A DNA stretch of 64,000 nucleotides from Chitinophagaceae bacterium (GTDB lineage Bacteria > Bacteroidota > Bacteroidia > Chitinophagales > Chitinophagaceae): positions 235,751-299,750 of the forward strand of contig JAMLHK010000006.1 of assembly GCA_023957155.1 (NCBI GenBank), written 5' to 3'. Made by a program: the position numbers and the translations under genes. Below, in pieces: positions 1 to 64,000 of the stretch. The notes below the pieces were generated by a model. It did not search any database, was not told the DNA's origin, and was given only the letters and a program-made list of their open reading frames with translations. Position 1 is the first letter of the stretch, and each line of letters starts with the position of its first letter.

Positions 1-339
1 ACCTGGCTGCGGCTTATAGGGCAAAATGTAAACCGTATTCCCTTTTTTGTAAGAAATAATAGAACCGGGCAGCTTCTCCTGCTCGTGGGGTTTCAAATCT
101 GCTTTGGCAAAATTGGAGTTGTTAAAGATGTAATTATCTTTAATGGAAAAGGTAACTGTTGATTTCAGATCGGAAAATGCGCCAGAAGTGCTATGCCTGG
201 CGCCTCGGCTCCGGTCATTCTCGCCAGATTTAATCCTGATCCCGCTTACGGCAAATACATACTGGGCAAGGGCAAACACAGCCACTATAATGAGGCTGTA
301 TTTAACGATTTGTACCGGTATGTTTTTGTCAGACTTCAT
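1..339 (-). CDS. Partial membrane-anchored hypothetical protein
   Basis: The minus strand is open from an ATG at 339 to the left edge, giving 113 codons with no stop, so the 3' end lies outside the window. Residues about 10-31 (KYSLIIVAVFALAQYVFAV) form one hydrophobic segment after a short charged N-terminus, which suggests a signal anchor or signal peptide. The rest is polar and serine/lysine rich, with no motif I recognise. It is divergent from the TPR gene at 487, so the roughly 150 bp AT-rich gap between them should hold both promoters. Function unknown. Confidence 0.6.
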   Translation of the reverse strand, partial: MKSDKNIPVQIVKYSLIIVAVFALAQYVFAVSGIRIKSGENDRSRGARHSTSGAFSDLKSTVTFSIKDNYIFNNSNFAKADLKPHEQEKLPGSIISYKKGNTVYILPYKPQPG

Positions 340-486
340 GTTATGACAAAGGTAATAATTAATATTTAGTATTTCCTATATCTTTTAGGATAAATTTTAC
401 AGGTTATTTAACGTTTATCCGGTAAAAAAGTTACAAAAATATTTTTGTGCTTAATAACGAGCTAACTTTCATTAATTTACACCGTA

Positions 487-1908
487 ATGCAGGATAATTC
501 TTATCGAAACAGCAGGGATGAGATGAGAGATTTGCTCAGGCAATTTGAAAATCTCCGTTCGGGACTCAGCCATGGCTTCCTGGAAGAGGAGGCTTTTGAA
601 AAGATCATAGATTACTTTGATGATAAAGATGAGATTTCCCGTGCGCTGGAAGCCGCAGAGCTGGCTGTTGGCCAGTTTCCCTATTCTGCTTCATTAATGG
701 TTAAAAAGGCAGATTTATTAATCGCCACCCGCAAGTATCACGAAGCCCTGGAAATTTTAGAAAAAGCTGAAATTTTAGACAGTTCCGATATTGATATCTA
801 TATTCTTAAAACCGATGCCTACTTAGCCTTAGATGAACATGAGAAAGCGGTAGGGCTTTTAGAGGAAGCCATTCGCCTGTTTGAAGGGGAAAACCGTATT
901 AACCTGTTGTTTGAGCTGGCGGATGTATATGATGATTACGAAGAATTTGATAAAGTGTTTGACTGCTTAGTGCATATATTACAGGCAGAGCCTGTGAATG
1001 AAGAAGCGCTTTATAAAATTTGTTTCTGGGCTGATTTTACCGGAAGAAGCGAAGAAAGTATCAGGCTGCACCAGCATATTATTGACGAGTATCCCTATAA
1101 TGAGCTGGCCTGGTTTAACCTTGGTGCGGCATACCAGGAGCTGAAATTATATGAAAAATCCATTGATGCGTATAAATATGCCCTGGTCATTAATGAGAAA
1201 TTTGATTATGCCTACCGGAATATAGCCGATGCATTTATCCGGTTAAGAAAATACCGGGATGCTATTGAATCGCTTGAGAAAGTAATAGAGCTGGCTCGGC
1301 CGGAAGATGTGATTTATGAAGCCATCGGGCATTGTTACGACAGGCTGAAGCAATATGCCCAGGCCAGGTTCTATTATAAGAAAGCATCGCATCTTAACAG
1401 TGATGACAGTAAGTTGTATTACAAGATCGCCTGTACGTATATTCATGAGCAGTCTTTTAATAAAGCCGTTCAATACTTAGAGTCGGCGATGCGGATACAC
1501 CGGATGCAGCCGGAGTATAACCTGGCAATGGGCGAATGTTTGCTGGAGTTAGGTAATATTAAAGATGCCATCATTCATTTTTCGCAGGTGGTAAAGGCCA
1601 GACCCCGGGGAATTGCGGGATGGGAAGCGCTGATCAGGTGCCTGTACCAGGAAGACTTCCTGGCGGAAGCTTTAGAGCAGATTGAAAATGCGCTGCAGAT
1701 TACGGGAAATAAACCCCTGTTCCTTTTTTACCAGAGTGCCGTGCTGTTTGCTATGAGAAAAAGCAAAGAGGCATTGCTGGCGTTGCAGACGGCTATGGAA
1801 AGAGCGCCGAGGCTGCTTAAAAAATTCATTGCGCTGAATCCTACCATACTTCAGAACCAACAGGTGGTTGACCTGATTGCCTATTACAAGCGCAAACGCT
1901 CTATCTGA
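487..1908 (+). CDS. Tetratricopeptide repeat protein
   Basis: This 473-residue protein consists almost entirely of helical 34-residue repeats with the TPR spacing of W/L-G-Y-A-F-A-P, for example around residues 205-240 (AWFNLGAAYQELKLYEKSI) and again at about 240-275, 275-310 and 345-380. There is no signal peptide or membrane segment, so it is probably a cytoplasmic scaffold for protein-protein contacts. The ATG at 487 follows an AT-rich leader with a TATTTTTG element at 440-447. It precedes the phosphosulfolactate synthase-like gene by 69 bp, but that gene appears to have its own promoter. TPR proteins of this size are common in Bacteroidota, and the partner cannot be told from sequence. 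Confidence 0.85.
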   Translation: MQDNSYRNSRDEMRDLLRQFENLRSGLSHGFLEEEAFEKIIDYFDDKDEISRALEAAELAVGQFPYSASLMVKKADLLIATRKYHEALEILEKAEILDSSDIDIYILKTDAYLALDEHEKAVGLLEEAIRLFEGENRINLLFELADVYDDYEEFDKVFDCLVHILQAEPVNEEALYKICFWADFTGRSEESIRLHQHIIDEYPYNELAWFNLGAAYQELKLYEKSIDAYKYALVINEKFDYAYRNIADAFIRLRKYRDAIESLEKVIELARPEDVIYEAIGHCYDRLKQYAQARFYYKKASHLNSDDSKLYYKIACTYIHEQSFNKAVQYLESAMRIHRMQPEYNLAMGECLLELGNIKDAIIHFSQVVKARPRGIAGWEALIRCLYQEDFLAEALEQIENALQITGNKPLFLFYQSAVLFAMRKSKEALLALQTAMERAPRLLKKFIALNPTILQNQQVVDLIAYYKRKRSI

Positions 1909-1942
1909 TATGGAAAACCTGTGGGGAAAACCGAATCTTCCT

Positions 1943-1950
1943 TATTTTTG
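1943..1950 (+). promoter_or_regulatory. Putative -7 element TATTTTTG
   Basis: This matches the Bacteroidota primary-sigma -7 consensus TAnnTTTG and lies 27 bp before the ATG of the phosphosulfolactate synthase-like gene. I saw no clear -33 TTTG partner, so only half of the promoter is supported. Confidence 0.4.
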
Positions 1951-1977
1951 CGTATTCTATAAAACATCCCGTCTTTC

Positions 1978-2751
1978 ATGAACTTCAATTTAAGTCAGAT
2001 ACCCGAACGCAAAAACAAACCCCGTATTTCAGGTATCACAATGGTAATGGATAAAGGCTTAAGTATCGGAGAAACAAAAGATTTTTTAAGTATTGCTCAT
2101 CCTTATGTTGATATTGTAAAGCTGGGTTTCGGAACTTCGGCGGTTACCCCGCAGCTTCGTGAAAAAATCCAGGTTTACCAGTCTTATGATCTGCCGGTAT
2201 ATTTCGGAGGTACGTTGTTCGAAGCATTCGTTATTCGTAACCAGTTCCAGGATTATATTAATGTGATACAGGAATACAATATTTCTCACGTGGAGGTGAG
2301 TGATGGATCTATTACCATTCCTCATGCCGAAAAATGCGGTTATATTGAGAAGCTTACTAAATATGGCGTGGTATTTAGTGAAGTGGGAAGTAAGGATGCG
2401 GAACATATTATTCCTCCCTATAAATGGATTGAGCTGATGAAAGCGGAGCTGAGCGCTGGCTCATCTTATGTTATTGCGGAAGCGCGGGAAGCCGGTAATG
2501 TGGGTATTTACCGGGGTACCGGTGAAGTGCGGGAAGGGCTGGTTCAGGAAATCCTTACCCAGATCCCGGAAGAGCGGATTTTGTGGGAAGCGCCTCAAAA
2601 AGCACAGCAACTGTATTTTCTTGAACTGCTGGGATGCAATGCCAACCTGGGTAATATTGCTCCCCGAGAGGTCATTTCATTAGAAGCTATGCGTATCGGG
2701 CTGCGGGGTGATACTTTTCACTTGTTTTTAAGTAAAGATGATATGGAATGA
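1978..2751 (+). CDS. Phosphosulfolactate synthase (ComA) family protein
   Basis: This 257-residue protein has the layout of the ComA/HSA32 TIM-barrel family. It has an N-terminal GITMVMDKGLSIGETKDFL segment, DIVKLGFGTSAV (about residues 41-52), PVYFGGTLFEAF, HVEVSDGSITIP, EVGSKD, a conserved glutamate in VIAEAREAGNVGIY, and ILWEAPQKAQQ. In methanogens ComA joins sulfite and phosphoenolpyruvate in coenzyme M synthesis, while plant homologues (HSA32) act in heat tolerance. In Bacteroidota the role is not settled. A link to sulfonate chemistry is possible but is inference only. Its 3' end overlaps aroE by 4 bp (ATGA), so the two genes are probably translationally coupled. No signal peptide, so it is likely cytoplasmic. 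Confidence 0.85.
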   Translation: MNFNLSQIPERKNKPRISGITMVMDKGLSIGETKDFLSIAHPYVDIVKLGFGTSAVTPQLREKIQVYQSYDLPVYFGGTLFEAFVIRNQFQDYINVIQEYNISHVEVSDGSITIPHAEKCGYIEKLTKYGVVFSEVGSKDAEHIIPPYKWIELMKAELSAGSSYVIAEAREAGNVGIYRGTGEVREGLVQEILTQIPEERILWEAPQKAQQLYFLELLGCNANLGNIAPREVISLEAMRIGLRGDTFHLFLSKDDME

Positions 2752-3476
2752 AATGGTACGGATTGATTGGTTACCCCCTCGGGCATTCTTTTTCAAAAAA
2801 ATATTTTACTCAAAAATTTGAGCGGGAACGACTTGATTGCCGGTTTGAGAATTTCCCGATAGAAAATATTGATCTTCTGCCGGAGGTATTGCAAAATAAT
2901 CCTTCGTTGCGGGGATTATGTGTAACCATACCCTATAAGCAAAGAGTCATTCCTTATCTTCATGAGGTATATCCTGAAGTTCAGGAGATCGGTGCATGTA
3001 ATTCGATACGGATAAGTAATGGCCGGCTCACGGGCTTTAATACCGATGTGATTGGGTTTAAGGAGTCATTAGCTGTGCAGTTGCGGCCTTATCATACAAA
3101 AGCTTTGATACTCGGTACCGGGGGAGCATCGCGGGCGGTTGAATATGTTTTGCGGCAGTTGGGTATATCCTTTCTGCTGGTGAGCCGGAACGCAAAAGCA
3201 GGTTGTATCAGTTATGACATGCTCAGTGAAGAGATGATCAAAAGTCATTTGTTGATTATTAATGCCTCTCCTGTAGGCACTTTCCCCAATGTAGATCAGT
3301 GCCCTGCAATTCCCTACGAGGGTATTGGAAACAGGCATTTTCTATTCGACCTGGTATACAATCCCGAAGAAACCCTGTTTCTGAAAAAGGGTGCAGCGCG
3401 TGGAGCTGCCGTTCAGAATGGATATGATATGCTGGTGGGGCAGGCGGAAGCCAGCTGGAAACTATGGAATAGGTAA
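2748..3476 (+). CDS. aroE: Shikimate dehydrogenase
   Basis: At 242 residues this is shorter than the roughly 270 usual for AroE, but all the landmarks are there. GYPLGHSFSKKYF (residues 8-20) matches the shikimate-binding GxPxxHSxSP region, and TIPYK (about 60-64) carries the catalytic lysine. NTDVIGF carries the conserved Asp. ILGTGGASRAV (about 111-121) is the NADP-binding turn, INASPVGTFP follows, and NGYDMLVGQAEASWKLW closes the C-terminus. It reduces 3-dehydroshikimate to shikimate for aromatic amino acids and chorismate. The start codon overlaps the stop of the upstream ComA-like gene, which decides the start and implies one transcript. Confidence 0.93.
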   Translation: MKWYGLIGYPLGHSFSKKYFTQKFERERLDCRFENFPIENIDLLPEVLQNNPSLRGLCVTIPYKQRVIPYLHEVYPEVQEIGACNSIRISNGRLTGFNTDVIGFKESLAVQLRPYHTKALILGTGGASRAVEYVLRQLGISFLLVSRNAKAGCISYDMLSEEMIKSHLLIINASPVGTFPNVDQCPAIPYEGIGNRHFLFDLVYNPEETLFLKKGAARGAAVQNGYDMLVGQAEASWKLWNR

Positions 3477-3511
3477 AAATCCTGTATTCAACGGTCTGCT
3501 GTTATTGGTGA

Positions 3512-3639
3512 AGATTGCGTACCTCTCCTGGCGGGACAAATGAATTGATCATATTGGAGAGGAACATAATCTTGCTGAGCAGCACTATGACGTGTTTGAA
3601 AAATTGTTGGGTTTCCTTCTTAACAATGTCAATATATAA
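3512..3639 (+). pseudogene. Remnant of a sulfatase C-terminus
   Basis: No intact ORF is present. The stretch encodes LRTSPGGTNELI (from 3512), then after a frameshift near 3546 it encodes IGEEHNLAEQHYDVFEKLL and ends at TAA 3637-3639. This is the pattern that closes family S1 sulfatases: a GGTNEL-type segment, then a 'd.gE.hNLAe..pe....L' tail. Nothing recognisable precedes it up to aroE at 3476. It lies upstream of a DUF1080 lipoprotein and a Gfo/Idh oxidoreductase, families that often travel with sulfatases in glycan-use clusters. That context supports the reading but does not prove it. Confidence 0.45.
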
Positions 3640-3745
3640 AAAATATGTTTTAAAGAAAAAAGTAGTATTATTGAAGCGTTAACTGCTATACCTTTTGATT
3701 CGTGCCGAAAAATAGAATTGAGCAAAATAAATTACCCCAATAAAA

Positions 3746-4558
3746 ATGAAGGTTAAAACTAAACTTGGTTATCTACAGCGTTGTTTTAAGCTCGCTGTCC
3801 TACTTTCGATCATTGCAGCCTGCAATAATCAATCCGACAAAGAAGAAACCACAACTGCCGAAACCAGGGAGGACAACTCCGAATGGACCTATCTTTTTGA
3901 TGGTACGAGCCTTGAGGGGTGGCGGGGATACAATATGGATTCCCTTCCCCCCGGCTGGACCATAAAAGACAGCACCCTGACTTTTGATACCCAACTCGGA
4001 CTGGAACAGAATTATACCGGTGGCAAGGACATTCTGTATGGAGCCGAAGAATTCGAAAACTTTGAACTGTATCTGGAATGGAAACTGCCCAAAGGGGGGA
4101 ACAGTGGTATTTTTTATCACGTAAAAGAAGGATACGATGGGCCTCCCGTTGTAGCTCCGGAATATCAATTGATTGATGATGAAAACTATGCCAGTATCCA
4201 TGATCTGACGGCTTACAATACCAGTTTGGGATACACAGACCATCCTGAAGAACTTAAACCTTTACAGCAAACAGGGGCCGACTACGCCATGCACCCGCCC
4301 GACCCGGGAAAAACTTTGTACCCGGTGGGAGAATGGAACAGTTCAAAAATCGTATTTACCCCGGAGAAAGTAGAACATTGGCTCAATGGTAAAATGATAT
4401 TATCTTTTGTTCCCTGGGACGATGCCTGGAACGAAAAGAAAAACTCTGACAAGTGGAAAAACAGCCCTGATTACGGAAAATTCAGGGAAGGCTATATTGC
4501 ATTACAGGATCATGCGAGTCCGATCTGGTTCAGAAACATAAAAATAAAAAAACGATAA
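3746..4558 (+). CDS. DUF1080 (3-keto-disaccharide hydrolase) lipoprotein
   Basis: This is a 270-residue protein. An N-terminal hydrophobic segment ends in a lipobox (LSIIAAC, Cys about residue 26), so it should be a lipoprotein. The mature part is a single DUF1080 concanavalin-like domain, with the opening FDGTSLEGWRGY, then WKLPKGGNSGIFYHV, PEYQLIDDENYA, GEWNSSKIVF, VEHWLNGKMIL and the closing GYIALQDHASPIWFRNIKI. Family members bind or cleave 3-keto-glycosides or other glycans. The gene is 10 bp from the Gfo/Idh/MocA oxidoreductase, and this pairing fits the 3-keto sugar route in which an oxidoreductase makes the keto sugar. The substrate is unknown. Confidence 0.9.
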   Translation: MKVKTKLGYLQRCFKLAVLLSIIAACNNQSDKEETTTAETREDNSEWTYLFDGTSLEGWRGYNMDSLPPGWTIKDSTLTFDTQLGLEQNYTGGKDILYGAEEFENFELYLEWKLPKGGNSGIFYHVKEGYDGPPVVAPEYQLIDDENYASIHDLTAYNTSLGYTDHPEELKPLQQTGADYAMHPPDPGKTLYPVGEWNSSKIVFTPEKVEHWLNGKMILSFVPWDDAWNEKKNSDKWKNSPDYGKFREGYIALQDHASPIWFRNIKIKKR

Positions 4559-4568
4559 GCTTCAGCTC

Positions 4569-5996
4569 ATGAACAAAAGAGAATTTATCAAAAACAGCGT
4601 TACGGGGGTTCTGGGAATGGTATTGGTGCCCTCCTTTTTAAAAGGGGCAGATCTAAAAGAAAAACTGAGAACGGCCCATATTGGTGTGGGCAACATGGGA
4701 ATGGCAGATCTGAAAGCCATTTCGTCCCACTCCGCGGTAGAAGTAGTTGCGCTCTGCGATGTGGATGCCATAAACCTTTCCGTGGCCCACAAAATGCATC
4801 CGGGAGCACGGATATTTTTTGATTACCGGAGCATGTTGGAGGAAATGGGCGATGGAATTGATGCTGTTATTGTTTCCACACCCGACCATACTCATGCACC
4901 GGCTTCCCTGATGGCCATGAATATGAATAAGCCTGTCTATTGCCAAAAGCCGTTGACGCACTATGTGTCTGAATCGAGGGAAATGAAAAGATTGGCTGCC
5001 GAAAAAGGACTGGTCACACAAATGGGTATCCAGGTACACTCTTTTTACGATTACAAATTAGCCACCTTGTTGATTCAATCCGGTATTATTGGGAAAGTGC
5101 ATACCGTACATGCCTGGTCGCCCAAAAATTGGGGATACGATGGTCCGTTGCCTGAGGGGGAAGACCCCATTCCGGAACAACTCGATTGGAATCTTTGGCT
5201 GGGCACATCAAAAAAGCGACCTTATAAAAAAGGCATGTATCATCCCGGTAACTGGAGAAAGCTTATGGATTATGGTTGTGGTACTCTGGGCGATATGGGG
5301 GTTCATATTTTCGACACCCCGTATAATGCATTGAAGCTGGACGTGCCCCGAACGATCACTACTGAGTGCAGACCATCCAACGGATTTGGTTTCCCGGAAC
5401 ACAACACCGTTACCTATGAGTTCCCGGGTACACCGTTCACAACCAATTCCTTAAAATGGATCTGGTACGATGGCAAGGGGGCTCCCGCTATGTCCGCAGA
5501 TCTGATGTTACCCGGTATGGAAATGAAAAAGGATAAAAAGGGTCAGAAAGATGCAAGTGTTAAGGATAAAATTTCATTAGATGCAGGAATAGCGGGCGAA
5601 AATGAATTGCCGGAGCAGGGAGCTATGTTTGTCGGGGAAAAAGGCAGATTATTGTTACCCCACTTTATGCAGCTTCCAAAGAAAATTGTGAATGGCAGGT
5701 ACGTGGACATTTCCAAAGAAATCGCTAAGGTTTCAAAAGAGCATAACCTGGGTGAGCCCATCCGGAATTATGACCGTGAGGGACCTAAGCATTACCATCA
5801 GTTTGTGGATGCCTGTTTGGGCAAGGGCACCACTACGGCGCCCTTTGACTATGCTGCGCGACTGACAGAAACCATTTTGCTGGGAACCATCGCTGGACGC
5901 TTCCCCGGCGAAACTTTGCACTGGGATGCAGAAACCGCAAAATTTAAGGAAGAGAAAGCAAACCAATATTTAGCTGGAGACTACCGGGAGTTTTGA
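4569..5996 (+). CDS. Gfo/Idh/MocA family oxidoreductase (secreted type)
   Basis: This is a 475-residue NAD(P)-dependent sugar oxidoreductase. The N-terminus MNKREFIKNSVTGVLGMVLV resembles a Tat signal but carries KR instead of the twin RR, so the export route is uncertain. The Rossmann turn is GVGNMG (residues 39-44). VSTPDHTHA and CQKPLTH (about 125-131) sit where most family members have EKP. The later part has WHPGNWR-like and GDMGVHIFDTP motifs (YHPGNWRKLMDYGCGTLGDM region) typical of the large Bacteroidota subgroup with a second catalytic domain. It is co-directional and 10 bp downstream of the DUF1080 lipoprotein, so the two are probably one operon acting on the same sugar. Confidence 0.9.
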   Translation: MNKREFIKNSVTGVLGMVLVPSFLKGADLKEKLRTAHIGVGNMGMADLKAISSHSAVEVVALCDVDAINLSVAHKMHPGARIFFDYRSMLEEMGDGIDAVIVSTPDHTHAPASLMAMNMNKPVYCQKPLTHYVSESREMKRLAAEKGLVTQMGIQVHSFYDYKLATLLIQSGIIGKVHTVHAWSPKNWGYDGPLPEGEDPIPEQLDWNLWLGTSKKRPYKKGMYHPGNWRKLMDYGCGTLGDMGVHIFDTPYNALKLDVPRTITTECRPSNGFGFPEHNTVTYEFPGTPFTTNSLKWIWYDGKGAPAMSADLMLPGMEMKKDKKGQKDASVKDKISLDAGIAGENELPEQGAMFVGEKGRLLLPHFMQLPKKIVNGRYVDISKEIAKVSKEHNLGEPIRNYDREGPKHYHQFVDACLGKGTTTAPFDYAARLTETILLGTIAGRFPGETLHWDAETAKFKEEKANQYLAGDYREF

Positions 5997-6048
5997 TGAA
6001 AAGCAGTTGTGCTGCGAATCACTCCCCAAATTCATAAAGGGCATTGTT

Positions 6049-6267
6049 ATGAGTTCCGCATTTGTAAGGGAAAGCGATGAGCAATGGTTGCACGATGTGG
6101 CGCCGGGGCTGCCGGCCCTGCTGGTATACCTCACCAGGGAAAACAATGGGGTGCGTATATATGAAAAAAGAAATTACGTAAGTGAAAAAACCGGACGCCC
6201 GGTATATGAAATGAGCAACGGTTTGAGCTACAGCAAAGATGATAAAGGGCAATGGTATGTTGTGTAG
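6049..6267 (+). CDS. Small conserved hypothetical protein
   Basis: This 72-residue protein starts at the ATG at 6049, which is preceded by AAAGGG at 6036-6041. An upstream in-frame start at 6007 has nothing to recommend it. The sequence is soluble, with GLPALLVYLTRENNGVRIYE followed by an amphipathic stretch and a tail ending GQWYVV. There is no signal peptide or known motif. It lies 52 bp after the Gfo/Idh oxidoreductase on the same strand and may be its last operon member. The composition and fairly ordered secondary structure make a real gene likely, but no function can be given. Confidence 0.55.
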   Translation: MSSAFVRESDEQWLHDVAPGLPALLVYLTRENNGVRIYEKRNYVSEKTGRPVYEMSNGLSYSKDDKGQWYVV

Positions 6268-6544
6268 ACGTTGACTGTGAGCTTTGGTGTAGAAGGTATA
6301 GGGTTGTGCATTCTCGGCAAAATAGTGACGATCCAAAAGCTCCCCGAAGGCAGAACACAATCATGTATTCCCTCAACGGGCTGATACAACACACTAAAAT
6401 AAGATTGGCGTATAAATAAAAAACCACTACAAAATCGTAGTTGCTTCTTCTATGCTATTCTTTTTATACAACAAGTGACACATAATCTCTGATACTGTAA
6501 CACATTATCTTATCTATTATGCTACAAGATCAGCACTAAGGGAT

Positions 6545-6784
6545 CTATTTCAATAATTCATTAATTAGAAAGTCAATATTGCGAGTAGTAAACTCATTAG
6601 AACCATACGACTCAAAAATTTTATGTCCTTCGGGTGATATTGTAGGTGGTTCAATAGCCTACCGGTTGTGGGGTAAAGCTACTGTTTGCCGGGTTATCCA
6701 GGTTCTATACTATCCGCTGAAAACCGGGCAAGACAAAAAGATCATTATTCCTGTTTTTGGAAAAATAAATCCTTCTGAGTACAT
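6545..6784 (-). pseudogene. Decayed ORF with two in-frame amber codons
   Basis: The 6268-6967 gap has no intact gene. On the minus strand an 80-codon frame runs from an ATG at 6784 to a TAG at 6545 and reads as ordinary protein apart from two internal TAG codons. It includes the stretches MYSEGFIFPKTGIMIFL, ISPEGHKIFESYGSNEF and a closing NIDFLINELLK. I do not recognise the family. Decay of a small gene, or the 3' part of a larger one, is the simplest reading. A plus-strand ORF at 6579-6788 lies across the same stretch and looks like its shadow. The rest of the gap is AT-rich, with no other feature that I can support. Confidence 0.3.
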
Positions 6785-6967
6785 TTGACGCGGGTATTAC
6801 ACTGTTAATACTACCTCGTATTTATCTACTAGAATATCTTGCAGTAATAAAAAGAGTACTTTCCGGCTAAACTAAATCCTATCATAAACCGCCTTTTGAT
6901 TATTTTTTTGAGTAGCTTATAAGAACCGAAAGAGATTTTGTAATGCACCTTGAATCCTACGGTATTT

Positions 6968-9900
6968 ATGAACCGATTTATTACAATAACCCACTATTTG
7001 CGTTTAAGTAGCATAGTTGCTTTATTCTTCTTAGCCGTCGGCCCATTTACCACCTATGGCCAGGTAAAAAAAATGTATGTTGATAGCCTAGATGAGGAAA
7101 GAATATTAAAGATTAGCTTTTTTTCCCCCGCTGAGGGTTATGTTGCATTTGATAAATGGATAGGATTCACTCAGGATAGTGGGAGAACATTTGTTAGAAA
7201 ATATGTCACTATCAGCAATGTTGACTTCAATAACTATCTGGTAAATCTCACATTTGGTTTTATACTCGAGGGAGTAAAAGCCTTTGATGCGGACAATATT
7301 ATTGTTTACGGGCACTATGGATTTGGACCTTCTATTTTATATTCCACCAACGGCGGCGATACCTATAAACTTATATTCCATACAGGGTTTAATCCTCAAA
7401 GGTATTATTCATCAGTAACCGATATGGTGTTCCCGAAAAATGGAAATGTTGGATATGCAGTAGATCTCGATCGAATATTAAAGACTGTTGACCGGGGAAA
7501 AACTTGGAGCGTTATAAAATCCGGAGTAGATGAGTTTAACAGGCTTATTTACGTAGATGCCGATAATATTTTTGCGTTTAATACCGAATACAACAAAAAT
7601 AAATTATTAAATACAGGTGATGGCGGTAAAACCTGGCAGGAAGTGCCCACTCCAGCCGGGCGGCTTTATTACGCATCCTTTATTACCCCTTCCAAAGGAT
7701 GGATCAGCATAGAAAATAATGATAAGAGAAGCATTTATTATACTCCTGATGGAGGTGCTACCTGGTCATTGAAGAACAATCCTGACATAAATCCATTTAT
7801 CGGTATCAATATAAAATTTGTGAATGATAGTGTGGGTTTCGGACTAAACAAAACAGGATCTATATTTAAAACAACCGATGGCGGCAGCTTTTGGGAGAAA
7901 CTTTCGGGTGATGAAGGTTATTTAGCTGCTGCATATAGTCTGGACGAGCTTTCGTTGTGGGATGAAAAACAACTATGGGCAGGAGGGTGGCATGGTGCTT
8001 TGATGCTGAGCACCAATGGCGGGGGAACGCCTGTTCCGGCAGCTAACTTCATAACAGATACTACTGGCAGCTATGCAACAGGCAAGGTTAATCTTGTTAA
8101 TTATTCCAAGCAAGGTTACACGTATCAATGGTATCTCAATAGCACGTTGATCAGCGAGGCATTTCACGCATCATACCAACATGATGTTAACCGGACTTCT
8201 GACACTATTGCGTTGGTTGTGTCTAACGGTATGGCAGATGATACGCTTATACGGATTCAAAACTTTGTGGTTCCCGGTGTTCCGTCCCTTACTTCTTTTT
8301 CTCCTTCGGCAGGAGGCTCCGGAACGGTAGTCAGGATCAGGGGGAGTAATCTGGAAAAGACTGTTTCGGTTAGTTTCGGTAATGTTCCGGCAGCATCTTT
8401 TACTATTCTCTCTTCATCGGAAATAGAGGCCGTAGTAGGAGAAGGAGCAACGGGCAGCATAGTTGTAAAGGATATTTATCACACAGCTACTATCGGGAAA
8501 TTCACATATACTAATCTTAATGCATCGCCAGCTCCCATTATCAACAGCATATCTCCTACCGTGGGGCCCGCCGGCACACCGGTAACTATAACAGGAACAA
8601 GCTTCAACCCGACCCCCGGAAATAATATTGTATATTTTGGGGCAGTTAGAGCAAAAGTTACTGCCGCCTCTTCCACCCAGATAACCTGTATCGTTCCGGC
8701 AGGTACGAGCTTTGCACCAATTACTCTGCTTAATACCGGCACTCATCTGAGTGGTGCATCTACAACTCCGTTTCTTCTTACTTTTCCGAAGGGAGGTAAC
8801 TTCACATTGAATTCCTTTACGCAAAAGATGACTTTTCAGCCCGAAAACGGTGCATTCAGTTTTTCTGACGTGTCGGCAGTTGATGTAGACATTGACGGCA
8901 AACCGGATATCATTTCGAATCAGAATCTTTCTAAAAACAGCATCGTAGCTTACAGAAACACTTCAACACCGGGCAACTTTTCCTTTGAAGAAAAAAAGGT
9001 AATTACAAATACTTATGCTTCACGATTCACCTTTAATGATATAGATGGTGATGGTAAGCAGGATTTAATAGTAGCAGGCAATACAAGCTATGTGATTTTT
9101 TCAAGAAATAACAGTTCACCAGGTAATGTAGTGTTTGATCCTGCAATCAGCCTTCCGCTTGCTACAGATAATCGTTCCAATACTACTCTTGCTGTAGGAG
9201 ATATTGACGGTGATGGGCGACCGGACATCATTACCGGTGACTTCAGCGGACCGAGTATCTCTGTTATACGAAATACGAGCACTCCCGGAATTCCATCCTT
9301 TGCGGCTGCAGAACGTTTCGACGTTTCCGGATCATCAGGTTTTATTGCGATCGGTGATTTAAATGGCGACAATAAAAAAGAAATTATTATTTGCAAAACC
9401 GAAAATATAAATGGAATCATTTTTTCCTACCTTGAAAATACTTCGACACCCGGTAAAGTTACTTTTGGTAAGCTTACAGACATTGTGGCACCTGAAGTTA
9501 GCAGGGGGGAAATTAATATTCTTGACTTTGACAACGATAATCAGTTGGATGTTATTATGGGTACTGTTGTTTTCAGAAATACAACGGTAAACGGCGTGAT
9601 ATCGTTTGCTCCGCCTGTAAATTTAGGAGGCTCAAAAACAGGTGTAATAGCAGCTAATCTTAATGGAGATGATAAGCCCGATCTCATTTCTACAGGCGTT
9701 TTAATCAGAAATATGTCTACCCCCGGCAAAATAGCTGCTGACCCCGGAGTACAGGTATTGTCTTCACGGGAGGCAACGAGTGCTGTAGATTTTGATCTGG
9801 ATGGCCGTACTGATATTGTAAATTCAGGGTCACATGCTATCACAGTATACGGGAACAATTTCCCTTCTGAACTACCTAAAACAGTCTGCGAAGGATGGAC

Positions 9901-11752
9901 AACTACCATTGAAACAGATCTTTATGGCAATACTTACCAGTGGCAGCTTGATAAGGGAGACGGCTTTAAAGATATACAGGCAGACGATACCAGTTACACC
10001 GGTATAAACACACAAGTCCTGTATTTTTACAGAGTGCCGGTAACGGCCATTGGATATAAACTTAGGTGTAAGGTTGACGGAAACTATAGCAGTGTGGTAA
10101 TCATAAAACAGGTAAGGCAAAAAAAGATTCCCCATGTGGAAATAACTGCAGATAAGACGAATATTTGTCATGGCACTATGGTAACCTTTATCGCCGACAC
10201 TTCCGGGATGGGCTATGATGGCTATCTTGAATGGAAATACAATACGAACTCCTTAGCCCTGGAGGATACAATATATCAGCCCAATTACCTTAAGGACGGC
10301 GACCGGGTATGGGCGGTGCTCCATTCCAGTGACCTCTGTAGCGAGGATATACAGCGGGATACCAGCAATATCATTACCATGAGTGTAAAAGGAGATGAAC
10401 CCGGAATAAATATTCATAGGGAGAATCCCGGTGTAATCTGCCCCGGCACCGCCACGACCTTTTATGCAGAAACTTTTTATGCCGGGGATTCGTACACTAT
10501 ACAATGGATGCTTAACGGAACGAACGTTGGAGATAATAAAGATTCGATCGTACTGTACGATTTAAAAGATCTTGACGAGATACAAGCCAGTTTAACTGTT
10601 GCGGCTACATCATGTTCCGGCCCTCAAACTGTATACAGTGGTGCGGGTCGGGTGAGTGTAAGCTCCGTTCGAAATCCGGATGTCGTCATACAGGCTTCAA
10701 AAGCTGAAATATGCCCTGGCGAAACCATTACTTTTACAGCAAAAAACAAAAAATATGATAACAGTGTGTATAAATGGATGATTGATGGCAGTGAAGTAGG
10801 TACAAATAGCGACACATTGATAACTGCCAATGTAAGAGATGGAAGTAATATTAAGGTCATCTATACGGCTGTTAATGAATGCGGAGCTCCGTTAATGTCA
10901 GAAAGTAACACCTTAATCATAAAAGTTAATCCTGTTATAGTGGCATCTGTAACTATTGCGTCTTCTGCAACAGAGGTATGTAAGGGCTCAGATATAATCT
11001 TTACAGCAACTGCCGTTAACGGGGGAACTGCACCCAAATATTCATGGTTGGTTAACAGCGAAAAAACAGGAGCAATCACCAGTGAATATCATACTAATAC
11101 TTTGAACAATGGGGATGAGGTCAGCGTCAGGATGAACAGTAATGCCGTCTGTGCAGACACTGTCGGTGTCATTAGCAATGCTATCAGGATCAGGGTAAAT
11201 GAAATGACTGATCCCACACTGGAGATTTTCGGGGATACCTTAGTGAAATCCGGGGAGTCGGTTATACTCACTGCTACGTTAGCAAATGCTGCGGGGCAGG
11301 GGATGCTTCAGTGGCAGGAGAAAAAAACAGCAGGCGGATGGCACGATATTCCAGGTGCTGTGGGGGCAGAATTAACATACGCGCCTGAAACCTCGGGCGA
11401 CAAAGTGAGGTGCTTTTACAGTACATCAGATATATGCTCGATTGTAAACGAACTGAAAAGTAACGAAATTACATTCGTAATCTCTCCGGTAACTTCGGGT
11501 CGTGAGGCGGGAGCCCGCCTTTATCCCAATCCGGCGACTAATGAATTTGTGTTGGATTCAATTGATCTTTCCGAGGATTTTGTGCGTTTGGAAATTACAG
11601 GTATGAACGGTATAAGTAAGCTTATTACTAAAAATATTAAAGGGCTGACCAAAGTGCAGATACCTGTATATATGTTAAGTAAAGGACGGTATATAGTGGT
11701 TCTGATAAACAGTAACGGGGAGAGAAAAATAATAAGATTTATAAAGCTTTAA
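6968..11752 (+). CDS. Giant T9SS-secreted multi-repeat protein
   Basis: This 1594-residue protein starts at the ATG at 6968, which heads a clear signal peptide (about 1-31, ending in TTYGQ). The TTG at 6950 is a weaker start. From the N-terminus there are Asp-box/YCF48-like blades (TNGGDTY, VDRGKTW, GDGGKTW, PDGGATW, TDGGSFW; about 35-350). Two IPT/TIG domains follow (about 430-610, SFSPSAGGSGTVVRI and SISPTVGPAGTPVTI). About seven FG-GAP/VCBS calcium-type repeats come next (DIDGDGKQDLI, DIDGDGRPDII, DFDLDGRTDIV; about 640-970), then several Ig-like repeats with paired cysteines. The last 80 residues are a type A T9SS sorting domain (RLYPNPATNEFVLDS ... GRYIVVL). It is predicted to be exported through T9SS to the surface or medium, probably as an adhesin or binding scaffold. 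Confidence 0.92.
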   Translation: MNRFITITHYLRLSSIVALFFLAVGPFTTYGQVKKMYVDSLDEERILKISFFSPAEGYVAFDKWIGFTQDSGRTFVRKYVTISNVDFNNYLVNLTFGFILEGVKAFDADNIIVYGHYGFGPSILYSTNGGDTYKLIFHTGFNPQRYYSSVTDMVFPKNGNVGYAVDLDRILKTVDRGKTWSVIKSGVDEFNRLIYVDADNIFAFNTEYNKNKLLNTGDGGKTWQEVPTPAGRLYYASFITPSKGWISIENNDKRSIYYTPDGGATWSLKNNPDINPFIGINIKFVNDSVGFGLNKTGSIFKTTDGGSFWEKLSGDEGYLAAAYSLDELSLWDEKQLWAGGWHGALMLSTNGGGTPVPAANFITDTTGSYATGKVNLVNYSKQGYTYQWYLNSTLISEAFHASYQHDVNRTSDTIALVVSNGMADDTLIRIQNFVVPGVPSLTSFSPSAGGSGTVVRIRGSNLEKTVSVSFGNVPAASFTILSSSEIEAVVGEGATGSIVVKDIYHTATIGKFTYTNLNASPAPIINSISPTVGPAGTPVTITGTSFNPTPGNNIVYFGAVRAKVTAASSTQITCIVPAGTSFAPITLLNTGTHLSGASTTPFLLTFPKGGNFTLNSFTQKMTFQPENGAFSFSDVSAVDVDIDGKPDIISNQNLSKNSIVAYRNTSTPGNFSFEEKKVITNTYASRFTFNDIDGDGKQDLIVAGNTSYVIFSRNNSSPGNVVFDPAISLPLATDNRSNTTLAVGDIDGDGRPDIITGDFSGPSISVIRNTSTPGIPSFAAAERFDVSGSSGFIAIGDLNGDNKKEIIICKTENINGIIFSYLENTSTPGKVTFGKLTDIVAPEVSRGEINILDFDNDNQLDVIMGTVVFRNTTVNGVISFAPPVNLGGSKTGVIAANLNGDDKPDLISTGVLIRNMSTPGKIAADPGVQVLSSREATSAVDFDLDGRTDIVNSGSHAITVYGNNFPSELPKTVCEGWTTTIETDLYGNTYQWQLDKGDGFKDIQADDTSYTGINTQVLYFYRVPVTAIGYKLRCKVDGNYSSVVIIKQVRQKKIPHVEITADKTNICHGTMVTFIADTSGMGYDGYLEWKYNTNSLALEDTIYQPNYLKDGDRVWAVLHSSDLCSEDIQRDTSNIITMSVKGDEPGINIHRENPGVICPGTATTFYAETFYAGDSYTIQWMLNGTNVGDNKDSIVLYDLKDLDEIQASLTVAATSCSGPQTVYSGAGRVSVSSVRNPDVVIQASKAEICPGETITFTAKNKKYDNSVYKWMIDGSEVGTNSDTLITANVRDGSNIKVIYTAVNECGAPLMSESNTLIIKVNPVIVASVTIASSATEVCKGSDIIFTATAVNGGTAPKYSWLVNSEKTGAITSEYHTNTLNNGDEVSVRMNSNAVCADTVGVISNAIRIRVNEMTDPTLEIFGDTLVKSGESVILTATLANAAGQGMLQWQEKKTAGGWHDIPGAVGAELTYAPETSGDKVRCFYSTSDICSIVNELKSNEITFVISPVTSGREAGARLYPNPATNEFVLDSIDLSEDFVRLEITGMNGISKLITKNIKGLTKVQIPVYMLSKGRYIVVLINSNGERKIIRFIKL

Positions 11753-12268
11753 CGCCAAACAGTATTTTTTGTCTGATAAAGCCAAGCAAATAAGTGTCTC
11801 CCATGTTGCTTTCTTCTAGGGTGATTCCTTATCGGGGTTTACATTCTGATTGTAGTTTATAACCTCCATCCATGCGCTGCTTTTGAGATTGCCGAGGCAT
11901 CGTAGGTGTACAGGTAGCTGTGAGCTTTCGGCTATCGGTTTTGGCTATAGGGCATAAGGTGTAGGGTGGGGAAGTGGATGTACGTGTTGTGCTATTCGCC
12001 GGGGTCTCGCTCTCACGCTTCTTACCATACGGCGAAGACCTCGCCGGGACAGAAAGGTGTATAGTATTAACAGGACTGTTCATCCCCGCTTCGAAAACAG
12101 GCGTTTTTGTCCTGGGGTATTACTCCGGGAGTTCCTGTTTTGCTTGCCGGGAAGGGAAAAACAGGCCGGCAGGTAGGGGGTGGGTGAAATTTTTTATGCA
12201 GGGTCATGTTATTTGAAGAAATGAACTTACATTTATCCATCTTAAAAAAACGTTTCAACGCTTCTACA
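11753..12268 (+). other. Gene-free GC-richer gap
   Basis: This is about 500 bp between the T9SS protein and the ThuA lipoprotein. Short ORFs on both strands have no protein-like composition. The stretch at about 11910-11960 (GCTGTGAGCTTTCGGCTATC) resembles phrases in two other intergenic gaps of this window (26620 and 59075-59100). The part at 11990-12190 is GC-richer than its surroundings. Nothing here supports a gene, and the promoter of the downstream gene is presumably included. Confidence 0.4.
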
Positions 12269-15200
12269 ATGAAGAAAAATTTCCCGCTTCTCTTATGTTG
12301 CTTTATACTCTTTCTCTTTTCAGCCTGTAACAAACGCAGTGGTAAGCCTAAAATACTGGTCTTTACTAAAACGGCAGGTTTTCATCACCAGTCTATACCA
12401 GCTGGTGTTGCCGCGGTTCAGAAGTTAGGTGTAGAGAATGGTTTTGATGTGGATACCACATCTGATGCCGGTATGTTTTCGGATGATATCCTGAAAGCAT
12501 ACTCCGCGCTTGTTTTTTTGAATACCACTGGTCCCTTGTTAAATACCACCCAGCGTATTGCTCTTGAGAGGTATATGCAGGCCGGGGGCGGTTTTGTGGG
12601 CATACATGCAGCTGCTGATGCTGAATATGACTGGGGTTGGTATGTTCGCATGATCGGGGCCAATTTTGAAAGCCATCCCCGCCAGCAGGAAGCCCGGTTA
12701 ATAGTAAAAGATAAAAACCATGCATCAACAAAGCATCTGCCGGAAGTATGGACGAGGAAAGATGAGTGGTATAATTTTAAGAAGCTGAATAAAGATGTAC
12801 ACGTACTGCTCACGATTGATGAAAAAAGTTATGAAGGGGGAAAGAACGGAGATGATCATCCCATGGCCTGGTACCAGGAATTTGATGGCGGAAGGGTTTT
12901 CTATACCGAACTCGGACATACGGATGAATCATATAGCGAACCGCTCTATTTAGATCATATCCTGGGTGGTATCCTGTATGCCATAGGCGGAAATGAAAAA
13001 TTAGATTACAGCGAGGTGGTATCCCAGTATCCGCCTGATGAAGACCGCTTTACCAAAACACCGCTGATCCAGGGTACATTTTTTGAACCTACGGAAATGA
13101 CTATCCTTCCCAATTTTGATATCCTGATCACACAACGCCGTGGTGAGATCATGCTATATAAAAATGAAACCGGGCAGTTAAAGCAGGTTGGATTTTTAAA
13201 TGCGTATTTCAAGACGAACACTGCTGCAAATGCAGAAGAAGGTGTATTGGGGATCTGTAAAGACCCCGGCTTCAGTAAAAATCGCTGGGTATATATTTTT
13301 TACAGTCCGGCAGATACTTCGGTAAACCGGCTGTCGCGGTTTAAGTTTGAGAATGATACGATTGATAATAAAACGGAACAGGTAATCCTGGAGTTCTATT
13401 CGCAGAGAGAAATATGTTGTCATACCGGGGGATCCATTGCATTTGGACCGGATGGATTGCTGTATGTTTCAACAGGGGATAATTCTACTCCTTTTAATGA
13501 ACCCGGATACTCCTATACCAATAAGGGATTTGCCCCGCAGGATGATCGTCCGGGGCATGAGCAGTATGATGCCAGGAGAAGCTCGGGTAACAGCAATGAT
13601 CTCAGAGGAAAGATTCTCCGGATAAAAGTGAAGGAGGATGGTTCTTATGAAATTCCCGGGGGCAACCTGTTTCCCCCTGGAACAGAAAAAACCAGGCCGG
13701 AGATATATGTAATGGGCAACCGTAATCCTTATCGTATATCGGTTGACCAGAAAAACAGCTTCCTGTATTGGGGAGAAGTAGGTCCGGATGCCAGGGAGGA
13801 TAGTATCGGGGTGAGAGGCCCGCGCGGATATGATGAGCTGAACCAGGCCCGTAAAGCCGGCTTTTTCGGGTGGCCGTTATTTGTGGGGAAAAACTACCCA
13901 TATAACCGGTATGATTATACTACCGGTACATCCGGACCGGAGTATGATCCTGAAAAACCATCAAATGAGTCCCGTAATAATACCGGGTTGACTGTGTTGC
14001 CTCCCGTAGCGCCAGCTTTTATCTGGTATCCCTATGCTGCATCACCCGATTTCCCGCAGGTAGGAACCGGGGGGCGTAATGCCATGGCGGGACCGGTATA
14101 TTATACGGATATGTGGCCTGCTAAAACCCGGCTGCCTGATTATTACAATGGTAAATTGTTTATCTATGACTGGATAAGAGGATGGATAAAAGCCGTAACC
14201 ATGCTTCCGAATGGTGATTTTGACAAAATGGAACCCTTCATGGAGCATACAAAATGGCATAATGCCATTGACATGGAAGTGGGGCCGGACGGAAAATTGT
14301 ACGTGCTCGAATATGGAAGCGGATGGTTTGCAAAAAATGAAGACGCAGGACTGAGCCGTATTGATTATAACGCAGGAAACCGCCCGCCTAAAGTTTCGGC
14401 TATCCGTGTGGATAAAACTTCGGGTACGCTTCCCCTTACAATAAAAGCAGCGGTTGATGCAACTGACCCGGAAAATGATGCTATGACTTATTCCTGGACA
14501 ACTGGTAACGGACAAACAAAAGAAACCACGACTCCCGAAGCGGAACTGGTGTTTGATAAACCGGGAGATTATGCCATATCGGTAGAGGTGAAAGATAAGA
14601 AAGGAGCTGCTTCAAAAAGTAATGTTGCGAATGTATATGCCGGTAATACTGCCCCGGAGGTACTGGTGCAGGTTAACGGCAACCAGTCTTTTTATTTTCC
14701 GGGGAAAGCAGTGTCCTATACGGTTTCCGTAACAGACAAGGAAGACGGAGTGAGTATTGAGAAAGAGAACCTCTATATTACTGCTGATTTCCTGGAGGGT
14801 TCAGATAAGGCCGGAATGCCCCAGGGACACCAGGAAGCGACTGTTTCGGTGAGTGGGAAAAGCATCATGCTTACGCTGGATTGCCAGACCTGTCATAAAA
14901 CTGATGGAAAATCCATCGGGCCTTCTTTTACCGAAGTCGCTAAGCGGTATTATAAAAACGGGGATGCGCTACCCTATCTGACGGATAAAATTATTAAAGG
15001 CGGTGGCGGAGTATGGGGTGAGGTTGCCATGTCGGCTCATCCCGATCTGGATGGAGATGATGCCAAAAAAATTGTGCATTGGATTCTTTCGTTAGCCGAT
15101 CCCGCTTCGAATAAACAATCGTTGCCTGAAAAAGGAGCTATTCCCGTGAAAGCAACAAAAGCAAATGAAGCGTTGTATATTTCCGCCAGCTATACCGACA

Positions 15201-15667
15201 AAGGAGGAGCCGGCATAAAACCGCTTTCCGGTAATGATGCTTATGTGTTGCTAAGCAGTAAGCTGACTTTTGGAGGAATTACAGAAATGGAAGGATACAG
15301 TACCACTAATGTGGGAGGCGTTCGATTTATGATCGTCCCTGCCGGTCGCCAGGGCTGGTTTGGTATAGATAGCGTGGATCTTGAAGGAGTGAACGGCGCC
15401 GAACTGCTGGCGCGCTGGCAGGAGGATAAGGATGCGCCTAAGGACGGATATACATTTGAATTGAGGCTGGGTACACCGGATGGTCAAAAACTGGGCGAAG
15501 CGGTGCTTAATGGCACTTCGGTTAAGGATAAGCAGCAGATCGTGAAGTTTAATTTTGATGTGATCACTACGAAAGGGAAGCAGCGCCTTTTCATTGTAAG
15601 CACACCTAAAAATCAAAATGACGGCAGCCGGGTAGGATTGGGGATGATTGAACTTACCGCGAAGTAG
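12269..15667 (+). CDS. ThuA / sorbosone dehydrogenase / PKD / cytochrome c lipoprotein
   Basis: This 1132-residue protein is read from the ATG at 12269, where MKKNFPLLLCCFILFLFSAC gives a lipoprotein signal with its lipobox cysteine. Domains in order: ThuA (about 30-250, ILVFTKTAGFHHQSIPAGV and GGGFVGIHAAAD); a glucose/sorbosone dehydrogenase beta-propeller (about 270-695, ending GPDGKLYVLEYGSGWF); a PKD domain (about 705-790); a class I cytochrome c with CQTCH at 872-876 and a likely axial Met in WGEVAMSAHP; and a C-terminal carbohydrate-binding-like beta domain (about 985-1130, GVRFMIVPAGRQGWFGIDSV). It is probably a periplasmic or outer-membrane sugar oxidase that passes electrons to its own heme. 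No operon partner is close. Confidence 0.92.
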   Translation: MKKNFPLLLCCFILFLFSACNKRSGKPKILVFTKTAGFHHQSIPAGVAAVQKLGVENGFDVDTTSDAGMFSDDILKAYSALVFLNTTGPLLNTTQRIALERYMQAGGGFVGIHAAADAEYDWGWYVRMIGANFESHPRQQEARLIVKDKNHASTKHLPEVWTRKDEWYNFKKLNKDVHVLLTIDEKSYEGGKNGDDHPMAWYQEFDGGRVFYTELGHTDESYSEPLYLDHILGGILYAIGGNEKLDYSEVVSQYPPDEDRFTKTPLIQGTFFEPTEMTILPNFDILITQRRGEIMLYKNETGQLKQVGFLNAYFKTNTAANAEEGVLGICKDPGFSKNRWVYIFYSPADTSVNRLSRFKFENDTIDNKTEQVILEFYSQREICCHTGGSIAFGPDGLLYVSTGDNSTPFNEPGYSYTNKGFAPQDDRPGHEQYDARRSSGNSNDLRGKILRIKVKEDGSYEIPGGNLFPPGTEKTRPEIYVMGNRNPYRISVDQKNSFLYWGEVGPDAREDSIGVRGPRGYDELNQARKAGFFGWPLFVGKNYPYNRYDYTTGTSGPEYDPEKPSNESRNNTGLTVLPPVAPAFIWYPYAASPDFPQVGTGGRNAMAGPVYYTDMWPAKTRLPDYYNGKLFIYDWIRGWIKAVTMLPNGDFDKMEPFMEHTKWHNAIDMEVGPDGKLYVLEYGSGWFAKNEDAGLSRIDYNAGNRPPKVSAIRVDKTSGTLPLTIKAAVDATDPENDAMTYSWTTGNGQTKETTTPEAELVFDKPGDYAISVEVKDKKGAASKSNVANVYAGNTAPEVLVQVNGNQSFYFPGKAVSYTVSVTDKEDGVSIEKENLYITADFLEGSDKAGMPQGHQEATVSVSGKSIMLTLDCQTCHKTDGKSIGPSFTEVAKRYYKNGDALPYLTDKIIKGGGGVWGEVAMSAHPDLDGDDAKKIVHWILSLADPASNKQSLPEKGAIPVKATKANEALYISASYTDKGGAGIKPLSGNDAYVLLSSKLTFGGITEMEGYSTTNVGGVRFMIVPAGRQGWFGIDSVDLEGVNGAELLARWQEDKDAPKDGYTFELRLGTPDGQKLGEAVLNGTSVKDKQQIVKFNFDVITTKGKQRLFIVSTPKNQNDGSRVGLGMIELTAK

Positions 15668-15721
15668 GTGGTGTTGCACCGGCAGCTGCGTGTAAAAATA
15701 TATAGTTGTATAAAGGACGCT

Positions 15722-16114
15722 TCATGATATCCGTGAAGCGTCCTTTCTTCTTTCACTGACCAGATTGATGAGCAGCACGGCGATCAGGATAACCAGACCG
15801 AAAAATTCTCTCGTGTCTTCTATCCAGGGGGTTTCGGCTTTCATGGTTGCGGCAATATTGGCCGCGTCATGCCGGGTTAGCCATTCCCAAACCCCGTCTT
15901 TTTCAAAAAACAGGATAATGGCATAAACGGCGTATCCCGCTATTCCCAGCCATGAGGCTAAGGGATAATGTTTTCCCCGGAATGCCAGCCAGCATAAAGC
16001 CGCACCATACAGGTATATAGGTATCCATAACCAGGGATCCGGATCATTGTATTGTAACCCGGCGGAAATGATAAATAAGAGGCAAAAAATAATGTTGAAT
16101 ATTTTCATAAGCAC
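15722..16114 (-). CDS. Transmembrane family 220 protein
   Basis: This 130-residue membrane protein has four hydrophobic helices (about 4-20, 30-46, 53-70 and 105-122). The signature near the start is SAGLQYNDPDPWLWIPIYLYG, and a second polar stretch (FEKDGVWEWLTRHDAANIA) lies before the last helix. The QYNDPDP motif is typical of the TMEM220 family, whose biochemical role is unknown. The start could be Met1 or Met3. It is convergent with the large ThuA lipoprotein, which ends 54 bp away. Confidence 0.85.
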   Translation of the reverse strand: MLMKIFNIIFCLLFIISAGLQYNDPDPWLWIPIYLYGAALCWLAFRGKHYPLASWLGIAGYAVYAIILFFEKDGVWEWLTRHDAANIAATMKAETPWIEDTREFFGLVILIAVLLINLVSERRKDASRIS

Positions 16115-16167
16115 AATTTATAAAACAACTTTCATTTTTCCCCTGTAAAGCGTGAGAAGGCAGCTTG

Positions 16168-16201
16168 TTTTCATAAAAAAAGACCTTTATTGCTAAAGGT
16201 C
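16168..16201 (-). terminator. Intrinsic terminator, minus strand
   Basis: Read on the minus strand, GGACCTTTAGCAATAAAGGTC folds into a 9 bp stem (16181-16201) and is followed directly by seven Ts. It lies 120 bp past the stop of the ATP-grasp-like gene at 16324, so it ends that transcript or a separate short RNA (see findings). Confidence 0.7.
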
Positions 16202-16323
16202 CTTATAGATATAAATAGCCCCAAAACGAACTGAATGGTTCCCTGGACGAGGGATCGGTTCTGATTGGTTATCAAAGCTACGACCTTAGTACATGCAGCT
16301 ATGTTACGAAACGTTAAATAAGG

Positions 16324-17517
16324 TTAATAAGTTTCAAAAAAGCAGACAGAGCCACCTACCCAGGTTTTGTTCTGGTTATAGCGTACACCGATCATCTTTC
16401 CCTTGCTCAGTCTTGCCAGGTTAATTGCCGCATGAGGACGGCTGTCACCATCGGGCCATACATACATGAGCCTTATTTCTGCTTTTGCGGGAACATCCGG
16501 CGTAGGGATAATATCTGCATATTGTACTTTGTGCTGCAATATCCAGTTTTCAGGGTCTTTTATCTTATCCAGGTCAGGCGGTTCTATGTCTATTATTACG
16601 CCTTGTCCCGCAAAAGAAAACAAAGGCTTCAGCACATAGTTTTCCAGGTCGCGGGGTATTTGTTTCACCTCATTCAGGAAGTAGGTTTTGGGTACAAAGG
16701 GATGATGTATAAAAGGCAGGGTAAATTTACTGATACGATAAAACCAGTTGGGATGCGGAATCCATTCCACATCCCATGCTGCAGTAATATCAATTGCGTT
16801 TTTCAGGTCTTGCTGTGATTTCAGGTCGTCAAAAATGACCCTGTTGTATATTCTTTTAATTGCGGTCTTTTTGCCGTTGTTCAGGTAGAATAAATTTTTT
16901 CCCTCGGCAATCAGTTGGGACAGGCATACAGGCTGGATACCGGTATAGTCCCGGGTACAATAGAAATCAATTTTTGTTTTTTGTTCATCAGGTTTAATTT
17001 CAAGCAGTACCACATTTTCCGGAGGATAACCGCCTAACAACAGTTTTTTAAGCATGTCTAAATAGCTCGACTGATCATATCCATTCAGGTAGTGGCTGTA
17101 ATTTTCGGGGATGTTGAAATGCTTTTTAAAGAGTTCCGGGTAATACGCCTGGAAACCGAAGAGTGTAGGGAAGCCCTGCATCTCAATCAGCCGGGGTTCG
17201 GGTTCCCCGTTTTCATTAAGGCAAACCCCGAAATCGAAAGCGATCATCTGGCTGTGCGCTGTTTCGCCGGGTACATTTTCGTTTTGGGGTATAGCTCTTT
17301 GCGTAATATTTTTAAAATCAGGGTGGGTAATCAGATATATGATACTTTCGCAGGCATCCAGCATTTTTTGGGTAAAGGCTTTATCTGCGAATACCGGCGT
17401 TTCGGCTATATTAAAGGCAAGGGCGCCGGGATAGTCCCGGTTGACGTCTTCTAAAAAAGCCTGATACCGGATTGCTGTAAACGCTTCGTTGAATGTTTTT
17501 CGTAAATAAGGTACCAT
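16324..17517 (-). CDS. ATP-grasp-like conserved protein
   Basis: This 397-residue soluble protein is of a kind seen in Bacteroidota next to a glutamine amidotransferase. The features point to an ATP-grasp fold: FGVCLNENGEPEPRLIEMQGFP in the first half, then ENYVLKPLFSFAGQGVIIDI (about 310-329), where a lysine precedes a glycine-rich loop. ENWILQHKVQYADII and AEIRLMYVWPDG supply the late acidic residues. The ending GVRYNQNKTWVGGSVCFFE resembles the Mg/Asn region of ATP-grasp ligases. It lies 36 bp downstream of the amidotransferase gene on the same strand. A ligase that uses ammonia from that partner is an attractive inference, but the substrate is unknown. Confidence 0.6.
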   Translation of the reverse strand: MVPYLRKTFNEAFTAIRYQAFLEDVNRDYPGALAFNIAETPVFADKAFTQKMLDACESIIYLITHPDFKNITQRAIPQNENVPGETAHSQMIAFDFGVCLNENGEPEPRLIEMQGFPTLFGFQAYYPELFKKHFNIPENYSHYLNGYDQSSYLDMLKKLLLGGYPPENVVLLEIKPDEQKTKIDFYCTRDYTGIQPVCLSQLIAEGKNLFYLNNGKKTAIKRIYNRVIFDDLKSQQDLKNAIDITAAWDVEWIPHPNWFYRISKFTLPFIHHPFVPKTYFLNEVKQIPRDLENYVLKPLFSFAGQGVIIDIEPPDLDKIKDPENWILQHKVQYADIIPTPDVPAKAEIRLMYVWPDGDSRPHAAINLARLSKGKMIGVRYNQNKTWVGGSVCFFETY

Positions 17518-17553
17518 CGCTGAAAAGTTTTCAGGGAAGGTAAATATAATATA

Positions 17554-18399
17554 TCACACTTCTTCTGTCTGTAAGTGCTCTGCCGCCTGGTTAAGAAAAT
17601 TAGGAAGCACATGAGAATAGGTCCATAAAATTTTATCGGGGTCGTTCAGTTGTTCAATCATTGATTCCCATTTGGCTTGTCCGTGGGCGGCTATTACGCT
17701 GTTTTTCTTTTCTTCCAACTGGAGGTACATGCTCATGCCTATGGCATCGGCCTCCGGGTGAAACTGGGTGCCGATCATGAAGCGGTTAAAGCGAATAGCC
17801 ATAATGGCTCTTTCTAATGGAACGTGCGGTCTTTCTTTTTCTATGCAAAGTACAGAGGCGCCCATTTTTTTTATCCGGCCGTAATAGGGAGAGATTACCT
17901 GGTAATCGCGACTGTCAACAGCATAGAAGGGATCATTCAGCCCCTCAAAAATGGATTCGTCTTTTCCCTCATTCAACAAATGGACAGGGAATACGCCGAA
18001 TGCCGTTGATCTGCGTTTGCTCACTTCTGCCAGCCGGTAATGGCGGCATAATAACTGGAACGAATGGCAAATGAAAAAAGCATATTTCTTTTGCAGGTTA
18101 GCGGGGTTGCCGTTCCAGGCCTCTACCTGGTTCAGCCATTGAAAAAAGTGGTGTTCCCATTCGCTGCCTTTACTTTCGAGCGGACTTCCGGGACCACCGC
18201 TGGAAATATAGATGTCGTAGCTGATGTCGGGTACTTCCAGCTTTTGGCGTACGTCAAATTCATGGTATTCGATATCAAGGAAATTGGCTTCGCCATATTG
18301 ATCCAGAATTTCCCTGATACATCGCATGCCCTGGTTAGCTACCCCTTCATACAGGTCGAGTATGGCTACCCTGACGGGCTTCTTTTCCGCAAACTTCAT
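17554..18399 (-). CDS. Type 1 glutamine amidotransferase
   Basis: This 281-residue class I glutamine amidotransferase has an intact triad: Cys111 in FFICHSFQ (a variant of the usual nucleophile elbow GxCxG), then His214 and Glu216 in IGTQFHPEAD. The oxyanion segment is ISSGGPGSPLES. It resembles the GMP-synthase amidotransferase domain but has no attached synthetase domain. The ATP-grasp-like gene begins 36 bp downstream and is probably in the same operon, which would make this the ammonia donor for that ligase. The N-terminus KPVRVAILDLYEGVANQGM is typical of the stand-alone Bacteroidota form. Confidence 0.85.
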   Translation of the reverse strand: MKFAEKKPVRVAILDLYEGVANQGMRCIREILDQYGEANFLDIEYHEFDVRQKLEVPDISYDIYISSGGPGSPLESKGSEWEHHFFQWLNQVEAWNGNPANLQKKYAFFICHSFQLLCRHYRLAEVSKRRSTAFGVFPVHLLNEGKDESIFEGLNDPFYAVDSRDYQVISPYYGRIKKMGASVLCIEKERPHVPLERAIMAIRFNRFMIGTQFHPEADAIGMSMYLQLEEKKNSVIAAHGQAKWESMIEQLNDPDKILWTYSHVLPNFLNQAAEHLQTEEV

Positions 18400-18479
18400 C
18401 CTGCAAAAATAAGATTTTTTGATTTTTTACCGTCCGGCCCCGTTCCCTGTCATTTAGTTTAGCCTGCTCTTCAGGTTGT

Positions 18480-19274
18480 TCAGCTTGTTATTTCGTGAAT
18501 CAAAGCATTGGGCAACATCAGCAAAAACGGCAACCCTTTGGTGTAATCTAATTCGGGATATTCCAATCCCAATAGCCTGATATTTTTATAATATGTCTGG
18601 TGCTGTTGATAGTACATCTTTTCGCTTTGCACAAACCAGGCTTTCTCACCCAGTTTCTGAGATAAGAACCATTTTTCTATCAGCCTTGCACTTCTTCCGT
18701 TCCCGTCGTTCCACGGGTGAATTTTTACAAACACCAGGTGAATTAATGATGCATAGAAAAATACGGTTTCCACGTTCATATCTGTTTTGAGCAGAACGGC
18801 TATATCATCATATAATTTTTTCATTTCACTTTCTACTTCAAAGGGAGAAGCAGCAACATATTCAATCCGTCCGTCAGGTGTTGATACATACATATTGTGT
18901 GTGCGAAACTTACCCTGCCCGCTTTTTACCACAAGGTGCCTGCTCAACAGTTTGTGCGCTTCTGCAATATTTCCGGGAGTAAGTTCATTTGTTTTTGCAA
19001 AGGTGTAGGTATCATACAGGTCATCAATTTTTTTGGTGTAGTCGGGTAAAAATTCTATACCGAATTTTTTATGTTTAACATAGCTGTCCAGCTCAATATC
19101 CTCCCCCTCAATTTTACTGCTGAAGACAGAGGATACCGAAGTGTAAAAGCTAAAGGTATCCGTAGAAATATCTGCATCCTGTAAAGCCTCAAATGCTGCC
19201 TGCAAACCTTGGGGTACCTGTTCCATATAGGCAGGAAGCAAATCGTTTTTTATGAGTGATAAGCTATAAGTCAT
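18480..19274 (-). CDS. Fic family protein, self-inhibited type
   Basis: This 264-residue protein has a complete Fic motif, HPWNDGNGRSAR, at residues 186-197: catalytic His, the Asp for Mg, and Arg. The inhibitory helix motif SxxxEG is also present upstream, SSKIEG at 52-57, so this is a Fic protein in which the inhibitory Glu lies N-terminal to the catalytic core. Family members transfer AMP (some reverse it) to Tyr, Ser or Thr of target proteins. There is no adjacent antitoxin, as expected when inhibition is in cis. A C-terminal extension after residue 205 has no known motif. It is transcribed alone, 80 bp upstream of the amidotransferase operon. Confidence 0.9.
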   Translation of the reverse strand: MTYSLSLIKNDLLPAYMEQVPQGLQAAFEALQDADISTDTFSFYTSVSSVFSSKIEGEDIELDSYVKHKKFGIEFLPDYTKKIDDLYDTYTFAKTNELTPGNIAEAHKLLSRHLVVKSGQGKFRTHNMYVSTPDGRIEYVAASPFEVESEMKKLYDDIAVLLKTDMNVETVFFYASLIHLVFVKIHPWNDGNGRSARLIEKWFLSQKLGEKAWFVQSEKMYYQQHQTYYKNIRLLGLEYPELDYTKGLPFLLMLPNALIHEITS

Positions 19275-19504
19275 GATTTTTCTTGTTGTGCCGTTTCAAT
19301 ATAGTCTGTATGTTGCCTGCCTGTCAATGCCTTCCGCTACGTTGTTTTTGCAGTACGGTTGTCCTGTGCCTGTGCATTACCCCTATATAGCCGTCATATT
19401 TCCGGTATTTTTAATTCAAAGTAAGCATTTTTAAATAGAATTATTTTGCTCTTATCCCGGGTATCAGCGGTTTTAACCCGTCAATTTTTTATCTTGCGCC
19501 AAGC

Positions 19505-20188
19505 ATGAAAAAGTATGAAGATGAATACCGGCATAAAGGCATGCGCAGCAAATTAGTCGCTTCCCTCAAAGGGAAAGGCATCTCGGACCTCAAAGTGCTG
19601 GATGCAATGAATAAAATTCCCCGCCATTTTTTTATGGACCTGGCTTTTGACCAGATTGCCTATGAAGACAGGGCATTCCCCATTGGGGAAGGTCAGACCA
19701 TTTCACAGCCGTATACGGTGGCTTATCAAACCCAGTTGCTGGAGATAAAGCCTTTTGATAAAATATTGGAAATTGGTACCGGCAGCGCCTATCAAAGTGT
19801 AGTACTGGCAGAATTGGGGGCGCAGGTATATACTATAGAACGGCAAAAAAAACTGTTCGATGCCAATAAAAATTTTTCTTTCCTGAAAAAATACCCGGGA
19901 ATAAAATTCTTTTATGGCGATGGATTTGAAGGACTGCCGACCTTTGCACCTTTTGATAAGATACTGATAACAGCCGCTGCTCCGCAAATACCCCCTAAGC
20001 TGGTGGAACAGTTAAAAGCAGGAGGAAAGATGGTCATACCCGTGGATGAAGAGCATGCGCAACGCATGATGAGGATTACCAAAAGAGCGGACGATACACT
20101 GGAAGAAGAAAGATTTGATTTTTTTTCCTTTGTTCCCATGCTGGAGGGCAAAACAAACGGGAAGGACAATAATCAGCAGCGCCACTGA
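19505..20188 (+). CDS. pcm: Protein-L-isoaspartate O-methyltransferase
   Basis: This 227-residue SAM-dependent enzyme has the family signatures IPRHFF, TISQPYTVA (about 75-83), the SAM motif ILEIGTGSAYQSVVLAEL (about 92-109), and DKILITAAAPQIPPKLVEQL. It methylates isoaspartyl residues in aged proteins so that they can be repaired. The motif I turn reads GTGSAYQS where most members have GTGSGYQ(T/A), a small change that should not abolish activity. The start at 19505 gives the usual MxxKYEDEYRHKGMRSKLV opening. It is divergent from the Fic gene and convergent with the TonB-dependent receptor. Confidence 0.93.
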   Translation: MKKYEDEYRHKGMRSKLVASLKGKGISDLKVLDAMNKIPRHFFMDLAFDQIAYEDRAFPIGEGQTISQPYTVAYQTQLLEIKPFDKILEIGTGSAYQSVVLAELGAQVYTIERQKKLFDANKNFSFLKKYPGIKFFYGDGFEGLPTFAPFDKILITAAAPQIPPKLVEQLKAGGKMVIPVDEEHAQRMMRITKRADDTLEEERFDFFSFVPMLEGKTNGKDNNQQRH

Positions 20189-20228
20189 GTTAAGGCTCAA
20201 TGGCGCTGCCGGATTATAATGCTTTTTT
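20176..20228 (+). terminator. Hairpin between convergent genes
   Basis: GCAGCGCCA (20176-20184) pairs with TGGCGCTGC (20201-20209), and the stop codon of pcm lies within the loop. A T-run begins only at 20223, so the fit to an intrinsic terminator is loose. Confidence 0.4.
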
Positions 20229-20240
20229 CTTATTCCCTAC

Positions 20241-22835
20241 TTACGGGATCATATCGTCCCCGCCGTCCGTTCCTGTTCTGTTGTTCTTCCGCCTGAAAAG
20301 GGATACGTCAAACTTCCCGAAACGGTAAGAAAAATTAAGTCTGAATACCAGCCCGTCTCTTTTTCTCCACATGTCCTGGATAAATACACTATTCTCCGAA
20401 TGGGCATCATATATGCGGGTTTTGAAGATGTCGTTTACGCTTAGGGTTACAGATGCTTTTTTGTCTTTCATGAATTCTTTCCGGACAGCCATATCTACTC
20501 CATAATTCGGGTTAATATATCCCTGGGCAGCACCATTAGAGCCACCAAAAAATCCGCCTCCTCCGCGTCCGCCTCCGCCACCCCCCTGCGGTACCAGCGT
20601 ACGGGACTGGTAATCTCCCGAAAGCTGTATGCTGTAATTAGCAGGAAGTTTAAAGTTGACATTCATTTTACCGAAAAATGCCCAGCGATCGTTTACTCCC
20701 AACAGCTGGTCTAACCCGCTGTTATCAATCCTGGCATTATAAAAATTCAGGTTGGTGGTTACATCCATCCATTCGGCGAGTGGATTTTTAGAAGTAAATT
20801 CCAGGCCGAAAGAGCGGCTTGAGTTGGCGTTAATATAGGAAGTAACCATTGCCGAATCTAATTTTCCATCGGGTAAGGGAACATCATATTGTCTGCTCTG
20901 GTAGCGCGTGATCAGGTTATTGGTTTGTTTAAAATATGCAGAGGTAAGAAGGCTATGTCCTTTTCCGAGGGATTTATTATAGTTGAGTTCAAAGGAATTG
21001 GTAAACTCGGGCTTTAAGCCGGGGTTGCCCACACTGATATTCAGTAGGTCTGATACATCATAGTAGGGGATCAGGTTCCAGAAGCTCGGCCGGTTTATCC
21101 GGCGGGAGTAGTTCAATTGCAGGTCCTGTCCCGGGCTCAGCGTTTGAGTAAGGAATACACTTGGGAAAAATTCTATAGGATAGCTGTTGGCAAAGGTTTC
21201 ACCCGTGCTGATCAGCGTTCCTTTATATTTGGAGCTTTCTGCCCGTAAACCCAGTTGGTAGGAAAAATGTTCTCCTATCCTGTTTGCATACGTAGTGTAA
21301 GCGGCATATACCTGGTCGTTGTATTTATAATTGGTACTTGCCGAAGGGATAACAAGGAATTGATGTGTTGAATAATCAAAAGCAGTGTTTTCGCTTATTG
21401 TTTTATTATCCCTGATGGCAGCCCGTAAGCCGCTTTCAAATTTTCCTTTCTTTACAGGAGTGGTATAATCAGATTGTATAGTCCAGAACGTAGTGCTGCC
21501 GGAGCCGGTTATCCGCTGCAGGGCAGGATCTCCCAAAATACTTCCATTGCTGTTATAGTATTGGGTGGAATAATCACCTGCTCCTGAATTTGAGTTGGTA
21601 TTGTAATTGAAATCGGCTGTAAGTTCACGTCCCTGTTTGGGAAACAAATGTTTATATCCCAGCGCCGGTCCGAAGCTCCTGAACTTACGCTTGTTGGTAG
21701 TCGTTCTGATCGCATCCTGGGTGGTTGCCGGAGAAGACAGGGTATCAATATGGATGTTATCCGTCTGGTTATTGTTAAACTGTCCGTTGGGCAGCGCCAC
21801 AGATAAGGTAAACGAGTTACGGTTGTCCATCAGGTAATCGAATCCTATTCTGCCAAATATAAACTGCCCGCTATGGGTTGAATTACTGGATTGATTGAGA
21901 ATGGTATTTTTAAATTTGTCGGCGTAGATATTTTCACGGTAGGTATATCCCCTGCTAAGGCTTTTACGCTGGTTCATGTTCAATCCCAGGAAGAAATTAA
22001 ACTTACCCTGTTTAACATTAATATCGCCTCCTGCATTCATCCTTCCTCTGGAGTCAATCCCCGCTCTCAGGCTCCCGTTGTAGCCTGCTTTACGATTTTT
22101 TTTCAGCACCACGTTCAGTATGCCGGCGGTTCCCCCGGAAGCATCGAACTTAGCCGAAGGATTGGTAATGATTTCCACGCTTTCTATCGCATCTGCCGGT
22201 ATCTGATCCAGGGTGAGTGTTGTTGGTCTTCCGTCCACGAAAATTGTTGGCGCTGAGTTACGTAAAGTAACGTTACCATCAATATCCACATTAACGCCGG
22301 GCACATTCTTCATGATTTCAGTGGCGGTTTGCCCGGTGGTGGTAATATTTTTATCTACATTAAATATTTTCCTGTCAACGCCCATCTGGAACATGGGTTT
22401 TGTAGCCACAATGGTCACTTCGCCCAGTTGCTGTATATCGGCTTCTAATTTAATATTGCCCAGGTCTTTTTCGATGCTGCGCTGATCAAACTGCACGATT
22501 TTTTCAACAGGGGTATAACCGATGGCAGATACGGTAAGACGGAATTGACCCATCATCGGTATATTTTCCATACTAAACTCTCCCTTGGCATTGGTAAGCT
22601 GTCCTCCAATGGTCACATCTCTTCTTTTTCCCGAAGAATCCGGCCTGGATTGAATAAGGAGAATAGAAGCGGCATCAATGCCTTTGTTGGTGGCGGCATC
22701 AACAATTTTACCGTAGAACCTGCCTGTGCTCATCATGCCTTCTCTCTTTGCACCGAAATTTCCGCTGCGTTGGGGTTGCTGGGCCGACAGACTAACTGAA
22801 AGCGTACAAAACAGAAAAGATAAAAAAAGTCTCAT
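20241..22835 (-). CDS. TonB-dependent receptor, outer membrane beta-barrel type
   Basis: This 864-residue protein has a signal peptide (1-18). A carboxypeptidase-regulatory-like domain follows (about 35-125, GRFYGKIVDAATNKGIDAASILL). Next come a plug domain (about 130-240, GVDRKIFNVDKNITTTGQTATEIMKNVPGV) and a long beta-barrel ending RLNFSYRFGKFD. A glycine-rich run (GGGGGGRGGGGFFGG) lies in one late loop. It belongs to the 'outer membrane beta-barrel family' of receptors rather than the SusC group, and no SusD partner is adjacent. A substrate cannot be assigned. Energy would come from TonB-ExbBD encoded elsewhere. Confidence 0.9.
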   Translation of the reverse strand: MRLFLSFLFCTLSVSLSAQQPQRSGNFGAKREGMMSTGRFYGKIVDAATNKGIDAASILLIQSRPDSSGKRRDVTIGGQLTNAKGEFSMENIPMMGQFRLTVSAIGYTPVEKIVQFDQRSIEKDLGNIKLEADIQQLGEVTIVATKPMFQMGVDRKIFNVDKNITTTGQTATEIMKNVPGVNVDIDGNVTLRNSAPTIFVDGRPTTLTLDQIPADAIESVEIITNPSAKFDASGGTAGILNVVLKKNRKAGYNGSLRAGIDSRGRMNAGGDINVKQGKFNFFLGLNMNQRKSLSRGYTYRENIYADKFKNTILNQSSNSTHSGQFIFGRIGFDYLMDNRNSFTLSVALPNGQFNNNQTDNIHIDTLSSPATTQDAIRTTTNKRKFRSFGPALGYKHLFPKQGRELTADFNYNTNSNSGAGDYSTQYYNSNGSILGDPALQRITGSGSTTFWTIQSDYTTPVKKGKFESGLRAAIRDNKTISENTAFDYSTHQFLVIPSASTNYKYNDQVYAAYTTYANRIGEHFSYQLGLRAESSKYKGTLISTGETFANSYPIEFFPSVFLTQTLSPGQDLQLNYSRRINRPSFWNLIPYYDVSDLLNISVGNPGLKPEFTNSFELNYNKSLGKGHSLLTSAYFKQTNNLITRYQSRQYDVPLPDGKLDSAMVTSYINANSSRSFGLEFTSKNPLAEWMDVTTNLNFYNARIDNSGLDQLLGVNDRWAFFGKMNVNFKLPANYSIQLSGDYQSRTLVPQGGGGGGRGGGGFFGGSNGAAQGYINPNYGVDMAVRKEFMKDKKASVTLSVNDIFKTRIYDAHSENSVFIQDMWRKRDGLVFRLNFSYRFGKFDVSLFRRKNNRTGTDGGDDMIP

Positions 22836-23107
22836 TCTTAATTATGTTTTTAACCTGCAGTTTTATCCTGATACAAAAAGGTATGGTATCAATGATCTGC
22901 CGGTTGTTGAAACTCAAAATTCAGGCTATTATTATGAAGCGTGATCTTATTGGTATCAGCGGCAAAAATAAGCCTATAAGAGGGGGTTGATAAAGGATTT
23001 ACGTTAATAAACGTTAAAGGTATGTTCGCTCCATGTTCGCTTTTAATCCGGGTATTCGGGGTGGTTATTCCCAAAACGGGTAAAAATATAAAATGGACGA
23101 TTCAAAT

Positions 23108-23138
23108 TTTGCATGCATGTATTTTTCTTCTATTTTTG
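23108..23138 (+). promoter_or_regulatory. Promoter of tRNA-His
   Basis: TTTG at 23108-23111, a 19 bp spacer and TATTTTTG at 23131-23138 match the Bacteroidota primary-sigma consensus exactly. The tRNA begins 15 bp downstream. The rest of the 22836-23107 gap upstream of the receptor gene shows nothing I can name. Confidence 0.75.
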
Positions 23139-23153
23139 CAGCCCGGCAAAACG

Positions 23154-23227
23154 GTGGCTGTAGCTCAGCTGGTTAGAGCATCAGATTGTGGTTCTGAGGG
23201 TCGTGGGTTCGAGTCCCATTAGCCACC
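23154..23227 (+). tRNA. tRNA-His (GTG)
   Basis: It folds as a complete cloverleaf. The acceptor stem is GTGGCTG with TAGCCAC, the D-arm contains AGCTCAGCTGGTTAGAGC, the anticodon stem is TCAGA/TCTGA around loop TTGTGGT with anticodon GTG, and the T-loop is GTTCGAGTC. G23153 and C23227 can supply the extra G-1:C73 pair that marks histidine tRNAs. Confidence 0.95.
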
Positions 23228-23235
23228 CCTCCAGC

Positions 23236-23273
23236 GAGGGCATATTTTGACAAAAGATATGCCCTCTTTTTTT
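23236..23273 (+). terminator. Intrinsic terminator of tRNA-His
   Basis: GAGGGCATAT pairs with ATATGCCCTC (10 bp perfect stem, 11-base loop) and is followed by TTTTTTT. Confidence 0.9.
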
Positions 23274-23365
23274 ATCTCCCTTCTTTTTTATACATTTTGC
23301 AAATCCTTGGCTATTTCGTTGATGTTCCCGGCAACATAAGTGTATTATTTCCGTTATTTTTGATT

Positions 23366-25528
23366 ATGCAAAAAGTGTTGAAGTATATGTTTAATAAAAA
23401 ATCTTTGCCGGTAGTACTGGTTATCTTTGTTGCGGGAATTTTTGTAGCGTTTCAAACCATAGGATTAGGAAAACCACCGGCTACCAAATATGAAAAAATA
23501 TTAAGGCAGGTAGGGGTGATGCTTGAACAGGGACATTATAGTCCGAAGAAAATTGATGATGCGTTTTCAAAGGAAGTCTTTCTGAAATATTTTGAAGCCA
23601 TTGACCCGGAGAAGCAATTGTTTTTACAGTCCGACCTGGATCATCTCAGACCGTATGAGGATAAAATTGATGATGAAATTCATGGTGCTTCTTTAAAATC
23701 TTTTCAGGCTATAAATGATGTGTACGTAAAAAGACTAAATGAGTATTTAGCTTCTTACAGGGGGTTGCTGGAAAAGCCGTTTAATTTTGATACCGATGAA
23801 ACCTTTATTGATGATAAATCAAAAACGAGCTTCCCTGCTACGGAAAAAGAACGTATGGAAACCTGGAGGAAACGTTTAAAGTACCAGGTGCTGATAAGAT
23901 ACGCCGACCTGATTGCAGGCAATGAAAAAAGTAAGGGGCAAAAAGATTTTAAGCCCCGCACCCATACCGAGATGGAAAAAGAGGCGAGAGAGAAAGTGGT
24001 TCAGTCTACTGACCGGATAGCTGGAAGGCTGAAAAATAAATTTACCGAGGAAGATCGTTTCAGTGAGTTTGTGAATACGATTACAACCTGCATGGACCCG
24101 CATACCACTTTCATGCCACCTATTGAAAAAAGGTCATTTGACGAGCACATGAGTGGCAGGTTTTATGGAATCGGGGCTTCGCTGAGGCAGGAAGACGGTA
24201 ATATAAAGATTGTGGCTTTAGTAACAGGAAGCCCTGCCTGGAAATCCGGCCAGGTACAGATCGGAGATGTGATTGCCAAGGTGGGCCAGGGTAACGAGGA
24301 ACCTCAGGATATGGCCGGTTATGATACGGAAGACGCTGTTAAAATTATCCGTGGAAAAAAAGGTACCGAAGTCAGGTTAACGTTGAAAAGAGCGGATGGA
24401 ACTACAAAAACGGTATCTCTCATCCGGGATGAAATTGTGCTGGATGAAACTTTTGCCAGGAGTGCTGTTGTTAATGAAGGTGCGAGAAAAATCGGTTATA
24501 TTTTCCTGCCTGAGTTTTATGCGGATTGGGAACGCCCTAATGGTGCGAAGTCTGCAGAGGATGTGGCGAAAGAAATTCAAAAGCTGAAAGATCAGCAGGT
24601 AGATGGCATTATTATGGACCTGCGTAATAATGGCGGGGGATCTTTATTTGATGTCATACAGATGGTAGGATTGTTCATTGATGAAGGACCGGTCGTGCAG
24701 GTAAAAGACAGGCAGGGCAGTCCATCGGTTTTGCGCGATAAGGATAAAGGGGTATTGTACGATGGACCGTTAGCCGTGATGGTAAATGAATTTAGCGCTT
24801 CGGCTTCGGAAATCTTTGCTGCTGCTATACAGGATTATAAAAGAGGAGTAATTATAGGCAGTTCTTCTACATACGGCAAGGGTACCGTGCAAAGAAATAT
24901 AGGGCTGGATGGCGGTCGTAACGGGCTTCTGGTATCTAATGATGATGATCCCGCTGCTAACCTGGGTACAATAAAGCTGACCCTGCAGAAGTTTTACCGG
25001 ATCAATGGGGGATCAACCCAGCTTAAAGGTGTAACGCCGGATATCGTATTACCCGACCAGTTTGAATATCTCCGGTATCGTGAAAAGGACAATCCCGATG
25101 CATTGCAATGGGATGAGATAGCGAGGGCAAAGTATGCAACCTGGAGCAATGGAGCAGATATTACCGCAATAAAGGCTGCAGAAGAAAAAAGAATACAAAG
25201 CGATAGTGTGTTTGAGCAAATAAAAGCGAACACGGAACTGCTTGCCCGGTTAAATGATAAGGAGTATACGCTTAATCTTAAAAAATACCAGGAAGAGCAG
25301 AAACAGATCCGGGAAATTGTCCGTCAGATAGATAAGCTTACCAAAACAGAAAGGCCTAACCCGATAGAATTACTGCCCGCTGATGTAGCCAGGTTTTCGG
25401 GTGATACCGCTAAACAGGAGCGCCAGGATCTTTGGCTTAAAGCGTTGAAATCTGATATTTATCTTAATGAAACTGTAAGTATTGTAAATAATATCATCAG
25501 CCAGAATGCGATCGTAAAGTCAAAATAA
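23366..25528 (+). CDS. C-terminal processing (tail-specific) protease, family S41
   Basis: This 720-residue protein starts at MQKVLKYMFNKKS; the ATG at 23387 is an equally likely start because a TATTTTTG element lies at 23355-23362. A signal anchor at the N-terminus is followed by the Prc N-terminal domain (about 40-215) and a PDZ domain (about 235-330, GASLRQEDGNIKIVALVTGSPAWKSG). The S41 core (about 340-560) carries the catalytic Ser in NEFSASASEIFAAAI and the Lys in GSSSTYGKGTVQ. A DUF3340-like helical tail closes it. It degrades or matures periplasmic proteins from their C-terminus. It is a single gene that converges with the aldolase. Confidence 0.93.
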   Translation: MQKVLKYMFNKKSLPVVLVIFVAGIFVAFQTIGLGKPPATKYEKILRQVGVMLEQGHYSPKKIDDAFSKEVFLKYFEAIDPEKQLFLQSDLDHLRPYEDKIDDEIHGASLKSFQAINDVYVKRLNEYLASYRGLLEKPFNFDTDETFIDDKSKTSFPATEKERMETWRKRLKYQVLIRYADLIAGNEKSKGQKDFKPRTHTEMEKEAREKVVQSTDRIAGRLKNKFTEEDRFSEFVNTITTCMDPHTTFMPPIEKRSFDEHMSGRFYGIGASLRQEDGNIKIVALVTGSPAWKSGQVQIGDVIAKVGQGNEEPQDMAGYDTEDAVKIIRGKKGTEVRLTLKRADGTTKTVSLIRDEIVLDETFARSAVVNEGARKIGYIFLPEFYADWERPNGAKSAEDVAKEIQKLKDQQVDGIIMDLRNNGGGSLFDVIQMVGLFIDEGPVVQVKDRQGSPSVLRDKDKGVLYDGPLAVMVNEFSASASEIFAAAIQDYKRGVIIGSSSTYGKGTVQRNIGLDGGRNGLLVSNDDDPAANLGTIKLTLQKFYRINGGSTQLKGVTPDIVLPDQFEYLRYREKDNPDALQWDEIARAKYATWSNGADITAIKAAEEKRIQSDSVFEQIKANTELLARLNDKEYTLNLKKYQEEQKQIREIVRQIDKLTKTERPNPIELLPADVARFSGDTAKQERQDLWLKALKSDIYLNETVSIVNNIISQNAIVKSK

Positions 25529-25552
25529 ATCGCTGTTTAAGCCTAAGTCATT

Positions 25553-25585
25553 AAAAAAAATCCCGGAAAGTTCCGGGATTTTTTT
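25553..25585. terminator. Bidirectional intrinsic terminator
   Basis: TCCCGGAA (25561-25568) pairs with TTCCGGGA (25571-25578). The stem is flanked by eight As on the left and seven Ts on the right, so it can stop transcripts from the protease gene (+) and from the aldolase gene (-), whose stop codon lies inside the T-run. Confidence 0.9.
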
Positions 25586-26240
25586 AATGCTGCATTTTCT
25601 TCGCATCCTCTAAAAACTTGGCTAACCCGATATCGGTTAAGGGATGTTTCAATAAACCTAAAATAGAATCCAGCGGGCAGGTACATACGTTTGCCCCCAG
25701 TTCTGCAGCTCTTACAATATGTAATGCATTACGTATGGAAGCTGCCAGTATCTGGGTTTTAAATCCCTGCTGTGCATAGATATGGGCAATCTGTCCGATC
25801 AGTTCCATACCATCCCAGCCGCTGTCGTCAATCCTGCCAATAAAAGGAGAAACGTAAAGTGCTCCCGCCTTGGCAGCCAGGATGGCCTGTCCGGCAGAAA
25901 ATACCAACGTACAATTGGTCCTGATGCCGTTGTCAGAAAACCATTTCATGGCTTTTACCCCTTCTTTGATCATAGGTACTTTCACTACAATGTTGGGGTG
26001 AATGGCTGCCAGCTCTTTTCCTTCGGCTACCATGCCTTCAAAATCTGTTGAAAATACTTCGGCGCTTACATCTCCGTCTACTATTTCACAGATGGTTTTA
26101 TAATGATTTTTTATAGCATCGTGTCCTTTAACGCCTTCTTTAGCCATCAGGGAAGGATTGGTGGTAATACCATCTAATATACCTAATGCATGGGCCTCCT
26201 TAATCTGGGCGAGATTGGCTGTGTCAAGAAAAAATTTCAT
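25584..26240 (-). CDS. fsa: Fructose-6-phosphate aldolase / transaldolase-like
   Basis: This 218-residue enzyme is the length of the short TalC/FSA group rather than full transaldolase (over 310). It opens [16 protein letters not shown], then [12 protein letters not shown] (about 25-36). The Schiff-base lysine is Lys87 in VVKVPM, followed by [19 protein letters not shown] and SPFIGRIDD. It either splits fructose 6-phosphate into dihydroxyacetone and glyceraldehyde 3-phosphate or acts as a transaldolase in the pentose phosphate pathway; sequence alone does not decide. The SRP RNA gene lies 65 bp upstream on the same strand. Confidence 0.92.
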
Positions 26241-26305
26241 AATCGGTTTGGTTTTATGTGTTGAGCGGATGGAAAATCCGGCTGCGAATATACAAAAATA
26301 GAAAA

Positions 26306-26400
26306 GGCAAGTTACTTACATCGCACCGCTACAACCGCCTACCCTTGCTACCTTCCGGTCCTGGGGGAGTTCAGCAGGAGCTGGTCGTATAAGACTTGCC
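26306..26400 (-). ncRNA. ffs: Signal recognition particle RNA (4.5S, small type)
   Basis: On the minus strand this 95-nt RNA opens GGCAAGTCTTATACGACCAG and closes GTAAGTAACTTGCC, so its ends pair. The centre carries the universally conserved SRP RNA apical region: CTCCTGCTGAACTCCCCCAG, then GACCGGAAGGTAGCAAGGGT with the GGAA tetraloop. It lacks the Alu domain, as in other short bacterial forms. It binds Ffh and guides membrane-protein targeting. A consensus promoter precedes it. Confidence 0.93.
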
Positions 26401-26404
26401 TCGG

Positions 26405-26435
26405 CAAAGATACGGAGGAAGGATCAAAAGACAAA
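26405..26435 (-). promoter_or_regulatory. Promoter of SRP RNA
   Basis: On the minus strand TTTG (26435-26432), a 19 bp spacer and TATCTTTG (26412-26405) match the Bacteroidota consensus. The RNA starts 5 bp after the -7 element. Confidence 0.75.
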
Positions 26436-26669
26436 TTACAAGAACCAAATAAAATCCGAAATCCAAAGCTCTAAATCCGAAGGAAGCTGAGGCAACATGG
26501 TTAAAGTATTCTCCTCTGCGTCCTTGCTTCGTGGCGAACGCCGCGTGAAACAGTCTTAAAAGCACCAATATCCAAATAAAATTAAAATCAGAAATCAACA
26601 AATCAGAAATCAATAATGGCTATGGGCTATCAGCCCTTTTCAAATTTCAAATCTTAAATCTCAAATTAT
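26436..26669. repeat. A-rich dispersed intergenic repeat, copy 1
   Basis: This stretch is low-complexity 'aaatccgaaatc' text. It shares the phrase CAGAAATCAACAAATCAGAAATC (26588-26610) and phrases such as GCACCAATATCCAAA and GGCTATGGGCTATCAGCC with the gap at 58900-59215. It encodes nothing plausible. It lies between the SRP RNA promoter and the 3' end of the T9SS plug gene. Confidence 0.55.
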
Positions 26670-27962
26670 CTAAAACTGCCCGGGGCGGTTCGTCATTGAA
26701 TTCATGAGAGTTACGTTCATTAACTGGTCATATCTTCCCCCTAATTCACGGTAATATACCAGCAGGGTATACTGGTTTTCCGCTTCCCAGATATTGCCTT
26801 CTGTTTCGTCTGTAACGAATTTAGGAAGATTACTTTTGTCATCCCGCAGTCCGTAAGCATAGTCGTAATAGCCCTGTTTCAGCTGCAGGGTCGTTTCATA
26901 TACGTTTTCGCGGGGGTTCCAGCTCATTTTTGCCCCCTCATCTTTTCCATAATTGGTTATCTGTCCTATAAGATAGAGATCTTTTGGATAAGGCCGGTTG
27001 CCCGGGGGATAATAGGAGAAATGAACCGTAGCGTAGTCTGCGTTCCAGTATGGATTTACATTTTCGTTGGTTAAGGCTGCATAAATGCCATTATAATCTT
27101 TATAATAGATATACCGGTCGGAATTGCGTGAGCGGTCAGGCGTTACAAACAGGTTATAAGCGGTATTGGTATTTTCCTGTCGTTGTATCCGGTCGCTAAG
27201 TAAACGGAAGCTGGTTAAATCGAGCCATCTCCATTCCCGCATGGCAGGGAGAATACCGTCTTTTTCGGTATTGTATTCCAGGATGTTGTTACGGACAACA
27301 GTCGGTTTAATGTTTTCTATGCAGTTGTCCCAGCGGTTATTTTGTAATATCACCACTTTAATTTGCTGCTGGGGATAGCTGACATTCAGCCTTCCTGCGT
27401 TTACGGTAAACTGAATTTTTTGATGTGTTCTGAAAAACTGCTGTCCAAAGGGTTGCTGAACCTGGGCAGATACGGCGATACCTGCACCTACGACTAAAAA
27501 TCTCCTGGTGAATACGAGCCTGGACGTATCCCCGTCTAAAAAAACTTTAATGATATAATTCCCTGCTTTGATGGGGGTAATGTCCCTGTTGGGAAAGGTT
27601 AAATAGTAATGGGTATACCTGGTGAGTGTTTGGGCAGACCGGCGGTAATTACTGATGCGCTGGTTCGTGTATCCTTTGGCATAGTCGAAGTAGCCCATTT
27701 GTACAGCCGACCAGTCGGCATTGCGTAATTCAATGTTATAGTAATAGTTTTTAACATCGCCGTCCATATCGTCAAAGTCCAGTTGCAGCAGGTCGTTACT
27801 ATTTAATTTGATTATAGGATAAGCGGTTTGATCTCCGTAAGGGTTAAGCTGAACAGTTTTAATATTGGGGTGAAAGATCTGATCCGGTTCCCGCTGTGCC
27901 TGTGCATGAAAGCAAAAAAGAAAGGGGAGTAACAAACCTGTGGTAAAGTATCGCTTATACAT
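26670..27962 (-). CDS. Type IX secretion system plug protein (DUF5103)
   Basis: This 430-residue protein has a signal peptide (1-22, ending in AQAQ). The DUF5103 features are IKTVQLNPYGDQTAYPII (about 34-51), a Trp/Tyr-rich N-terminal beta domain with DWSAVQMGYFDYAKGY, the segment RRFLVVGAGIAVSAQV, and a C-terminal immunoglobulin-like half with LYLIGQITNYGKDEGAKM and YETTLQLKQGYYDYAYG. In Flavobacterium the homologue closes the SprA translocon pore when it is not loaded. It is consistent with the T9SS cargo encoded at 6968. It is transcribed divergently from the permease gene with only 43 bp between them. Confidence 0.85.
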   Translation of the reverse strand: MYKRYFTTGLLLPFLFCFHAQAQREPDQIFHPNIKTVQLNPYGDQTAYPIIKLNSNDLLQLDFDDMDGDVKNYYYNIELRNADWSAVQMGYFDYAKGYTNQRISNYRRSAQTLTRYTHYYLTFPNRDITPIKAGNYIIKVFLDGDTSRLVFTRRFLVVGAGIAVSAQVQQPFGQQFFRTHQKIQFTVNAGRLNVSYPQQQIKVVILQNNRWDNCIENIKPTVVRNNILEYNTEKDGILPAMREWRWLDLTSFRLLSDRIQRQENTNTAYNLFVTPDRSRNSDRYIYYKDYNGIYAALTNENVNPYWNADYATVHFSYYPPGNRPYPKDLYLIGQITNYGKDEGAKMSWNPRENVYETTLQLKQGYYDYAYGLRDDKSNLPKFVTDETEGNIWEAENQYTLLVYYRELGGRYDQLMNVTLMNSMTNRPGQF

Positions 27963-28005
27963 CGGCTAATTCTTTTATCTTCACAATTTAGTAAAATAGC
28001 AGGGA

Positions 28006-29241
28006 TTGAATATAGCTTCATTTATAGCAGGACGGATAGCGTTTAACCGGCAGCGTTCCTTTTCGCGGTTTATCATCAGGCTTTCCATAGCGGCAACTGC
28101 TATCAGCGTAGCGGTGATGATTATGACGCTGGCTTTTGTAAATGGCTTCCAGGAGGCAGTAAGCCAGAAGATTTTCAGCTTCTGGGGGCATCTCCGGGTA
28201 CAGCATTATGAGCAATATAAGGCTGCCATAGCGGAAGAGTCGCCTATTCAGAAAAACGATACGGTGGTTAATCAGTTGTATAAAACGGAAGGCGTAAGGC
28301 AGGTGCAGTCTTTTGCTACCAAATATGCCATTCTTAAAACGCCGGAAACAATAGAAGGCGTTCTTTTTAAAGGTGTAGGTAAGGAATATGATTTTAATTC
28401 CATGCAGCAATTTCTTACTGCCGGCCGGTGGATTAATTTTAATGACAGTACCTACAGCCGCGAGATCGTGCTGTCTGAATATGCAGCAAATCAGTTAGAG
28501 CTGAAAGTAAACGACCGGGTATTGATTTACTTTTTTAAAGGGGAAGACCAGAAGCCCCGTCCTGATAAACTTACCATTGTAGGTTTGTATAAAACCAATA
28601 TGGAGGAATACGACAGGCTGTATGCGATTGGCGATCTTATGCTGGTGCAGCGGCTGAATGACTGGGCTCCTGATCAGATAGGCGGATATGAAATATTTTT
28701 GACCGATTATCATGAAATGGATAGGGTGAATGATAAAATATTTGAATCCCTCCCCGGTGAATGGGGAAGCAAGACCATCAGGGATATTTATCCTAATATT
28801 TTTGACTGGCTGCGTTTGCAGGATATGAACCGGGATGTAGTGTTGGGCGTTATGATCATTATTGCCATTATAAACCTGATCACCTGTTTAATTATAATGG
28901 TGCTGGAACGTACGCGCATGATCGGTGTTTTAAAAGCCGTGGGTGCCACCAACTGGATGATACAAAAAATATTTACCCTGCATGGAATTATCATTTCTGC
29001 CGTGGGTATCTTTCTGGGGTTGATTATAGGACTGGGTATTTGTGTAATTCAGCAAAAGACAGGGTTTCTTAAGTTCTGGGATGAAAATGCGTATTACATG
29101 CTGGTTGTACCGGTTAAAATAATATGGTGGGAAGTGGTGCTGGTAGTTGCCGGTACCTTATTGGTGTGTACCCTTACTTTATTGATCCCTTCCTTAGTGA
29201 GCCGGAGGATACAGCCTGCTAAAGCGGTACAGTTCAGGTAA
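28006..29241 (+). CDS. FtsX/LolE-type ABC transporter permease
   Basis: This 411-residue protein uses TTG at 28006 as start, with AGGGA directly upstream; no ATG fits the conserved opening NIASFIAGRIAFNRQRSFSRFI. It has the four-helix MacB/FtsX plan: one helix near 25-50, a large periplasmic domain (about 55-265), then three helices with VVLGVMIIIAIINLITCLII and the signature LERTRMIGVLKAVGATNW (about 302-319). LolC/E homologues extract lipoproteins from the inner membrane for delivery to the outer membrane. No ATPase is beside it on this strand. The ABC ATPase at 29307 is convergent, so it is not an obvious partner. Confidence 0.85.
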   Translation: MNIASFIAGRIAFNRQRSFSRFIIRLSIAATAISVAVMIMTLAFVNGFQEAVSQKIFSFWGHLRVQHYEQYKAAIAEESPIQKNDTVVNQLYKTEGVRQVQSFATKYAILKTPETIEGVLFKGVGKEYDFNSMQQFLTAGRWINFNDSTYSREIVLSEYAANQLELKVNDRVLIYFFKGEDQKPRPDKLTIVGLYKTNMEEYDRLYAIGDLMLVQRLNDWAPDQIGGYEIFLTDYHEMDRVNDKIFESLPGEWGSKTIRDIYPNIFDWLRLQDMNRDVVLGVMIIIAIINLITCLIIMVLERTRMIGVLKAVGATNWMIQKIFTLHGIIISAVGIFLGLIIGLGICVIQQKTGFLKFWDENAYYMLVVPVKIIWWEVVLVVAGTLLVCTLTLLIPSLVSRRIQPAKAVQFR

Positions 29242-29306
29242 GAAAAGCATATATATCATTATGAAAATATAGAATAGGGAAGTGGTGTGTAAAAGGAAAT
29301 GAGCAA

Positions 29307-29987
29307 TTAATAGTCATTCTGTTGCTGCCTGGGAGAGAGGTAACCTGCAGTGGTGAGGTCATGTTCATCGGTAACAGTAATAATATTACCGGGTACCATC
29401 AGTAGCTTTTTTGTTGCTATTTCCAGTACATCTTTATAGTAGTGATCGGTTATAATAAATCCTTTTACCGGTTGTAGTTGTCGTATCTTTTCCTTGATGA
29501 TTTCCCGGTAAACGGGTTCCACCATGGAAAAAGGCTCATCTAATAAAATAAAGGGATGGGATAAATAGATAACCAGTAAAAATTGAAGGTATCGTTGTTC
29601 ACCTAATGAAAGGTTACTTACTTTGGTGGTTTCCATAGCCGGTATGCCGGGTGAATAAAATATTTTATTCTGGTCCTCTCCACCGGGAAAATAGAGCGGG
29701 ATTACATTTCTTACGGTAATATCCTGAGGTATAAATATCTCCTGGTGGCTATAGCCTATTTGTTTTTGACCGGTGTTATTCCGTAGTGGCACATCGTTTA
29801 TCAGGATGTTTCCTGATGCCGGTTTTAATGTTCCAAACAGTATGTTCAGCAGAGTAGATTTACCACAGCCGTTCCGTCCGAAAAGCCCGATTATATCACC
29901 TGTCCGACATTCGAAGCTGACGTTTTCCAGTATCTTTTTGGTACCGAAGTAGCGGCTGATTTTACTAATGCTTAGCTGCCCGGTCAT
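29307..29987 (-). CDS. ABC transporter ATP-binding protein
   Basis: This 226-residue ATPase has all nucleotide-binding motifs: Walker A GRNGCGKST (37-45), Q-loop YSHQE (79-83), signature LSLGEQ (126-131), Walker B FILLDEP (146-152) and the switch His182 in ITDHYY. The D-loop region reads EPFSMVEP instead of the usual SGLD/SALD, so dimer contacts may be unusual. Its start overlaps the stop of the 112-residue membrane protein by 4 bp (ATGA), which implies coupled translation. The partner is too small for a normal permease, so the transporter may have other subunits elsewhere, or the pair may act in regulation or signalling. Confidence 0.85.
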   Translation of the reverse strand: MTGQLSISKISRYFGTKKILENVSFECRTGDIIGLFGRNGCGKSTLLNILFGTLKPASGNILINDVPLRNNTGQKQIGYSHQEIFIPQDITVRNVIPLYFPGGEDQNKIFYSPGIPAMETTKVSNLSLGEQRYLQFLLVIYLSHPFILLDEPFSMVEPVYREIIKEKIRQLQPVKGFIITDHYYKDVLEIATKKLLMVPGNIITVTDEHDLTTAGYLSPRQQQNDY

Positions 29988-30322
29988 CTGATTAATAAAA
30001 GGATAAGCATTGAAAGTATGGTATTGACGGCTGCTACCTGCGTCATGAGTTTGATTTTGGAAAGTCCCGCATTGGCATAAAAGTAATATTGAATGTTGTA
30101 ATAGTACCGGTATATAACAAACGAAGCTATCATGCCCACGCTGCAGAAGCTGACAGCACTCACCGACAGACTTTGACCGGTCAATAATAAGGCTATTGAT
30201 ATAAGCAGGTTATACTTATTGACATCACTATAGTATTTCAGGAACAGGAGCAACGGATGTTTTAACTGAAATATACGGATTAAAAACGTAAAAGCAGGGT
30301 TGAGGAATTGGTTTGATATCAA
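29984..30322 (-). CDS. Small membrane protein coupled to ABC ATPase
   Basis: This 112-residue protein has about three hydrophobic segments (about 35-55, 55-72 and 93-111), with the aromatic stretch YRYYYNIQYYFYANAG between the second and third. It overlaps the downstream ATPase gene by 4 bp. I recognise no family. Its size and helices fit half of a minimal permease or an accessory subunit, but this rests on context alone. Confidence 0.6.
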   Translation of the reverse strand: MISNQFLNPAFTFLIRIFQLKHPLLLFLKYYSDVNKYNLLISIALLLTGQSLSVSAVSFCSVGMIASFVIYRYYYNIQYYFYANAGLSKIKLMTQVAAVNTILSMLILLLIR

Positions 30323-30452
30323 AAGTCTGGTTGGTGGTATTACAATCTGACCCGGCAGGTAAATGGAGGCGTTCTCTTATCGAAGTTAAACAGGCTTTAC
30401 CTTATAGAACTTTAGGTTGTTTCTGAAAACAATTTTGTAAATTAGGGGCAGG

Positions 30453-31043
30453 ATGGAATCACGCGAACCTGTTGTTGCTTACGGTAAAAAAAAGATAACC
30501 CGGGAAGAGTACCTGGAGTGGGAGCGGTGTGCTTCTCAAAAGCATGAGTATTACAGGGGAGAAGTATTTGCGATGGCCGGTACGGGGATACGGCATAATA
30601 TAATTGCCAAAAACCTGATGATAAATATCGGGGCGCAGCTTAAAGGAAAACCGTGTCAGCCTTATGGCAGCGATCTGCGCATTCACATTCCGGAAAATAC
30701 ATTATTTACCTATCCCGATATTTCGATCATTTGTCGTGATCTAATGGAAGGAGATGCGGCCAATGATTATGGCGTTGAGCCTACTGTGATCATTGAAATA
30801 CTATCTCCATCCACTAAGAGCTATGATCGTGGCGAAAAATTCCGGCTTTACCGGGATATCCCCTCGCTCAAAGTATATATTCTTGTTGACTCGGAAAGCG
30901 TTGCTCTTGAGGTATTTCGCATAAACGGATCTGGCCACTGGGAACTGGAAGAATATAAGTCATTGAATGAAACCCTTTATCTTCCCATGCCGCAACTTAC
31001 TTTACCGCTGCATGATATGTATGAGGGTACAAAATTGCAATAA
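30453..31043 (+). CDS. Uma2 family endonuclease (DUF820)
   Basis: This 196-residue protein belongs to the PD-(D/E)XK-fold Uma2 family. It has [22 protein letters not shown] at the start, [13 protein letters not shown], then the catalytic region YPDISIIC (Asp about residue 92) and [22 protein letters not shown] (Glu about 114). Such proteins are abundant in cyanobacteria and Bacteroidota, and their biological role is unclear. The gene is alone on its strand, divergent from the ABC pair by 130 bp. Confidence 0.88.
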
Positions 31044-31157
31044 CACCGAAGGGGCATGCGCCCGGAGTGGGTTGTGTATGTTGTATAAGGTCGGTAGAGA
31101 ATAAGCTAAAACCCCGAGGATAGAACAAGGGGGTAGCTTACGTTTCGTTTACAGGAA

Positions 31158-31775
31158 TTAATTCGCATTCGCGTTAAACATATAACCCAGTGAAAATCCG
31201 ATAGCGTCAAGGGTTTTTAATTTATCACCGTTGTTGGCAAGGTTGGTAAACCCGATATTACAGAAGGTGCTTAGGGCAACACCAGAGGGAAATTGGAAGC
31301 CGCCTTTCAGGTGCAACCCTATGTCGGAAGACTTCATTTGCCCCGAACGCCTGCCAAAGGAAATTTTGGAACTTCCGTAATCGGTTTTTATTTTACCGGA
31401 TAAAGCATACGTCAGGTTAGGTCCCGCACCAACAAACAGGTTACTGTTGTTGCGGAAAACGTGCGAGTACATAACAGGGATCGGAACCGAAACACGGATC
31501 AAGGAAATTTTAGTGTCATCATAGTCTTTGTTGGTCATCGAGCCCAGCTTAAATAATACGGAAGGCCTTATAGCCAGGAAATTTCCAAATTGAACATGAA
31601 CGGTTGCACCAAAATGCCCGTTTACTCCGGCGAATACATTGTTCTCATCAGTATAAAGACCGGCAGCACTAAAACCGACTTCGGGGCCAACACCTACAGA
31701 AACCTGTGCTTTTAGTGAGGTAACGATTGTAATGGAAATAGATAAGATCAGGAGTTTAAGGTTGTGTGTTTTCAT
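31158..31775 (-). CDS. Outer membrane beta-barrel (porin family) protein
   Basis: This 205-residue protein has a signal peptide (1-23, ending in LKAQ) and alternating amphipathic beta-strands through the whole mature part. It opens VSVGVGPEVGFSAAGLYTD and closes IGFSLGYMFNANAN, a barrel with a final strand that lacks the usual terminal Phe. It matches the PorT-like / OmpA-barrel group of small Bacteroidota outer-membrane proteins. No peptidoglycan-binding domain is attached. Its ligand is unknown. Confidence 0.8.
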   Translation of the reverse strand: MKTHNLKLLILSISITIVTSLKAQVSVGVGPEVGFSAAGLYTDENNVFAGVNGHFGATVHVQFGNFLAIRPSVLFKLGSMTNKDYDDTKISLIRVSVPIPVMYSHVFRNNSNLFVGAGPNLTYALSGKIKTDYGSSKISFGRRSGQMKSSDIGLHLKGGFQFPSGVALSTFCNIGFTNLANNGDKLKTLDAIGFSLGYMFNANAN

Positions 31776-31868
31776 CTTTTAGAGTGTTTAAAAGGTTTAA
31801 TTACCCAAAGATAACAACGTTAGATGTTATCTTAAATTATATTTAGCATCCCGGATTCTCTGATCCGT

Positions 31869-34700
31869 TTATTCTTTTTTTGCATCAGACGGCATCAGGA
31901 TGGCAGTATAGTGATTTTTTCCGCTAAGTAACAGCCGTGCTGCTTCCTGTATATCTTTCGGGGTTAAAAGATTAATATATTTTTCAAAATGGATAAACCG
32001 GTCAATATTTTTTCCGTCTACTTTTGCAGATAGCAGATGGCTGGCCCAGGGTCCGTTTTCTTTTACCTCCTGCTTATGGGATTCACGCCATTGCTGTTTC
32101 ACTTTGTCCAGGTTTTCAGGACTGGGTCCGTTTTTAATGATTTTACCGATTTCATTCCCGAGTGCTTTTACCAGTACGTCCACTTTTTCCGGACCGCAGG
32201 GTAATTGAGCGATTAAGCGGAAGGAAGGGTAGGGTGTTTTATTCAGACCACCAAAGATCCCTCCGCCATAGATACCCTGGATCTCTTCCCGGAGCTCTTC
32301 AATAATACGGATATTAAGCACTTCGGTAAGCGCGCTTGCTTTAAGCGCAAGATCTTCGGAATAAGAAATATCCCCATAATAAAAAGAAAGGATCAGGCTT
32401 TTCTGTTCTTCTCCTTTATGTACGGTTATTGTTTTTTTCCCCTGTATGGGTCTTACTTTTTGGTCAACATAGTGAGATTTCCGGTTGCCTGCCGGTAAGC
32501 TGGCTATATAGGTCTCAATCAGCGGGATAATTTCCTGCTCTTTAATATTTCCAACAAAAACAAAATGCAGTCCGCCGGCATCTCCCAGGCGTTCTTTATA
32601 TATATTCATGATCCGGGAAGCCTGGATACTATCAAAGTAAGCTGCTTTTGGAACCTGGATAGGAGCAAGGGGGTTGTTATTATAAAAAACACGGAAAGCG
32701 GTATCAATGAAGGCAGCCTGGGGGTTAGCGCTGAGTAAGGCTAACTGTGTTTTGTTTTTTTGTACGTATGAATTAAATAAGCTGCTGTCCAACCGGGGCC
32801 GGGTAAGCTTAAGGTAGGTGAGCTGGAAAAGGGTTTTCAGATCTTTAACCGTGGCATTTCCACTGATACCCTCGGTTGTAGCTGATATAAAAGGTGTAGC
32901 GCTTACTGTTTTACCCGCAAGTGCCTTCTGGAGATCGGTAGGTGAAAAATCTCCGAATCCCATGGTATTAACTGCAGGTATAGTATAAGCAGCGTTATAT
33001 TTATCCTGCTGTCCGTAGTTACTGGTACCCCCGTAACGTGAGGCAGACATTAGTATCTCATCGTTTTTAAAATCTGTTGTTTTAAGCGTTACGGAAACGC
33101 CGTTAGACAGGGTAAGCTCGATTGTGCCGGTGACGGCATTGACTTTTCGGGTTATTACCCGGCCCGGCTTGGGGAGAACGGGTAAGAGTTCGGAGGCTAT
33201 TGCTTTTTCCTCATAAGGCTTTACATCGGCCTGCCCGGCACGTGCTACGGTTTGGAGAAGCGCCTCGGGAGAAGGCAATGGCACATCTTCCTTCTGCGGC
33301 CCCATAATAAATGCGAATACCTGCCGGCTTCCTTTTAGTATATCAGCTACTGCGTTTACATCCCGTAAGGTGATTGTGGGTAAAAAATCTTTTGCCATCT
33401 GGTATGTTGCTGCTATGCCGGGTATAGGATCTTGTTGCAGGTAGTGCCGGATGTATTCCTCGGCAAAATAGGAAGATTCTCTTTTGTCCCTGTCGTTATA
33501 TTCTTTTTCATATTCGGCTAACTTATTCATCCTTGCTCTTTCTAATTCGGGTTCGGTAAATCCAAAGCGTTTTATTTTTTCTAACTCTTCCAGGGCAGCC
33601 TGTAAAGCGCTGCCCGGTTCTTTGTCGCCCGAAACCGCATACAATTCAAAGTTCTCATACGCTCTTGCATAACCGCTGAAAGATCCTCCTCCATATACAA
33701 AAGGCGGGTTTTCTTTTTGCGTAAGCTCCTGCATCCGTTTATTGAGTAGAGTAACAAACAGGTCTTTGACCAGGTCTTTCCGGTAATCATTATACGTAAT
33801 GATCTTTTCCAAAGGATAAGAGGGAAATTCAACGATAGCCTGGTAACTGGTAGCCTCTTTATCAGTTACTATCATAGCGTCTGATGTAGTATAAGCCGGT
33901 ACTGATGGTTGTATTCTTGGCCGGGGATGATCAGGGGGAGTTAAGTGCTCAAAATGTTTTTTAATCAGGGATAAGGCTTTTTCGTTAGTAATATCGCCTA
34001 CCACAACCACCGCCATTAAATCGGGGCGATACCAGTCGTGATAAAAACGGCGCAGTACATCGTGTTTGAAATTTTTGATAATACTGTCTTTCCCGATGGG
34101 GAGGCGTTCTCCGTATAATGAACCGCTAAATAACCTGGGAAGGATCTTTTTAAACATCCGCTCTCCTGCTCCTTTCCCCATCCGGCTTTCTTCCAGGATA
34201 ATTGCCCGTTCGTTATCAATATCCTCATCTAAATAAGTTACGTTATGTGCCCAGTCTTCCAGAACACTAAATCCTTTTTCCAGGTTGTCCGGATTATCAG
34301 TTGGAATGGGTAAAATATAAACCGTTTCATCGAATGAAGTATAGGCATTCAGGTCACTTCCAAAACCTACCCCTATTTTCTGGAGAAAAGATACAATCTC
34401 ATTTTTCTTAAAATTTTTTGTACCGTTAAATGCCATGTGTTCCGCCATGTGCGCCAGCCCGAGCTGATCATCATCTTCATTAATTGACCCCGCATTGACC
34501 ACTAAACGCAGTTCCACTTTCTTTTCAGGTTTGTTATTAGAACGGATATAGTAGGTTAGTCCGTTGGATAGCTTGCCAATAACAACAGCGGTATCAACCG
34601 GCAGTTTGTCTGCAGGGTTAACCTGGCCCCGTACCGGTATTATGTGTATAAAGAATAAGAAAAGCAGGGTAATGTTTTTCAGGATGATCGTGTTACGCAT
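31869..34700 (-). CDS. M16 family zinc metallopeptidase
   Basis: This 943-residue protein has a signal peptide (about 1-26) and the inverted zinc site HxxEH at residues 84-88 (HMAEH). The third ligand, Glu164 in NERAIIL, has the canonical spacing of about 75 residues after His88. Two tandem M16 halves are present, the second (from about residue 510) without the zinc site, as in pitrilysin-type enzymes. It probably degrades peptides in the periplasm. The N-terminus follows TACATTTG, a -7 type element 17 bp upstream of the ATG. Confidence 0.93.
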   Translation of the reverse strand: MRNTIILKNITLLFLFFIHIIPVRGQVNPADKLPVDTAVVIGKLSNGLTYYIRSNNKPEKKVELRLVVNAGSINEDDDQLGLAHMAEHMAFNGTKNFKKNEIVSFLQKIGVGFGSDLNAYTSFDETVYILPIPTDNPDNLEKGFSVLEDWAHNVTYLDEDIDNERAIILEESRMGKGAGERMFKKILPRLFSGSLYGERLPIGKDSIIKNFKHDVLRRFYHDWYRPDLMAVVVVGDITNEKALSLIKKHFEHLTPPDHPRPRIQPSVPAYTTSDAMIVTDKEATSYQAIVEFPSYPLEKIITYNDYRKDLVKDLFVTLLNKRMQELTQKENPPFVYGGGSFSGYARAYENFELYAVSGDKEPGSALQAALEELEKIKRFGFTEPELERARMNKLAEYEKEYNDRDKRESSYFAEEYIRHYLQQDPIPGIAATYQMAKDFLPTITLRDVNAVADILKGSRQVFAFIMGPQKEDVPLPSPEALLQTVARAGQADVKPYEEKAIASELLPVLPKPGRVITRKVNAVTGTIELTLSNGVSVTLKTTDFKNDEILMSASRYGGTSNYGQQDKYNAAYTIPAVNTMGFGDFSPTDLQKALAGKTVSATPFISATTEGISGNATVKDLKTLFQLTYLKLTRPRLDSSLFNSYVQKNKTQLALLSANPQAAFIDTAFRVFYNNNPLAPIQVPKAAYFDSIQASRIMNIYKERLGDAGGLHFVFVGNIKEQEIIPLIETYIASLPAGNRKSHYVDQKVRPIQGKKTITVHKGEEQKSLILSFYYGDISYSEDLALKASALTEVLNIRIIEELREEIQGIYGGGIFGGLNKTPYPSFRLIAQLPCGPEKVDVLVKALGNEIGKIIKNGPSPENLDKVKQQWRESHKQEVKENGPWASHLLSAKVDGKNIDRFIHFEKYINLLTPKDIQEAARLLLSGKNHYTAILMPSDAKKE

Positions 34701-34716
34701 GGCTGTTTATTTACCA

Positions 34717-34724
34717 CAAATGTA
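34717..34724 (-). promoter_or_regulatory. -7 element of the M16 peptidase gene
   Basis: On the minus strand TACATTTG matches TAnnTTTG and ends 16 bp before the ATG. No convincing -33 element is seen. Confidence 0.4.
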
Positions 34725-34915
34725 TATTTTCCTTTTTGTTTATTGAAAGAAGCCAGGACTATCGGTATTATCGGGTATGTCTGCTGTGAATGATATCCGA
34801 CAGCGTAATTAAACGGGGGCAATTTTTTGTTGGCAGCAACCGTATGAACTGACAGTGCAACCATAGACGATAGTAAAATCAGACACGGAATGACTGTCCC
34901 TTTAGCAATTTCCAA

Positions 34916-34945
34916 TTTGACAGCAGAAGATAATTTTTAACTTTG
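34916..34945 (+). promoter_or_regulatory. Promoter of the GNAT gene
   Basis: TTTG at 34916-34919, an 18 bp spacer and TAACTTTG at 34938-34945 fit the Bacteroidota consensus. The ATG used for the GNAT gene is 108 bp downstream. Confidence 0.65.
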
Positions 34946-35052
34946 GTGCATCTATTTGGAGTTCAGTTTCGGGGCACACTAATTCATTGTTTTATGGATT
35001 TTGTGAACGGCAGGGTGACAATCCCACGATAACTATATACCAGGCAGACAAA

Positions 35053-35499
35053 ATGAAATTAAGACCAATAACACTAAACGAAGACAAAACAAATGGGGCG
35101 TTTGCTTCGGCTGACTGTCAGCGACTATTGCAAATGTATGACGGGTTTTATCCTAAAATCGGTTTCAACATTCCCTGGGTTGGTTACTTTGTGGTTAGAC
35201 AAGATCAGATTGTGGGTTCCTGTAGTTTTCTGGGACAACCACAGGATGGGAAAGTTGAAGTTGCTTATTGGACATTTAAAGAATTTGAAGGACAAGGGAT
35301 TGCTTCGTTTGCTTGTAAAGAACTTGTAACAATCGCTAACCAGGCAGACCCAGGTTTGACAATCACAGCAAAGACAGCGCCCGAACACAACGCTTCAACA
35401 AAAATTTTAGAGAACAATAATTTTGCGTTTACTGAAATTGTGCAAGACGAAGAAATTGGAATCGCCTGGCTTTGGACACATAAAGGTACAACAGACTAA
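35053..35499 (+). CDS. GNAT family N-acetyltransferase
   Basis: This 148-residue protein is counted from the ATG at 35053 (MKLRPITLNED). A TTG at 34987 would add 22 residues that do not look like the family. GNAT features are a first strand KLRPIT, VGYFVVRQDQIVGSCSF, VEVAYWTFKEFEGQGIA (about 82-98, holding the acetyl-CoA loop with QGIA), and NASTKILENNNFAFTEIV near the end. It acetylates a small molecule or protein amine not identifiable here. The gene has its own consensus promoter and an imperfect palindrome directly behind it, the layout of a mobile single-gene cassette. Confidence 0.85.
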   Translation: MKLRPITLNEDKTNGAFASADCQRLLQMYDGFYPKIGFNIPWVGYFVVRQDQIVGSCSFLGQPQDGKVEVAYWTFKEFEGQGIASFACKELVTIANQADPGLTITAKTAPEHNASTKILENNNFAFTEIVQDEEIGIAWLWTHKGTTD

Positions 35500-35506
35500 A
35501 AAAGGT

Positions 35507-35608
35507 TTGCCATTAACAAGGGTTGGTATCAGGCGGGCTGATGTTCTTGTCGGGAATTTCGTGCTGAAATTCTCACCCGAACGTCAGTCCCCGAATCGCT
35601 AAGGTTGT
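35507..35608. repeat. Imperfect palindrome, attC-like
   Basis: A 100 bp folded element lies 8 bp after the GNAT stop. The outer arms are ACAAGGGTTGGTATC and GATTCGGGG-type (GAATCGCTAAGGTTGT on the right). The inner arms are GGGCTGATGTTC and GAACGTCAGTCCC, which differ by one extra base. The apex is GAATTTC/GAAATTC. One unpaired base in an otherwise paired arm recalls integron attC sites, but the GTTRRRY core is not clearly present. Confidence 0.45.
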
Positions 35609-35658
35609 ATAGTATTGATCAGAACAGTCTGTACCGGATAGGTAGCAGCGGGCAATGA

Positions 35659-36825
35659 TTATGAGCCGGGACTGGCTTCAATAACTACGGTTTGTTTTAG
35701 CCGGAAAGCAACAGGCTGTTCCTGGCGGATAGCCGGTTTCCATTGAGGCATGTTTTCAAACTTCTTTTCAATCATTTCATTGAGGTCTGCATTGCCTCCT
35801 TTAACCACGCGGGCGTATACCGGTTTACCCTCTTTATTGATGATATAATCTACAACAAGATAGGCGGCTTTTTGCCCTTCGTCCAACAGGGGGGCTAACT
35901 CTTTTCCGGTTTCATCCAGGAAATGCTGAAAGGCTTTTGTTCCCCCCGGGTAAACAGGCAGATTATTGACCACTTTTGCCAGTTCATGATCCGGTATCGG
36001 TATATCTTTTTCGGGCAGTATTCTTTTTTCTTTAACTACTTTCTCCACTGCAGGGCGTACGTATTCCACCTGGTATTCTCCTTTTGTATTAACCATCACT
36101 ACCGGTACCTGCCTGTTGGTTTCAAAATAATTATAGGCGGCCTCCAGGTTATCTGCCAGAGGCTTATAGTTGCGGTAATTTTTCAGGAAACGCTCTAAGT
36201 AGCTTACACTTTTCGGATTATTAAACTGAATGGGAAAGATATGTACGGGAATATAATCCTGTCCCATAGCCCGTGCATAGCTTGTAATAACATACAGATC
36301 TTCTATCTGGTCATTAGTGATGGGGATACATCCTTCAGTTACACAGGAGCCGTGAATGAAGATGTCTCCACCGGGATAAAGAGAATCGCTGAGTATCCTA
36401 TCAGATGCGTTTGGATAATTTAATCCCAGGGATAAATGGTAAACGCTATTGGGCTTAAATTCATTAATATAGTAAAAGCCTTCCGGTACCTGGTAATCCC
36501 CCTGCATCCTTTTTGGCCCCAGCGACCCGGCCATAGCGCATATTTTAAAAGTCTTAAATAGCTTGAATTGTTCCCGGGTGCTGTTTTTTACCCATACTTC
36601 GAGCTGGCTGTCATATTTAAACGACCGGATATAAATGTATTTGGCAGGCCATTTCAGTCCTCTGGCTTCAAACTGCTTACGCAGGGTGTCTTCCTTTCTC
36701 CGGAAAACATCGGCAACTTTGGCAAATGACTTTTGATAATCAACAAATGAATTTTGCCCGTTTACTACAGTGCAGGATAGAAAAATGACAATAAATACCG
36801 TAAGTATGGATCCTGGTTTATTCAT
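35659..36825 (-). CDS. L,D-transpeptidase fused to a TonB C-terminal domain
   Basis: This 388-residue protein has a signal peptide (1-23). Residues about 60-175 are a YkuD/ErfK-type L,D-transpeptidase domain ending in the catalytic motif HGSCVTEGC (158-166), with Cys166 as nucleophile. A charged linker (about 215-280) leads to a TonB_C-like domain at about 287-385, with LPVYPGGTKAFQHFL, AAYLVVDYIINKEGKPV and MPQWKPAIRQEQPV. Family knowledge: the first domain cross-links or trims peptidoglycan, and the second contacts outer-membrane receptors. The fusion could tie cell-wall remodelling to the envelope, which is inference. It has no same-strand neighbour, so it is probably transcribed alone. 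Confidence 0.88.
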   Translation of the reverse strand: MNKPGSILTVFIVIFLSCTVVNGQNSFVDYQKSFAKVADVFRRKEDTLRKQFEARGLKWPAKYIYIRSFKYDSQLEVWVKNSTREQFKLFKTFKICAMAGSLGPKRMQGDYQVPEGFYYINEFKPNSVYHLSLGLNYPNASDRILSDSLYPGGDIFIHGSCVTEGCIPITNDQIEDLYVITSYARAMGQDYIPVHIFPIQFNNPKSVSYLERFLKNYRNYKPLADNLEAAYNYFETNRQVPVVMVNTKGEYQVEYVRPAVEKVVKEKRILPEKDIPIPDHELAKVVNNLPVYPGGTKAFQHFLDETGKELAPLLDEGQKAAYLVVDYIINKEGKPVYARVVKGGNADLNEMIEKKFENMPQWKPAIRQEQPVAFRLKQTVVIEASPGS

Positions 36826-37137
36826 TAATATTGATTGTAAAATTACCTGAAATTTTTATCATATAATAAATTTCCGGCAGCTTCTTTATCGGAACACAAC
36901 TTTAGCTCTGCAAATATCATGCATATTATAATATTTTGATACAATTTTCCTGTTTGAGCTTAATGGTAATGGCTTCAACGCTAAAATTACCTGTCTATTT
37001 TATCCTTACCCGTTAAAACCTTGCATAAAGCAATGAAAAGCTGCTGGCAGGAGATGTTGAAAAATGACGGGGTAAATATTCATTTCAATAACCAATTTCC
37101 ACCAGTTTATTATCTTCACGGCTTATTTAAGAGCGTT

Positions 37138-38265
37138 ATGTTAAAAGTCGGTATTTTAGGTGGGGGTCAGTTGGGCAGGATGCTGTTGCAGGCAGCAGCA
37201 AACTATCCTGTAGAAACTTATGTTATGGAAAATGATGCGAACTGCCCTGCCGCACATCTTTGCCATCATTTTGTAAAGGGGGATATCCGTAATTATGACG
37301 ATGTTTATAAGTTCGGGCGGGAACTGGATGCCCTGACCATTGAAATTGAATCCGTAAATGAAGAAGGGCTGGCTGCATTAGAGCGGGAAGGTGTAAAAGT
37401 ATATCCCCGGCCAGCGGCATTGCGAACCATTAAAAATAAAATTGAGCAAAAGCAGTTCTATGCTGCTCATAGTATTCCTACGGCTGATTTTGTGGTTACC
37501 CGGTCGCTGAAGGAACTGGACCAGTATGCTGATTTTTTCCCCGCAGTGCATAAGCTGGGTTTAGGCGGGTATGACGGAAGGGGGGTACAGATCATTGAAT
37601 CATCTGCAGAGGCGGTTATGGGTTTTGATGCACCGTCCGTCCTGGAAAAAAAGGTTGCCGTACATAAAGAAATAGCACAAATCGTAGCCGTTAATGAAAA
37701 CGGGCAAACCGCTTTGTATCCGCCTGTTGATATGGTTTTTGACCCGGGGTTGAATTTGCTCAGCTACCAGATCAGTCCTGCAGAGCTTACGGATACTATT
37801 TTATGGAAAGTAGAAGCTATAGCGTTAAAGGTAGTAAAAGCATTGGCCAGTCCCGGTATCTTTGCGGTAGAATTGTTTATAGATAAAACCGGGGAAGTGT
37901 TTGTTAATGAAACGGCGCCGCGGGTACACAACAGCGGGCATCATACGATAGAGGGTAATTACAGTTCGCAGTTTGATATGCTTTGGCGTATAATATTAGG
38001 TTATCCTTTAGGGAACACGGAAGCTATCCTTCCGGCGGCTATTGTTAATGTGCTGGGAGATGAAGGTTATAGCGGCGAGGCAAAGTATGACGGGCTGGAC
38101 GAGGTATTACTCATGGATAATGTATTCGTCCACATCTATGGAAAGAGAGAAACAAAACCGGGGAGAAAGATGGGGCATGTAACCATTTTAAGTGCAGACC
38201 GGAAAGATCTCACCTATAAACAAAGCCGGATAAGGCATATTTTGAAAGTGGTGAGTGGTGAATAG
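37138..38265 (+). CDS. purK: 5-(carboxyamino)imidazole ribonucleotide synthase
   Basis: This 375-residue ATP-grasp enzyme is counted from the ATG at 37138, whose product opens MLKVGILGGGQLGRMLLQAA. The upstream in-frame TTG at 37021 is rejected because that part has no family similarity. The key parts are the glycine-rich start, VHKLGLGGYDGRGVQII (about 139-155), EVFVNETAPRVHNSGHHTIE (about 255-274) and the C-terminal small domain. It carboxylates AIR using bicarbonate and ATP. purE follows 49 bp later, the normal pairing. The 36826-37137 gap upstream is AT-rich and holds only the promoters of this gene and of the divergent transpeptidase. Confidence 0.94.
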   Translation: MLKVGILGGGQLGRMLLQAAANYPVETYVMENDANCPAAHLCHHFVKGDIRNYDDVYKFGRELDALTIEIESVNEEGLAALEREGVKVYPRPAALRTIKNKIEQKQFYAAHSIPTADFVVTRSLKELDQYADFFPAVHKLGLGGYDGRGVQIIESSAEAVMGFDAPSVLEKKVAVHKEIAQIVAVNENGQTALYPPVDMVFDPGLNLLSYQISPAELTDTILWKVEAIALKVVKALASPGIFAVELFIDKTGEVFVNETAPRVHNSGHHTIEGNYSSQFDMLWRIILGYPLGNTEAILPAAIVNVLGDEGYSGEAKYDGLDEVLLMDNVFVHIYGKRETKPGRKMGHVTILSADRKDLTYKQSRIRHILKVVSGE

Positions 38266-38314
38266 AGCGGATGAAGCGGGAACCGGTTAACAATGATATT
38301 AGAATCTGATCAAC

Positions 38315-38845
38315 ATGTCTTCAATACAACCACTTGTAGGAATTATCATGGGCAGCGACAGCGATCTTGAAGTGATGCAGGCCGCTGCTCATATTTTAAA
38401 AGATTTTGGTGTTTCGTATGAACTTACCGTAGTGTCGGCACATCGAACGCCGCTGCGTATGGTGGAATACGCCACAAAGGCAAAGGAAAGAGGGCTGAAG
38501 GTGATTATTGCCGGGGCCGGCGGAGCTGCACACCTGCCCGGTATGGTAGCTTCTCTTACTACATTACCTGTTATTGGTGTTCCGGTGAAGTCTTCTAATT
38601 CCATAGACGGGTGGGACTCGGTATTGTCTATTTTACAAATGCCTAACGGTATTCCTGTTGCTACTGTAGCGCTGAATGCTTCTAAAAATGCGGGTATACT
38701 GGCTGCTTCAATAATTGGTGCTTATGATAGCGCCGTTGGAGAGCGCATTGCCGTTTATAAGAAAAGCCTGGAAGAGGAAGTGTATAAAAAAGCGATAAGA
38801 TTAAAAGACAGCGGTTGGAGCAACAATTTTGATCACCGGGATTAG
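38315..38845 (+). CDS. purE: N5-CAIR mutase
   Basis: This 176-residue protein shows the PurE class I signatures [32 protein letters not shown] (about 40-54, with the catalytic His), [35 protein letters not shown] and [18 protein letters not shown]. It moves the carboxyl group from N5-CAIR to C4 in purine synthesis. It is directly downstream of purK and ends 9 bp from the convergent thioesterase gene. Confidence 0.95.
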
Positions 38846-38854
38846 CTTTGAGGA

Positions 38855-39301
38855 TCATTCTTCTTTTTTGACTTCCGACAGTTTCCGGATAGCCTCCTCC
38901 GGGACGGGTGCTACTTTTTTTATTGCATAGTTGAAACAGACCATTCCTGTTTTTGCCGTAGCTACGGTAACTAAGTTCCCGTTCCTGAAGGTGTCTAATT
39001 TGTAAAAAATATCAAAGCTTACCCGTTCAAATGCAGCAGCCGTTACGGCTATATAGATGATGTCTCCGTAAAACAGCTCTTTTTTAAACTCTATAGCCAC
39101 GTCACTCATGATCAGCCCCACGCCTGCGAAGTTTTGTTCGTTATATCCCTGTTGTTGCAGGAATTGTATCCTGGCTTCATGGATAATGGAAAGCAGACTG
39201 TCATTTCCGGCGTGTCCGCCGTAATTGATATCGGTGATGCGAATGGGAATGGTGGTGAGAAAAGAAAAGGAATCAGGTAATTCGAGCTTTATTCTGGGCA
39301 T
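38855..39301 (-). CDS. Acyl-CoA thioesterase (4HBT hotdog fold)
   Basis: This 148-residue protein is a single hotdog domain. ITDINYGGHAGNDSLLSIIHEARIQFL (about 22-48) carries the 4HBT pattern with a likely catalytic Asp, and IEFKKELFYGDIIYIAVTA is the second conserved strand pair. It hydrolyses acyl-CoA thioesters, with unknown chain-length preference. It lies 43 bp downstream of the anti-sigma-like gene on the same strand and may be read from the same transcript. Confidence 0.88.
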   Translation of the reverse strand: MPRIKLELPDSFSFLTTIPIRITDINYGGHAGNDSLLSIIHEARIQFLQQQGYNEQNFAGVGLIMSDVAIEFKKELFYGDIIYIAVTAAAFERVSFDIFYKLDTFRNGNLVTVATAKTGMVCFNYAIKKVAPVPEEAIRKLSEVKKEE

Positions 39302-39344
39302 GTTTATTTTTTCACAAAGATAAAGGGGGGATATTATCCGTGTG

Positions 39345-40238
39345 CTATTTGTCGTTGTGCTGCAACAGTTTCATCAGCTCCGATATATCCATAAAGTTAT
39401 CTGCTGAAGGAATGAATGTAGAAGTCCCTACTTTTTCTTTCCATGTTTTGAACTGATCCCTCCAGTACCGGCTTTCCCTGAGAATAACATCCAGCATCTC
39501 TTCCTTTTCACTGCCGTTAAGGTATTGAATGGTATTTCTGAATTTAGAAGAAACCCTCACCGATTGCCCGTTAGGTCCGGTCATATAGAAATAGCTGTTG
39601 GGTAAATCCATTAACCGTACATCTTCCCTGATCTCTCCCTTTAAATTCCTGATTCGCTTTGAGGTGGCGTCATCTAAGTTATAGCGATCGGTAACGGGGG
39701 CGGTATCAAAGTCTATAGAGGAAACAGACGGAGCATCCATTTGCCGGCTGTTCAGGTATACTTCGCCCGGCATATCCGTATTACGGCGGATCTTAGCTTT
39801 TTTGAGACCGGTATTTGATGCGATGATGGTTTTGCCGGTTTCGGGGTTGGCAATTCCCGGAGTTTCCGCCTTTTCTGTTACGGGCGTATGTACCGGGTTG
39901 CTTTCTTTGACAGCAGGTTGTATTTTTTGCCCGGTGGTTTTGCCGGTATCAATATCCGTGATAAAATAATTAGCCGTAAAGAAGGCAATTCCTATTATTG
40001 CCGCTGCCGCAGCAATACGGATCACTTTTTTTATGGAGATATAGCGGACTTTAGTGGGATGAGGGGCATCAAGCTTGTTCAGAATCTGGTCCCAGTTGTT
40101 TTCCGGGGGAGTGACCTCTATATGGTGTAACCTGTCTTTAAATACAATAAGCTCATTCTCCAGGTCATGAGAGATCCTGTTCCATACCTGGTGTGGTGGA
40201 GTAACTTCATGTTCATATATTTCATTTTTCCACTTCAT
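39345..40238 (-). CDS. Putative anti-sigma factor, single-pass membrane protein
   Basis: This 297-residue protein has a cytoplasmic N-terminal part with a repeated motif, HEVTPPHQVWNRI (about 10-22) and IEVTPPENNWDQIL (about 40-53). One transmembrane helix follows (about 74-92, IRIAAAAAIIGIAFFTANYF), and a C-terminal periplasmic region has no known domain. It is 20 bp downstream of the ECF sigma factor on the same strand, the usual place for the regulator that holds such a sigma factor inactive. The annotation rests mostly on this context and the topology. Confidence 0.6.
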   Translation of the reverse strand: MKWKNEIYEHEVTPPHQVWNRISHDLENELIVFKDRLHHIEVTPPENNWDQILNKLDAPHPTKVRYISIKKVIRIAAAAAIIGIAFFTANYFITDIDTGKTTGQKIQPAVKESNPVHTPVTEKAETPGIANPETGKTIIASNTGLKKAKIRRNTDMPGEVYLNSRQMDAPSVSSIDFDTAPVTDRYNLDDATSKRIRNLKGEIREDVRLMDLPNSYFYMTGPNGQSVRVSSKFRNTIQYLNGSEKEEMLDVILRESRYWRDQFKTWKEKVGTSTFIPSADNFMDISELMKLLQHNDK

Positions 40239-40258
40239 GAACAGGTTTTAGACAAAAA

Positions 40259-40816
40259 CTACGATATTATTCTTTTTGTTTTAATCATATTTTGTAACAC
40301 CCCTTTTGCCCTGGCTAACTGCGATTTACTTGTTCCTTCACTGATGCCGGCTATTTCAGCAATCTCTTTATGAGAATAGCCTTCAATTACATACAGGTTA
40401 AATACGGTTCTATAGCCTGGCGACAGTTCCTGGATCATCTTCATCATATCCTTCATGCTTAAGCTGTCAAAAGCCGATAGTTCTGTGGTTTCGAGGTGGT
40501 TTTCATGATTTTCCGTTACCGGATAAAGATTTACCTGTTTCCGGTAATGCTCTATAGCCGTATTTACAAATATCCTTCTTATCCAGCCCTCAAATGATCC
40601 ATCGCCCCGGTACATGTGCAGATTTTTGAAAATCTTTACAAATCCGTCCTGCAAAATATCCTGGGCATCTTCTGCTTTTCCTGCATAACGCAGGCATACG
40701 GCGTACATTTTTGGCGAAAATCGTTGATATAATGCTTCCTGCATACGGCGATCTCCGGCCAGGCAGCCTTTTATTAAGTCGCTTTCATTGATATTATGGT
40801 TGCTTATGGAGGACAT
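40259..40816 (-). CDS. ECF-type RNA polymerase sigma factor
   Basis: This 185-residue protein has region 2 at about 25-95 (DAQDILQDGFVKIFKNLHMY and the -10 binding WIRRIFVNTAIEHYRK). Region 4 at about 120-178 has an intact helix-turn-helix (YSHKEIAEIAGISEGTSKSQ). It directs RNA polymerase to a small regulon, probably including its own operon. The downstream membrane protein is the likely anti-sigma partner. No TonB-dependent receptor or FecR-type gene is adjacent, so the inducing signal is open. Confidence 0.93.
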   Translation of the reverse strand: MSSISNHNINESDLIKGCLAGDRRMQEALYQRFSPKMYAVCLRYAGKAEDAQDILQDGFVKIFKNLHMYRGDGSFEGWIRRIFVNTAIEHYRKQVNLYPVTENHENHLETTELSAFDSLSMKDMMKMIQELSPGYRTVFNLYVIEGYSHKEIAEIAGISEGTSKSQLARAKGVLQNMIKTKRIIS

Positions 40817-40874
40817 TTAATTAGCGAAGATCAATTTTTCTTCTGTTTCGGTTATTGGTAAAGCGATAGTACGA

Positions 40875-41453
40875 CTATTTTTTTATTAAAAATTCCACTA
40901 ATTTCTCTAAAGCTTTTCCCCGGTGGCTGTATTGATTCTTTTCCTCTAAGTTCATTTCGGCAAAAGTAAGCCTGCTGCCCAGGGGTATAAATACAGGATC
41001 ATAGCCAAATCCCTGATCTCCCCGGGGTTCTTCGGCAATATGCCCCTCGCAGATTCCTTCAAACTGGTAGGGAATACCATCTAAGATTAAGGAAATAACC
41101 GTTCTGAACCGGGCTTCCCGGTCTGTTCTGTCTGCCAGCGCCCGCAATAATTTTTCGGTATTGGCGGCAGGATCTCTTCCATCTCCTGCATACCGGGCAC
41201 TCTTTACGCCGGGTTCACCATTTAAGGCATTGGTTTCCAGTCCGGTATCTTCTCCAAAGCAACTTGTCCCGGTTAAATTATAGATGGTGGTTGCTTTTTC
41301 TCTTGCATTTTCTTCCAGTGTATGATAGGGTTCGGGAATATCTATATCAATACCTGCCTCTGCAAGGGGTATAATGGTAAATCTTCCTTGTAATAAGGAG
41401 CGGATTTCTTCTGTTTTATGCTGGTTGTTAGACGCGAAGATGAGCTTTTGCAT
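40875..41453 (-). CDS. rdgB: dITP/XTP pyrophosphatase
   Basis: This 192-residue member of the HAM1/RdgB family opens KLIFASNNQHKTEEIRSLL, carries FGEDTGLETNALNGEPGVKSARYAG (about 66-90), and closes with GYDPVFIP and SHRGKALEKLVEFL. It removes non-canonical purine triphosphates from the nucleotide pool. It lies 9 bp downstream of the uncharacterised 163-residue gene on the same strand, so the two are co-transcribed. Confidence 0.95.
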   Translation of the reverse strand: MQKLIFASNNQHKTEEIRSLLQGRFTIIPLAEAGIDIDIPEPYHTLEENAREKATTIYNLTGTSCFGEDTGLETNALNGEPGVKSARYAGDGRDPAANTEKLLRALADRTDREARFRTVISLILDGIPYQFEGICEGHIAEEPRGDQGFGYDPVFIPLGSRLTFAEMNLEEKNQYSHRGKALEKLVEFLIKK

Positions 41454-41462
41454 AAGGCGGTA

Positions 41463-41954
41463 TTACAATTGGAAAACTGATTTTAAGCTGGTCCACAATT
41501 TTGTTTTCAGTGATTTATCGGTTTCTATGTTGTCTAATGCAGGGGATGAAAGATACGTGATATGGTTGAATGGCTGCACCTGGAAATGAGGAAAATGAAG
41601 AGGCAACCCGATTTCCTCCGGCGAAATACCGAAAAGCAGCACAATCTTAGGTTCGGTAGCGGTATTAAGGCTCAGGTAATGATTATCGGCGAGCTGACGG
41701 ATATTGATGATAGCTACATCTGCCACGCTGAGTTTGCAGGCATTCAAAATCCCGGTTAAGAATAAAAAAGATTTGTCGCTGAGGAACCTGGCGTCATCCG
41801 TATTGACGAGGATGGTGATGTGCTTTTGGTTAGACCCCATGAATTTGACCTGGTTTGAAGCAATGTCGCCGGCTGTGTTTTGCATTTGCACTAATGGCGC
41901 GGTATACAGGTTTGCAATAATGTTTTCGGGTAGTATTAAGTTTTTAAGACTCAT
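41463..41954 (-). CDS. Conserved hypothetical protein, possible DNA polymerase III psi-like
   Basis: This 163-residue soluble protein is not one I can assign with confidence. Its plan is a strand (KHITILVNTDDARFLSDK), a helix (FLFLTGILNACKLSVADVAI), a strand (KIVLLFGISPEEIGL), and a C-terminal segment HITYLSSPALDNIETD followed by KTKLWTSL. The order of elements, and especially an SPAL turn before a basic stretch ending in K-x-x-LW, recalls the psi (HolD) subunit of proteobacterial DNA polymerase III, a uracil-glycosylase-like fold. This similarity is from memory of the E. coli protein and needs a profile search. It is upstream of rdgB by 9 bp, so a nucleotide or replication role fits the context. 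Confidence 0.5.
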   Translation of the reverse strand: MSLKNLILPENIIANLYTAPLVQMQNTAGDIASNQVKFMGSNQKHITILVNTDDARFLSDKSFLFLTGILNACKLSVADVAIINIRQLADNHYLSLNTATEPKIVLLFGISPEEIGLPLHFPHFQVQPFNHITYLSSPALDNIETDKSLKTKLWTSLKSVFQL

Positions 41955-42021
41955 ATTTATTTACAGGCGGTTTCCCGGTCACCGGGTTTTTTTCGTTTCT
42001 TTGCAACAAAAATAGTGTTTT

Positions 42022-43086
42022 ATGATTGCCGCAACAGATATTCGGGTTACAAAAACGGAAAGGAGCAAGTTGCAGGATATTGATATGAGAAACCTGCCTT
42101 TTGGAAAATACTTTACAGACCACATGCTGGAGGCAGAATATGACAATGGTCAGTGGGTGAAAGTGGAGATAAAGCCATATCAGCACCTGATGATTGATCC
42201 TTCTTTAACCTCCCTGCATTACGGGCAATCCATTTTTGAAGGTATTAAGGCGTATAAAGATGAGCATGGTCAGGCGCTGATATTCCGGCCTTACGATAAT
42301 TTCAAACGATTTAATATTTCGGCAGCCCGGATGTGTATGCCGGATGTGCCTGAAGAGATCTTTATTGAAGGAATGCGCCAGCTCATCACTATAGATAAAG
42401 ACTGGATCCCGGCAAAAAAAGATCATTCCCTGTATATCCGTCCCTTTATGTTTGCAACGGATGCCATGCTGGGCGTACGTCCTTCACAAACGTATAAGTT
42501 TTTGATTCTTTTAAGTCCTACGGGTCCTTATTATCCCAAGCCGATGAAAATAATTGTTGAAGAAAAATATACCCGTGCGGCTCCGGGAGGCGTTGGATTT
42601 GCAAAAAATGCCGGGAACTACGCCGGCAGTCTGATTGCAGCTGCAGAGGCTCAAAAGCAGGGATATGACCAGGTATTGTGGACGGATGCTTTCGAGCATA
42701 AATGGTTACAGGAAGTAGGGACAATGAATGTTTTCTTTGTTATAGATCATGTTGCCATAACCCCTTCGCTGGATGAGGGTACCATTTTGGACGGAATAAC
42801 ACGTAAAAGTGTAATTACGATATTAGAGGAAATGAATGTTCCGGTAGAGGAACGTCATATTAACGTGGATGAGGTAACCCGGGCATATACGGAAGGCCGG
42901 CTGCAGGAAGTTTTTGGTACCGGAACCGCCGCTACCATTGCTATGGTAGAAAAGGTGAAGTATAAAGATGTGATAATGGAATTTGGTGAAAAAGACTGGA
43001 CCCTGAGTGCAGAAGTAAAGAAAAGGTTAGATGCCATACGCGATGGGAAAGCACCTGACACCCATGGCTGGATGGTTCCCGTATAA
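42022..43086 (+). CDS. ilvE: Branched-chain amino acid aminotransferase
   Basis: This 354-residue, PLP-dependent class IV aminotransferase matches the longer bacterial/eukaryotic BCAT form. It has SLHYGQSIFEGIKAY (about 64-78), FMFATDAMLGVRPSQTY, the PLP lysine Lys195 in GVGFAKNAGNYAGSL, and TLDGITRKSV-type ILDGITRKSVI. It makes the last step of Leu, Ile and Val synthesis or starts their breakdown. It stands alone and is divergent from the hypothetical/rdgB pair. Confidence 0.95.
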   Translation: MIAATDIRVTKTERSKLQDIDMRNLPFGKYFTDHMLEAEYDNGQWVKVEIKPYQHLMIDPSLTSLHYGQSIFEGIKAYKDEHGQALIFRPYDNFKRFNISAARMCMPDVPEEIFIEGMRQLITIDKDWIPAKKDHSLYIRPFMFATDAMLGVRPSQTYKFLILLSPTGPYYPKPMKIIVEEKYTRAAPGGVGFAKNAGNYAGSLIAAAEAQKQGYDQVLWTDAFEHKWLQEVGTMNVFFVIDHVAITPSLDEGTILDGITRKSVITILEEMNVPVEERHINVDEVTRAYTEGRLQEVFGTGTAATIAMVEKVKYKDVIMEFGEKDWTLSAEVKKRLDAIRDGKAPDTHGWMVPV

Positions 43087-43201
43087 GTTCGGGGAAAGTT
43101 TTCCGGAATGTTAATCCGGCTCGTTTGAAGGATGTTTCAGCCGGGTTTTAACGGACTGGGTAAATTAAACGCCGGATTTTTAATAATTTGAACTTATAAA
43201 G

Positions 43202-43233
43202 TTTGGTATTTCCCAACAAGCCGCTTACCTTTG
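43202..43233 (+). promoter_or_regulatory. Promoter of rpsL-rpsG
   Basis: TTTG at 43202-43205, a 20 bp spacer and TACCTTTG at 43226-43233 fit the Bacteroidota consensus. The same -7 octamer precedes fusA. The rpsL ATG is 24 bp downstream. Confidence 0.75.
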
Positions 43234-43257
43234 CCCTCCCAAAAATAAAAGGTAAGA

Positions 43258-43638
43258 ATGCCTACAATACAACAATTAGTTAGAAAAGGTAGAGAAATCA
43301 TCAGGGCCAAAAGCAAATCCAGGGCTTTAGACAGCTGTCCGCAGCGTCGTGGCGTATGTACCCGTGTTTATACCACCACACCCAAAAAACCAAATTCCGC
43401 TTTGCGTAAAGTAGCCAAAGTGCGTTTAACCAATAAAGTGGAGGTGATTGCCTATATACCCGGGGAAGGTCATAATTTACAAGAGCACTCTATCGTATTG
43501 ATCAGGGGCGGTCGTGTAAAGGATTTACCAGGTGTTCGTTACCATATTGTAAGGGGAAGCTTAGATACCGCCGGGGTAAAAGACCGTAAACAAAGCCGGT
43601 CCAAATACGGGACCAAAAGGGAAAAAGCTAAAAAATAA
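43258..43638 (+). CDS. rpsL: 30S ribosomal protein S12
   Basis: This 126-residue protein is full length. It has the universally conserved [19 protein letters not shown] (about 40-58), the loop [25 protein letters not shown] (about 73-97) and the RSKYGTKR tail. The two lysines that change in streptomycin resistance (K of PKKPNS and K of RVKDLPG) are both the wild-type residues. It is part of the decoding centre of the small subunit. rpsG follows 50 bp later. Confidence 0.98.
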
Positions 43639-43688
43639 TTACAGCGATCATACAAATTAACCGTTAAGCGTAATAATATTTAATCAAT

Positions 43689-44156
43689 ATGCGTAAAGCT
43701 CAAGCCAAGAAATTACCATTAGCACCTGATCCCAGGTATAGCGATATACTGGTAACCCGTTTTGTAAATAACTTAATGTGGGGTGGGAAAAAAAGTACGG
43801 CTTTCGATATATTCTACAATGCAATTGACCGGGTTTCCAAGGTGTCCGGCGAAGATGGTTATGAAATATGGAGACGTGCATTGAGCAATGTTACTCCCAG
43901 TGTGGAAGTGCGTAGCCGCAGGATTGGCGGTGCAACATTCCAGATACCTTCTGAAGTTCGCCCTGATCGGAAAATATCGCTGAGCATTAAATGGCTTATC
44001 CGCTATAGCCGTGAAAGGAATGGCAAAACGATGGCCGATAAATTAGCTAATGAAATCCTGGCTGCCAGCAAAGGTGAGGGTGCGGCTTTTAAAAAGAAAG
44101 AAGATACCCATCGTATGGCAGATGCCAATAAAGCCTTTGCTCATTTCAAGGTATAA
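43689..44156 (+). CDS. rpsG: 30S ribosomal protein S7
   Basis: This 155-residue protein has the S7 hallmarks ILVTRFVNNLMWGGKKSTA (about 19-37), SNVTPSVEVRSRRIGGATFQIP and a C-terminal basic helix ending HRMADANKAFAHFKV. It nucleates the 3' domain of 16S rRNA. fusA, its usual next gene, is displaced by 2.3 kb by two unrelated genes. Confidence 0.98.
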   Translation: MRKAQAKKLPLAPDPRYSDILVTRFVNNLMWGGKKSTAFDIFYNAIDRVSKVSGEDGYEIWRRALSNVTPSVEVRSRRIGGATFQIPSEVRPDRKISLSIKWLIRYSRERNGKTMADKLANEILAASKGEGAAFKKKEDTHRMADANKAFAHFKV

Positions 44157-44280
44157 TATTATCTGCGGATTTAATTATATTACATGCCCTGCTGACTTTC
44201 TCGGTAGGGTTTTTTTATTTTTATTCAAGGGGAGATCATCCCCGCTTTCCTTATTTTCCTGTACCGTAAACAGCCGGGAA

Positions 44281-44988
44281 ATGAAACTGAAATTCTCGAT
44301 CATAGCATTGCTTTTTTCCACCGTTTCTTTTTCTCAAAATAAGGAACCGGGCTCCTGGCACATCATAAACGCACAATTGGGATTGGATAAACGATGGGAA
44401 GCTTTTGCAGAGCTGCAGACGAGGTCGAACCGCTTTGTCCGTGATTTTTTTTATTACGAAATCAAAGGCGGGATAGGCTATAAGGTGAATAAGGCTTTTT
44501 CGCTGTTGGTCGGTACGGGCAGGTATGTGACTTACACAGGGAAAGGAAATTTTGCGGGACCACCGGAAAACAGTGAATTTCGAGTCTGGCAGCAGGTGAC
44601 GATCAACCAGCATCTTGAGCGGCTGAAGATAGAACATCGTTACCGGCTGGAACAGCGATGGAGGAGCGATGGCTATCGTAACCGCTTCCGATACCGCTTA
44701 AGTGCGATGGTTCCTTTAAACAAGGAAAAAATGGCTCCCGGAGCAATTTTTGTAAATATATATGATGAAATTTTCCTTAATAATGAACCACCTCATTTTG
44801 AACGTAACCGGTTTTTTGCCGGTACGGGCTATATCTTTACTCCTGTTGTAACCTTCCAGGCAGGATATGTACATCAATATAATTATACGCTGGATAAACG
44901 GGATCGAAAGGATTTTGTACAGCTTGCTCTTTTTTTGAAATTCGGGCAGGCAGATCGCCGGGAACAGGCGCCGAGTTCTGCGGATTAG
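44281..44988 (+). CDS. DUF2490 outer-membrane protein
   Basis: This 235-residue protein is read from the ATG at 44281, which gives the signal peptide MKLKFSIIALLFSTVSFSQ. The longer frame from 44050 overlaps rpsG and is rejected. The mature part shows DUF2490 strands: SWHIINAQLGLDKRWEAFAE, LERLKIEHRYRLEQRWRSD and NRFRYRLSAMVPL, ending in a beta-barrel. The function is unknown. It overlaps the convergent NDH-2 gene by 4 bp and lies inside what is normally an unbroken rpsL-rpsG-fusA run. Confidence 0.85.
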   Translation: MKLKFSIIALLFSTVSFSQNKEPGSWHIINAQLGLDKRWEAFAELQTRSNRFVRDFFYYEIKGGIGYKVNKAFSLLVGTGRYVTYTGKGNFAGPPENSEFRVWQQVTINQHLERLKIEHRYRLEQRWRSDGYRNRFRYRLSAMVPLNKEKMAPGAIFVNIYDEIFLNNEPPHFERNRFFAGTGYIFTPVVTFQAGYVHQYNYTLDKRDRKDFVQLALFLKFGQADRREQAPSSAD

Positions 44989-46271
44989 GTATGGGAGGAT
45001 TTGTTTTTCCCCGGTCGGACGATCATTCTAAGTGCCTGATCTTTAGTGAAGTAGGCTATCATCCAGTTGTAAAGCGTGGTTATTCTGTTGCGATAAGTGA
45101 TCAGCGATATTAAATGAATAAACAACCAGAGGAACCACGCAACAAATCCCCTGAAATGAAGAGGGGGTGCAGGTAAATCGGCAACGGCCTTGTTGCGGCC
45201 GATGATAGCCATCGAACCTTTGTCTTTATACCGGAAAACGTGGAGAGGTTGACCACTCAGCAGTCCTTTAAAGTTTTTTGCCAGGTTTTCCCCCTGTTGA
45301 AGAGCAACCTGTGCTACCTGGGGATGTCCGTGGGGATACCGGGGATCATGAGTTTGGATACTGGTATCACCAATGGCAAATATGTTGCGGGTATGCTTTA
45401 CCTGATGATATGCATCTGCTATAAGCCGGTTTCCCTGCCCATAGCACTCCGGCGGTAAGCCCTCTGTTTTTTGGGCTGAAACACCTGCCGTCCAGATAAG
45501 TGTCTGAGCTGGTATCTTTTGGCCGTCAGATAAAACAACAGTTCCGTTTACGTAATCCTGAACTCTTGTATTTAGCTTTATTTCAACTCCTAACCTCGTC
45601 AGCGCCTGATAAGTATTTTCCCGGGACCGGGGGCTCATTGGTTCGAGCAGATGGGCTTGCCCATCTACTAAATAAATATGACTGAGGTCTTTTGATCCTA
45701 AAAATTCCGGGTAATCCTTTCGTATGATAAATTTTCTCATCTCAGCCAGCATGCCTGATATTTCTACTCCCGTTGGTCCGCCGCCGGCTATTACAATAGT
45801 GAGTAATTTTTCCTTTTCCTCAGTGTCATGCGTAAGCGTAGCCGTTTCTAACTGCTGGAGCAGGTAGTTCCGCATTTCCAGCGCATCGTTCACTGTTTTC
45901 ATCGGGATGGCGTTCGCTTTTACATTTTCTATCCCGAAATAATTGGTTTCTGTTCCGGTGGCTAATACCAGGTAGTCGTATTCCAGGTTACCGGACGATA
46001 ATATTACTTTGTTTTCACCGGGTACTATTTTTATCAGCTCCCCCATACGAAACCGGACATTTGTTTTTCCGTGGAACATTTTTCGGAAAGGGTAGCTGAT
46101 ATTGGATGTTTCTAAAAACCCGGTGGCTACCTGGTAGAGAAGGGGTGGAAAGAAGTTGTAATTGTTTTTATCCACCAGGGTAAGGTGAAATTTCCTTCGG
46201 TTTGCCAGGTGCCTGACCAGGTTTATACCGGCAAAACCTCCTCCTATTATTACTATTCGTTTTGTTGTCAT
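44985..46271 (-). CDS. Type II NADH:quinone oxidoreductase (NDH-2 like)
   Basis: This 428-residue flavoprotein is read from MTTKRIVIIGGGFAGINLV; the longer start adds only MYIADRVADPI. It has the FAD turn GGGFAG (residues 9-14), DKNNYNFFPPLLYQVATG, YLVLATG, the NADH-binding turn IVIAGGGPTGVEISG (about 168-182), a second FAD region NIFAIGDT, and a C-terminal amphipathic stretch (AWFLWLFIHLISLI) for membrane attachment. It passes electrons from NADH to quinone without pumping protons. It is transcribed opposite to the ribosomal genes around it. Confidence 0.9.
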   Translation of the reverse strand: MTTKRIVIIGGGFAGINLVRHLANRRKFHLTLVDKNNYNFFPPLLYQVATGFLETSNISYPFRKMFHGKTNVRFRMGELIKIVPGENKVILSSGNLEYDYLVLATGTETNYFGIENVKANAIPMKTVNDALEMRNYLLQQLETATLTHDTEEKEKLLTIVIAGGGPTGVEISGMLAEMRKFIIRKDYPEFLGSKDLSHIYLVDGQAHLLEPMSPRSRENTYQALTRLGVEIKLNTRVQDYVNGTVVLSDGQKIPAQTLIWTAGVSAQKTEGLPPECYGQGNRLIADAYHQVKHTRNIFAIGDTSIQTHDPRYPHGHPQVAQVALQQGENLAKNFKGLLSGQPLHVFRYKDKGSMAIIGRNKAVADLPAPPLHFRGFVAWFLWLFIHLISLITYRNRITTLYNWMIAYFTKDQALRMIVRPGKNKSSHT

Positions 46272-46384
46272 TATTGGATCTGCTACCCGGTCTGCAATGT
46301 ACAAAATGGGTTAAAAGGCATAAAGTTACCAATTCCGCCATGGCTTTTCCTGTTTTTGTGCAAAATTTTAGAACAGCCCTGTTA

Positions 46385-46413
46385 TTGTTTTCACAGTAAT
46401 TTTGCTACCTTTG
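46385..46413 (+). promoter_or_regulatory. Promoter of fusA
   Basis: TTG at 46385-46387, an 18 bp spacer and TACCTTTG at 46406-46413 match the Bacteroidota promoter pattern and are the same -7 octamer as at rpsL. It shows that fusA is transcribed on its own here. Confidence 0.7.
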
Positions 46414-46484
46414 CGCCTCAAAAAAATATAGTTAGAGTAAGATAAGCTCTGGTATATAAATCAAAATATTTAATCCCCAATACA

Positions 46485-48629
46485 ATGGCAGATTTAAAAC
46501 TTCAAAGAAACTTCGGTATTGCTGCACATATTGATGCAGGTAAAACCACTACTACAGAGCGTATTCTGCGCTATACCGGAATGATACACAGAACGGGCGA
46601 GGTGCATGAGGGGGCTGCTACTACCGACTGGATGGAGCAGGAAAAGGAGAGAGGTATTACCATTACCTCCGCAGCCGTAAGCTGCCAATGGGCATTTCCT
46701 ACAATAAACGGGAAGCCGACTGCCGATACGAAGAAGTACAGCTTCAATATTATTGATACCCCCGGCCACGTGGATTTTACTGTAGAAGTAGAACGTTCTA
46801 TGCGTGTACTGGATGGGTTGATTGCCCTGTTTTCTGCCGTTGATGGTGTAGAGCCACAGAGCGAAACGGTATGGCGTCAGGCAAACCGGTATAAAGTACC
46901 GCGTATCGGGTTTGTAAATAAAATGGACCGTTCCGGTGCAGACTTCTTAAACGTGGTAAAGCAGGTAAGAGAAATGCTGGGCGCTAAAGCGGTTCCCTTG
47001 CAGTTACCTATAGGTGCGGAAGATAATTTTAAGGGAGTGATAGACCTTATTAAAATGAAAGGTATCATCTGGCATAATGAAACAGAAGGAATGACCTTTG
47101 ACGAAATTGATGTGCCTGCCGATATGCTGGAAGAAGCGAATGAATGGAGAGGTCATCTGGTAGAAGCTGTTGCCGAGTATGATGATGACCTGATGGAGAA
47201 ATTTTTTGAAGATCCGAATTCCATCACAGAGGATGAAATGCATACAGCTATCCGTAAGGCTACTATTGATCTGAGCATTGTGCCTATGATGTGCGGTTCT
47301 TCATTTAAAAATAAGGGGGTACAAACCGCATTAGATGCTGTTTGCCGTTATCTTCCCTCACCTGTTGATATTGACGCGATAGAAGGAACCAACCCGGATA
47401 GCGGTGATGTGGAAGTACGTAAGCCTGATGTAAAAGAACCTTTTGCAGCATTGGCTTTTAAGATCATGACAGATCCTTTTGTAGGTCGTCTGGCCTTCTT
47501 CCGGGTTTATTCGGGTCGTTTGGATGCGGGTTCTTATGTATTAAACGTAAGGAGTGGTAAAAAGGAAAGAATAAGCCGGATCATGAAGATGTTTGCCAAT
47601 AAGCAAAATCCCGTTGATTATATTGAGGCGGGTGATATCGGCGCTGCTATTGGATTTAAAGAAATAAAAACCGGGGATACGCTTTGTGATGAAGGGCATC
47701 CCATTACGCTGGAAAACATGTTTATTCCGGAGCCGGTTATTGCCATTGCTATTGAGCCTAAAACACAGGTTGACGTTGATAAAATGGGTATAGCTATCGG
47801 TAAGCTGGTAGAAGAAGATCCTACGCTGCGGGTGAATACCGATGAAGATACAGGTCAGACTATTCTTCGCGGAATGGGAGAGCTGCACCTGGAAATTATC
47901 ATAGACCGTATGCGCCGCGAATTTAAGGTAGAAGTGAACCAGGGAGCGCCACAGGTAGCTTATAAGGAATCTTTTACCACTACGGTTGAGCATCGTGAAG
48001 TATTGAAGAAACAAACCGGTGGTAGGGGTAAATTTGCCGATATCATATTTGAGATCGGGCCCGCTGATGAAGAATGGATTAAAGAAAATCCCGGTAAGTC
48101 TTTCCAGTTTGTAAATGATATTTTTGGTGGTTCCATTCCCCGTGAATTTGTACCTGCCATCCAGAAAGGATTTGAAACCTCTATGGGTAACGGCGTATTG
48201 GCCAATTATCCCGTACAGAACATGAAGGTGCGGGTGTTTGACGGTAGTTACCATGATGTGGATTCCGATTCCATGTCCTTCGAGCTATGTGCAAAATCCG
48301 GCTTTAGAGAAGCGGGCAGAAAAGCAAAGCCGGTACTGCTGGAACCTATAATGAAAGTTGAAGTATTAACTCCCGATCAGTATATGGGTGATGTGACCGG
48401 TGATATTAACCGCCGTCGCGGTATATTGGAAGGTATGGATACCCGTAATAACCTGCAGGTGATTAAAGCCAAAGTGCCTCTGAGCGAAATGTTCGGATAT
48501 GTAACCCAATTGCGCTCACTTACGTCCGGGCGTGCAACATCCACTATGGAGTTCAGTCATTATAATCCCACACCGAATAATATTGCAGAAGAAGTAATTG
48601 CAAAAGTGAAAGGGAAGGTAACGGCTTAA
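46485..48629 (+). CDS. fusA: Translation elongation factor G
   Basis: This 714-residue protein is full length. The GTPase motifs are [15 protein letters not shown] (G1, about 14-28), DTPGHVDFT (G3) and [10 protein letters not shown] (G4). The effector loop holds [12 protein letters not shown], and domains II-V follow, with [14 protein letters not shown] and [12 protein letters not shown] at the end. It moves tRNAs and mRNA through the ribosome after peptide bond formation. It has its own promoter and a strong terminator. Confidence 0.98.
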
Positions 48630-48673
48630 TAACAACGGATATGAATTTGTGAGATGATCGTTTAATTTACTCC

Positions 48674-48707
48674 AACCCGTTCTGCTTTACCGCAGAGCGG
48701 GTTTTTG
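48674..48707 (+). terminator. Intrinsic terminator of fusA
   Basis: AACCCGTTCTGC pairs with GCAGAGCGGGTT (one mismatch) around a short loop, and the right arm runs into TTTTTG. Confidence 0.85.
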
Positions 48708-48752
48708 TTTAATTTGCAGTGGTCTGCATACATCTGAAGGAATAAGTTGAAA

Positions 48753-49190
48753 ATGCGTTTTTCAAAGCCATATCATATACTTCCGCCGGCGGCCGTATTG
48801 CTTATCATGCTGTCTGTTGTTCCCTTTCGTCATTCTATGAATGTGGGTGTACAGGGGGCTTCCTATGTATTAAACTATATTGATACGCTCCGGTCCTTTG
48901 CCATGCTTTTATTGCTGTTGTGGATCTTATATATGTTTACCATCCGGATCTTATTTTCTACGGCACTCATCTGGATCCATATAGTACTTACACTATTACT
49001 GCTGTTGTCTATCGTTCTTCTCTTTTTTTATTTTTCCGGTCAGCATCACCCGGCTTCTGTGGGAGAAGTTTCGTTTCAGTCCGGCTTTAGTCCCCAAATG
49101 ATAATCCCGGTGTTGATCTGGATCTTACTGATCGTACAACTGAGCTATATTTTAAACCTGCTCATGGGGGTGGTACGCAGATTGAATTAA
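48753..49190 (+). CDS. Four-helix membrane protein, unknown function
   Basis: This 145-residue protein has four hydrophobic helices (about 9-26, 45-63, 70-90 and 110-135), joined by short polar loops (PFRHSMNVGVQGASY; SGQHHPASVGEVSF). No motif is recognised. It follows the fusA terminator by 45 bp, so it should have its own promoter. The ATG at 48753 is preferred to the TTG at 48747. It is the last gene before the triplicated element array. Confidence 0.65.
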   Translation: MRFSKPYHILPPAAVLLIMLSVVPFRHSMNVGVQGASYVLNYIDTLRSFAMLLLLLWILYMFTIRILFSTALIWIHIVLTLLLLLSIVLLFFYFSGQHHPASVGEVSFQSGFSPQMIIPVLIWILLIVQLSYILNLLMGVVRRLN

Positions 49191-49204
49191 AGTAACGCGG
49201 TGCT

Positions 49205-49493
49205 GAAAAATAAAAAACCAGTTTTTTAAAACTGGCTATTATTCCGGTGTGCCGGGTTTAATGTGACTTTGTTTGGCGAGTTATTAAGCAACCTCTATTA
49301 CTGTTTAACTATTACCTGATCATCTATCCTAATGATTCGATAACAAAGATGCTACAGATTTACCCTTAAAGGAACTTAATTCGGCAGATGTGTTTTCCTC
49401 TTCGTTTTTCGGTAGATTTTGCCCGATAAGTATTTATACTTACCGGTATGCAGACCAATAGTATACCCAAGATAGTTGATATATGCTAACTCC
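49205..49493 (-). repeat. Triplicated terminator-bearing unit, copy 1
   Basis: This 289 bp unit is read on the minus strand because it ends there in a terminator: CCAGTTTT/AAAACTGG (49218-49235) followed by a T-rich run (49205-49217). Before that is a hairpin CCGG-CACA-CCGG. A 34-codon open frame without ATG (49433-49329) ends AELSSFKGKSVASLLSNH and then TAG. Upstream is a perfect short palindrome TAAGTATTTATACTTA. Copies 2 and 3 are over 90% alike by eye. It could be a small RNA gene or a repeated gene 3' end. Confidence 0.75.
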
Positions 49494-49960
49494 TGACTTG
49501 TCCATTCATTTCATATTACAGCACTACCCGCCTTTTCCCTGCTATACTGTATTTACCAGGCGCAGTGTGCCAAAATATTTGTAGCTATTTTCAACACATT
49601 TCTCTAAGCCGCAGCGCGGCGTCATATTATGGCGTAGCATACAAAAAGGAATATCTATTTGATTTTTTTGACCAGGAGTGATAGTCCACGTGTATGAAAC
49701 CGGTTTTAATATTACGGTGCTATGCGCCTTTTACTTTTCCTCTACTTCTTTCCTGCAATATTAAGGCTGTTACGCAGCTTATCTGCCGGTTACCTTTGTT
49801 GTGTCATATAGCTTTGTCTGTATGCAGAACAGATTATCCTGCATACCGGAGTTTACACCGGACTTATCACACCCTAAAATGCCTAAAGCATGAATTGTCA
49901 AAATCAGGTGATTTCATTTTTCGTTGTTCATGATTTGCTGATTTAAGTCGGACAGGTTGG
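49494..49960. other. Spacer between repeat copies 1 and 2
   Basis: This is 467 bp of AT-rich DNA. A plus-strand ORF at 49694-49933 (79 codons, rich in Cys, Leu and His) has no protein-like pattern and lacks a promoter, so I do not call it a gene. The repeat phrase TAAGTATTTATACTTA is not present here. Nothing else is seen. Confidence 0.4.
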
Positions 49961-50187
49961 AAAAATAAAAAACCAGTTTTTAAAAACTGGCTATTATTCC
50001 GGTGTGCCGGGTTAATGAGACTTTGTTTGGCGAGTTATTAAGCAACCTCTATTACTATTTAACTATTGCCTGATCATCTATCCTAATGATTCGATAACAA
50101 AGATGCTACAGATTTACCCTTAAAGGAACTTAATTCGGCAGATGTGTTTTCCTCTTCGTTTTTCGGTAGATTTTGCCCGATAAGTAT
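49961..50187 (-). repeat. Triplicated terminator-bearing unit, copy 2 (short)
   Basis: This 227 bp copy is nearly identical to copy 1 from the terminator hairpin (49973-49990) through the open frame. It breaks off within the TAAGTAT palindrome at about 50187, after which the sequence is unrelated. Its peptide frame is the same as copy 1. Confidence 0.75.
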
Positions 50188-50265
50188 AAATTCTTATGTT
50201 GGATTAGGGGCTATTGTATGCTGTGGTTACGGGTATTCGGGGGGCGTCTCCTGTCCGGACGGGCA

Positions 50266-50550
50266 TAAAAATAAAAAACCAGTTTTTTAAAACTGGTCAT
50301 TATTCCGGTGTGCCGGGTTAATGTGACTTTGTTTGGCGAGTTATTAAGCAACCTCTATTACTGTTTAACTATTTGATCATCTATCCTAATGATTCGATAA
50401 CAAAGATGCTACAGATTTACCCTTAAAGGAATTTAATTCGGCAAATGCGTTTTCCCCTTCGTTTTTTGGTAGATTTTGCCCGATAAGTATTTATACTTAC
50501 CGGTGTGTAGACCAATAGCCTACCCGGGATAGTTGATATATGCTAACTCC
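50266..50550 (-). repeat. Triplicated terminator-bearing unit, copy 3
   Basis: This 285 bp copy has the same extent as copy 1. The terminator stem lies at 50279-50296. It differs from copy 1 at scattered sites and by a 5-base deletion in the middle. In the open frame the changes are mostly non-synonymous (three or four amino acid replacements, one silent), which argues against strong selection on a peptide. It ends 46 bp from the 3' end of the macroglobulin gene. Confidence 0.75.
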
Positions 50551-50596
50551 GGAGCTGCTCATTTCTCAATAGGGTAAGGTTAGTTCCAGGTGCCGT

Positions 50597-53500
50597 TTAA
50601 TGTACCGTAATGCTTATTCCTTCCGAGTGTGCAATAAATTCAGGAGCATACATGCACTGTATCGTAGCCACACCGGAAGAGAAATGACCCTGGTGGGTAA
50701 CAAATAACGGGTATTCAAATACGTACGTTCCCTTTTGCAACCAGCTGAAAAAGAAGTTGGTAGCGGCATCCCGGGTACTTTCATAATAACCCAGTCCGTC
50801 CTGCCACTTGTATTGGCTCAATACATTTACCGGTTCCGTACCGCTGGGGCGAAGGTCTTTCATGTGTACGTATTCCATATCCCTGTCTGCCCGCAATTCA
50901 ATCCTGACCTTTATTTTGTCGCCCGTTTTCAATACCTGGTTACCGTCTATGGGTAGCAGTACCGGGCCACTATCGCTGTTTTTTTCGATGAAGATCTGCT
51001 TCTTCAACCGCAGCGGCATTTTATTTTCCGTTGAAGCGGTTATTTTGTCCAGGTCTTCAAAGTACTGCCAGTATACCGCACCCCAGCTTGCGGATGTTTG
51101 TTGCGGATAGGCGGAAGGTGAGGTTACGGTTACCCGGATATTACCCATTTCGGGGGAGATTTCCTTTTCCTTAATCCGGGATTTAAAATAGCCGGTTGCT
51201 GTTGCATCCGTTTGAGTAGACGAAAAATGTTGTGATCCCATTTGTATAGTAACCTGTTGCTGATCCTGTAGCCAGTTTGTTCCCTGTAAGAGTAAGGCGT
51301 AACAGGCTTCTGCGGTAGACCTTGTGTTTCCCCAGTGCTGCGTTTGCTTTTGCTTTAACAGCCAGGTCTTCATTTCATTTACTGTTTTTGCATCCCCGGT
51401 TATTTCATCGAAGGCTTCAATAAGCAGTGCCTGTGTTTCTACAGGAGCTTCATACCAGAAATATCCCCCGCGATTACTCTTCCAGTACATACCCATCTCT
51501 TCATGTTTTATTGCGTTTTCCTTCAGTGAAGCGAGGATCGCATTGGATGTGGTTTTGTCGTTATCGCGATAGAGGCTCAGGGCAATCATCCCCTGGAAAT
51601 AGGGACGTTGTTTTACCCAGAATTGTTTAGCCTGCTGCTTATAGTACTGGTATGCTTTCTGCACATTGGCATCCGCTTTTTCCCTGTCAAAAAAACTACG
51701 CATATACAAATACTGGATAGCTATACCGGTGAGGTTATTCTTTTTAAGGTCTGCTTTTTGTTTAATCAACATTTCATAATCTTCCCTTATCCGGTTATCG
51801 GTATAGCGCAATGCGTTTTCAATCATTTGATTCCATTGTATATTTTCTTCTGGAGACAGCGCTTTTAATTTTTGCAAGTGACCTATCCCGGTTAAAATGT
51901 ACTGCGTGATATACCGGTTGTCTTCACCCCCGCTGAACCATGCAAAGCCACCGTTGGAAGTTTGCATTTCTTCCAGTTTTTTCCTGTTTGACGCCGCTTC
52001 GTTGCTCATACGGATCAGGTCAAACAGTAGCGCGATCTGTTGTTTTTGCTGTGTTTCACTTTGTGCCTGTAATACCCAGGGGGTTTCCTGTAATAAAATG
52101 CTTTTCAGTTCCTCATTTTTTTCAAGCGGTGAAACTAAATTTTTGTTGTTTGAGGAATCGGAAAGCCACTGTTCATACATTGCTTTTATACCTGGCGCAC
52201 TGTTGGCAATACGTGTGGCTAACGTGTTAGCATAGTACCGGTTGAAGGTTTGTTCGGAACACTCAAAAGGATATTCAATTAAATAGGGTAGTGCCTGTAC
52301 GGCGTACCAGGCAGGGTTAGCCGAGTACTCAACCGTTAGCGCGTAGTTTTTTTGAGTTGATGCGGGAGAGGTATCCTGCTTTAACAATGGTTCAAATTTG
52401 AATTGTTTGCTGCCGGCGCCACGCATATTAAGGGGCAGGACATCGGTAACCAGCATGCGATTATTTAATACGGGTAATATATTCTCTTCTCCGTCACTCA
52501 GTGTACTTCCGTCTGCCTGTTGTGAGGAAGTTGCACTGACCCGGTATAACAAGGGCCTGTTAAAGTTTTCAGGTATGGTAAGCTGAAATAACAGGGCGGT
52601 ACTTTGTCCGCCGGATACCGAAAAATTCTTTACCGGTACTGCGTTATGAAACAGATCATCCACCGGGCGGTTGGTAGCAGCGTCAAACAGCTCCAACTTG
52701 GCAAACCCGTTGATCAGGCTGTCACTTATGTTTACTACTTTAGCGCTGAAAAAGATATTGTCTTTTTCCCGTACAAAGCGGGGAGGGTTAGGCTGCACCA
52801 TCAGGATTTTTTGTGTAACAGCTAACTGCCGGGCATACCCGAAGGCCAGGGAGGGCGTATGCGCCAGCGTCATGAGCTTCCATTGTGTTAAGGCTTCCGG
52901 TACGGTAAAGCTGAAGATGATGTTACCGGTACTATCTGTTTTTAGATCCGGAAAAAAGAATGCCGTTTCGTTGAAGTTTTTGCGGAGTGCAGGATTGCTG
53001 ACATGCGTTGTTGTTGAAGAGGCACCATCTTCCCAGGTATCGTTGCCGGCAGGGTTTATTGAAGCGCTTTCTTGTAGCTTATTCTGCTCTGTTTCCATCC
53101 GGGGAGATGCAGGAACGGCTGCATCCGCTGCCCCTGCCAGGCTCCGCTTCTGCATCCCGTATGCAACTACCACCGCCTCATCTGACAGCGGAAGCTCTGT
53201 ATCAAGTAAGCGGTCGTAGTTTTTAATAAACACCCCGTCTTTCTTACCGGAACCATCCCCAAGTTCGTTTCTTAGCTGAGACTGCACTGCCGAAAAGTTT
53301 TCTCTTCCATTCCAGTAACTGAGGGAAAAGTAGGTTGGCCATATTCCCGGTATGTTCCACTCATGCGGTTTAAATTGATCCAGCGAAGCATCATACATGG
53401 ATGCCAGCATTTCGGCGGCTGCTTTCTCCCCATTTTTCCCGCTGATCTTCACTTCCCATTTTTCATTGCTGCCCGGTTCCAGTTTATCTCTGAATGTGGT

Positions 53501-56500
53501 GTAGGTGATATCAAGTTGTTTGTTTGTCCACGGGATATTGATGATCTGATTGTTGGTATAAAATCGGTTGTTCTTTACAAAAAACTGGGTGATGCCCAAA
53601 CCACCCCTGTCCTCTGCTGTGGCGGTATAATGAAATTCCTTTTTCTCGTTGTTCAGGGTGAAGAACTGGTAGCGGTTACCGGTATTCTTTTCCCCGTTGG
53701 CCGGGCCGGGCGCCTGATCCGTATTCCGGCTTATATGCTGAATAAGGAACACATTATTCGCAGATGTGCCGCTCAAAAAGGAAGCCGTTTCTCCCGGTTC
53801 AACAGGTTGAGCTATACCTGTACTCCAGGCATAGCTGTAAGAGGGGATAGCCCGGGACTCATTGTTATATAGCTGTACATATTCCACGGCTTTTACTTCG
53901 CTGCCAAACCGGTCTTTTGCGGTTACTTCAATGCCGTACCAGCCTTCCGGTAATCTGATGCCCGATGCGGACAGGTTGGGTAGTTGATATACGGGATTTT
54001 TGGATGTTATAAGCGAATCGGAATATACGATGGATCCTTTTTCCCAGTTGCGGTAATCTGATTCATCTTTGTATTCATCGTGGGGGAAGAATTTCAGGTA
54101 TTCCTCTTTCGTATAAAGAAACTGGTCGGGTTTTTCCCAGTATCTGTTACGGATAAGCCGCCCCGGATTCAGCATGGGGAATATATTCACCTTTGCGTTC
54201 ACCGCTTCAAATTCGTCATTCATGTTTTTACTGCTGATCAAAACAGAGGTAAAGCGGTCTGCTGCAACGGGCCCGTTTTGAGGAAGACTAATTCCTAATT
54301 GAATGGCTTTATGCCCCACCCGGATCACTGCTGTGCTGCTCCGGGTTTCCCCGTTGATATCTGTTACATCAGCTTCTACGGTATAATTGAAAACAGGATC
54401 CAAAGAAGGGCTGATACTGTGGTCGGGTATAGCAGCAAAATGAATAGTGAAATTCCCCGAAGCATCTGTGGTTGTAGTGCCGTTTATAATTTCCATTGTA
54501 TTAGCCCGGGGGAATCCTCCGCGGTAATATAGCCGGGGATCAAAAAATCTGGCCTCGCGTGATACCCTGTATTTTACCCGGGCCCCGTCAATGCTATTAC
54601 CGGCATAGGCTTTTGCTGAACCCGCCAGGGTAACGGTATCATTCACCCTGAAACTTTTATCCGGCTTATTGATGGTTACCACAAACTTCGGGCGTTTGTA
54701 TTCCTCAACAGAGAAATATTCCGTGCTCTCATTAAAATCATCGGCATATAATGAAAAATTTCCGGTAAGAACGTGTTGGGGTATACGGAACTGCCCGTGT
54801 AGGGAGCCAAAATCGTTTAGTGTTAGAACCGTTGAATCCAAAGTTTGTTGGTTCACATCCCGGAGATATATTTTTACCGGTTTGCCGGTTATGGTTTTGG
54901 CTTTATGGGTAGCTGCCTCTTTTGTAATTCCTATGCCTTTAAAATATACGGTTTGTCCCGGGCGGTAAATACTTCTGTCGGTGAAAAAATACAGGCGGGC
55001 ATTTGTTTGTTCAATATCTTTCAACGCGATATCTGTGTCGTTAGCATCAAAGCGGGTATAGAGGTACTGGTAATCATCCAGGAACAAATAGTCCTTTTGC
55101 CACCTGATTTCCAGCCGGGCATTATTGCGATTATTTTTTGCATCTGTGGTTAGCCTGAATGAACCGTTATTATCCGCCGTCAGCTTTTCTGCCCGCTGTA
55201 ATTTGTTTTTCCTGTCGGTATAATCGTACCTGGATGTCCATACCTGAACGGAGGCACCGGACAGTGGCTGACCGGTATTCCGGTGAAGAGCAAAAAAGGT
55301 ATTTTCATTATTGATATAACTGATATTTGATACATAGAAGAATTGTGCGGCAAGCAGGTTTTCTGCCGTTGTAAAATCATCGTTTATACTGCCTAACAAA
55401 AGATACTCGCCTGCAGGCAGGGGATCAATTTTAATTTCAACGCTATGATTACGAAAATCGTCTGTTAACGGTAGCACCTGCCGCCATGTACGTATGGCAG
55501 GCAGCTGAGCCAGCTTATTCCAGTACGCAATTTCGTACCGGTTTTCCAATTGTTCTTTGAGCGCCCTGTTGATCTGAATTACCCGGAAATGACAGCCGGA
55601 TAAATTTTTATAGCTCACCAGGGTTCGGAATGCTTCGTCCGGGATATTGATTTTTTCCGTTTGCAGGGATAATGATTTACTCATGATGCTATTCAGGAGG
55701 TGAATGCAATCCGCTGCACCCTCTGTACCCGGGAAACTGGCTATGGTGGCATCACAAATTTCTTTCGCGGTTCTAAGAGCATATTTCAACGCTTCGTTGC
55801 CGTTGTCCCCACCATACGGATTACCCTGCTGAAAATAGTACGCAGCCAGTAATGCCCGTGGCCGGGAGGTTACCGGTTGTTGTCCATACTGATCTGTCAG
55901 ATGCACTAATGCCTGGCGGTACACTTCTTCTTTATCAGGCATGGTGGCATAACGGTATACGAATTGTAACCTGCGCAGGTCAGCGTCCATTAAAGCATCA
56001 GGCGTGGCATCCTGGCTATGGAAGGATAATAACTGCCGGAAAATGAGGAGGGCCTTATAATGCAAAGACGAGGAATCGCCCGTTTTAAAGGAGTGATGAA
56101 TAAAATCAGCTACGGGATCAAATGCGGCATTTTCGTTAATGGTAAAAGCATAAGCCGGTTTTGTAATATCTTTTTCATCATTTTCAAAATAATCCAGCGC
56201 CCTGTGTGCTAAAAGATCGTATAGTGTAGGGCGTAACTTCCGGGTATTGCCTTTAAGGATAATAGGCTCATAGTTTTCGAGCCGGATTTGTGTCAATAAT
56301 TTTTCATCGTTTATTGATGCCTGGTAGAGTGAGCTGATTTTTTCATGAAGGTCATCCAATGTCCATGTAGCCGGGTCTGTTTTGCTTATGTTTTCTGTTT
56401 TTGTCCTGTTGTAAAATTTCCACCGGTTATTTTGGAGGTATTTCCAGTACATATTGGCTGTTACGGATTGCAGAATATGACGGACAGGCGGCTGAGCTTT

Positions 56501-56797
56501 TTGTATCTCGGACTCCATCTTTTGAATACTTTCCGTGGCCCCGTTTTCCGTTAAAGGAATATTCAGGTGGATTTGATAGAGAAGCGCTTTGATTAATTGC
56601 GGCTGATTTTTTTCTTTCTTTGCCTGCTCGTATATTTTTTGCACCAGGATAAGTGCGGATTGAGGCAGCTTCTTGTCACTGATAAGATGATCAACTTTTT
56701 TCCAGTCATCATCGTAGCTTATTTTGGTTTGACTTTTAAGTGGCATGAGTAAAAAAAAGGATAATATGTATGATAGCAGGTGTTTCAAAAATTTCAT
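50597..56797 (-). CDS. Alpha-2-macroglobulin family protein
   Basis: This 2066-residue protein has a signal peptide (1-22). The N-terminal half carries MG1-MG2-type beta domains, for example RLYFFTDRSIYRPGQTVYFKG (about 590-610), the hallmark MG2 segment. A low-complexity bait-like region lies at about 1195-1265. The A2M core follows (FFFPDLKTDSTGNIIFSF). The thioester site is CSEQ at 1513-1516 in YPFECSEQTFNRYY, then an alpha/alpha toroid and a receptor-binding-like end. Bacterial homologues trap proteases in the periplasm or at the cell surface. No penicillin-binding protein 1C partner gene is adjacent. Its promoter would lie in the 56798-57080 gap. Confidence 0.93.
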   Translation of the reverse strand: MKFLKHLLSYILSFFLLMPLKSQTKISYDDDWKKVDHLISDKKLPQSALILVQKIYEQAKKEKNQPQLIKALLYQIHLNIPLTENGATESIQKMESEIQKAQPPVRHILQSVTANMYWKYLQNNRWKFYNRTKTENISKTDPATWTLDDLHEKISSLYQASINDEKLLTQIRLENYEPIILKGNTRKLRPTLYDLLAHRALDYFENDEKDITKPAYAFTINENAAFDPVADFIHHSFKTGDSSSLHYKALLIFRQLLSFHSQDATPDALMDADLRRLQFVYRYATMPDKEEVYRQALVHLTDQYGQQPVTSRPRALLAAYYFQQGNPYGGDNGNEALKYALRTAKEICDATIASFPGTEGAADCIHLLNSIMSKSLSLQTEKINIPDEAFRTLVSYKNLSGCHFRVIQINRALKEQLENRYEIAYWNKLAQLPAIRTWRQVLPLTDDFRNHSVEIKIDPLPAGEYLLLGSINDDFTTAENLLAAQFFYVSNISYINNENTFFALHRNTGQPLSGASVQVWTSRYDYTDRKNKLQRAEKLTADNNGSFRLTTDAKNNRNNARLEIRWQKDYLFLDDYQYLYTRFDANDTDIALKDIEQTNARLYFFTDRSIYRPGQTVYFKGIGITKEAATHKAKTITGKPVKIYLRDVNQQTLDSTVLTLNDFGSLHGQFRIPQHVLTGNFSLYADDFNESTEYFSVEEYKRPKFVVTINKPDKSFRVNDTVTLAGSAKAYAGNSIDGARVKYRVSREARFFDPRLYYRGGFPRANTMEIINGTTTTDASGNFTIHFAAIPDHSISPSLDPVFNYTVEADVTDINGETRSSTAVIRVGHKAIQLGISLPQNGPVAADRFTSVLISSKNMNDEFEAVNAKVNIFPMLNPGRLIRNRYWEKPDQFLYTKEEYLKFFPHDEYKDESDYRNWEKGSIVYSDSLITSKNPVYQLPNLSASGIRLPEGWYGIEVTAKDRFGSEVKAVEYVQLYNNESRAIPSYSYAWSTGIAQPVEPGETASFLSGTSANNVFLIQHISRNTDQAPGPANGEKNTGNRYQFFTLNNEKKEFHYTATAEDRGGLGITQFFVKNNRFYTNNQIINIPWTNKQLDITYTTFRDKLEPGSNEKWEVKISGKNGEKAAAEMLASMYDASLDQFKPHEWNIPGIWPTYFSLSYWNGRENFSAVQSQLRNELGDGSGKKDGVFIKNYDRLLDTELPLSDEAVVVAYGMQKRSLAGAADAAVPASPRMETEQNKLQESASINPAGNDTWEDGASSTTTHVSNPALRKNFNETAFFFPDLKTDSTGNIIFSFTVPEALTQWKLMTLAHTPSLAFGYARQLAVTQKILMVQPNPPRFVREKDNIFFSAKVVNISDSLINGFAKLELFDAATNRPVDDLFHNAVPVKNFSVSGGQSTALLFQLTIPENFNRPLLYRVSATSSQQADGSTLSDGEENILPVLNNRMLVTDVLPLNMRGAGSKQFKFEPLLKQDTSPASTQKNYALTVEYSANPAWYAVQALPYLIEYPFECSEQTFNRYYANTLATRIANSAPGIKAMYEQWLSDSSNNKNLVSPLEKNEELKSILLQETPWVLQAQSETQQKQQIALLFDLIRMSNEAASNRKKLEEMQTSNGGFAWFSGGEDNRYITQYILTGIGHLQKLKALSPEENIQWNQMIENALRYTDNRIREDYEMLIKQKADLKKNNLTGIAIQYLYMRSFFDREKADANVQKAYQYYKQQAKQFWVKQRPYFQGMIALSLYRDNDKTTSNAILASLKENAIKHEEMGMYWKSNRGGYFWYEAPVETQALLIEAFDEITGDAKTVNEMKTWLLKQKQTQHWGNTRSTAEACYALLLQGTNWLQDQQQVTIQMGSQHFSSTQTDATATGYFKSRIKEKEISPEMGNIRVTVTSPSAYPQQTSASWGAVYWQYFEDLDKITASTENKMPLRLKKQIFIEKNSDSGPVLLPIDGNQVLKTGDKIKVRIELRADRDMEYVHMKDLRPSGTEPVNVLSQYKWQDGLGYYESTRDAATNFFFSWLQKGTYVFEYPLFVTHQGHFSSGVATIQCMYAPEFIAHSEGISITVH

Positions 56798-57080
56798 AAC
56801 ATAAAAGTTAAGTGATACTCAAAATTAACAGGTAAAATTGAACCTGTTGGCAATTAGTGATGCAGAAGTAAAGAGAATTACACAGAAAATAACATATAAA
56901 TACGGTATGTCTTATATGAAAGGGTTGGCGTGGTGTTCAATCGGGTGTATGAATTCATCTGCCGGGATATGATTTCATGATAGTTGCTGACAACAGGAAT
57001 TTTTGCGACAATTTGACCTGAAAATGGGGTTGGCAAACTTGTTGCCTCTTATAAATACAATTATTCAACATATAATGATT

Positions 57081-57653
57081 ATGGACGATTTCAATAACAG
57101 AGACGCTGAAAATCGGGAGAATATACCGTCTAATGATATGGATAATCTTAATGAAATCACGGATATGACAGATAAGACTAATAACCCTGAGGAATTGACA
57201 GACGAATTAGAACGCATTCAAGCCGAATTGGCAGAACAAAAAGAGAAATACCTGCGTTTGTATGCTGAATTTGATAATTTTAAACGGAGAAGCGCCCGGG
57301 AACGGGTGGAGCTGATACAGACTGCCGGCAGGGAAGTGATTATTCCTTTGCTTGATGTGCTTGATGATTGCGACCGGGCAGAGAAGCTCATTGCCGAGAG
57401 CGGACAGCCAAAAGATGCCGTGCAGGAGGGCGTATTCTTAATTTTTAATAAGTTCAGATCCATCTTATCTTCCAAAGGGGTAAAGCCTATGAATTGTATA
57501 GGGCAGGACTTTAACCCGGATGAGCAGGAAGCATTGAGCCAGGTTCCGGTAACAGATGAAAAAATGAAAGGGAAGGTAATAGACGAAATTGTAAAAGGGT
57601 ACTATCTTAACGATAAGATCATACGTTATGCCAAAGTAGTGGTGGGGGCTTAA
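57081..57653 (+). CDS. grpE: Nucleotide exchange factor GrpE
   Basis: This 190-residue protein has an acidic, unstructured N-terminus (about 1-45). A long coiled coil follows (ELTDELERIQAELAEQKEKYLRLYAEFDNFK), then RSARERVELIQTAGREVIIPLLDVLDD and the C-terminal beta domain with GQDFNPDEQEALSQVPV and GYYLNDKIIRYAKVVVG. It releases ADP from DnaK. The start is the ATG at 57081 (57075 is an alternative); the TTG at 57003 would add an unrelated leader. dnaJ lies 93 bp downstream in the same direction, the common grpE-dnaJ operon, here without dnaK. Confidence 0.95.
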   Translation: MDDFNNRDAENRENIPSNDMDNLNEITDMTDKTNNPEELTDELERIQAELAEQKEKYLRLYAEFDNFKRRSARERVELIQTAGREVIIPLLDVLDDCDRAEKLIAESGQPKDAVQEGVFLIFNKFRSILSSKGVKPMNCIGQDFNPDEQEALSQVPVTDEKMKGKVIDEIVKGYYLNDKIIRYAKVVVGA

Positions 57654-57746
57654 TCCGGGGATCCGGGAAAAGGAAAACGGGAAAGCCGTATTCCATTGCC
57701 GGAACCGTATCCGTTTTCTGCTTTCCCCATTTGTATATTCAAGTAT

Positions 57747-58898
57747 ATGAAAAGAGATTATTACGAAGTATTAGGTGTTTCGAAATCTGCCTCAGCAGAA
57801 GAAATAAAGAAGGCTTACCGCAAGGTAGCGATGCAATATCATCCGGATCGTAACCCTGGAGATAAGGCCGCAGAAGAAAAATTTAAGGAAGCGGCGGAAG
57901 CTTACGAGGTGTTGAGCGATGCAGATAAAAAATCGCAGTACGACCGCTTTGGTCATGCGGGGTTAGGTAACAACGGGCGGGGTGGATTCGGTAATATGAA
58001 TACGGAAGATATCTTCAGCCAGTTTGGAGATATTTTTGGAGATGATATTTTTGGCAGCTTTTTTGGCGGTTCGGGCCGGTCAGGGCGTGGGCGCAGGAAT
58101 CAGGGAGTGAGAGGGAGTAACCTGAGAGTAAAAATAAAGTTGAATTATGAGGAGATTGCAAATGGTACCACCAAAACGATTAAAGTAAAAAAATATGTAC
58201 CCTGTGGCACCTGTGGCGGTACGGGAGCGAAAGATAAAGGAGGTGTACAGTCCTGTTCATCTTGCGGCGGTAGCGGACAGGTACGGAAAGTTACAAATAC
58301 ATTCTTAGGCCAGATGCAAACGGTTACCACCTGTCCCACATGTAACGGGGAGGGAACCACCATCACTAATAAATGTACCAGTTGCCGTGGCGAGGGCAGG
58401 GTGTATAGTGAAGAAACGGTTAACATTGAAATACCTGCCGGTGTACAGGATGGCATGCAATTGAGCATGAGTGGTAAGGGCAATGCCGGTGAGCGGGGCG
58501 GTATTCCCGGTGATTTGATCATACTGATTGAGGAAGAGAGCCACCCGCATCTGCAGAGAGAAGGATTGAATGTGGTTTTCGATCTGCATATTTCATTTAC
58601 GGATGTTGTATTTGGTACTCAGGTGGAAGTTCCCACTATTGACGGAAAAGCAAAAATCAAGATACCTGCGGGTACACAGAGCGGTAAGATATTTCGTTTA
58701 AAAGGGAAAGGCTTCCCCGCCATTAATTCCTATGAGCGTGGCGACCAGCTTATTCATATTAATGTATGGACCCCGCAGCATATTAGTGCCGAAGAAAAAG
58801 TTGTATTGGAAAAATTACAGGATTCTCCGAATTTTAAACCGCAACCGGTAAAGGGAGAAAAAAGCTTTTTTGAACGGGTAAAGGAAATGTTCGGGTAG
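57747..58898 (+). CDS. dnaJ: Chaperone DnaJ
   Basis: This 383-residue type I J-protein starts at the ATG at 57747 ([20 protein letters not shown]). It has a J-domain with HPD at 32-34, a Gly/Phe-rich linker ([21 protein letters not shown]), and four CxxCxGxG zinc repeats ([32 protein letters not shown]). The two C-terminal substrate-binding domains follow. It delivers unfolded protein to DnaK and stimulates its ATPase. It is downstream of grpE. Confidence 0.97.
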
Positions 58899-58904
58899 GA
58901 GAAG

Positions 58905-59215
58905 TTGGGAGTTTTGAAGTTTATAGTTTGGAGTTGCGGTTTCTCGCGGCGGACACGGCGAAGCAGCGGCGCAACGTATTTTTTTTTCGGCTGATACCTG
59001 ATACCTATAAAGCACCAAGATCCAAAAGACAAGAACCAAGTAAAGCTCGAATAATAGAATCTGAAATCCGAAAGGGGCTGTGAGCATTCAGCTATGAGCT
59101 GGCAACCGAAACTAATACCTGATAAGCCCAGTGTACCAACAGCCAAAATCAGAAATCAACAAATCAGAAATCCGCAATAGCATTCAGCTATAAGCCCGGA
59201 GATCTTACTCCTTAC
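58905..59215. repeat. A-rich dispersed intergenic repeat, copy 2
   Basis: This gap, between the convergent dnaJ and histidine kinase genes, is low-complexity text. It shares CAGAAATCAACAAATCAGAAATC (59149-59171) and GCACCAAGATCCAAAAG with the gap at 26436-26669. Phrases such as GCTGTGAGCATTCAGCTATG resemble 11910-11950. No plausible ORF is present. Confidence 0.55.
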
Positions 59216-59220
59216 ACCTT

Positions 59221-60375
59221 CTACCCCGCCTTCTGTAATATGATCCTGAACGTAGTTCCTTTGCCGGGTTCCGAGCTTTTTACAAATAGTTGTCCTTTGT
59301 GATATTGTTGGATGATGCGCCGGGAAAGCGTTAGTCCTAATCCCCATCCCCGCTTCTTGGTGGTAAAGCCGGGCTTAAATACATCATTTATATTAGCATG
59401 ATGAATGCCTTTACCTGTATCCGTAACATCAATAAATACCTGTTGATCGCTTTGAACAATATCAATGGTGATAGTACCTTTTCCTCCCATGGCATCCAGC
59501 GCATTTTTCAAAAGATTCTCAATGACCCAGTCAAATAGTGGCGCTGATATTTTTATCGGAATAGTAAGTGCATCGTAGGCGTGTATAATGAATTGAACTT
59601 TTTCGGGTGACCGGTGACGCATATAATCCACCATATTGTTGATCTGTACCAGCAGGTCCTTCTCCTCTAATTTGGGCGTACTTCCGATTTTGCTGAACCG
59701 GTCGGATACCAGTTGTAGCCGGTCAACATCCTTTGCGAGCTCTGCCGCGGTTTTTTCTGTATAAGGATCTTCCTTCAGCATAGCCACCCATCCCTGCAAT
59801 GAAGTAACGGGTGTTCCCAACTGGTGAGCGGTTTCTTTAGCCATCCCTGCCCATAGCTGGTTTTGAACGGACCGGTTGCGGATGGCAATGGTATACAGGG
59901 CAAAGACAATAAATAGGGCAACGATGAGCAATTGAACCAACGGGTAGTACTTCACTTCCTGTAGCAGTGCAGAGCTGCCATAGTAATACAGGTCGCTCTT
60001 ATTATTGAGGGGGTCGGTATATACTATCGGCTCATGCAGATTTTTAAATTGTCGTAATTTTTGTGCCAGGTAACTGCTGTCTTTCCGGATTTTTGCCGAA
60101 TCAAGATTGATATAGGCTATTATCTCCTCGTCTTCATTTACCCCGATGATCGGGATATCCCGGTTGTTGATGATGATAGTGGAAACAAGCCGGGTATCTG
60201 CATCGGATGGGGAGTTAATCAGGAATCTTTCGGCTTCCACCCAGGTTTCAACTTTTTGCCTTTCATCTGCTGCTATTTTATTGGCAAGATATTGCGAGTA
60301 AAAGATAGTGCCGGATACTATAGCAATAGCAATTACCGAAAAGACGGTACGCCAGTTTAAAAAACGATGAAACAT
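59221..60375 (-). CDS. Sensor histidine kinase
   Basis: This 384-residue protein has a transmembrane helix near 10-30, a periplasmic sensor part (about 31-145), a second helix (about 146-166), a HisKA domain with the phospho-acceptor His184 in MAKETAHQLGTPVTSLQGW, and an ATPase domain. The ATPase domain carries the N-box ENLLKNALDAMGGKG, the G1 box DVTDTGKGI and the G2 box GWGLGLTLSRRII. There is no response regulator next to it, so it is an orphan kinase whose partner must be elsewhere. The signal is unknown. It is divergent from the glycosyltransferase gene by 60 bp. Confidence 0.92.
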   Translation of the reverse strand: MFHRFLNWRTVFSVIAIAIVSGTIFYSQYLANKIAADERQKVETWVEAERFLINSPSDADTRLVSTIIINNRDIPIIGVNEDEEIIAYINLDSAKIRKDSSYLAQKLRQFKNLHEPIVYTDPLNNKSDLYYYGSSALLQEVKYYPLVQLLIVALFIVFALYTIAIRNRSVQNQLWAGMAKETAHQLGTPVTSLQGWVAMLKEDPYTEKTAAELAKDVDRLQLVSDRFSKIGSTPKLEEKDLLVQINNMVDYMRHRSPEKVQFIIHAYDALTIPIKISAPLFDWVIENLLKNALDAMGGKGTITIDIVQSDQQVFIDVTDTGKGIHHANINDVFKPGFTTKKRGWGLGLTLSRRIIQQYHKGQLFVKSSEPGKGTTFRIILQKAG

Positions 60376-60409
60376 ATTTAAAAATAGCGAAACGTAAGCA
60401 TGCTTCCTT

Positions 60410-60417
60410 TATTTTTG
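60410..60417 (+). promoter_or_regulatory. -7 element of the glycosyltransferase gene
   Basis: TATTTTTG matches TAnnTTTG and ends 18 bp before the TTG start of the glycosyltransferase gene. Confidence 0.45.
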
Positions 60418-60435
60418 AAAAAATAATTCTATACA

Positions 60436-61467
60436 TTGGTCAATTATCCAACGGTAGCAGTAGTTATCCTGAACTGGAATGGCAGAAAGTTTCTGGAACA
60501 GTTTCTTCCTTCCCTGATGCGCACCACTTATCCGGCGGTACAATTTATTGTGGCTGATAACGGGTCTACCGATGATTCCCTGGATTTCCTGAGCCGGAAT
60601 TATCCGGGGGTCATACAGTTGCGTAACGGTACAAATGAAGGCTTTGCCAAAGGGTACAATACGGCCTTAAAACAGGTACAGGCGCCTTATTATGTGCTGC
60701 TGAATTCAGATGTGGAGGTAACACCCGGGTGGATAGAGCCTGTGATTCAACTGATGGAAGAAAATGAGCGTATAGCAGCCTGTCAGCCTAAAGTATTATC
60801 CTGGCGGGAGAAGACGAAGTTTGAGTATGCAGGTGGTGCGGGCGGATGGATGGATCGTTATGGTTATGCTTTCTGCCGGGGAAGGATTTTTGATGTATGT
60901 GAGGAAGATAAAGGGCAATATGATGATACCGTACCTGTATTTTGGGCCTCGGGTTGTGCTTTGTTTGTACGGTCAAAAATATTTCATGAGCACAATGGCT
61001 TTGATGAGTTGTTTTTTGCCCACCAGGAGGAAATAGACCTCTGCTGGCGGATGCAGTTGTCAGGATACGATGTTTACGTGTGTCCCTCCTCGGTAGTATA
61101 TCATGTAGGAGGAGGAAGTTTACCCAAAGGCAATCCCCGTAAGGTGTATTTCAATTATCGTAACAGCCTTATTATGCTGTTTAAAAACTATACCTTTTGG
61201 GAAAGGCTGTGGAAAATACCGTTCCGGCTGGTGTTGGACGGGATAAGTGCCGCGCAGCAGTTATTTAAAGGCAACCCGGGTTTTGTTGTAACGGTATTAA
61301 AGGCGCATATTGCATTTTACCGGTGGTTGTTTTCATCGTGGGATCGTACCTGTTTCCCGGCAAAGCGGGTTGCATTGCCCCGTGGAATATATAAGGGGAG
61401 CATAGTTTGGGAGTATTTTATAAAAAAGAAGCAACGATTTAAAGAAATTGTTGGAACAAAAGGGTAA
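60436..61467 (+). CDS. Family 2 glycosyltransferase
   Basis: This 343-residue protein uses a TTG start at 60436; the conserved opening YPTVAVVILNWNGRKFLEQF leaves no ATG option. The GT-A motifs are VADNGSTDDSLDFL (about 38-51), ALKQVQAPYYVLLNSDVEV with a DxD-like SDVEV (about 75-93), and the late acidic motif HQEEIDLCWRMQLSGYDVY. A C-terminal membrane-associated stretch follows (LIMLFKNYTFWERLWKIPFRL). It is similar to rhamnosyltransferase-type GT2 enzymes of cell-surface polysaccharide synthesis. The acceptor is unknown. Confidence 0.9.
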   Translation: MVNYPTVAVVILNWNGRKFLEQFLPSLMRTTYPAVQFIVADNGSTDDSLDFLSRNYPGVIQLRNGTNEGFAKGYNTALKQVQAPYYVLLNSDVEVTPGWIEPVIQLMEENERIAACQPKVLSWREKTKFEYAGGAGGWMDRYGYAFCRGRIFDVCEEDKGQYDDTVPVFWASGCALFVRSKIFHEHNGFDELFFAHQEEIDLCWRMQLSGYDVYVCPSSVVYHVGGGSLPKGNPRKVYFNYRNSLIMLFKNYTFWERLWKIPFRLVLDGISAAQQLFKGNPGFVVTVLKAHIAFYRWLFSSWDRTCFPAKRVALPRGIYKGSIVWEYFIKKKQRFKEIVGTKG

Positions 61468-61511
61468 ATCTTGGTGCGTAACCGTTATTTTTGCAGGGTA
61501 AATTGAAAGAT

Positions 61512-61715
61512 ATGGAACAGGAAGTGATATCAACGCCAAGCAATGATTTTACCCGGAGTTGGGTTAAATCATCCAGGTTTCTATTTTATATGCAGGTAGT
61601 AGCGCTTTCTGCATTTCTGATTGGTGGCAGCTATGCTTTATACAAGCACAGCTATAAAGGAAAGCCCCATGTTACCGTTCCTGAAAATACGCTCTATACG
61701 CCCAAGTATAAGTAA
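61512..61715 (+). CDS. Small single-pass membrane protein
   Basis: This 67-residue protein is read from the ATG at 61512; a TATTTTTG element lies at 61486-61493. It has an acidic start, one hydrophobic helix (about 29-47, FYMQVVALSAFLIGGSYALY) and a short basic tail ending TLYTPKYK. There is no recognised family. It lies 44 bp downstream of the glycosyltransferase gene. Confidence 0.5.
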   Translation: MEQEVISTPSNDFTRSWVKSSRFLFYMQVVALSAFLIGGSYALYKHSYKGKPHVTVPENTLYTPKYK

Positions 61716-61734
61716 GAGCGCCGGGTAGAAAAAT

Positions 61735-61764
61735 TTTGCTGTTTAAAAGCAATCCTTAATTTTG
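61735..61764 (+). promoter_or_regulatory. Promoter upstream of the tRNA cluster
   Basis: TTTG at 61735-61738, an 18 bp spacer and TAATTTTG at 61757-61764 fit the consensus. It probably served the interrupted tRNA-Gly copy at 61790 and may now drive the intact tRNA-Gly. Confidence 0.6.
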
Positions 61765-61789
61765 CACACCTCAATAAGTTCTTTAATAA

Positions 61790-61883
61790 GCGGAAGTAGT
61801 TTACCTGCCTATCGGTAGGCAGGTTTGGCAGAACATCCCGCCTTTGGCGGGACCAGGGTTGGGGTGACCGGTTCGGGACACCT
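61790..61883 (+). pseudogene. tRNA-Gly copy interrupted by two palindromes
   Basis: It begins with GCGGAAGTAG, the first ten bases of the intact tRNA-Gly at 61920, and holds GGGGTGACCGGTTCG, close to that gene's T-arm (GGGGTGGCCGGTTCG). The D-arm and anticodon region between is replaced by the perfect palindrome ACCTGCCTA-TCGG-TAGGCAGGT (61803-61824) and by CCCGCC-TTT-GGCGGG (61837-61851). The final acceptor strand is lost. It cannot be a working tRNA. Confidence 0.6.
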
Positions 61884-61919
61884 CGTAAAAGATAAACGAT
61901 AGAGTAGTTCTTATTATAA

Positions 61920-61992
<73 letters not shown>

Positions 61993-61999
61993 CAGCAGT

Positions 62000-62027
62000 C
62001 CTCTCGTTGTGCGAGGGGATTTTTTTT
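62000..62027 (+). terminator. Intrinsic terminator of tRNA-Gly
   Basis: CCTCTCG pairs with CGAGGGG (one wobble) around TTGTG and is followed by eight Ts after one A. Confidence 0.8.
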
Positions 62028-62035
62028 GACCTTTT

Positions 62036-62082
62036 GCCCCGGTGGTGGAATTGGTAGACACGCAGGACTTAAAATCCTGTGT
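62036..62082 (+). pseudogene. 5' half of a tRNA-Leu (TAA)
   Basis: GCCCCGG and the following D-arm (GGTGGAATTGGTAGACAC) and anticodon arm (CAGGA-CTTAAAA-TCCTG) are those of a leucine tRNA with anticodon TAA. The variable arm, T-arm and 3' acceptor strand are missing, replaced after about 62082 by 21 bp of AT-rich DNA. Its anticodon stem pairs correctly but differs from the intact tRNA at 62104 by compensated changes (CA/TG against TT/AA), so it is a half of a different allele rather than a simple copy. Confidence 0.8.
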
Positions 62083-62103
62083 ACTTTGACATAAAAATAT
62101 TTT

Positions 62104-62189
62104 GCCCGGGTGGTGGAATTGGTAGACACGTTGGACTTAAAATCCAATGAACAGCAATGTTCGTGCGGGTTCAACTCCCGCCTCGGGTA
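62104..62189 (+). tRNA. tRNA-Leu (TAA)
   Basis: This is a full class II tRNA of 86 nt with acceptor GCCCGGG/CTCGGGT. The anticodon stem is TTGGA/TCCAA around CTTAAAA (anticodon TAA), with a long variable arm GAACAGCAATGTTCG and T-arm GCGGG-TTCAACT-CCCGC. It lies between the 5' half of another tRNA-Leu allele and genes of an integrative element, so it may have arrived with that element. Confidence 0.95.
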
Positions 62190-62190
62190 C

Positions 62191-62223
62191 AAAAGGTCGT
62201 CTGAACAAGACGGCCTTTTTTTA
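62191..62223 (+). terminator. Intrinsic terminator of tRNA-Leu
   Basis: AAAAGGTCGTCT pairs with AGACGGCCTTTTT (one wobble) around GAACA and ends in a run of Ts. Confidence 0.85.
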
Positions 62224-62423
62224 TGCCATTTTCAAAATTTTCAAACAATTTTCAAACAATGCCTTTTGCAGACCGATTATTTTCAATCAGTTTGACGATT
62301 TATAATGTGAGGTCAAAGAACTTTCTATTGCAAAATAACGAAAATAGCCCCCATCTACAAACCTTCTGTACCTTAATAGCAGGATTCATATACAAAAAAA
62401 CAGCATTTGTTTCTGGCTCTTTT

Positions 62424-62717
62424 CTAAATTTTTTGCGTCCTACCGCCGGTATCCTTTTTTAAGTAATCCAGTATCTCGGATTTCAGAAAATAGACCCTGC
62501 CCCTCTGTTTATGACGTGGCAATCCACGCTTGACCCAATCCGTAAGAGTGACCAATGATATTCCCAGCATTTTTGCGGTATCAGCCCGGCTGATCAAGGG
62601 ATTCGTATCCTCCGCTTCTTTTGGAATTGGCTTTAGCTCACTGAGCAATTCCCTGACTTCCTCCTTAATCCACCTACGAAAATCTTCCTCTTTGGGTATG
62701 AAAATCATTGTTTCCAT
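62424..62717 (-). CDS. Helix-turn-helix protein, excisionase type
   Basis: This 97-residue protein has an acidic helical start (PKEEDFRRWIKEEVRELL) followed by an HTH_17-type DNA-binding domain (about 42-90): LISRADTAKMLGISLVTLTDW, then KRGLPRHKQRGRVYFLKSEILDYL. This winged-helix form is that of excisionases and of small regulators that stand next to integrases in Bacteroidota elements. It probably helps excision or represses element genes. The last gene before the tRNA, it is oriented toward it. Confidence 0.85.
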   Translation of the reverse strand: METMIFIPKEEDFRRWIKEEVRELLSELKPIPKEAEDTNPLISRADTAKMLGISLVTLTDWVKRGLPRHKQRGRVYFLKSEILDYLKKDTGGRTQKI

Positions 62718-62739
62718 AACATCATATTAAATTTAAAAC

Positions 62740-63048
62740 TTATAGTATGTCTTCTGACACACACGGATCGCGGAAATATATCCTGCTTCCTCTGTTCTTA
62801 TTGAACGACGGCTCATACCTGATATAGCCGTATTCGCTCAACTCTCTCACACATTTATGATAAGTGATAGCAGATGATAATTTTGCGATGCTTAATATCT
62901 CATGGCTGAAAACCTGAATGGGGTTGACAAAACCGTTTTGTATGCGGTACTGCAATAAGGCCGCATAAATGCCTATGTGAGTAATGCTAATGCGGGCATC
63001 TGTGCCGATAGCCTCAAAAAAATTCGATAAGCAATATAACCTATCCAT
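62740..63048 (-). CDS. Winged-helix-like protein of the mobile element
   Basis: This 102-residue protein has ISITHIGIYAALLQYRIQNGF, a helix pair, and SAITYHKCVRELSEYGYIRYEPSF, which has the look of a recognition helix and wing, with the ending GSRIYFRD. Similar small proteins stand beside excisionase-type genes in conjugative transposons. It is 23 bp upstream of the HTH gene, so both are probably in one transcript. Exact function unknown. Confidence 0.65.
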   Translation of the reverse strand: MDRLYCLSNFFEAIGTDARISITHIGIYAALLQYRIQNGFVNPIQVFSHEILSIAKLSSAITYHKCVRELSEYGYIRYEPSFNKNRGSRIYFRDPCVSEDIL

Positions 63049-63059
63049 TATTCACACTT

Positions 63060-63488
63060 TTATCCTATCCGCATACCGTTCTTTTGGGCTTGTTGTTGCT
63101 GCTCATTGACCTTATGGGTAACTTTCATAGCTTCCATCGTCTTATTGCCTAATGCCGTATTAAGGGTTACCTTTCTGGAATGCTCATCATAGATATTTAC
63201 CGACTTGAACTGTGGGTTTGCTTCAATATAAAATCTTTGTTCATTGCCATCTTTTACAAAACTTACCGAAATCCGGTCGCCGTTCTTTAATTTTTCTTTC
63301 ATGGTATCCGTTTCCCCTTTATTCAGCAGCTCTTTCAACGGAAGCTGTTGCAGCACTTTGTCCAGATCATATCCGTAATCGAAATGAAACTGCTTGACGC
63401 GGAAGTTGCCATTTGGTTCCTTATCATTGAAGTCGAACTGTAACCAGGTTCCACGGCTCTGAATGCACCTGCCTGACAAATCGTTCAT
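63060..63488 (-). CDS. Stand-alone copy of an element DUF3945/DUF4099-type domain
   Basis: This 142-residue protein from the ATG at 63488 (a further upstream start would be TTG at 63521). It carries the domain GTWLQFDFNDKEPNGNFRVK ... GYDLDKVLQQLPLKELL ... YIEANPQFKSVNIYDEHSRK, which occurs in much larger proteins of Bacteroidota conjugative elements, next to relaxase or transfer genes. Here it is separate, and the same 'EANPQFK' segment occurs in the next gene upstream (63737-64000). The role is unknown. Its first 65 bases overlap the preceding ORF in another frame. Confidence 0.7.
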   Translation of the reverse strand: MNDLSGRCIQSRGTWLQFDFNDKEPNGNFRVKQFHFDYGYDLDKVLQQLPLKELLNKGETDTMKEKLKNGDRISVSFVKDGNEQRFYIEANPQFKSVNIYDEHSRKVTLNTALGNKTMEAMKVTHKVNEQQQQAQKNGMRIG

Positions 63489-63663
63489 CCGGATTTTGCG
63501 TACCTTTATACTTTGCTGCAATACGGTCGTAGTAATTCAGTTTTTCCTTGAGCAAGGCTCTGTTTGATGAAAGACTAAAAGAGAATAACTTGCTAAACCG
63601 TTCTTCTTTTGAACGCCATTGCTTCAATTCTGATTCTACTCTGTTTACAAGGTTGTCATTCAT
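63424..63663 (-). CDS. Small element protein, probably truncated
   Basis: This 79-residue frame starts at the ATG at 63663 and ends at 63424, overlapping the next gene by 65 bp. The first 60 residues look like a real helical protein of these elements (VESELKQWRSKEERFSKL, LKEKLNYYDRIAAKYKG, NPDERF). The last 19 (VRQVHSEPWNLVTVRLQ) read as out-of-frame translation of the following domain gene. It is probably an ORF cut short where the downstream domain was joined. Confidence 0.5.
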   Translation of the reverse strand: MNDNLVNRVESELKQWRSKEERFSKLFSFSLSSNRALLKEKLNYYDRIAAKYKGTQNPDERFVRQVHSEPWNLVTVRLQ

Positions 63664-63736
63664 AACTTTACTTCTAAAAGGTAGCTTTTTGAATTTTGGC
63701 AGCCCGGCTGTTACCGTAAGCCGGGCTGCTAAATTT

Positions 63737-64000
63737 TTAGCTGATGCTTTGTTTTCTTTTTCTTTTCCTGGATGCTTTAGGTAGCTCAGGACCATCATCT
63801 TCAGGGGCAGCTTGTTTTTCCTTCCTGCTTTGCTGCTTAACCGGCTGGCTTTCCTCATCGGATTGTTGTTCTTTTTTTGACTGCCGGCTTTCTACTCTTT
63901 TCATACCGCCGTCATAAATATTGATGGTTTTGAATTGAGGGTTAGCTTCGACATATTGCTTTTGATCTACCCCGTTAATCTGAAAGGTGACAGACTGAAG
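63737..64000 (-). CDS. C-terminus of an element protein (partial)
   Basis: The minus strand is open from the right edge to TAA at 63737-63739, 87 residues, with the 5' end outside the window. It opens with VTFQINGVDQKQYVEANPQF and NIYDGGMKRV, the same domain end as in the 63060 gene. A charged Lys/Gln/Glu-rich tail follows (QQSRKEKQAAPEDDG, SRKRKRKQSIS). This is the typical end of the large DUF3945/DUF4099 proteins of Bacteroidota conjugative elements. Confidence 0.65.
   Translation of the reverse strand, partial: LQSVTFQINGVDQKQYVEANPQFKTINIYDGGMKRVESRQSKKEQQSDEESQPVKQQSRKEKQAAPEDDGPELPKASRKRKRKQSIS

Follow-up and report, generated by a model that had tools for sequence, protein, structure and literature searches.

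What is the role of the three near-identical units that lie in the same orientation next to an alpha-2-macroglobulin gene in this 64,000-nucleotide stretch of a Chitinophagaceae genome (in the following called the window)? A preliminary description had interpreted them as genes for a short minus-strand RNA with two hairpins or, alternatively, as a repeated gene 3′ end. Comparison across genomes supports the view that each unit is a free-standing minus-strand gene with a promoter, a predicted RNA of ~130 nt (called RNA A below) and a putative intrinsic terminator. The first interpretation thus stands in part: the RNA gene with its promoter and predicted terminator is retained, the second hairpin is not general, and a 22-nt core, an antisense partner and a regulon extending beyond the window were absent from it.

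The copies cover about 49205–49496, 49960–50196 and 50267–50553, which agrees with the three units first described except that copy 2 ends at about 50196 and not at 50187. By blastn of the region against itself, they are 96.6% (copies 1 and 2), 93.8% (1 and 3) and 93.2% (2 and 3) identical. In each copy, a terminator stem followed by a T-run was confirmed on the minus strand (49218–49235, 49973–49990 and 50279–50296). The CCGG-CACA-CCGG hairpin is likewise present (49244–49255, 49999–50010 and 50305–50316), but it is limited to the three window copies and a close copy on contig C4 and missing from the other 7 of 11 aligned A rows, hence no general part of A. The proposed -7 element, CATCTTTG, is located at 49344–49351, 50098–50105 and 50401–50408, ~135–145 nt ahead of the end of the T-run, and its assignment is borne out by its position within a gapless module that also precedes other RNA-like sequences. 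Based on the sigma-A box TAnnTTTG of F. psychrophilum, reported at -12 to -5 (PMC9723704), transcription is predicted to start at about 49339, 50093 and 50396, and the minus-strand A RNAs would span 49205–49339, 49961–50093 and 50266–50396, with copy 1 ending in its T-run. The predicted +1 lies one base ahead of the 22-nt core, GAATCATTAGGATAGATGATCA (minus strand; 49317–49338, 50071–50092 and 50374–50395), which is therefore placed at the predicted 5′ end of A. Upstream, the promoter module occupies 49344–49440, 50098–50194 and 50401–50497 on the same strand; in copy 1 it consists of three boxes (49417–49428, 49396–49407 and 49375–49386), a -33-like site (49371–49377) and the -7 box. The palindrome TAAGTATTTATACTTA (49427–49442) marks the upstream edge of the module, with TAAG present in 13 of 13 aligned A copies and CTTA in most.

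Searching the own assembly (G000) with the unit yielded six matches: the three copies, C4:106272–106558 (94%), C2:64746–64909 (a partial match, 73%) and 25 bases on contig C25. Copies outside the window, which the preliminary description had proposed to look for, are thus present on C4 and, in diverged form, on C2. The C4 copy has genes for citrate synthase and ribonucleotide reductase in its vicinity, the C2 copy genes for DUF2141 and hemerythrin proteins. The alpha-2-macroglobulin gene is indeed a neighbour in the window, but because these copies occur near other genes, its presence looks incidental. The assembly comprises 26 contigs, is 88% complete and is rated 4.35% contaminated. Over 7.8 kb, contig L024 of isolate ACE_NR_BACT9, from another species of the genus, matches C2 at 98.9% identity, whereas the C25 locus (B, see below) reaches only 68–80% between the two genomes. 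This raises the possibility that C2 is a contaminant contig and that its A copy comes from a different organism.

Genome contigs were searched with a 20-base core pattern, which matched 15 stretches, eight with A copies (two in L029), five with the core inside another hairpin and two, L023 and L028, judged to be chance. Across 13 aligned A copies, the upstream part is free of insertions and deletions between conserved blocks; farther downstream, length differs between copies except in the core, a semi-conserved stretch, GAGGTTGCTTAAT..CGCC, and the terminator. In an 11-row alignment, from which L030 (without a terminator of such form at that place) and L020 were omitted, the core is invariant from its second base onward, in rows that had themselves been found by the core. 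The terminator stem is paired in all 11 rows, and both partners have changed at 2 of its 5 pairs; the count of such pairs was equalled in 53 of 500 shuffles and the covariation score in 0 of 500. Of the compensatory changes that had been proposed as a check on both hairpins, those in the terminator stem were thus found, whereas the CCGG hairpin is missing in 7 of 11 rows. An AUCAU/AUGAU hairpin formed by the core shows zero variation in the 11 rows, which makes it uninformative on covariation, and since it is not kept in other subclades, a kissing-loop geometry does not appear to be general. With a promoter and a covarying terminator stem followed by a T-run, A has the features of an sRNA gene with an intrinsic terminator. 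The genus includes Agriterribacter humi, a cultured species with both A and B (see below) that NCBI places in Chitinophagaceae; its A copy (L018) agrees with that of G336 (L073), a genome of the same genus, over the stretch compared.

To define the module, a model of the A upstream part plus core (R1) was run over 394 genomes of family f1 of the genome set, presumably Chitinophagaceae. It matched in 42 of them at E ≤ 0.01, with many matches spanning only positions 1–95 and lacking the core. The 25 chosen matches that we read lie mostly ahead of intergenic RNA-like sequence, some with A-like features or those of two further classes, C and D. After leaving out L108 and L115 (2 of the 25, without a -7 anchor) and two near-copies, 33 chosen rows aligned over 108 columns (108 bp) with zero gaps. 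The consensus reads TATCGnnnAAA, AATCGAAG and GnCGAATAAAGTT, 21 bp apart each, a -33-like site and then CATCTTTG/A. The match of the module profile (PWM) to itself peaks at lag 21 (-0.34 vs -0.85 to -1.45 at 26 other lags, 5 to 31).

A second model, R2, was built from the R1 matches, R1 itself having been built on A. Scoring the 150 best candidates per genome in six genomes, R2 gave 42 matches of at least 32.9 bits, the next reaching 17.9: seven in the own assembly (one on C2), seven in G123, nine each in G239 and G359, six in G028 and four in G076. By our own classification, 41 of the 42 modules lead into non-coding RNA (13 A, 5 C and 23 D), and one is unclear (G359_C2). Nineteen matches are training rows. 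Of the 23 others, 22 lead into A, C or D RNA; these 23 include near-copies of training rows (window copy 2, which is nearly identical to one, the C4 copy and G123 C3b) and two mutually identical matches (G239 C6a and C31). In each of the six genomes, a dedicated promoter module marks 4–9 RNA-like loci, none of which matched Rfam where tested. From its architecture we infer an activator that would bind the three TCGAA-like boxes at 21-bp spacing and switch on a set of non-coding RNAs. In genus g23, three loci (L178, L181 and L188) show repeated ATCGAA boxes ~21 bp apart with weak or absent D RNA behind them.

The most frequent class under the module, D, is built of chains of AUCC..UGAAAA units. 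The 22 D RNAs analysed are 223–390 nt long and G-poor (14% G and 26% C). Together they contain 62 instances of the unit A[TA]CC-N0-4-TGA[AG]A, compared to 4.7 ± 2.3 in 200 dinucleotide shuffles (maximum 12), with one D RNA containing none, and 156 of the looser CC-N1-5-GAAA vs 52 ± 9. Compared with shuffles, their bodies are on average less folded (z +0.69; from -1.1 to +2.2 in single RNAs), their longest frames have 4–52 codons vs shuffle means of 23–38, and CTCTGA is found within the last 110 nt of 16 of the 22. We know the AUCC..UGAAAA unit from no other family. The own genome has D RNAs under the module at C20:137524–137621 (L100), with an ATP synthase beta gene downstream of it, which is also the case in G239, and at C22:338402–338503 (L101). 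Class C RNAs follow the same module at L103, L104, L106, L107, L112, L118 and L162, most of them with CAGUAGUC..GAUAGGUA...

Only this genus yielded convincing full-length A, whereas D extends to other genera. Across the order, 31 of 396 genomes matched R2 at E ≤ 0.001. At least two strict D units lie downstream in 4 of 28 loci read, all from genera g9 and g35; a further g9 genome, G108, has one strict unit, and in g53 and g85 the signal is at best weak. Ten R2-matched genomes among the 396 lie outside the family, with 20–30 bits; nine of them had no strict D unit at the one locus read in each, and for the remaining one, G487, there was no locus to read. Among 395 genomes sampled across the phylum, R2 matched five at E ≤ 1e-4. 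Two of these belong to the family, and D repeats were absent at the three weak matches elsewhere in the phylum. A viral origin was rejected, as viral contigs contained no exact match of the core pattern.

Which partner might the invariant core address? Allowing up to two mismatches to the core, the own assembly contains six sites, five in A copies and a single one on C25, and none for a reversed-pattern control. This single site reads as the A core in reverse complement and lies in the terminator loop of a second putative RNA, called B. Because B was found through the core search, the complementarity is selected by construction; what speaks for it is its length, its uniqueness and its retention in the sequences compared. 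By pattern search, all 12 genus genomes examined contain A plus one B with a shared 16-mer. Since 14 of the 16 shared bases are fixed, partly through the search pattern, any covariation rests on two sites. At site 14 the pair is G/G in G000, G336, G380, G279, G310 and G1049, is kept with other letters (A/A) in G359, G1047 and G123, and is mismatched in 3 of 12 (G028, G239 and G1048), an association with a Fisher value of 0.018, not corrected for phylogeny. At site 16 B is constant, with a match in 6 of 12 genomes and a fixed U·C mismatch in the six of the G/G group, in which A and B also have a GAATC extension in common.

Predicted duplexes were compared with 40 shuffles each for 68 pairs, using the first 60 nt of A or C and the B loops of the own assembly, G028 and G076 (those of G123, G239 and G359 were left out). 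For all five A copies of the own assembly, which are not independent, the predicted duplex with B has an energy of -38 to -46 kcal/mol, with z between -6.2 and -10.4; for both copies in G028, z is -2.9 to -3.4. The mean z of the other 61 pairs was -0.45 with D or B shuffled and -0.65 with A or C shuffled. Three A–D pairs reach z -3.0 to -4.8 and so match the A–B strength in G028 (G123 C1c/C1a, G239 C4a/C6b and G028 C37b/C3); these single pairs aside, general A–D pairing by GGAU/AUCC was on average not above shuffles and was rejected, as was C as a partner of B or D, no C pair going beyond z -1.6. A thus has a long, conserved complementarity to another RNA, as expected of an anti-sRNA or sponge, and we regard it as probable that it is a multicopy antisense RNA pairing with the 3′ loop of B, inside a regulon of titrating RNAs.

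Alternatively, A could be a trans-acting sRNA with mainly mRNA targets and the B match one of several. The paralogous FopS sRNAs of Bacteroides pair with mRNA starts (PMC11697453), and the second semi-conserved stretch of A is consistent with further targets. Yet the own assembly contains no other site within two mismatches of the 20-base core pattern, and we consider this reading rather unlikely.

The B locus itself bears on whether antisense pairing is the right description. In the own assembly, the hairpin that contains the C25 match is flanked by a pspC-like gene (24.2 bits, Pfam cut-off 25) and an LEA_2 gene. Being palindromic, this hairpin could be formed by either strand, and in six genomes read (L009, L019, L025, L026, L031 and L050; LEA_2 checked against Pfam at the own locus) B follows an LEA-like gene whose 3′ end would contain the motif. 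A and the LEA strand of the B locus might then share the same sense motif for a common protein without any antisense pairing. We judge this to be unlikely, as the T-run follows the hairpin on the other (pspC) strand only, which identifies it as a terminator on that strand. The same strand shows a conserved promoter-like block upstream that differs from the three-box module, TTACGTA..TACTTAGTA..GCAATTTATA..GCGTTATATA (L009:3750–4250), weaker in G076, and tandem GTGAAAAACC..ATCCA units ahead of the terminator hairpin. In G076, moreover, B lies beside pspC and not LEA, with a far neighbour that is kdsA-like by reading, yet in G123 B does not adjoin the pspC gene read. The searches made did not find the R2 promoter on B. 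Run over 20 genomes, a further model, R3, detected B in all nine members of the genus among them, as well as in G076 and G152, and gave matches of 16–20 bits in four others. In G076 (L047) a second terminator, GAAGCTCC..GGGAGCTTTC, lies just upstream of B, possibly belonging to a tandem B-like RNA. A pattern match at G1048:C26 was rejected as a second B, being coding-like and not a terminator, and so was a replication origin at the B locus, where there is neither a GC-skew sign change along C25 nor a DnaA-box cluster.

Several near-identical copies also recall a mobile or repeat element of MITE or REP type without RNA function, and the DNA ahead of copy 2 (window 49640–50196 including copy 2) is duplicated at C4 with 82% identity over 559 bp. 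Shared flanking DNA of this kind suggests that the near-identical copies arose by recent duplication. Against an element without function, column identity across species is 80% for the A upstream part plus core, 67% for the module and 62% for the RNA part, the terminator stem carries the both-side changes given above with the two shuffle results, and the same module stands ahead of other RNAs at unrelated loci, which renders this explanation very improbable. Antisense geometry and a multicopy small RNA would equally fit a type I toxin–antitoxin system with A as the RNA antitoxin and B as the toxin mRNA. Given longest frames of 21, 12 and 17 codons in three B RNAs vs shuffle means of 23, 21 and 15, and a B body made of tandem repeats, it deserves still less credence. 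The copies do contain an open frame of ~34 codons, but the tail of a protein gene is practically ruled out, as this frame lies inside the promoter module, has no start and is interrupted by a stop codon in the diverged C2 copy.

Returning to A as an antisense RNA to B, we suggest the following course of events. One activator at the three 21-bp-spaced TCGAA-like boxes would turn on A, C and D together, A being present in several copies for dose. The core at the 5′ start of A would pair with the terminator loop of B and inactivate B or trigger its decay; pairing at a 3′ terminator loop is expected to promote decay or to block the use of B and not its making. B and D may serve as platforms titrating a protein or RNA partner that reads the AUCC/UGAAAA unit. 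Taken further, and put forward only tentatively, this could amount to an RNA-titration network in Chitinophagaceae that takes the role of Gac/Rsm and dispenses with CsrA and Hfq, in which one three-box activator drives D and, in one genus, the multicopy antisense A that neutralizes the sister repeat RNA B, and an RNA-binding partner reads AUCC..UGAAAA.

How does this arrangement relate to known systems? In the window, a search with 4227 Rfam models at the gathering threshold returned tRNA and SRP only, the latter an ordinary Bacteroidales small SRP RNA at 26301–26408. The units and B gave five matches at E ≤ 5, all under the gathering threshold, and 20 loci with C or D RNAs a single tRNA. CsrA (PF02599) had no match in the own assembly, which is 88% complete, with the controls ringing in 3 of 14, and GGA in the A loop was therefore rejected as a CsrA site. 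Hfq (PF17209) was above the cut-off in none of 16 genomes, with one sub-threshold match in G003. A literature search covering open-licence papers, and thus weak evidence, found no account of this RNA system; paralogous sRNAs, anti-sRNAs and sponges are parts already known. An antisense partner is kept here through a genus beside many RNAs built of one repeat unit, and the D repeat unit, the A core and the three-box module offer baits for the putative activator and RNA-binding partner in a setting in which neither CsrA nor Hfq was found.

CsrB/RsmZ-type RNAs carry many GGA motifs in hairpin loops. Like them, the RNAs described here bear repeats, would share upstream activation and likely titrate a partner. 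In contrast, the D repeat is AUCC..UGAAAA with 0–3 AGG, the bodies are on average less folded than shuffles, and CsrA was not found in the own assembly. Small RNAs predicted to pair with another small RNA have counterparts in the phage-encoded anti-sRNAs of E. coli (PMC4104026) and a Caulobacter RNA sponge (PMC12559287). Unlike these, A is found on chromosomal contigs, with a copy number of up to four or five, in 12 of 12 genus genomes, with Hfq not above the cut-off. According to PMC11697453, FopS has canonical sigma-ABfr promoters, represses mRNAs and is antagonized by RbpB. With FopS and GibS, A shares the phylum and the organization as a multicopy short-RNA family with a conserved seed and several loci per genome. 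Going by this description, A is set apart from FopS by a three-box module ahead of several RNA classes and a seed that matches the terminator loop of another RNA. Several sRNAs of one family per genome are also found in the Qrr, LhrC and Cia-dependent sets mentioned in the same paper (PMC11697453), whereas here one module stands ahead of RNAs of unrelated sequence classes.
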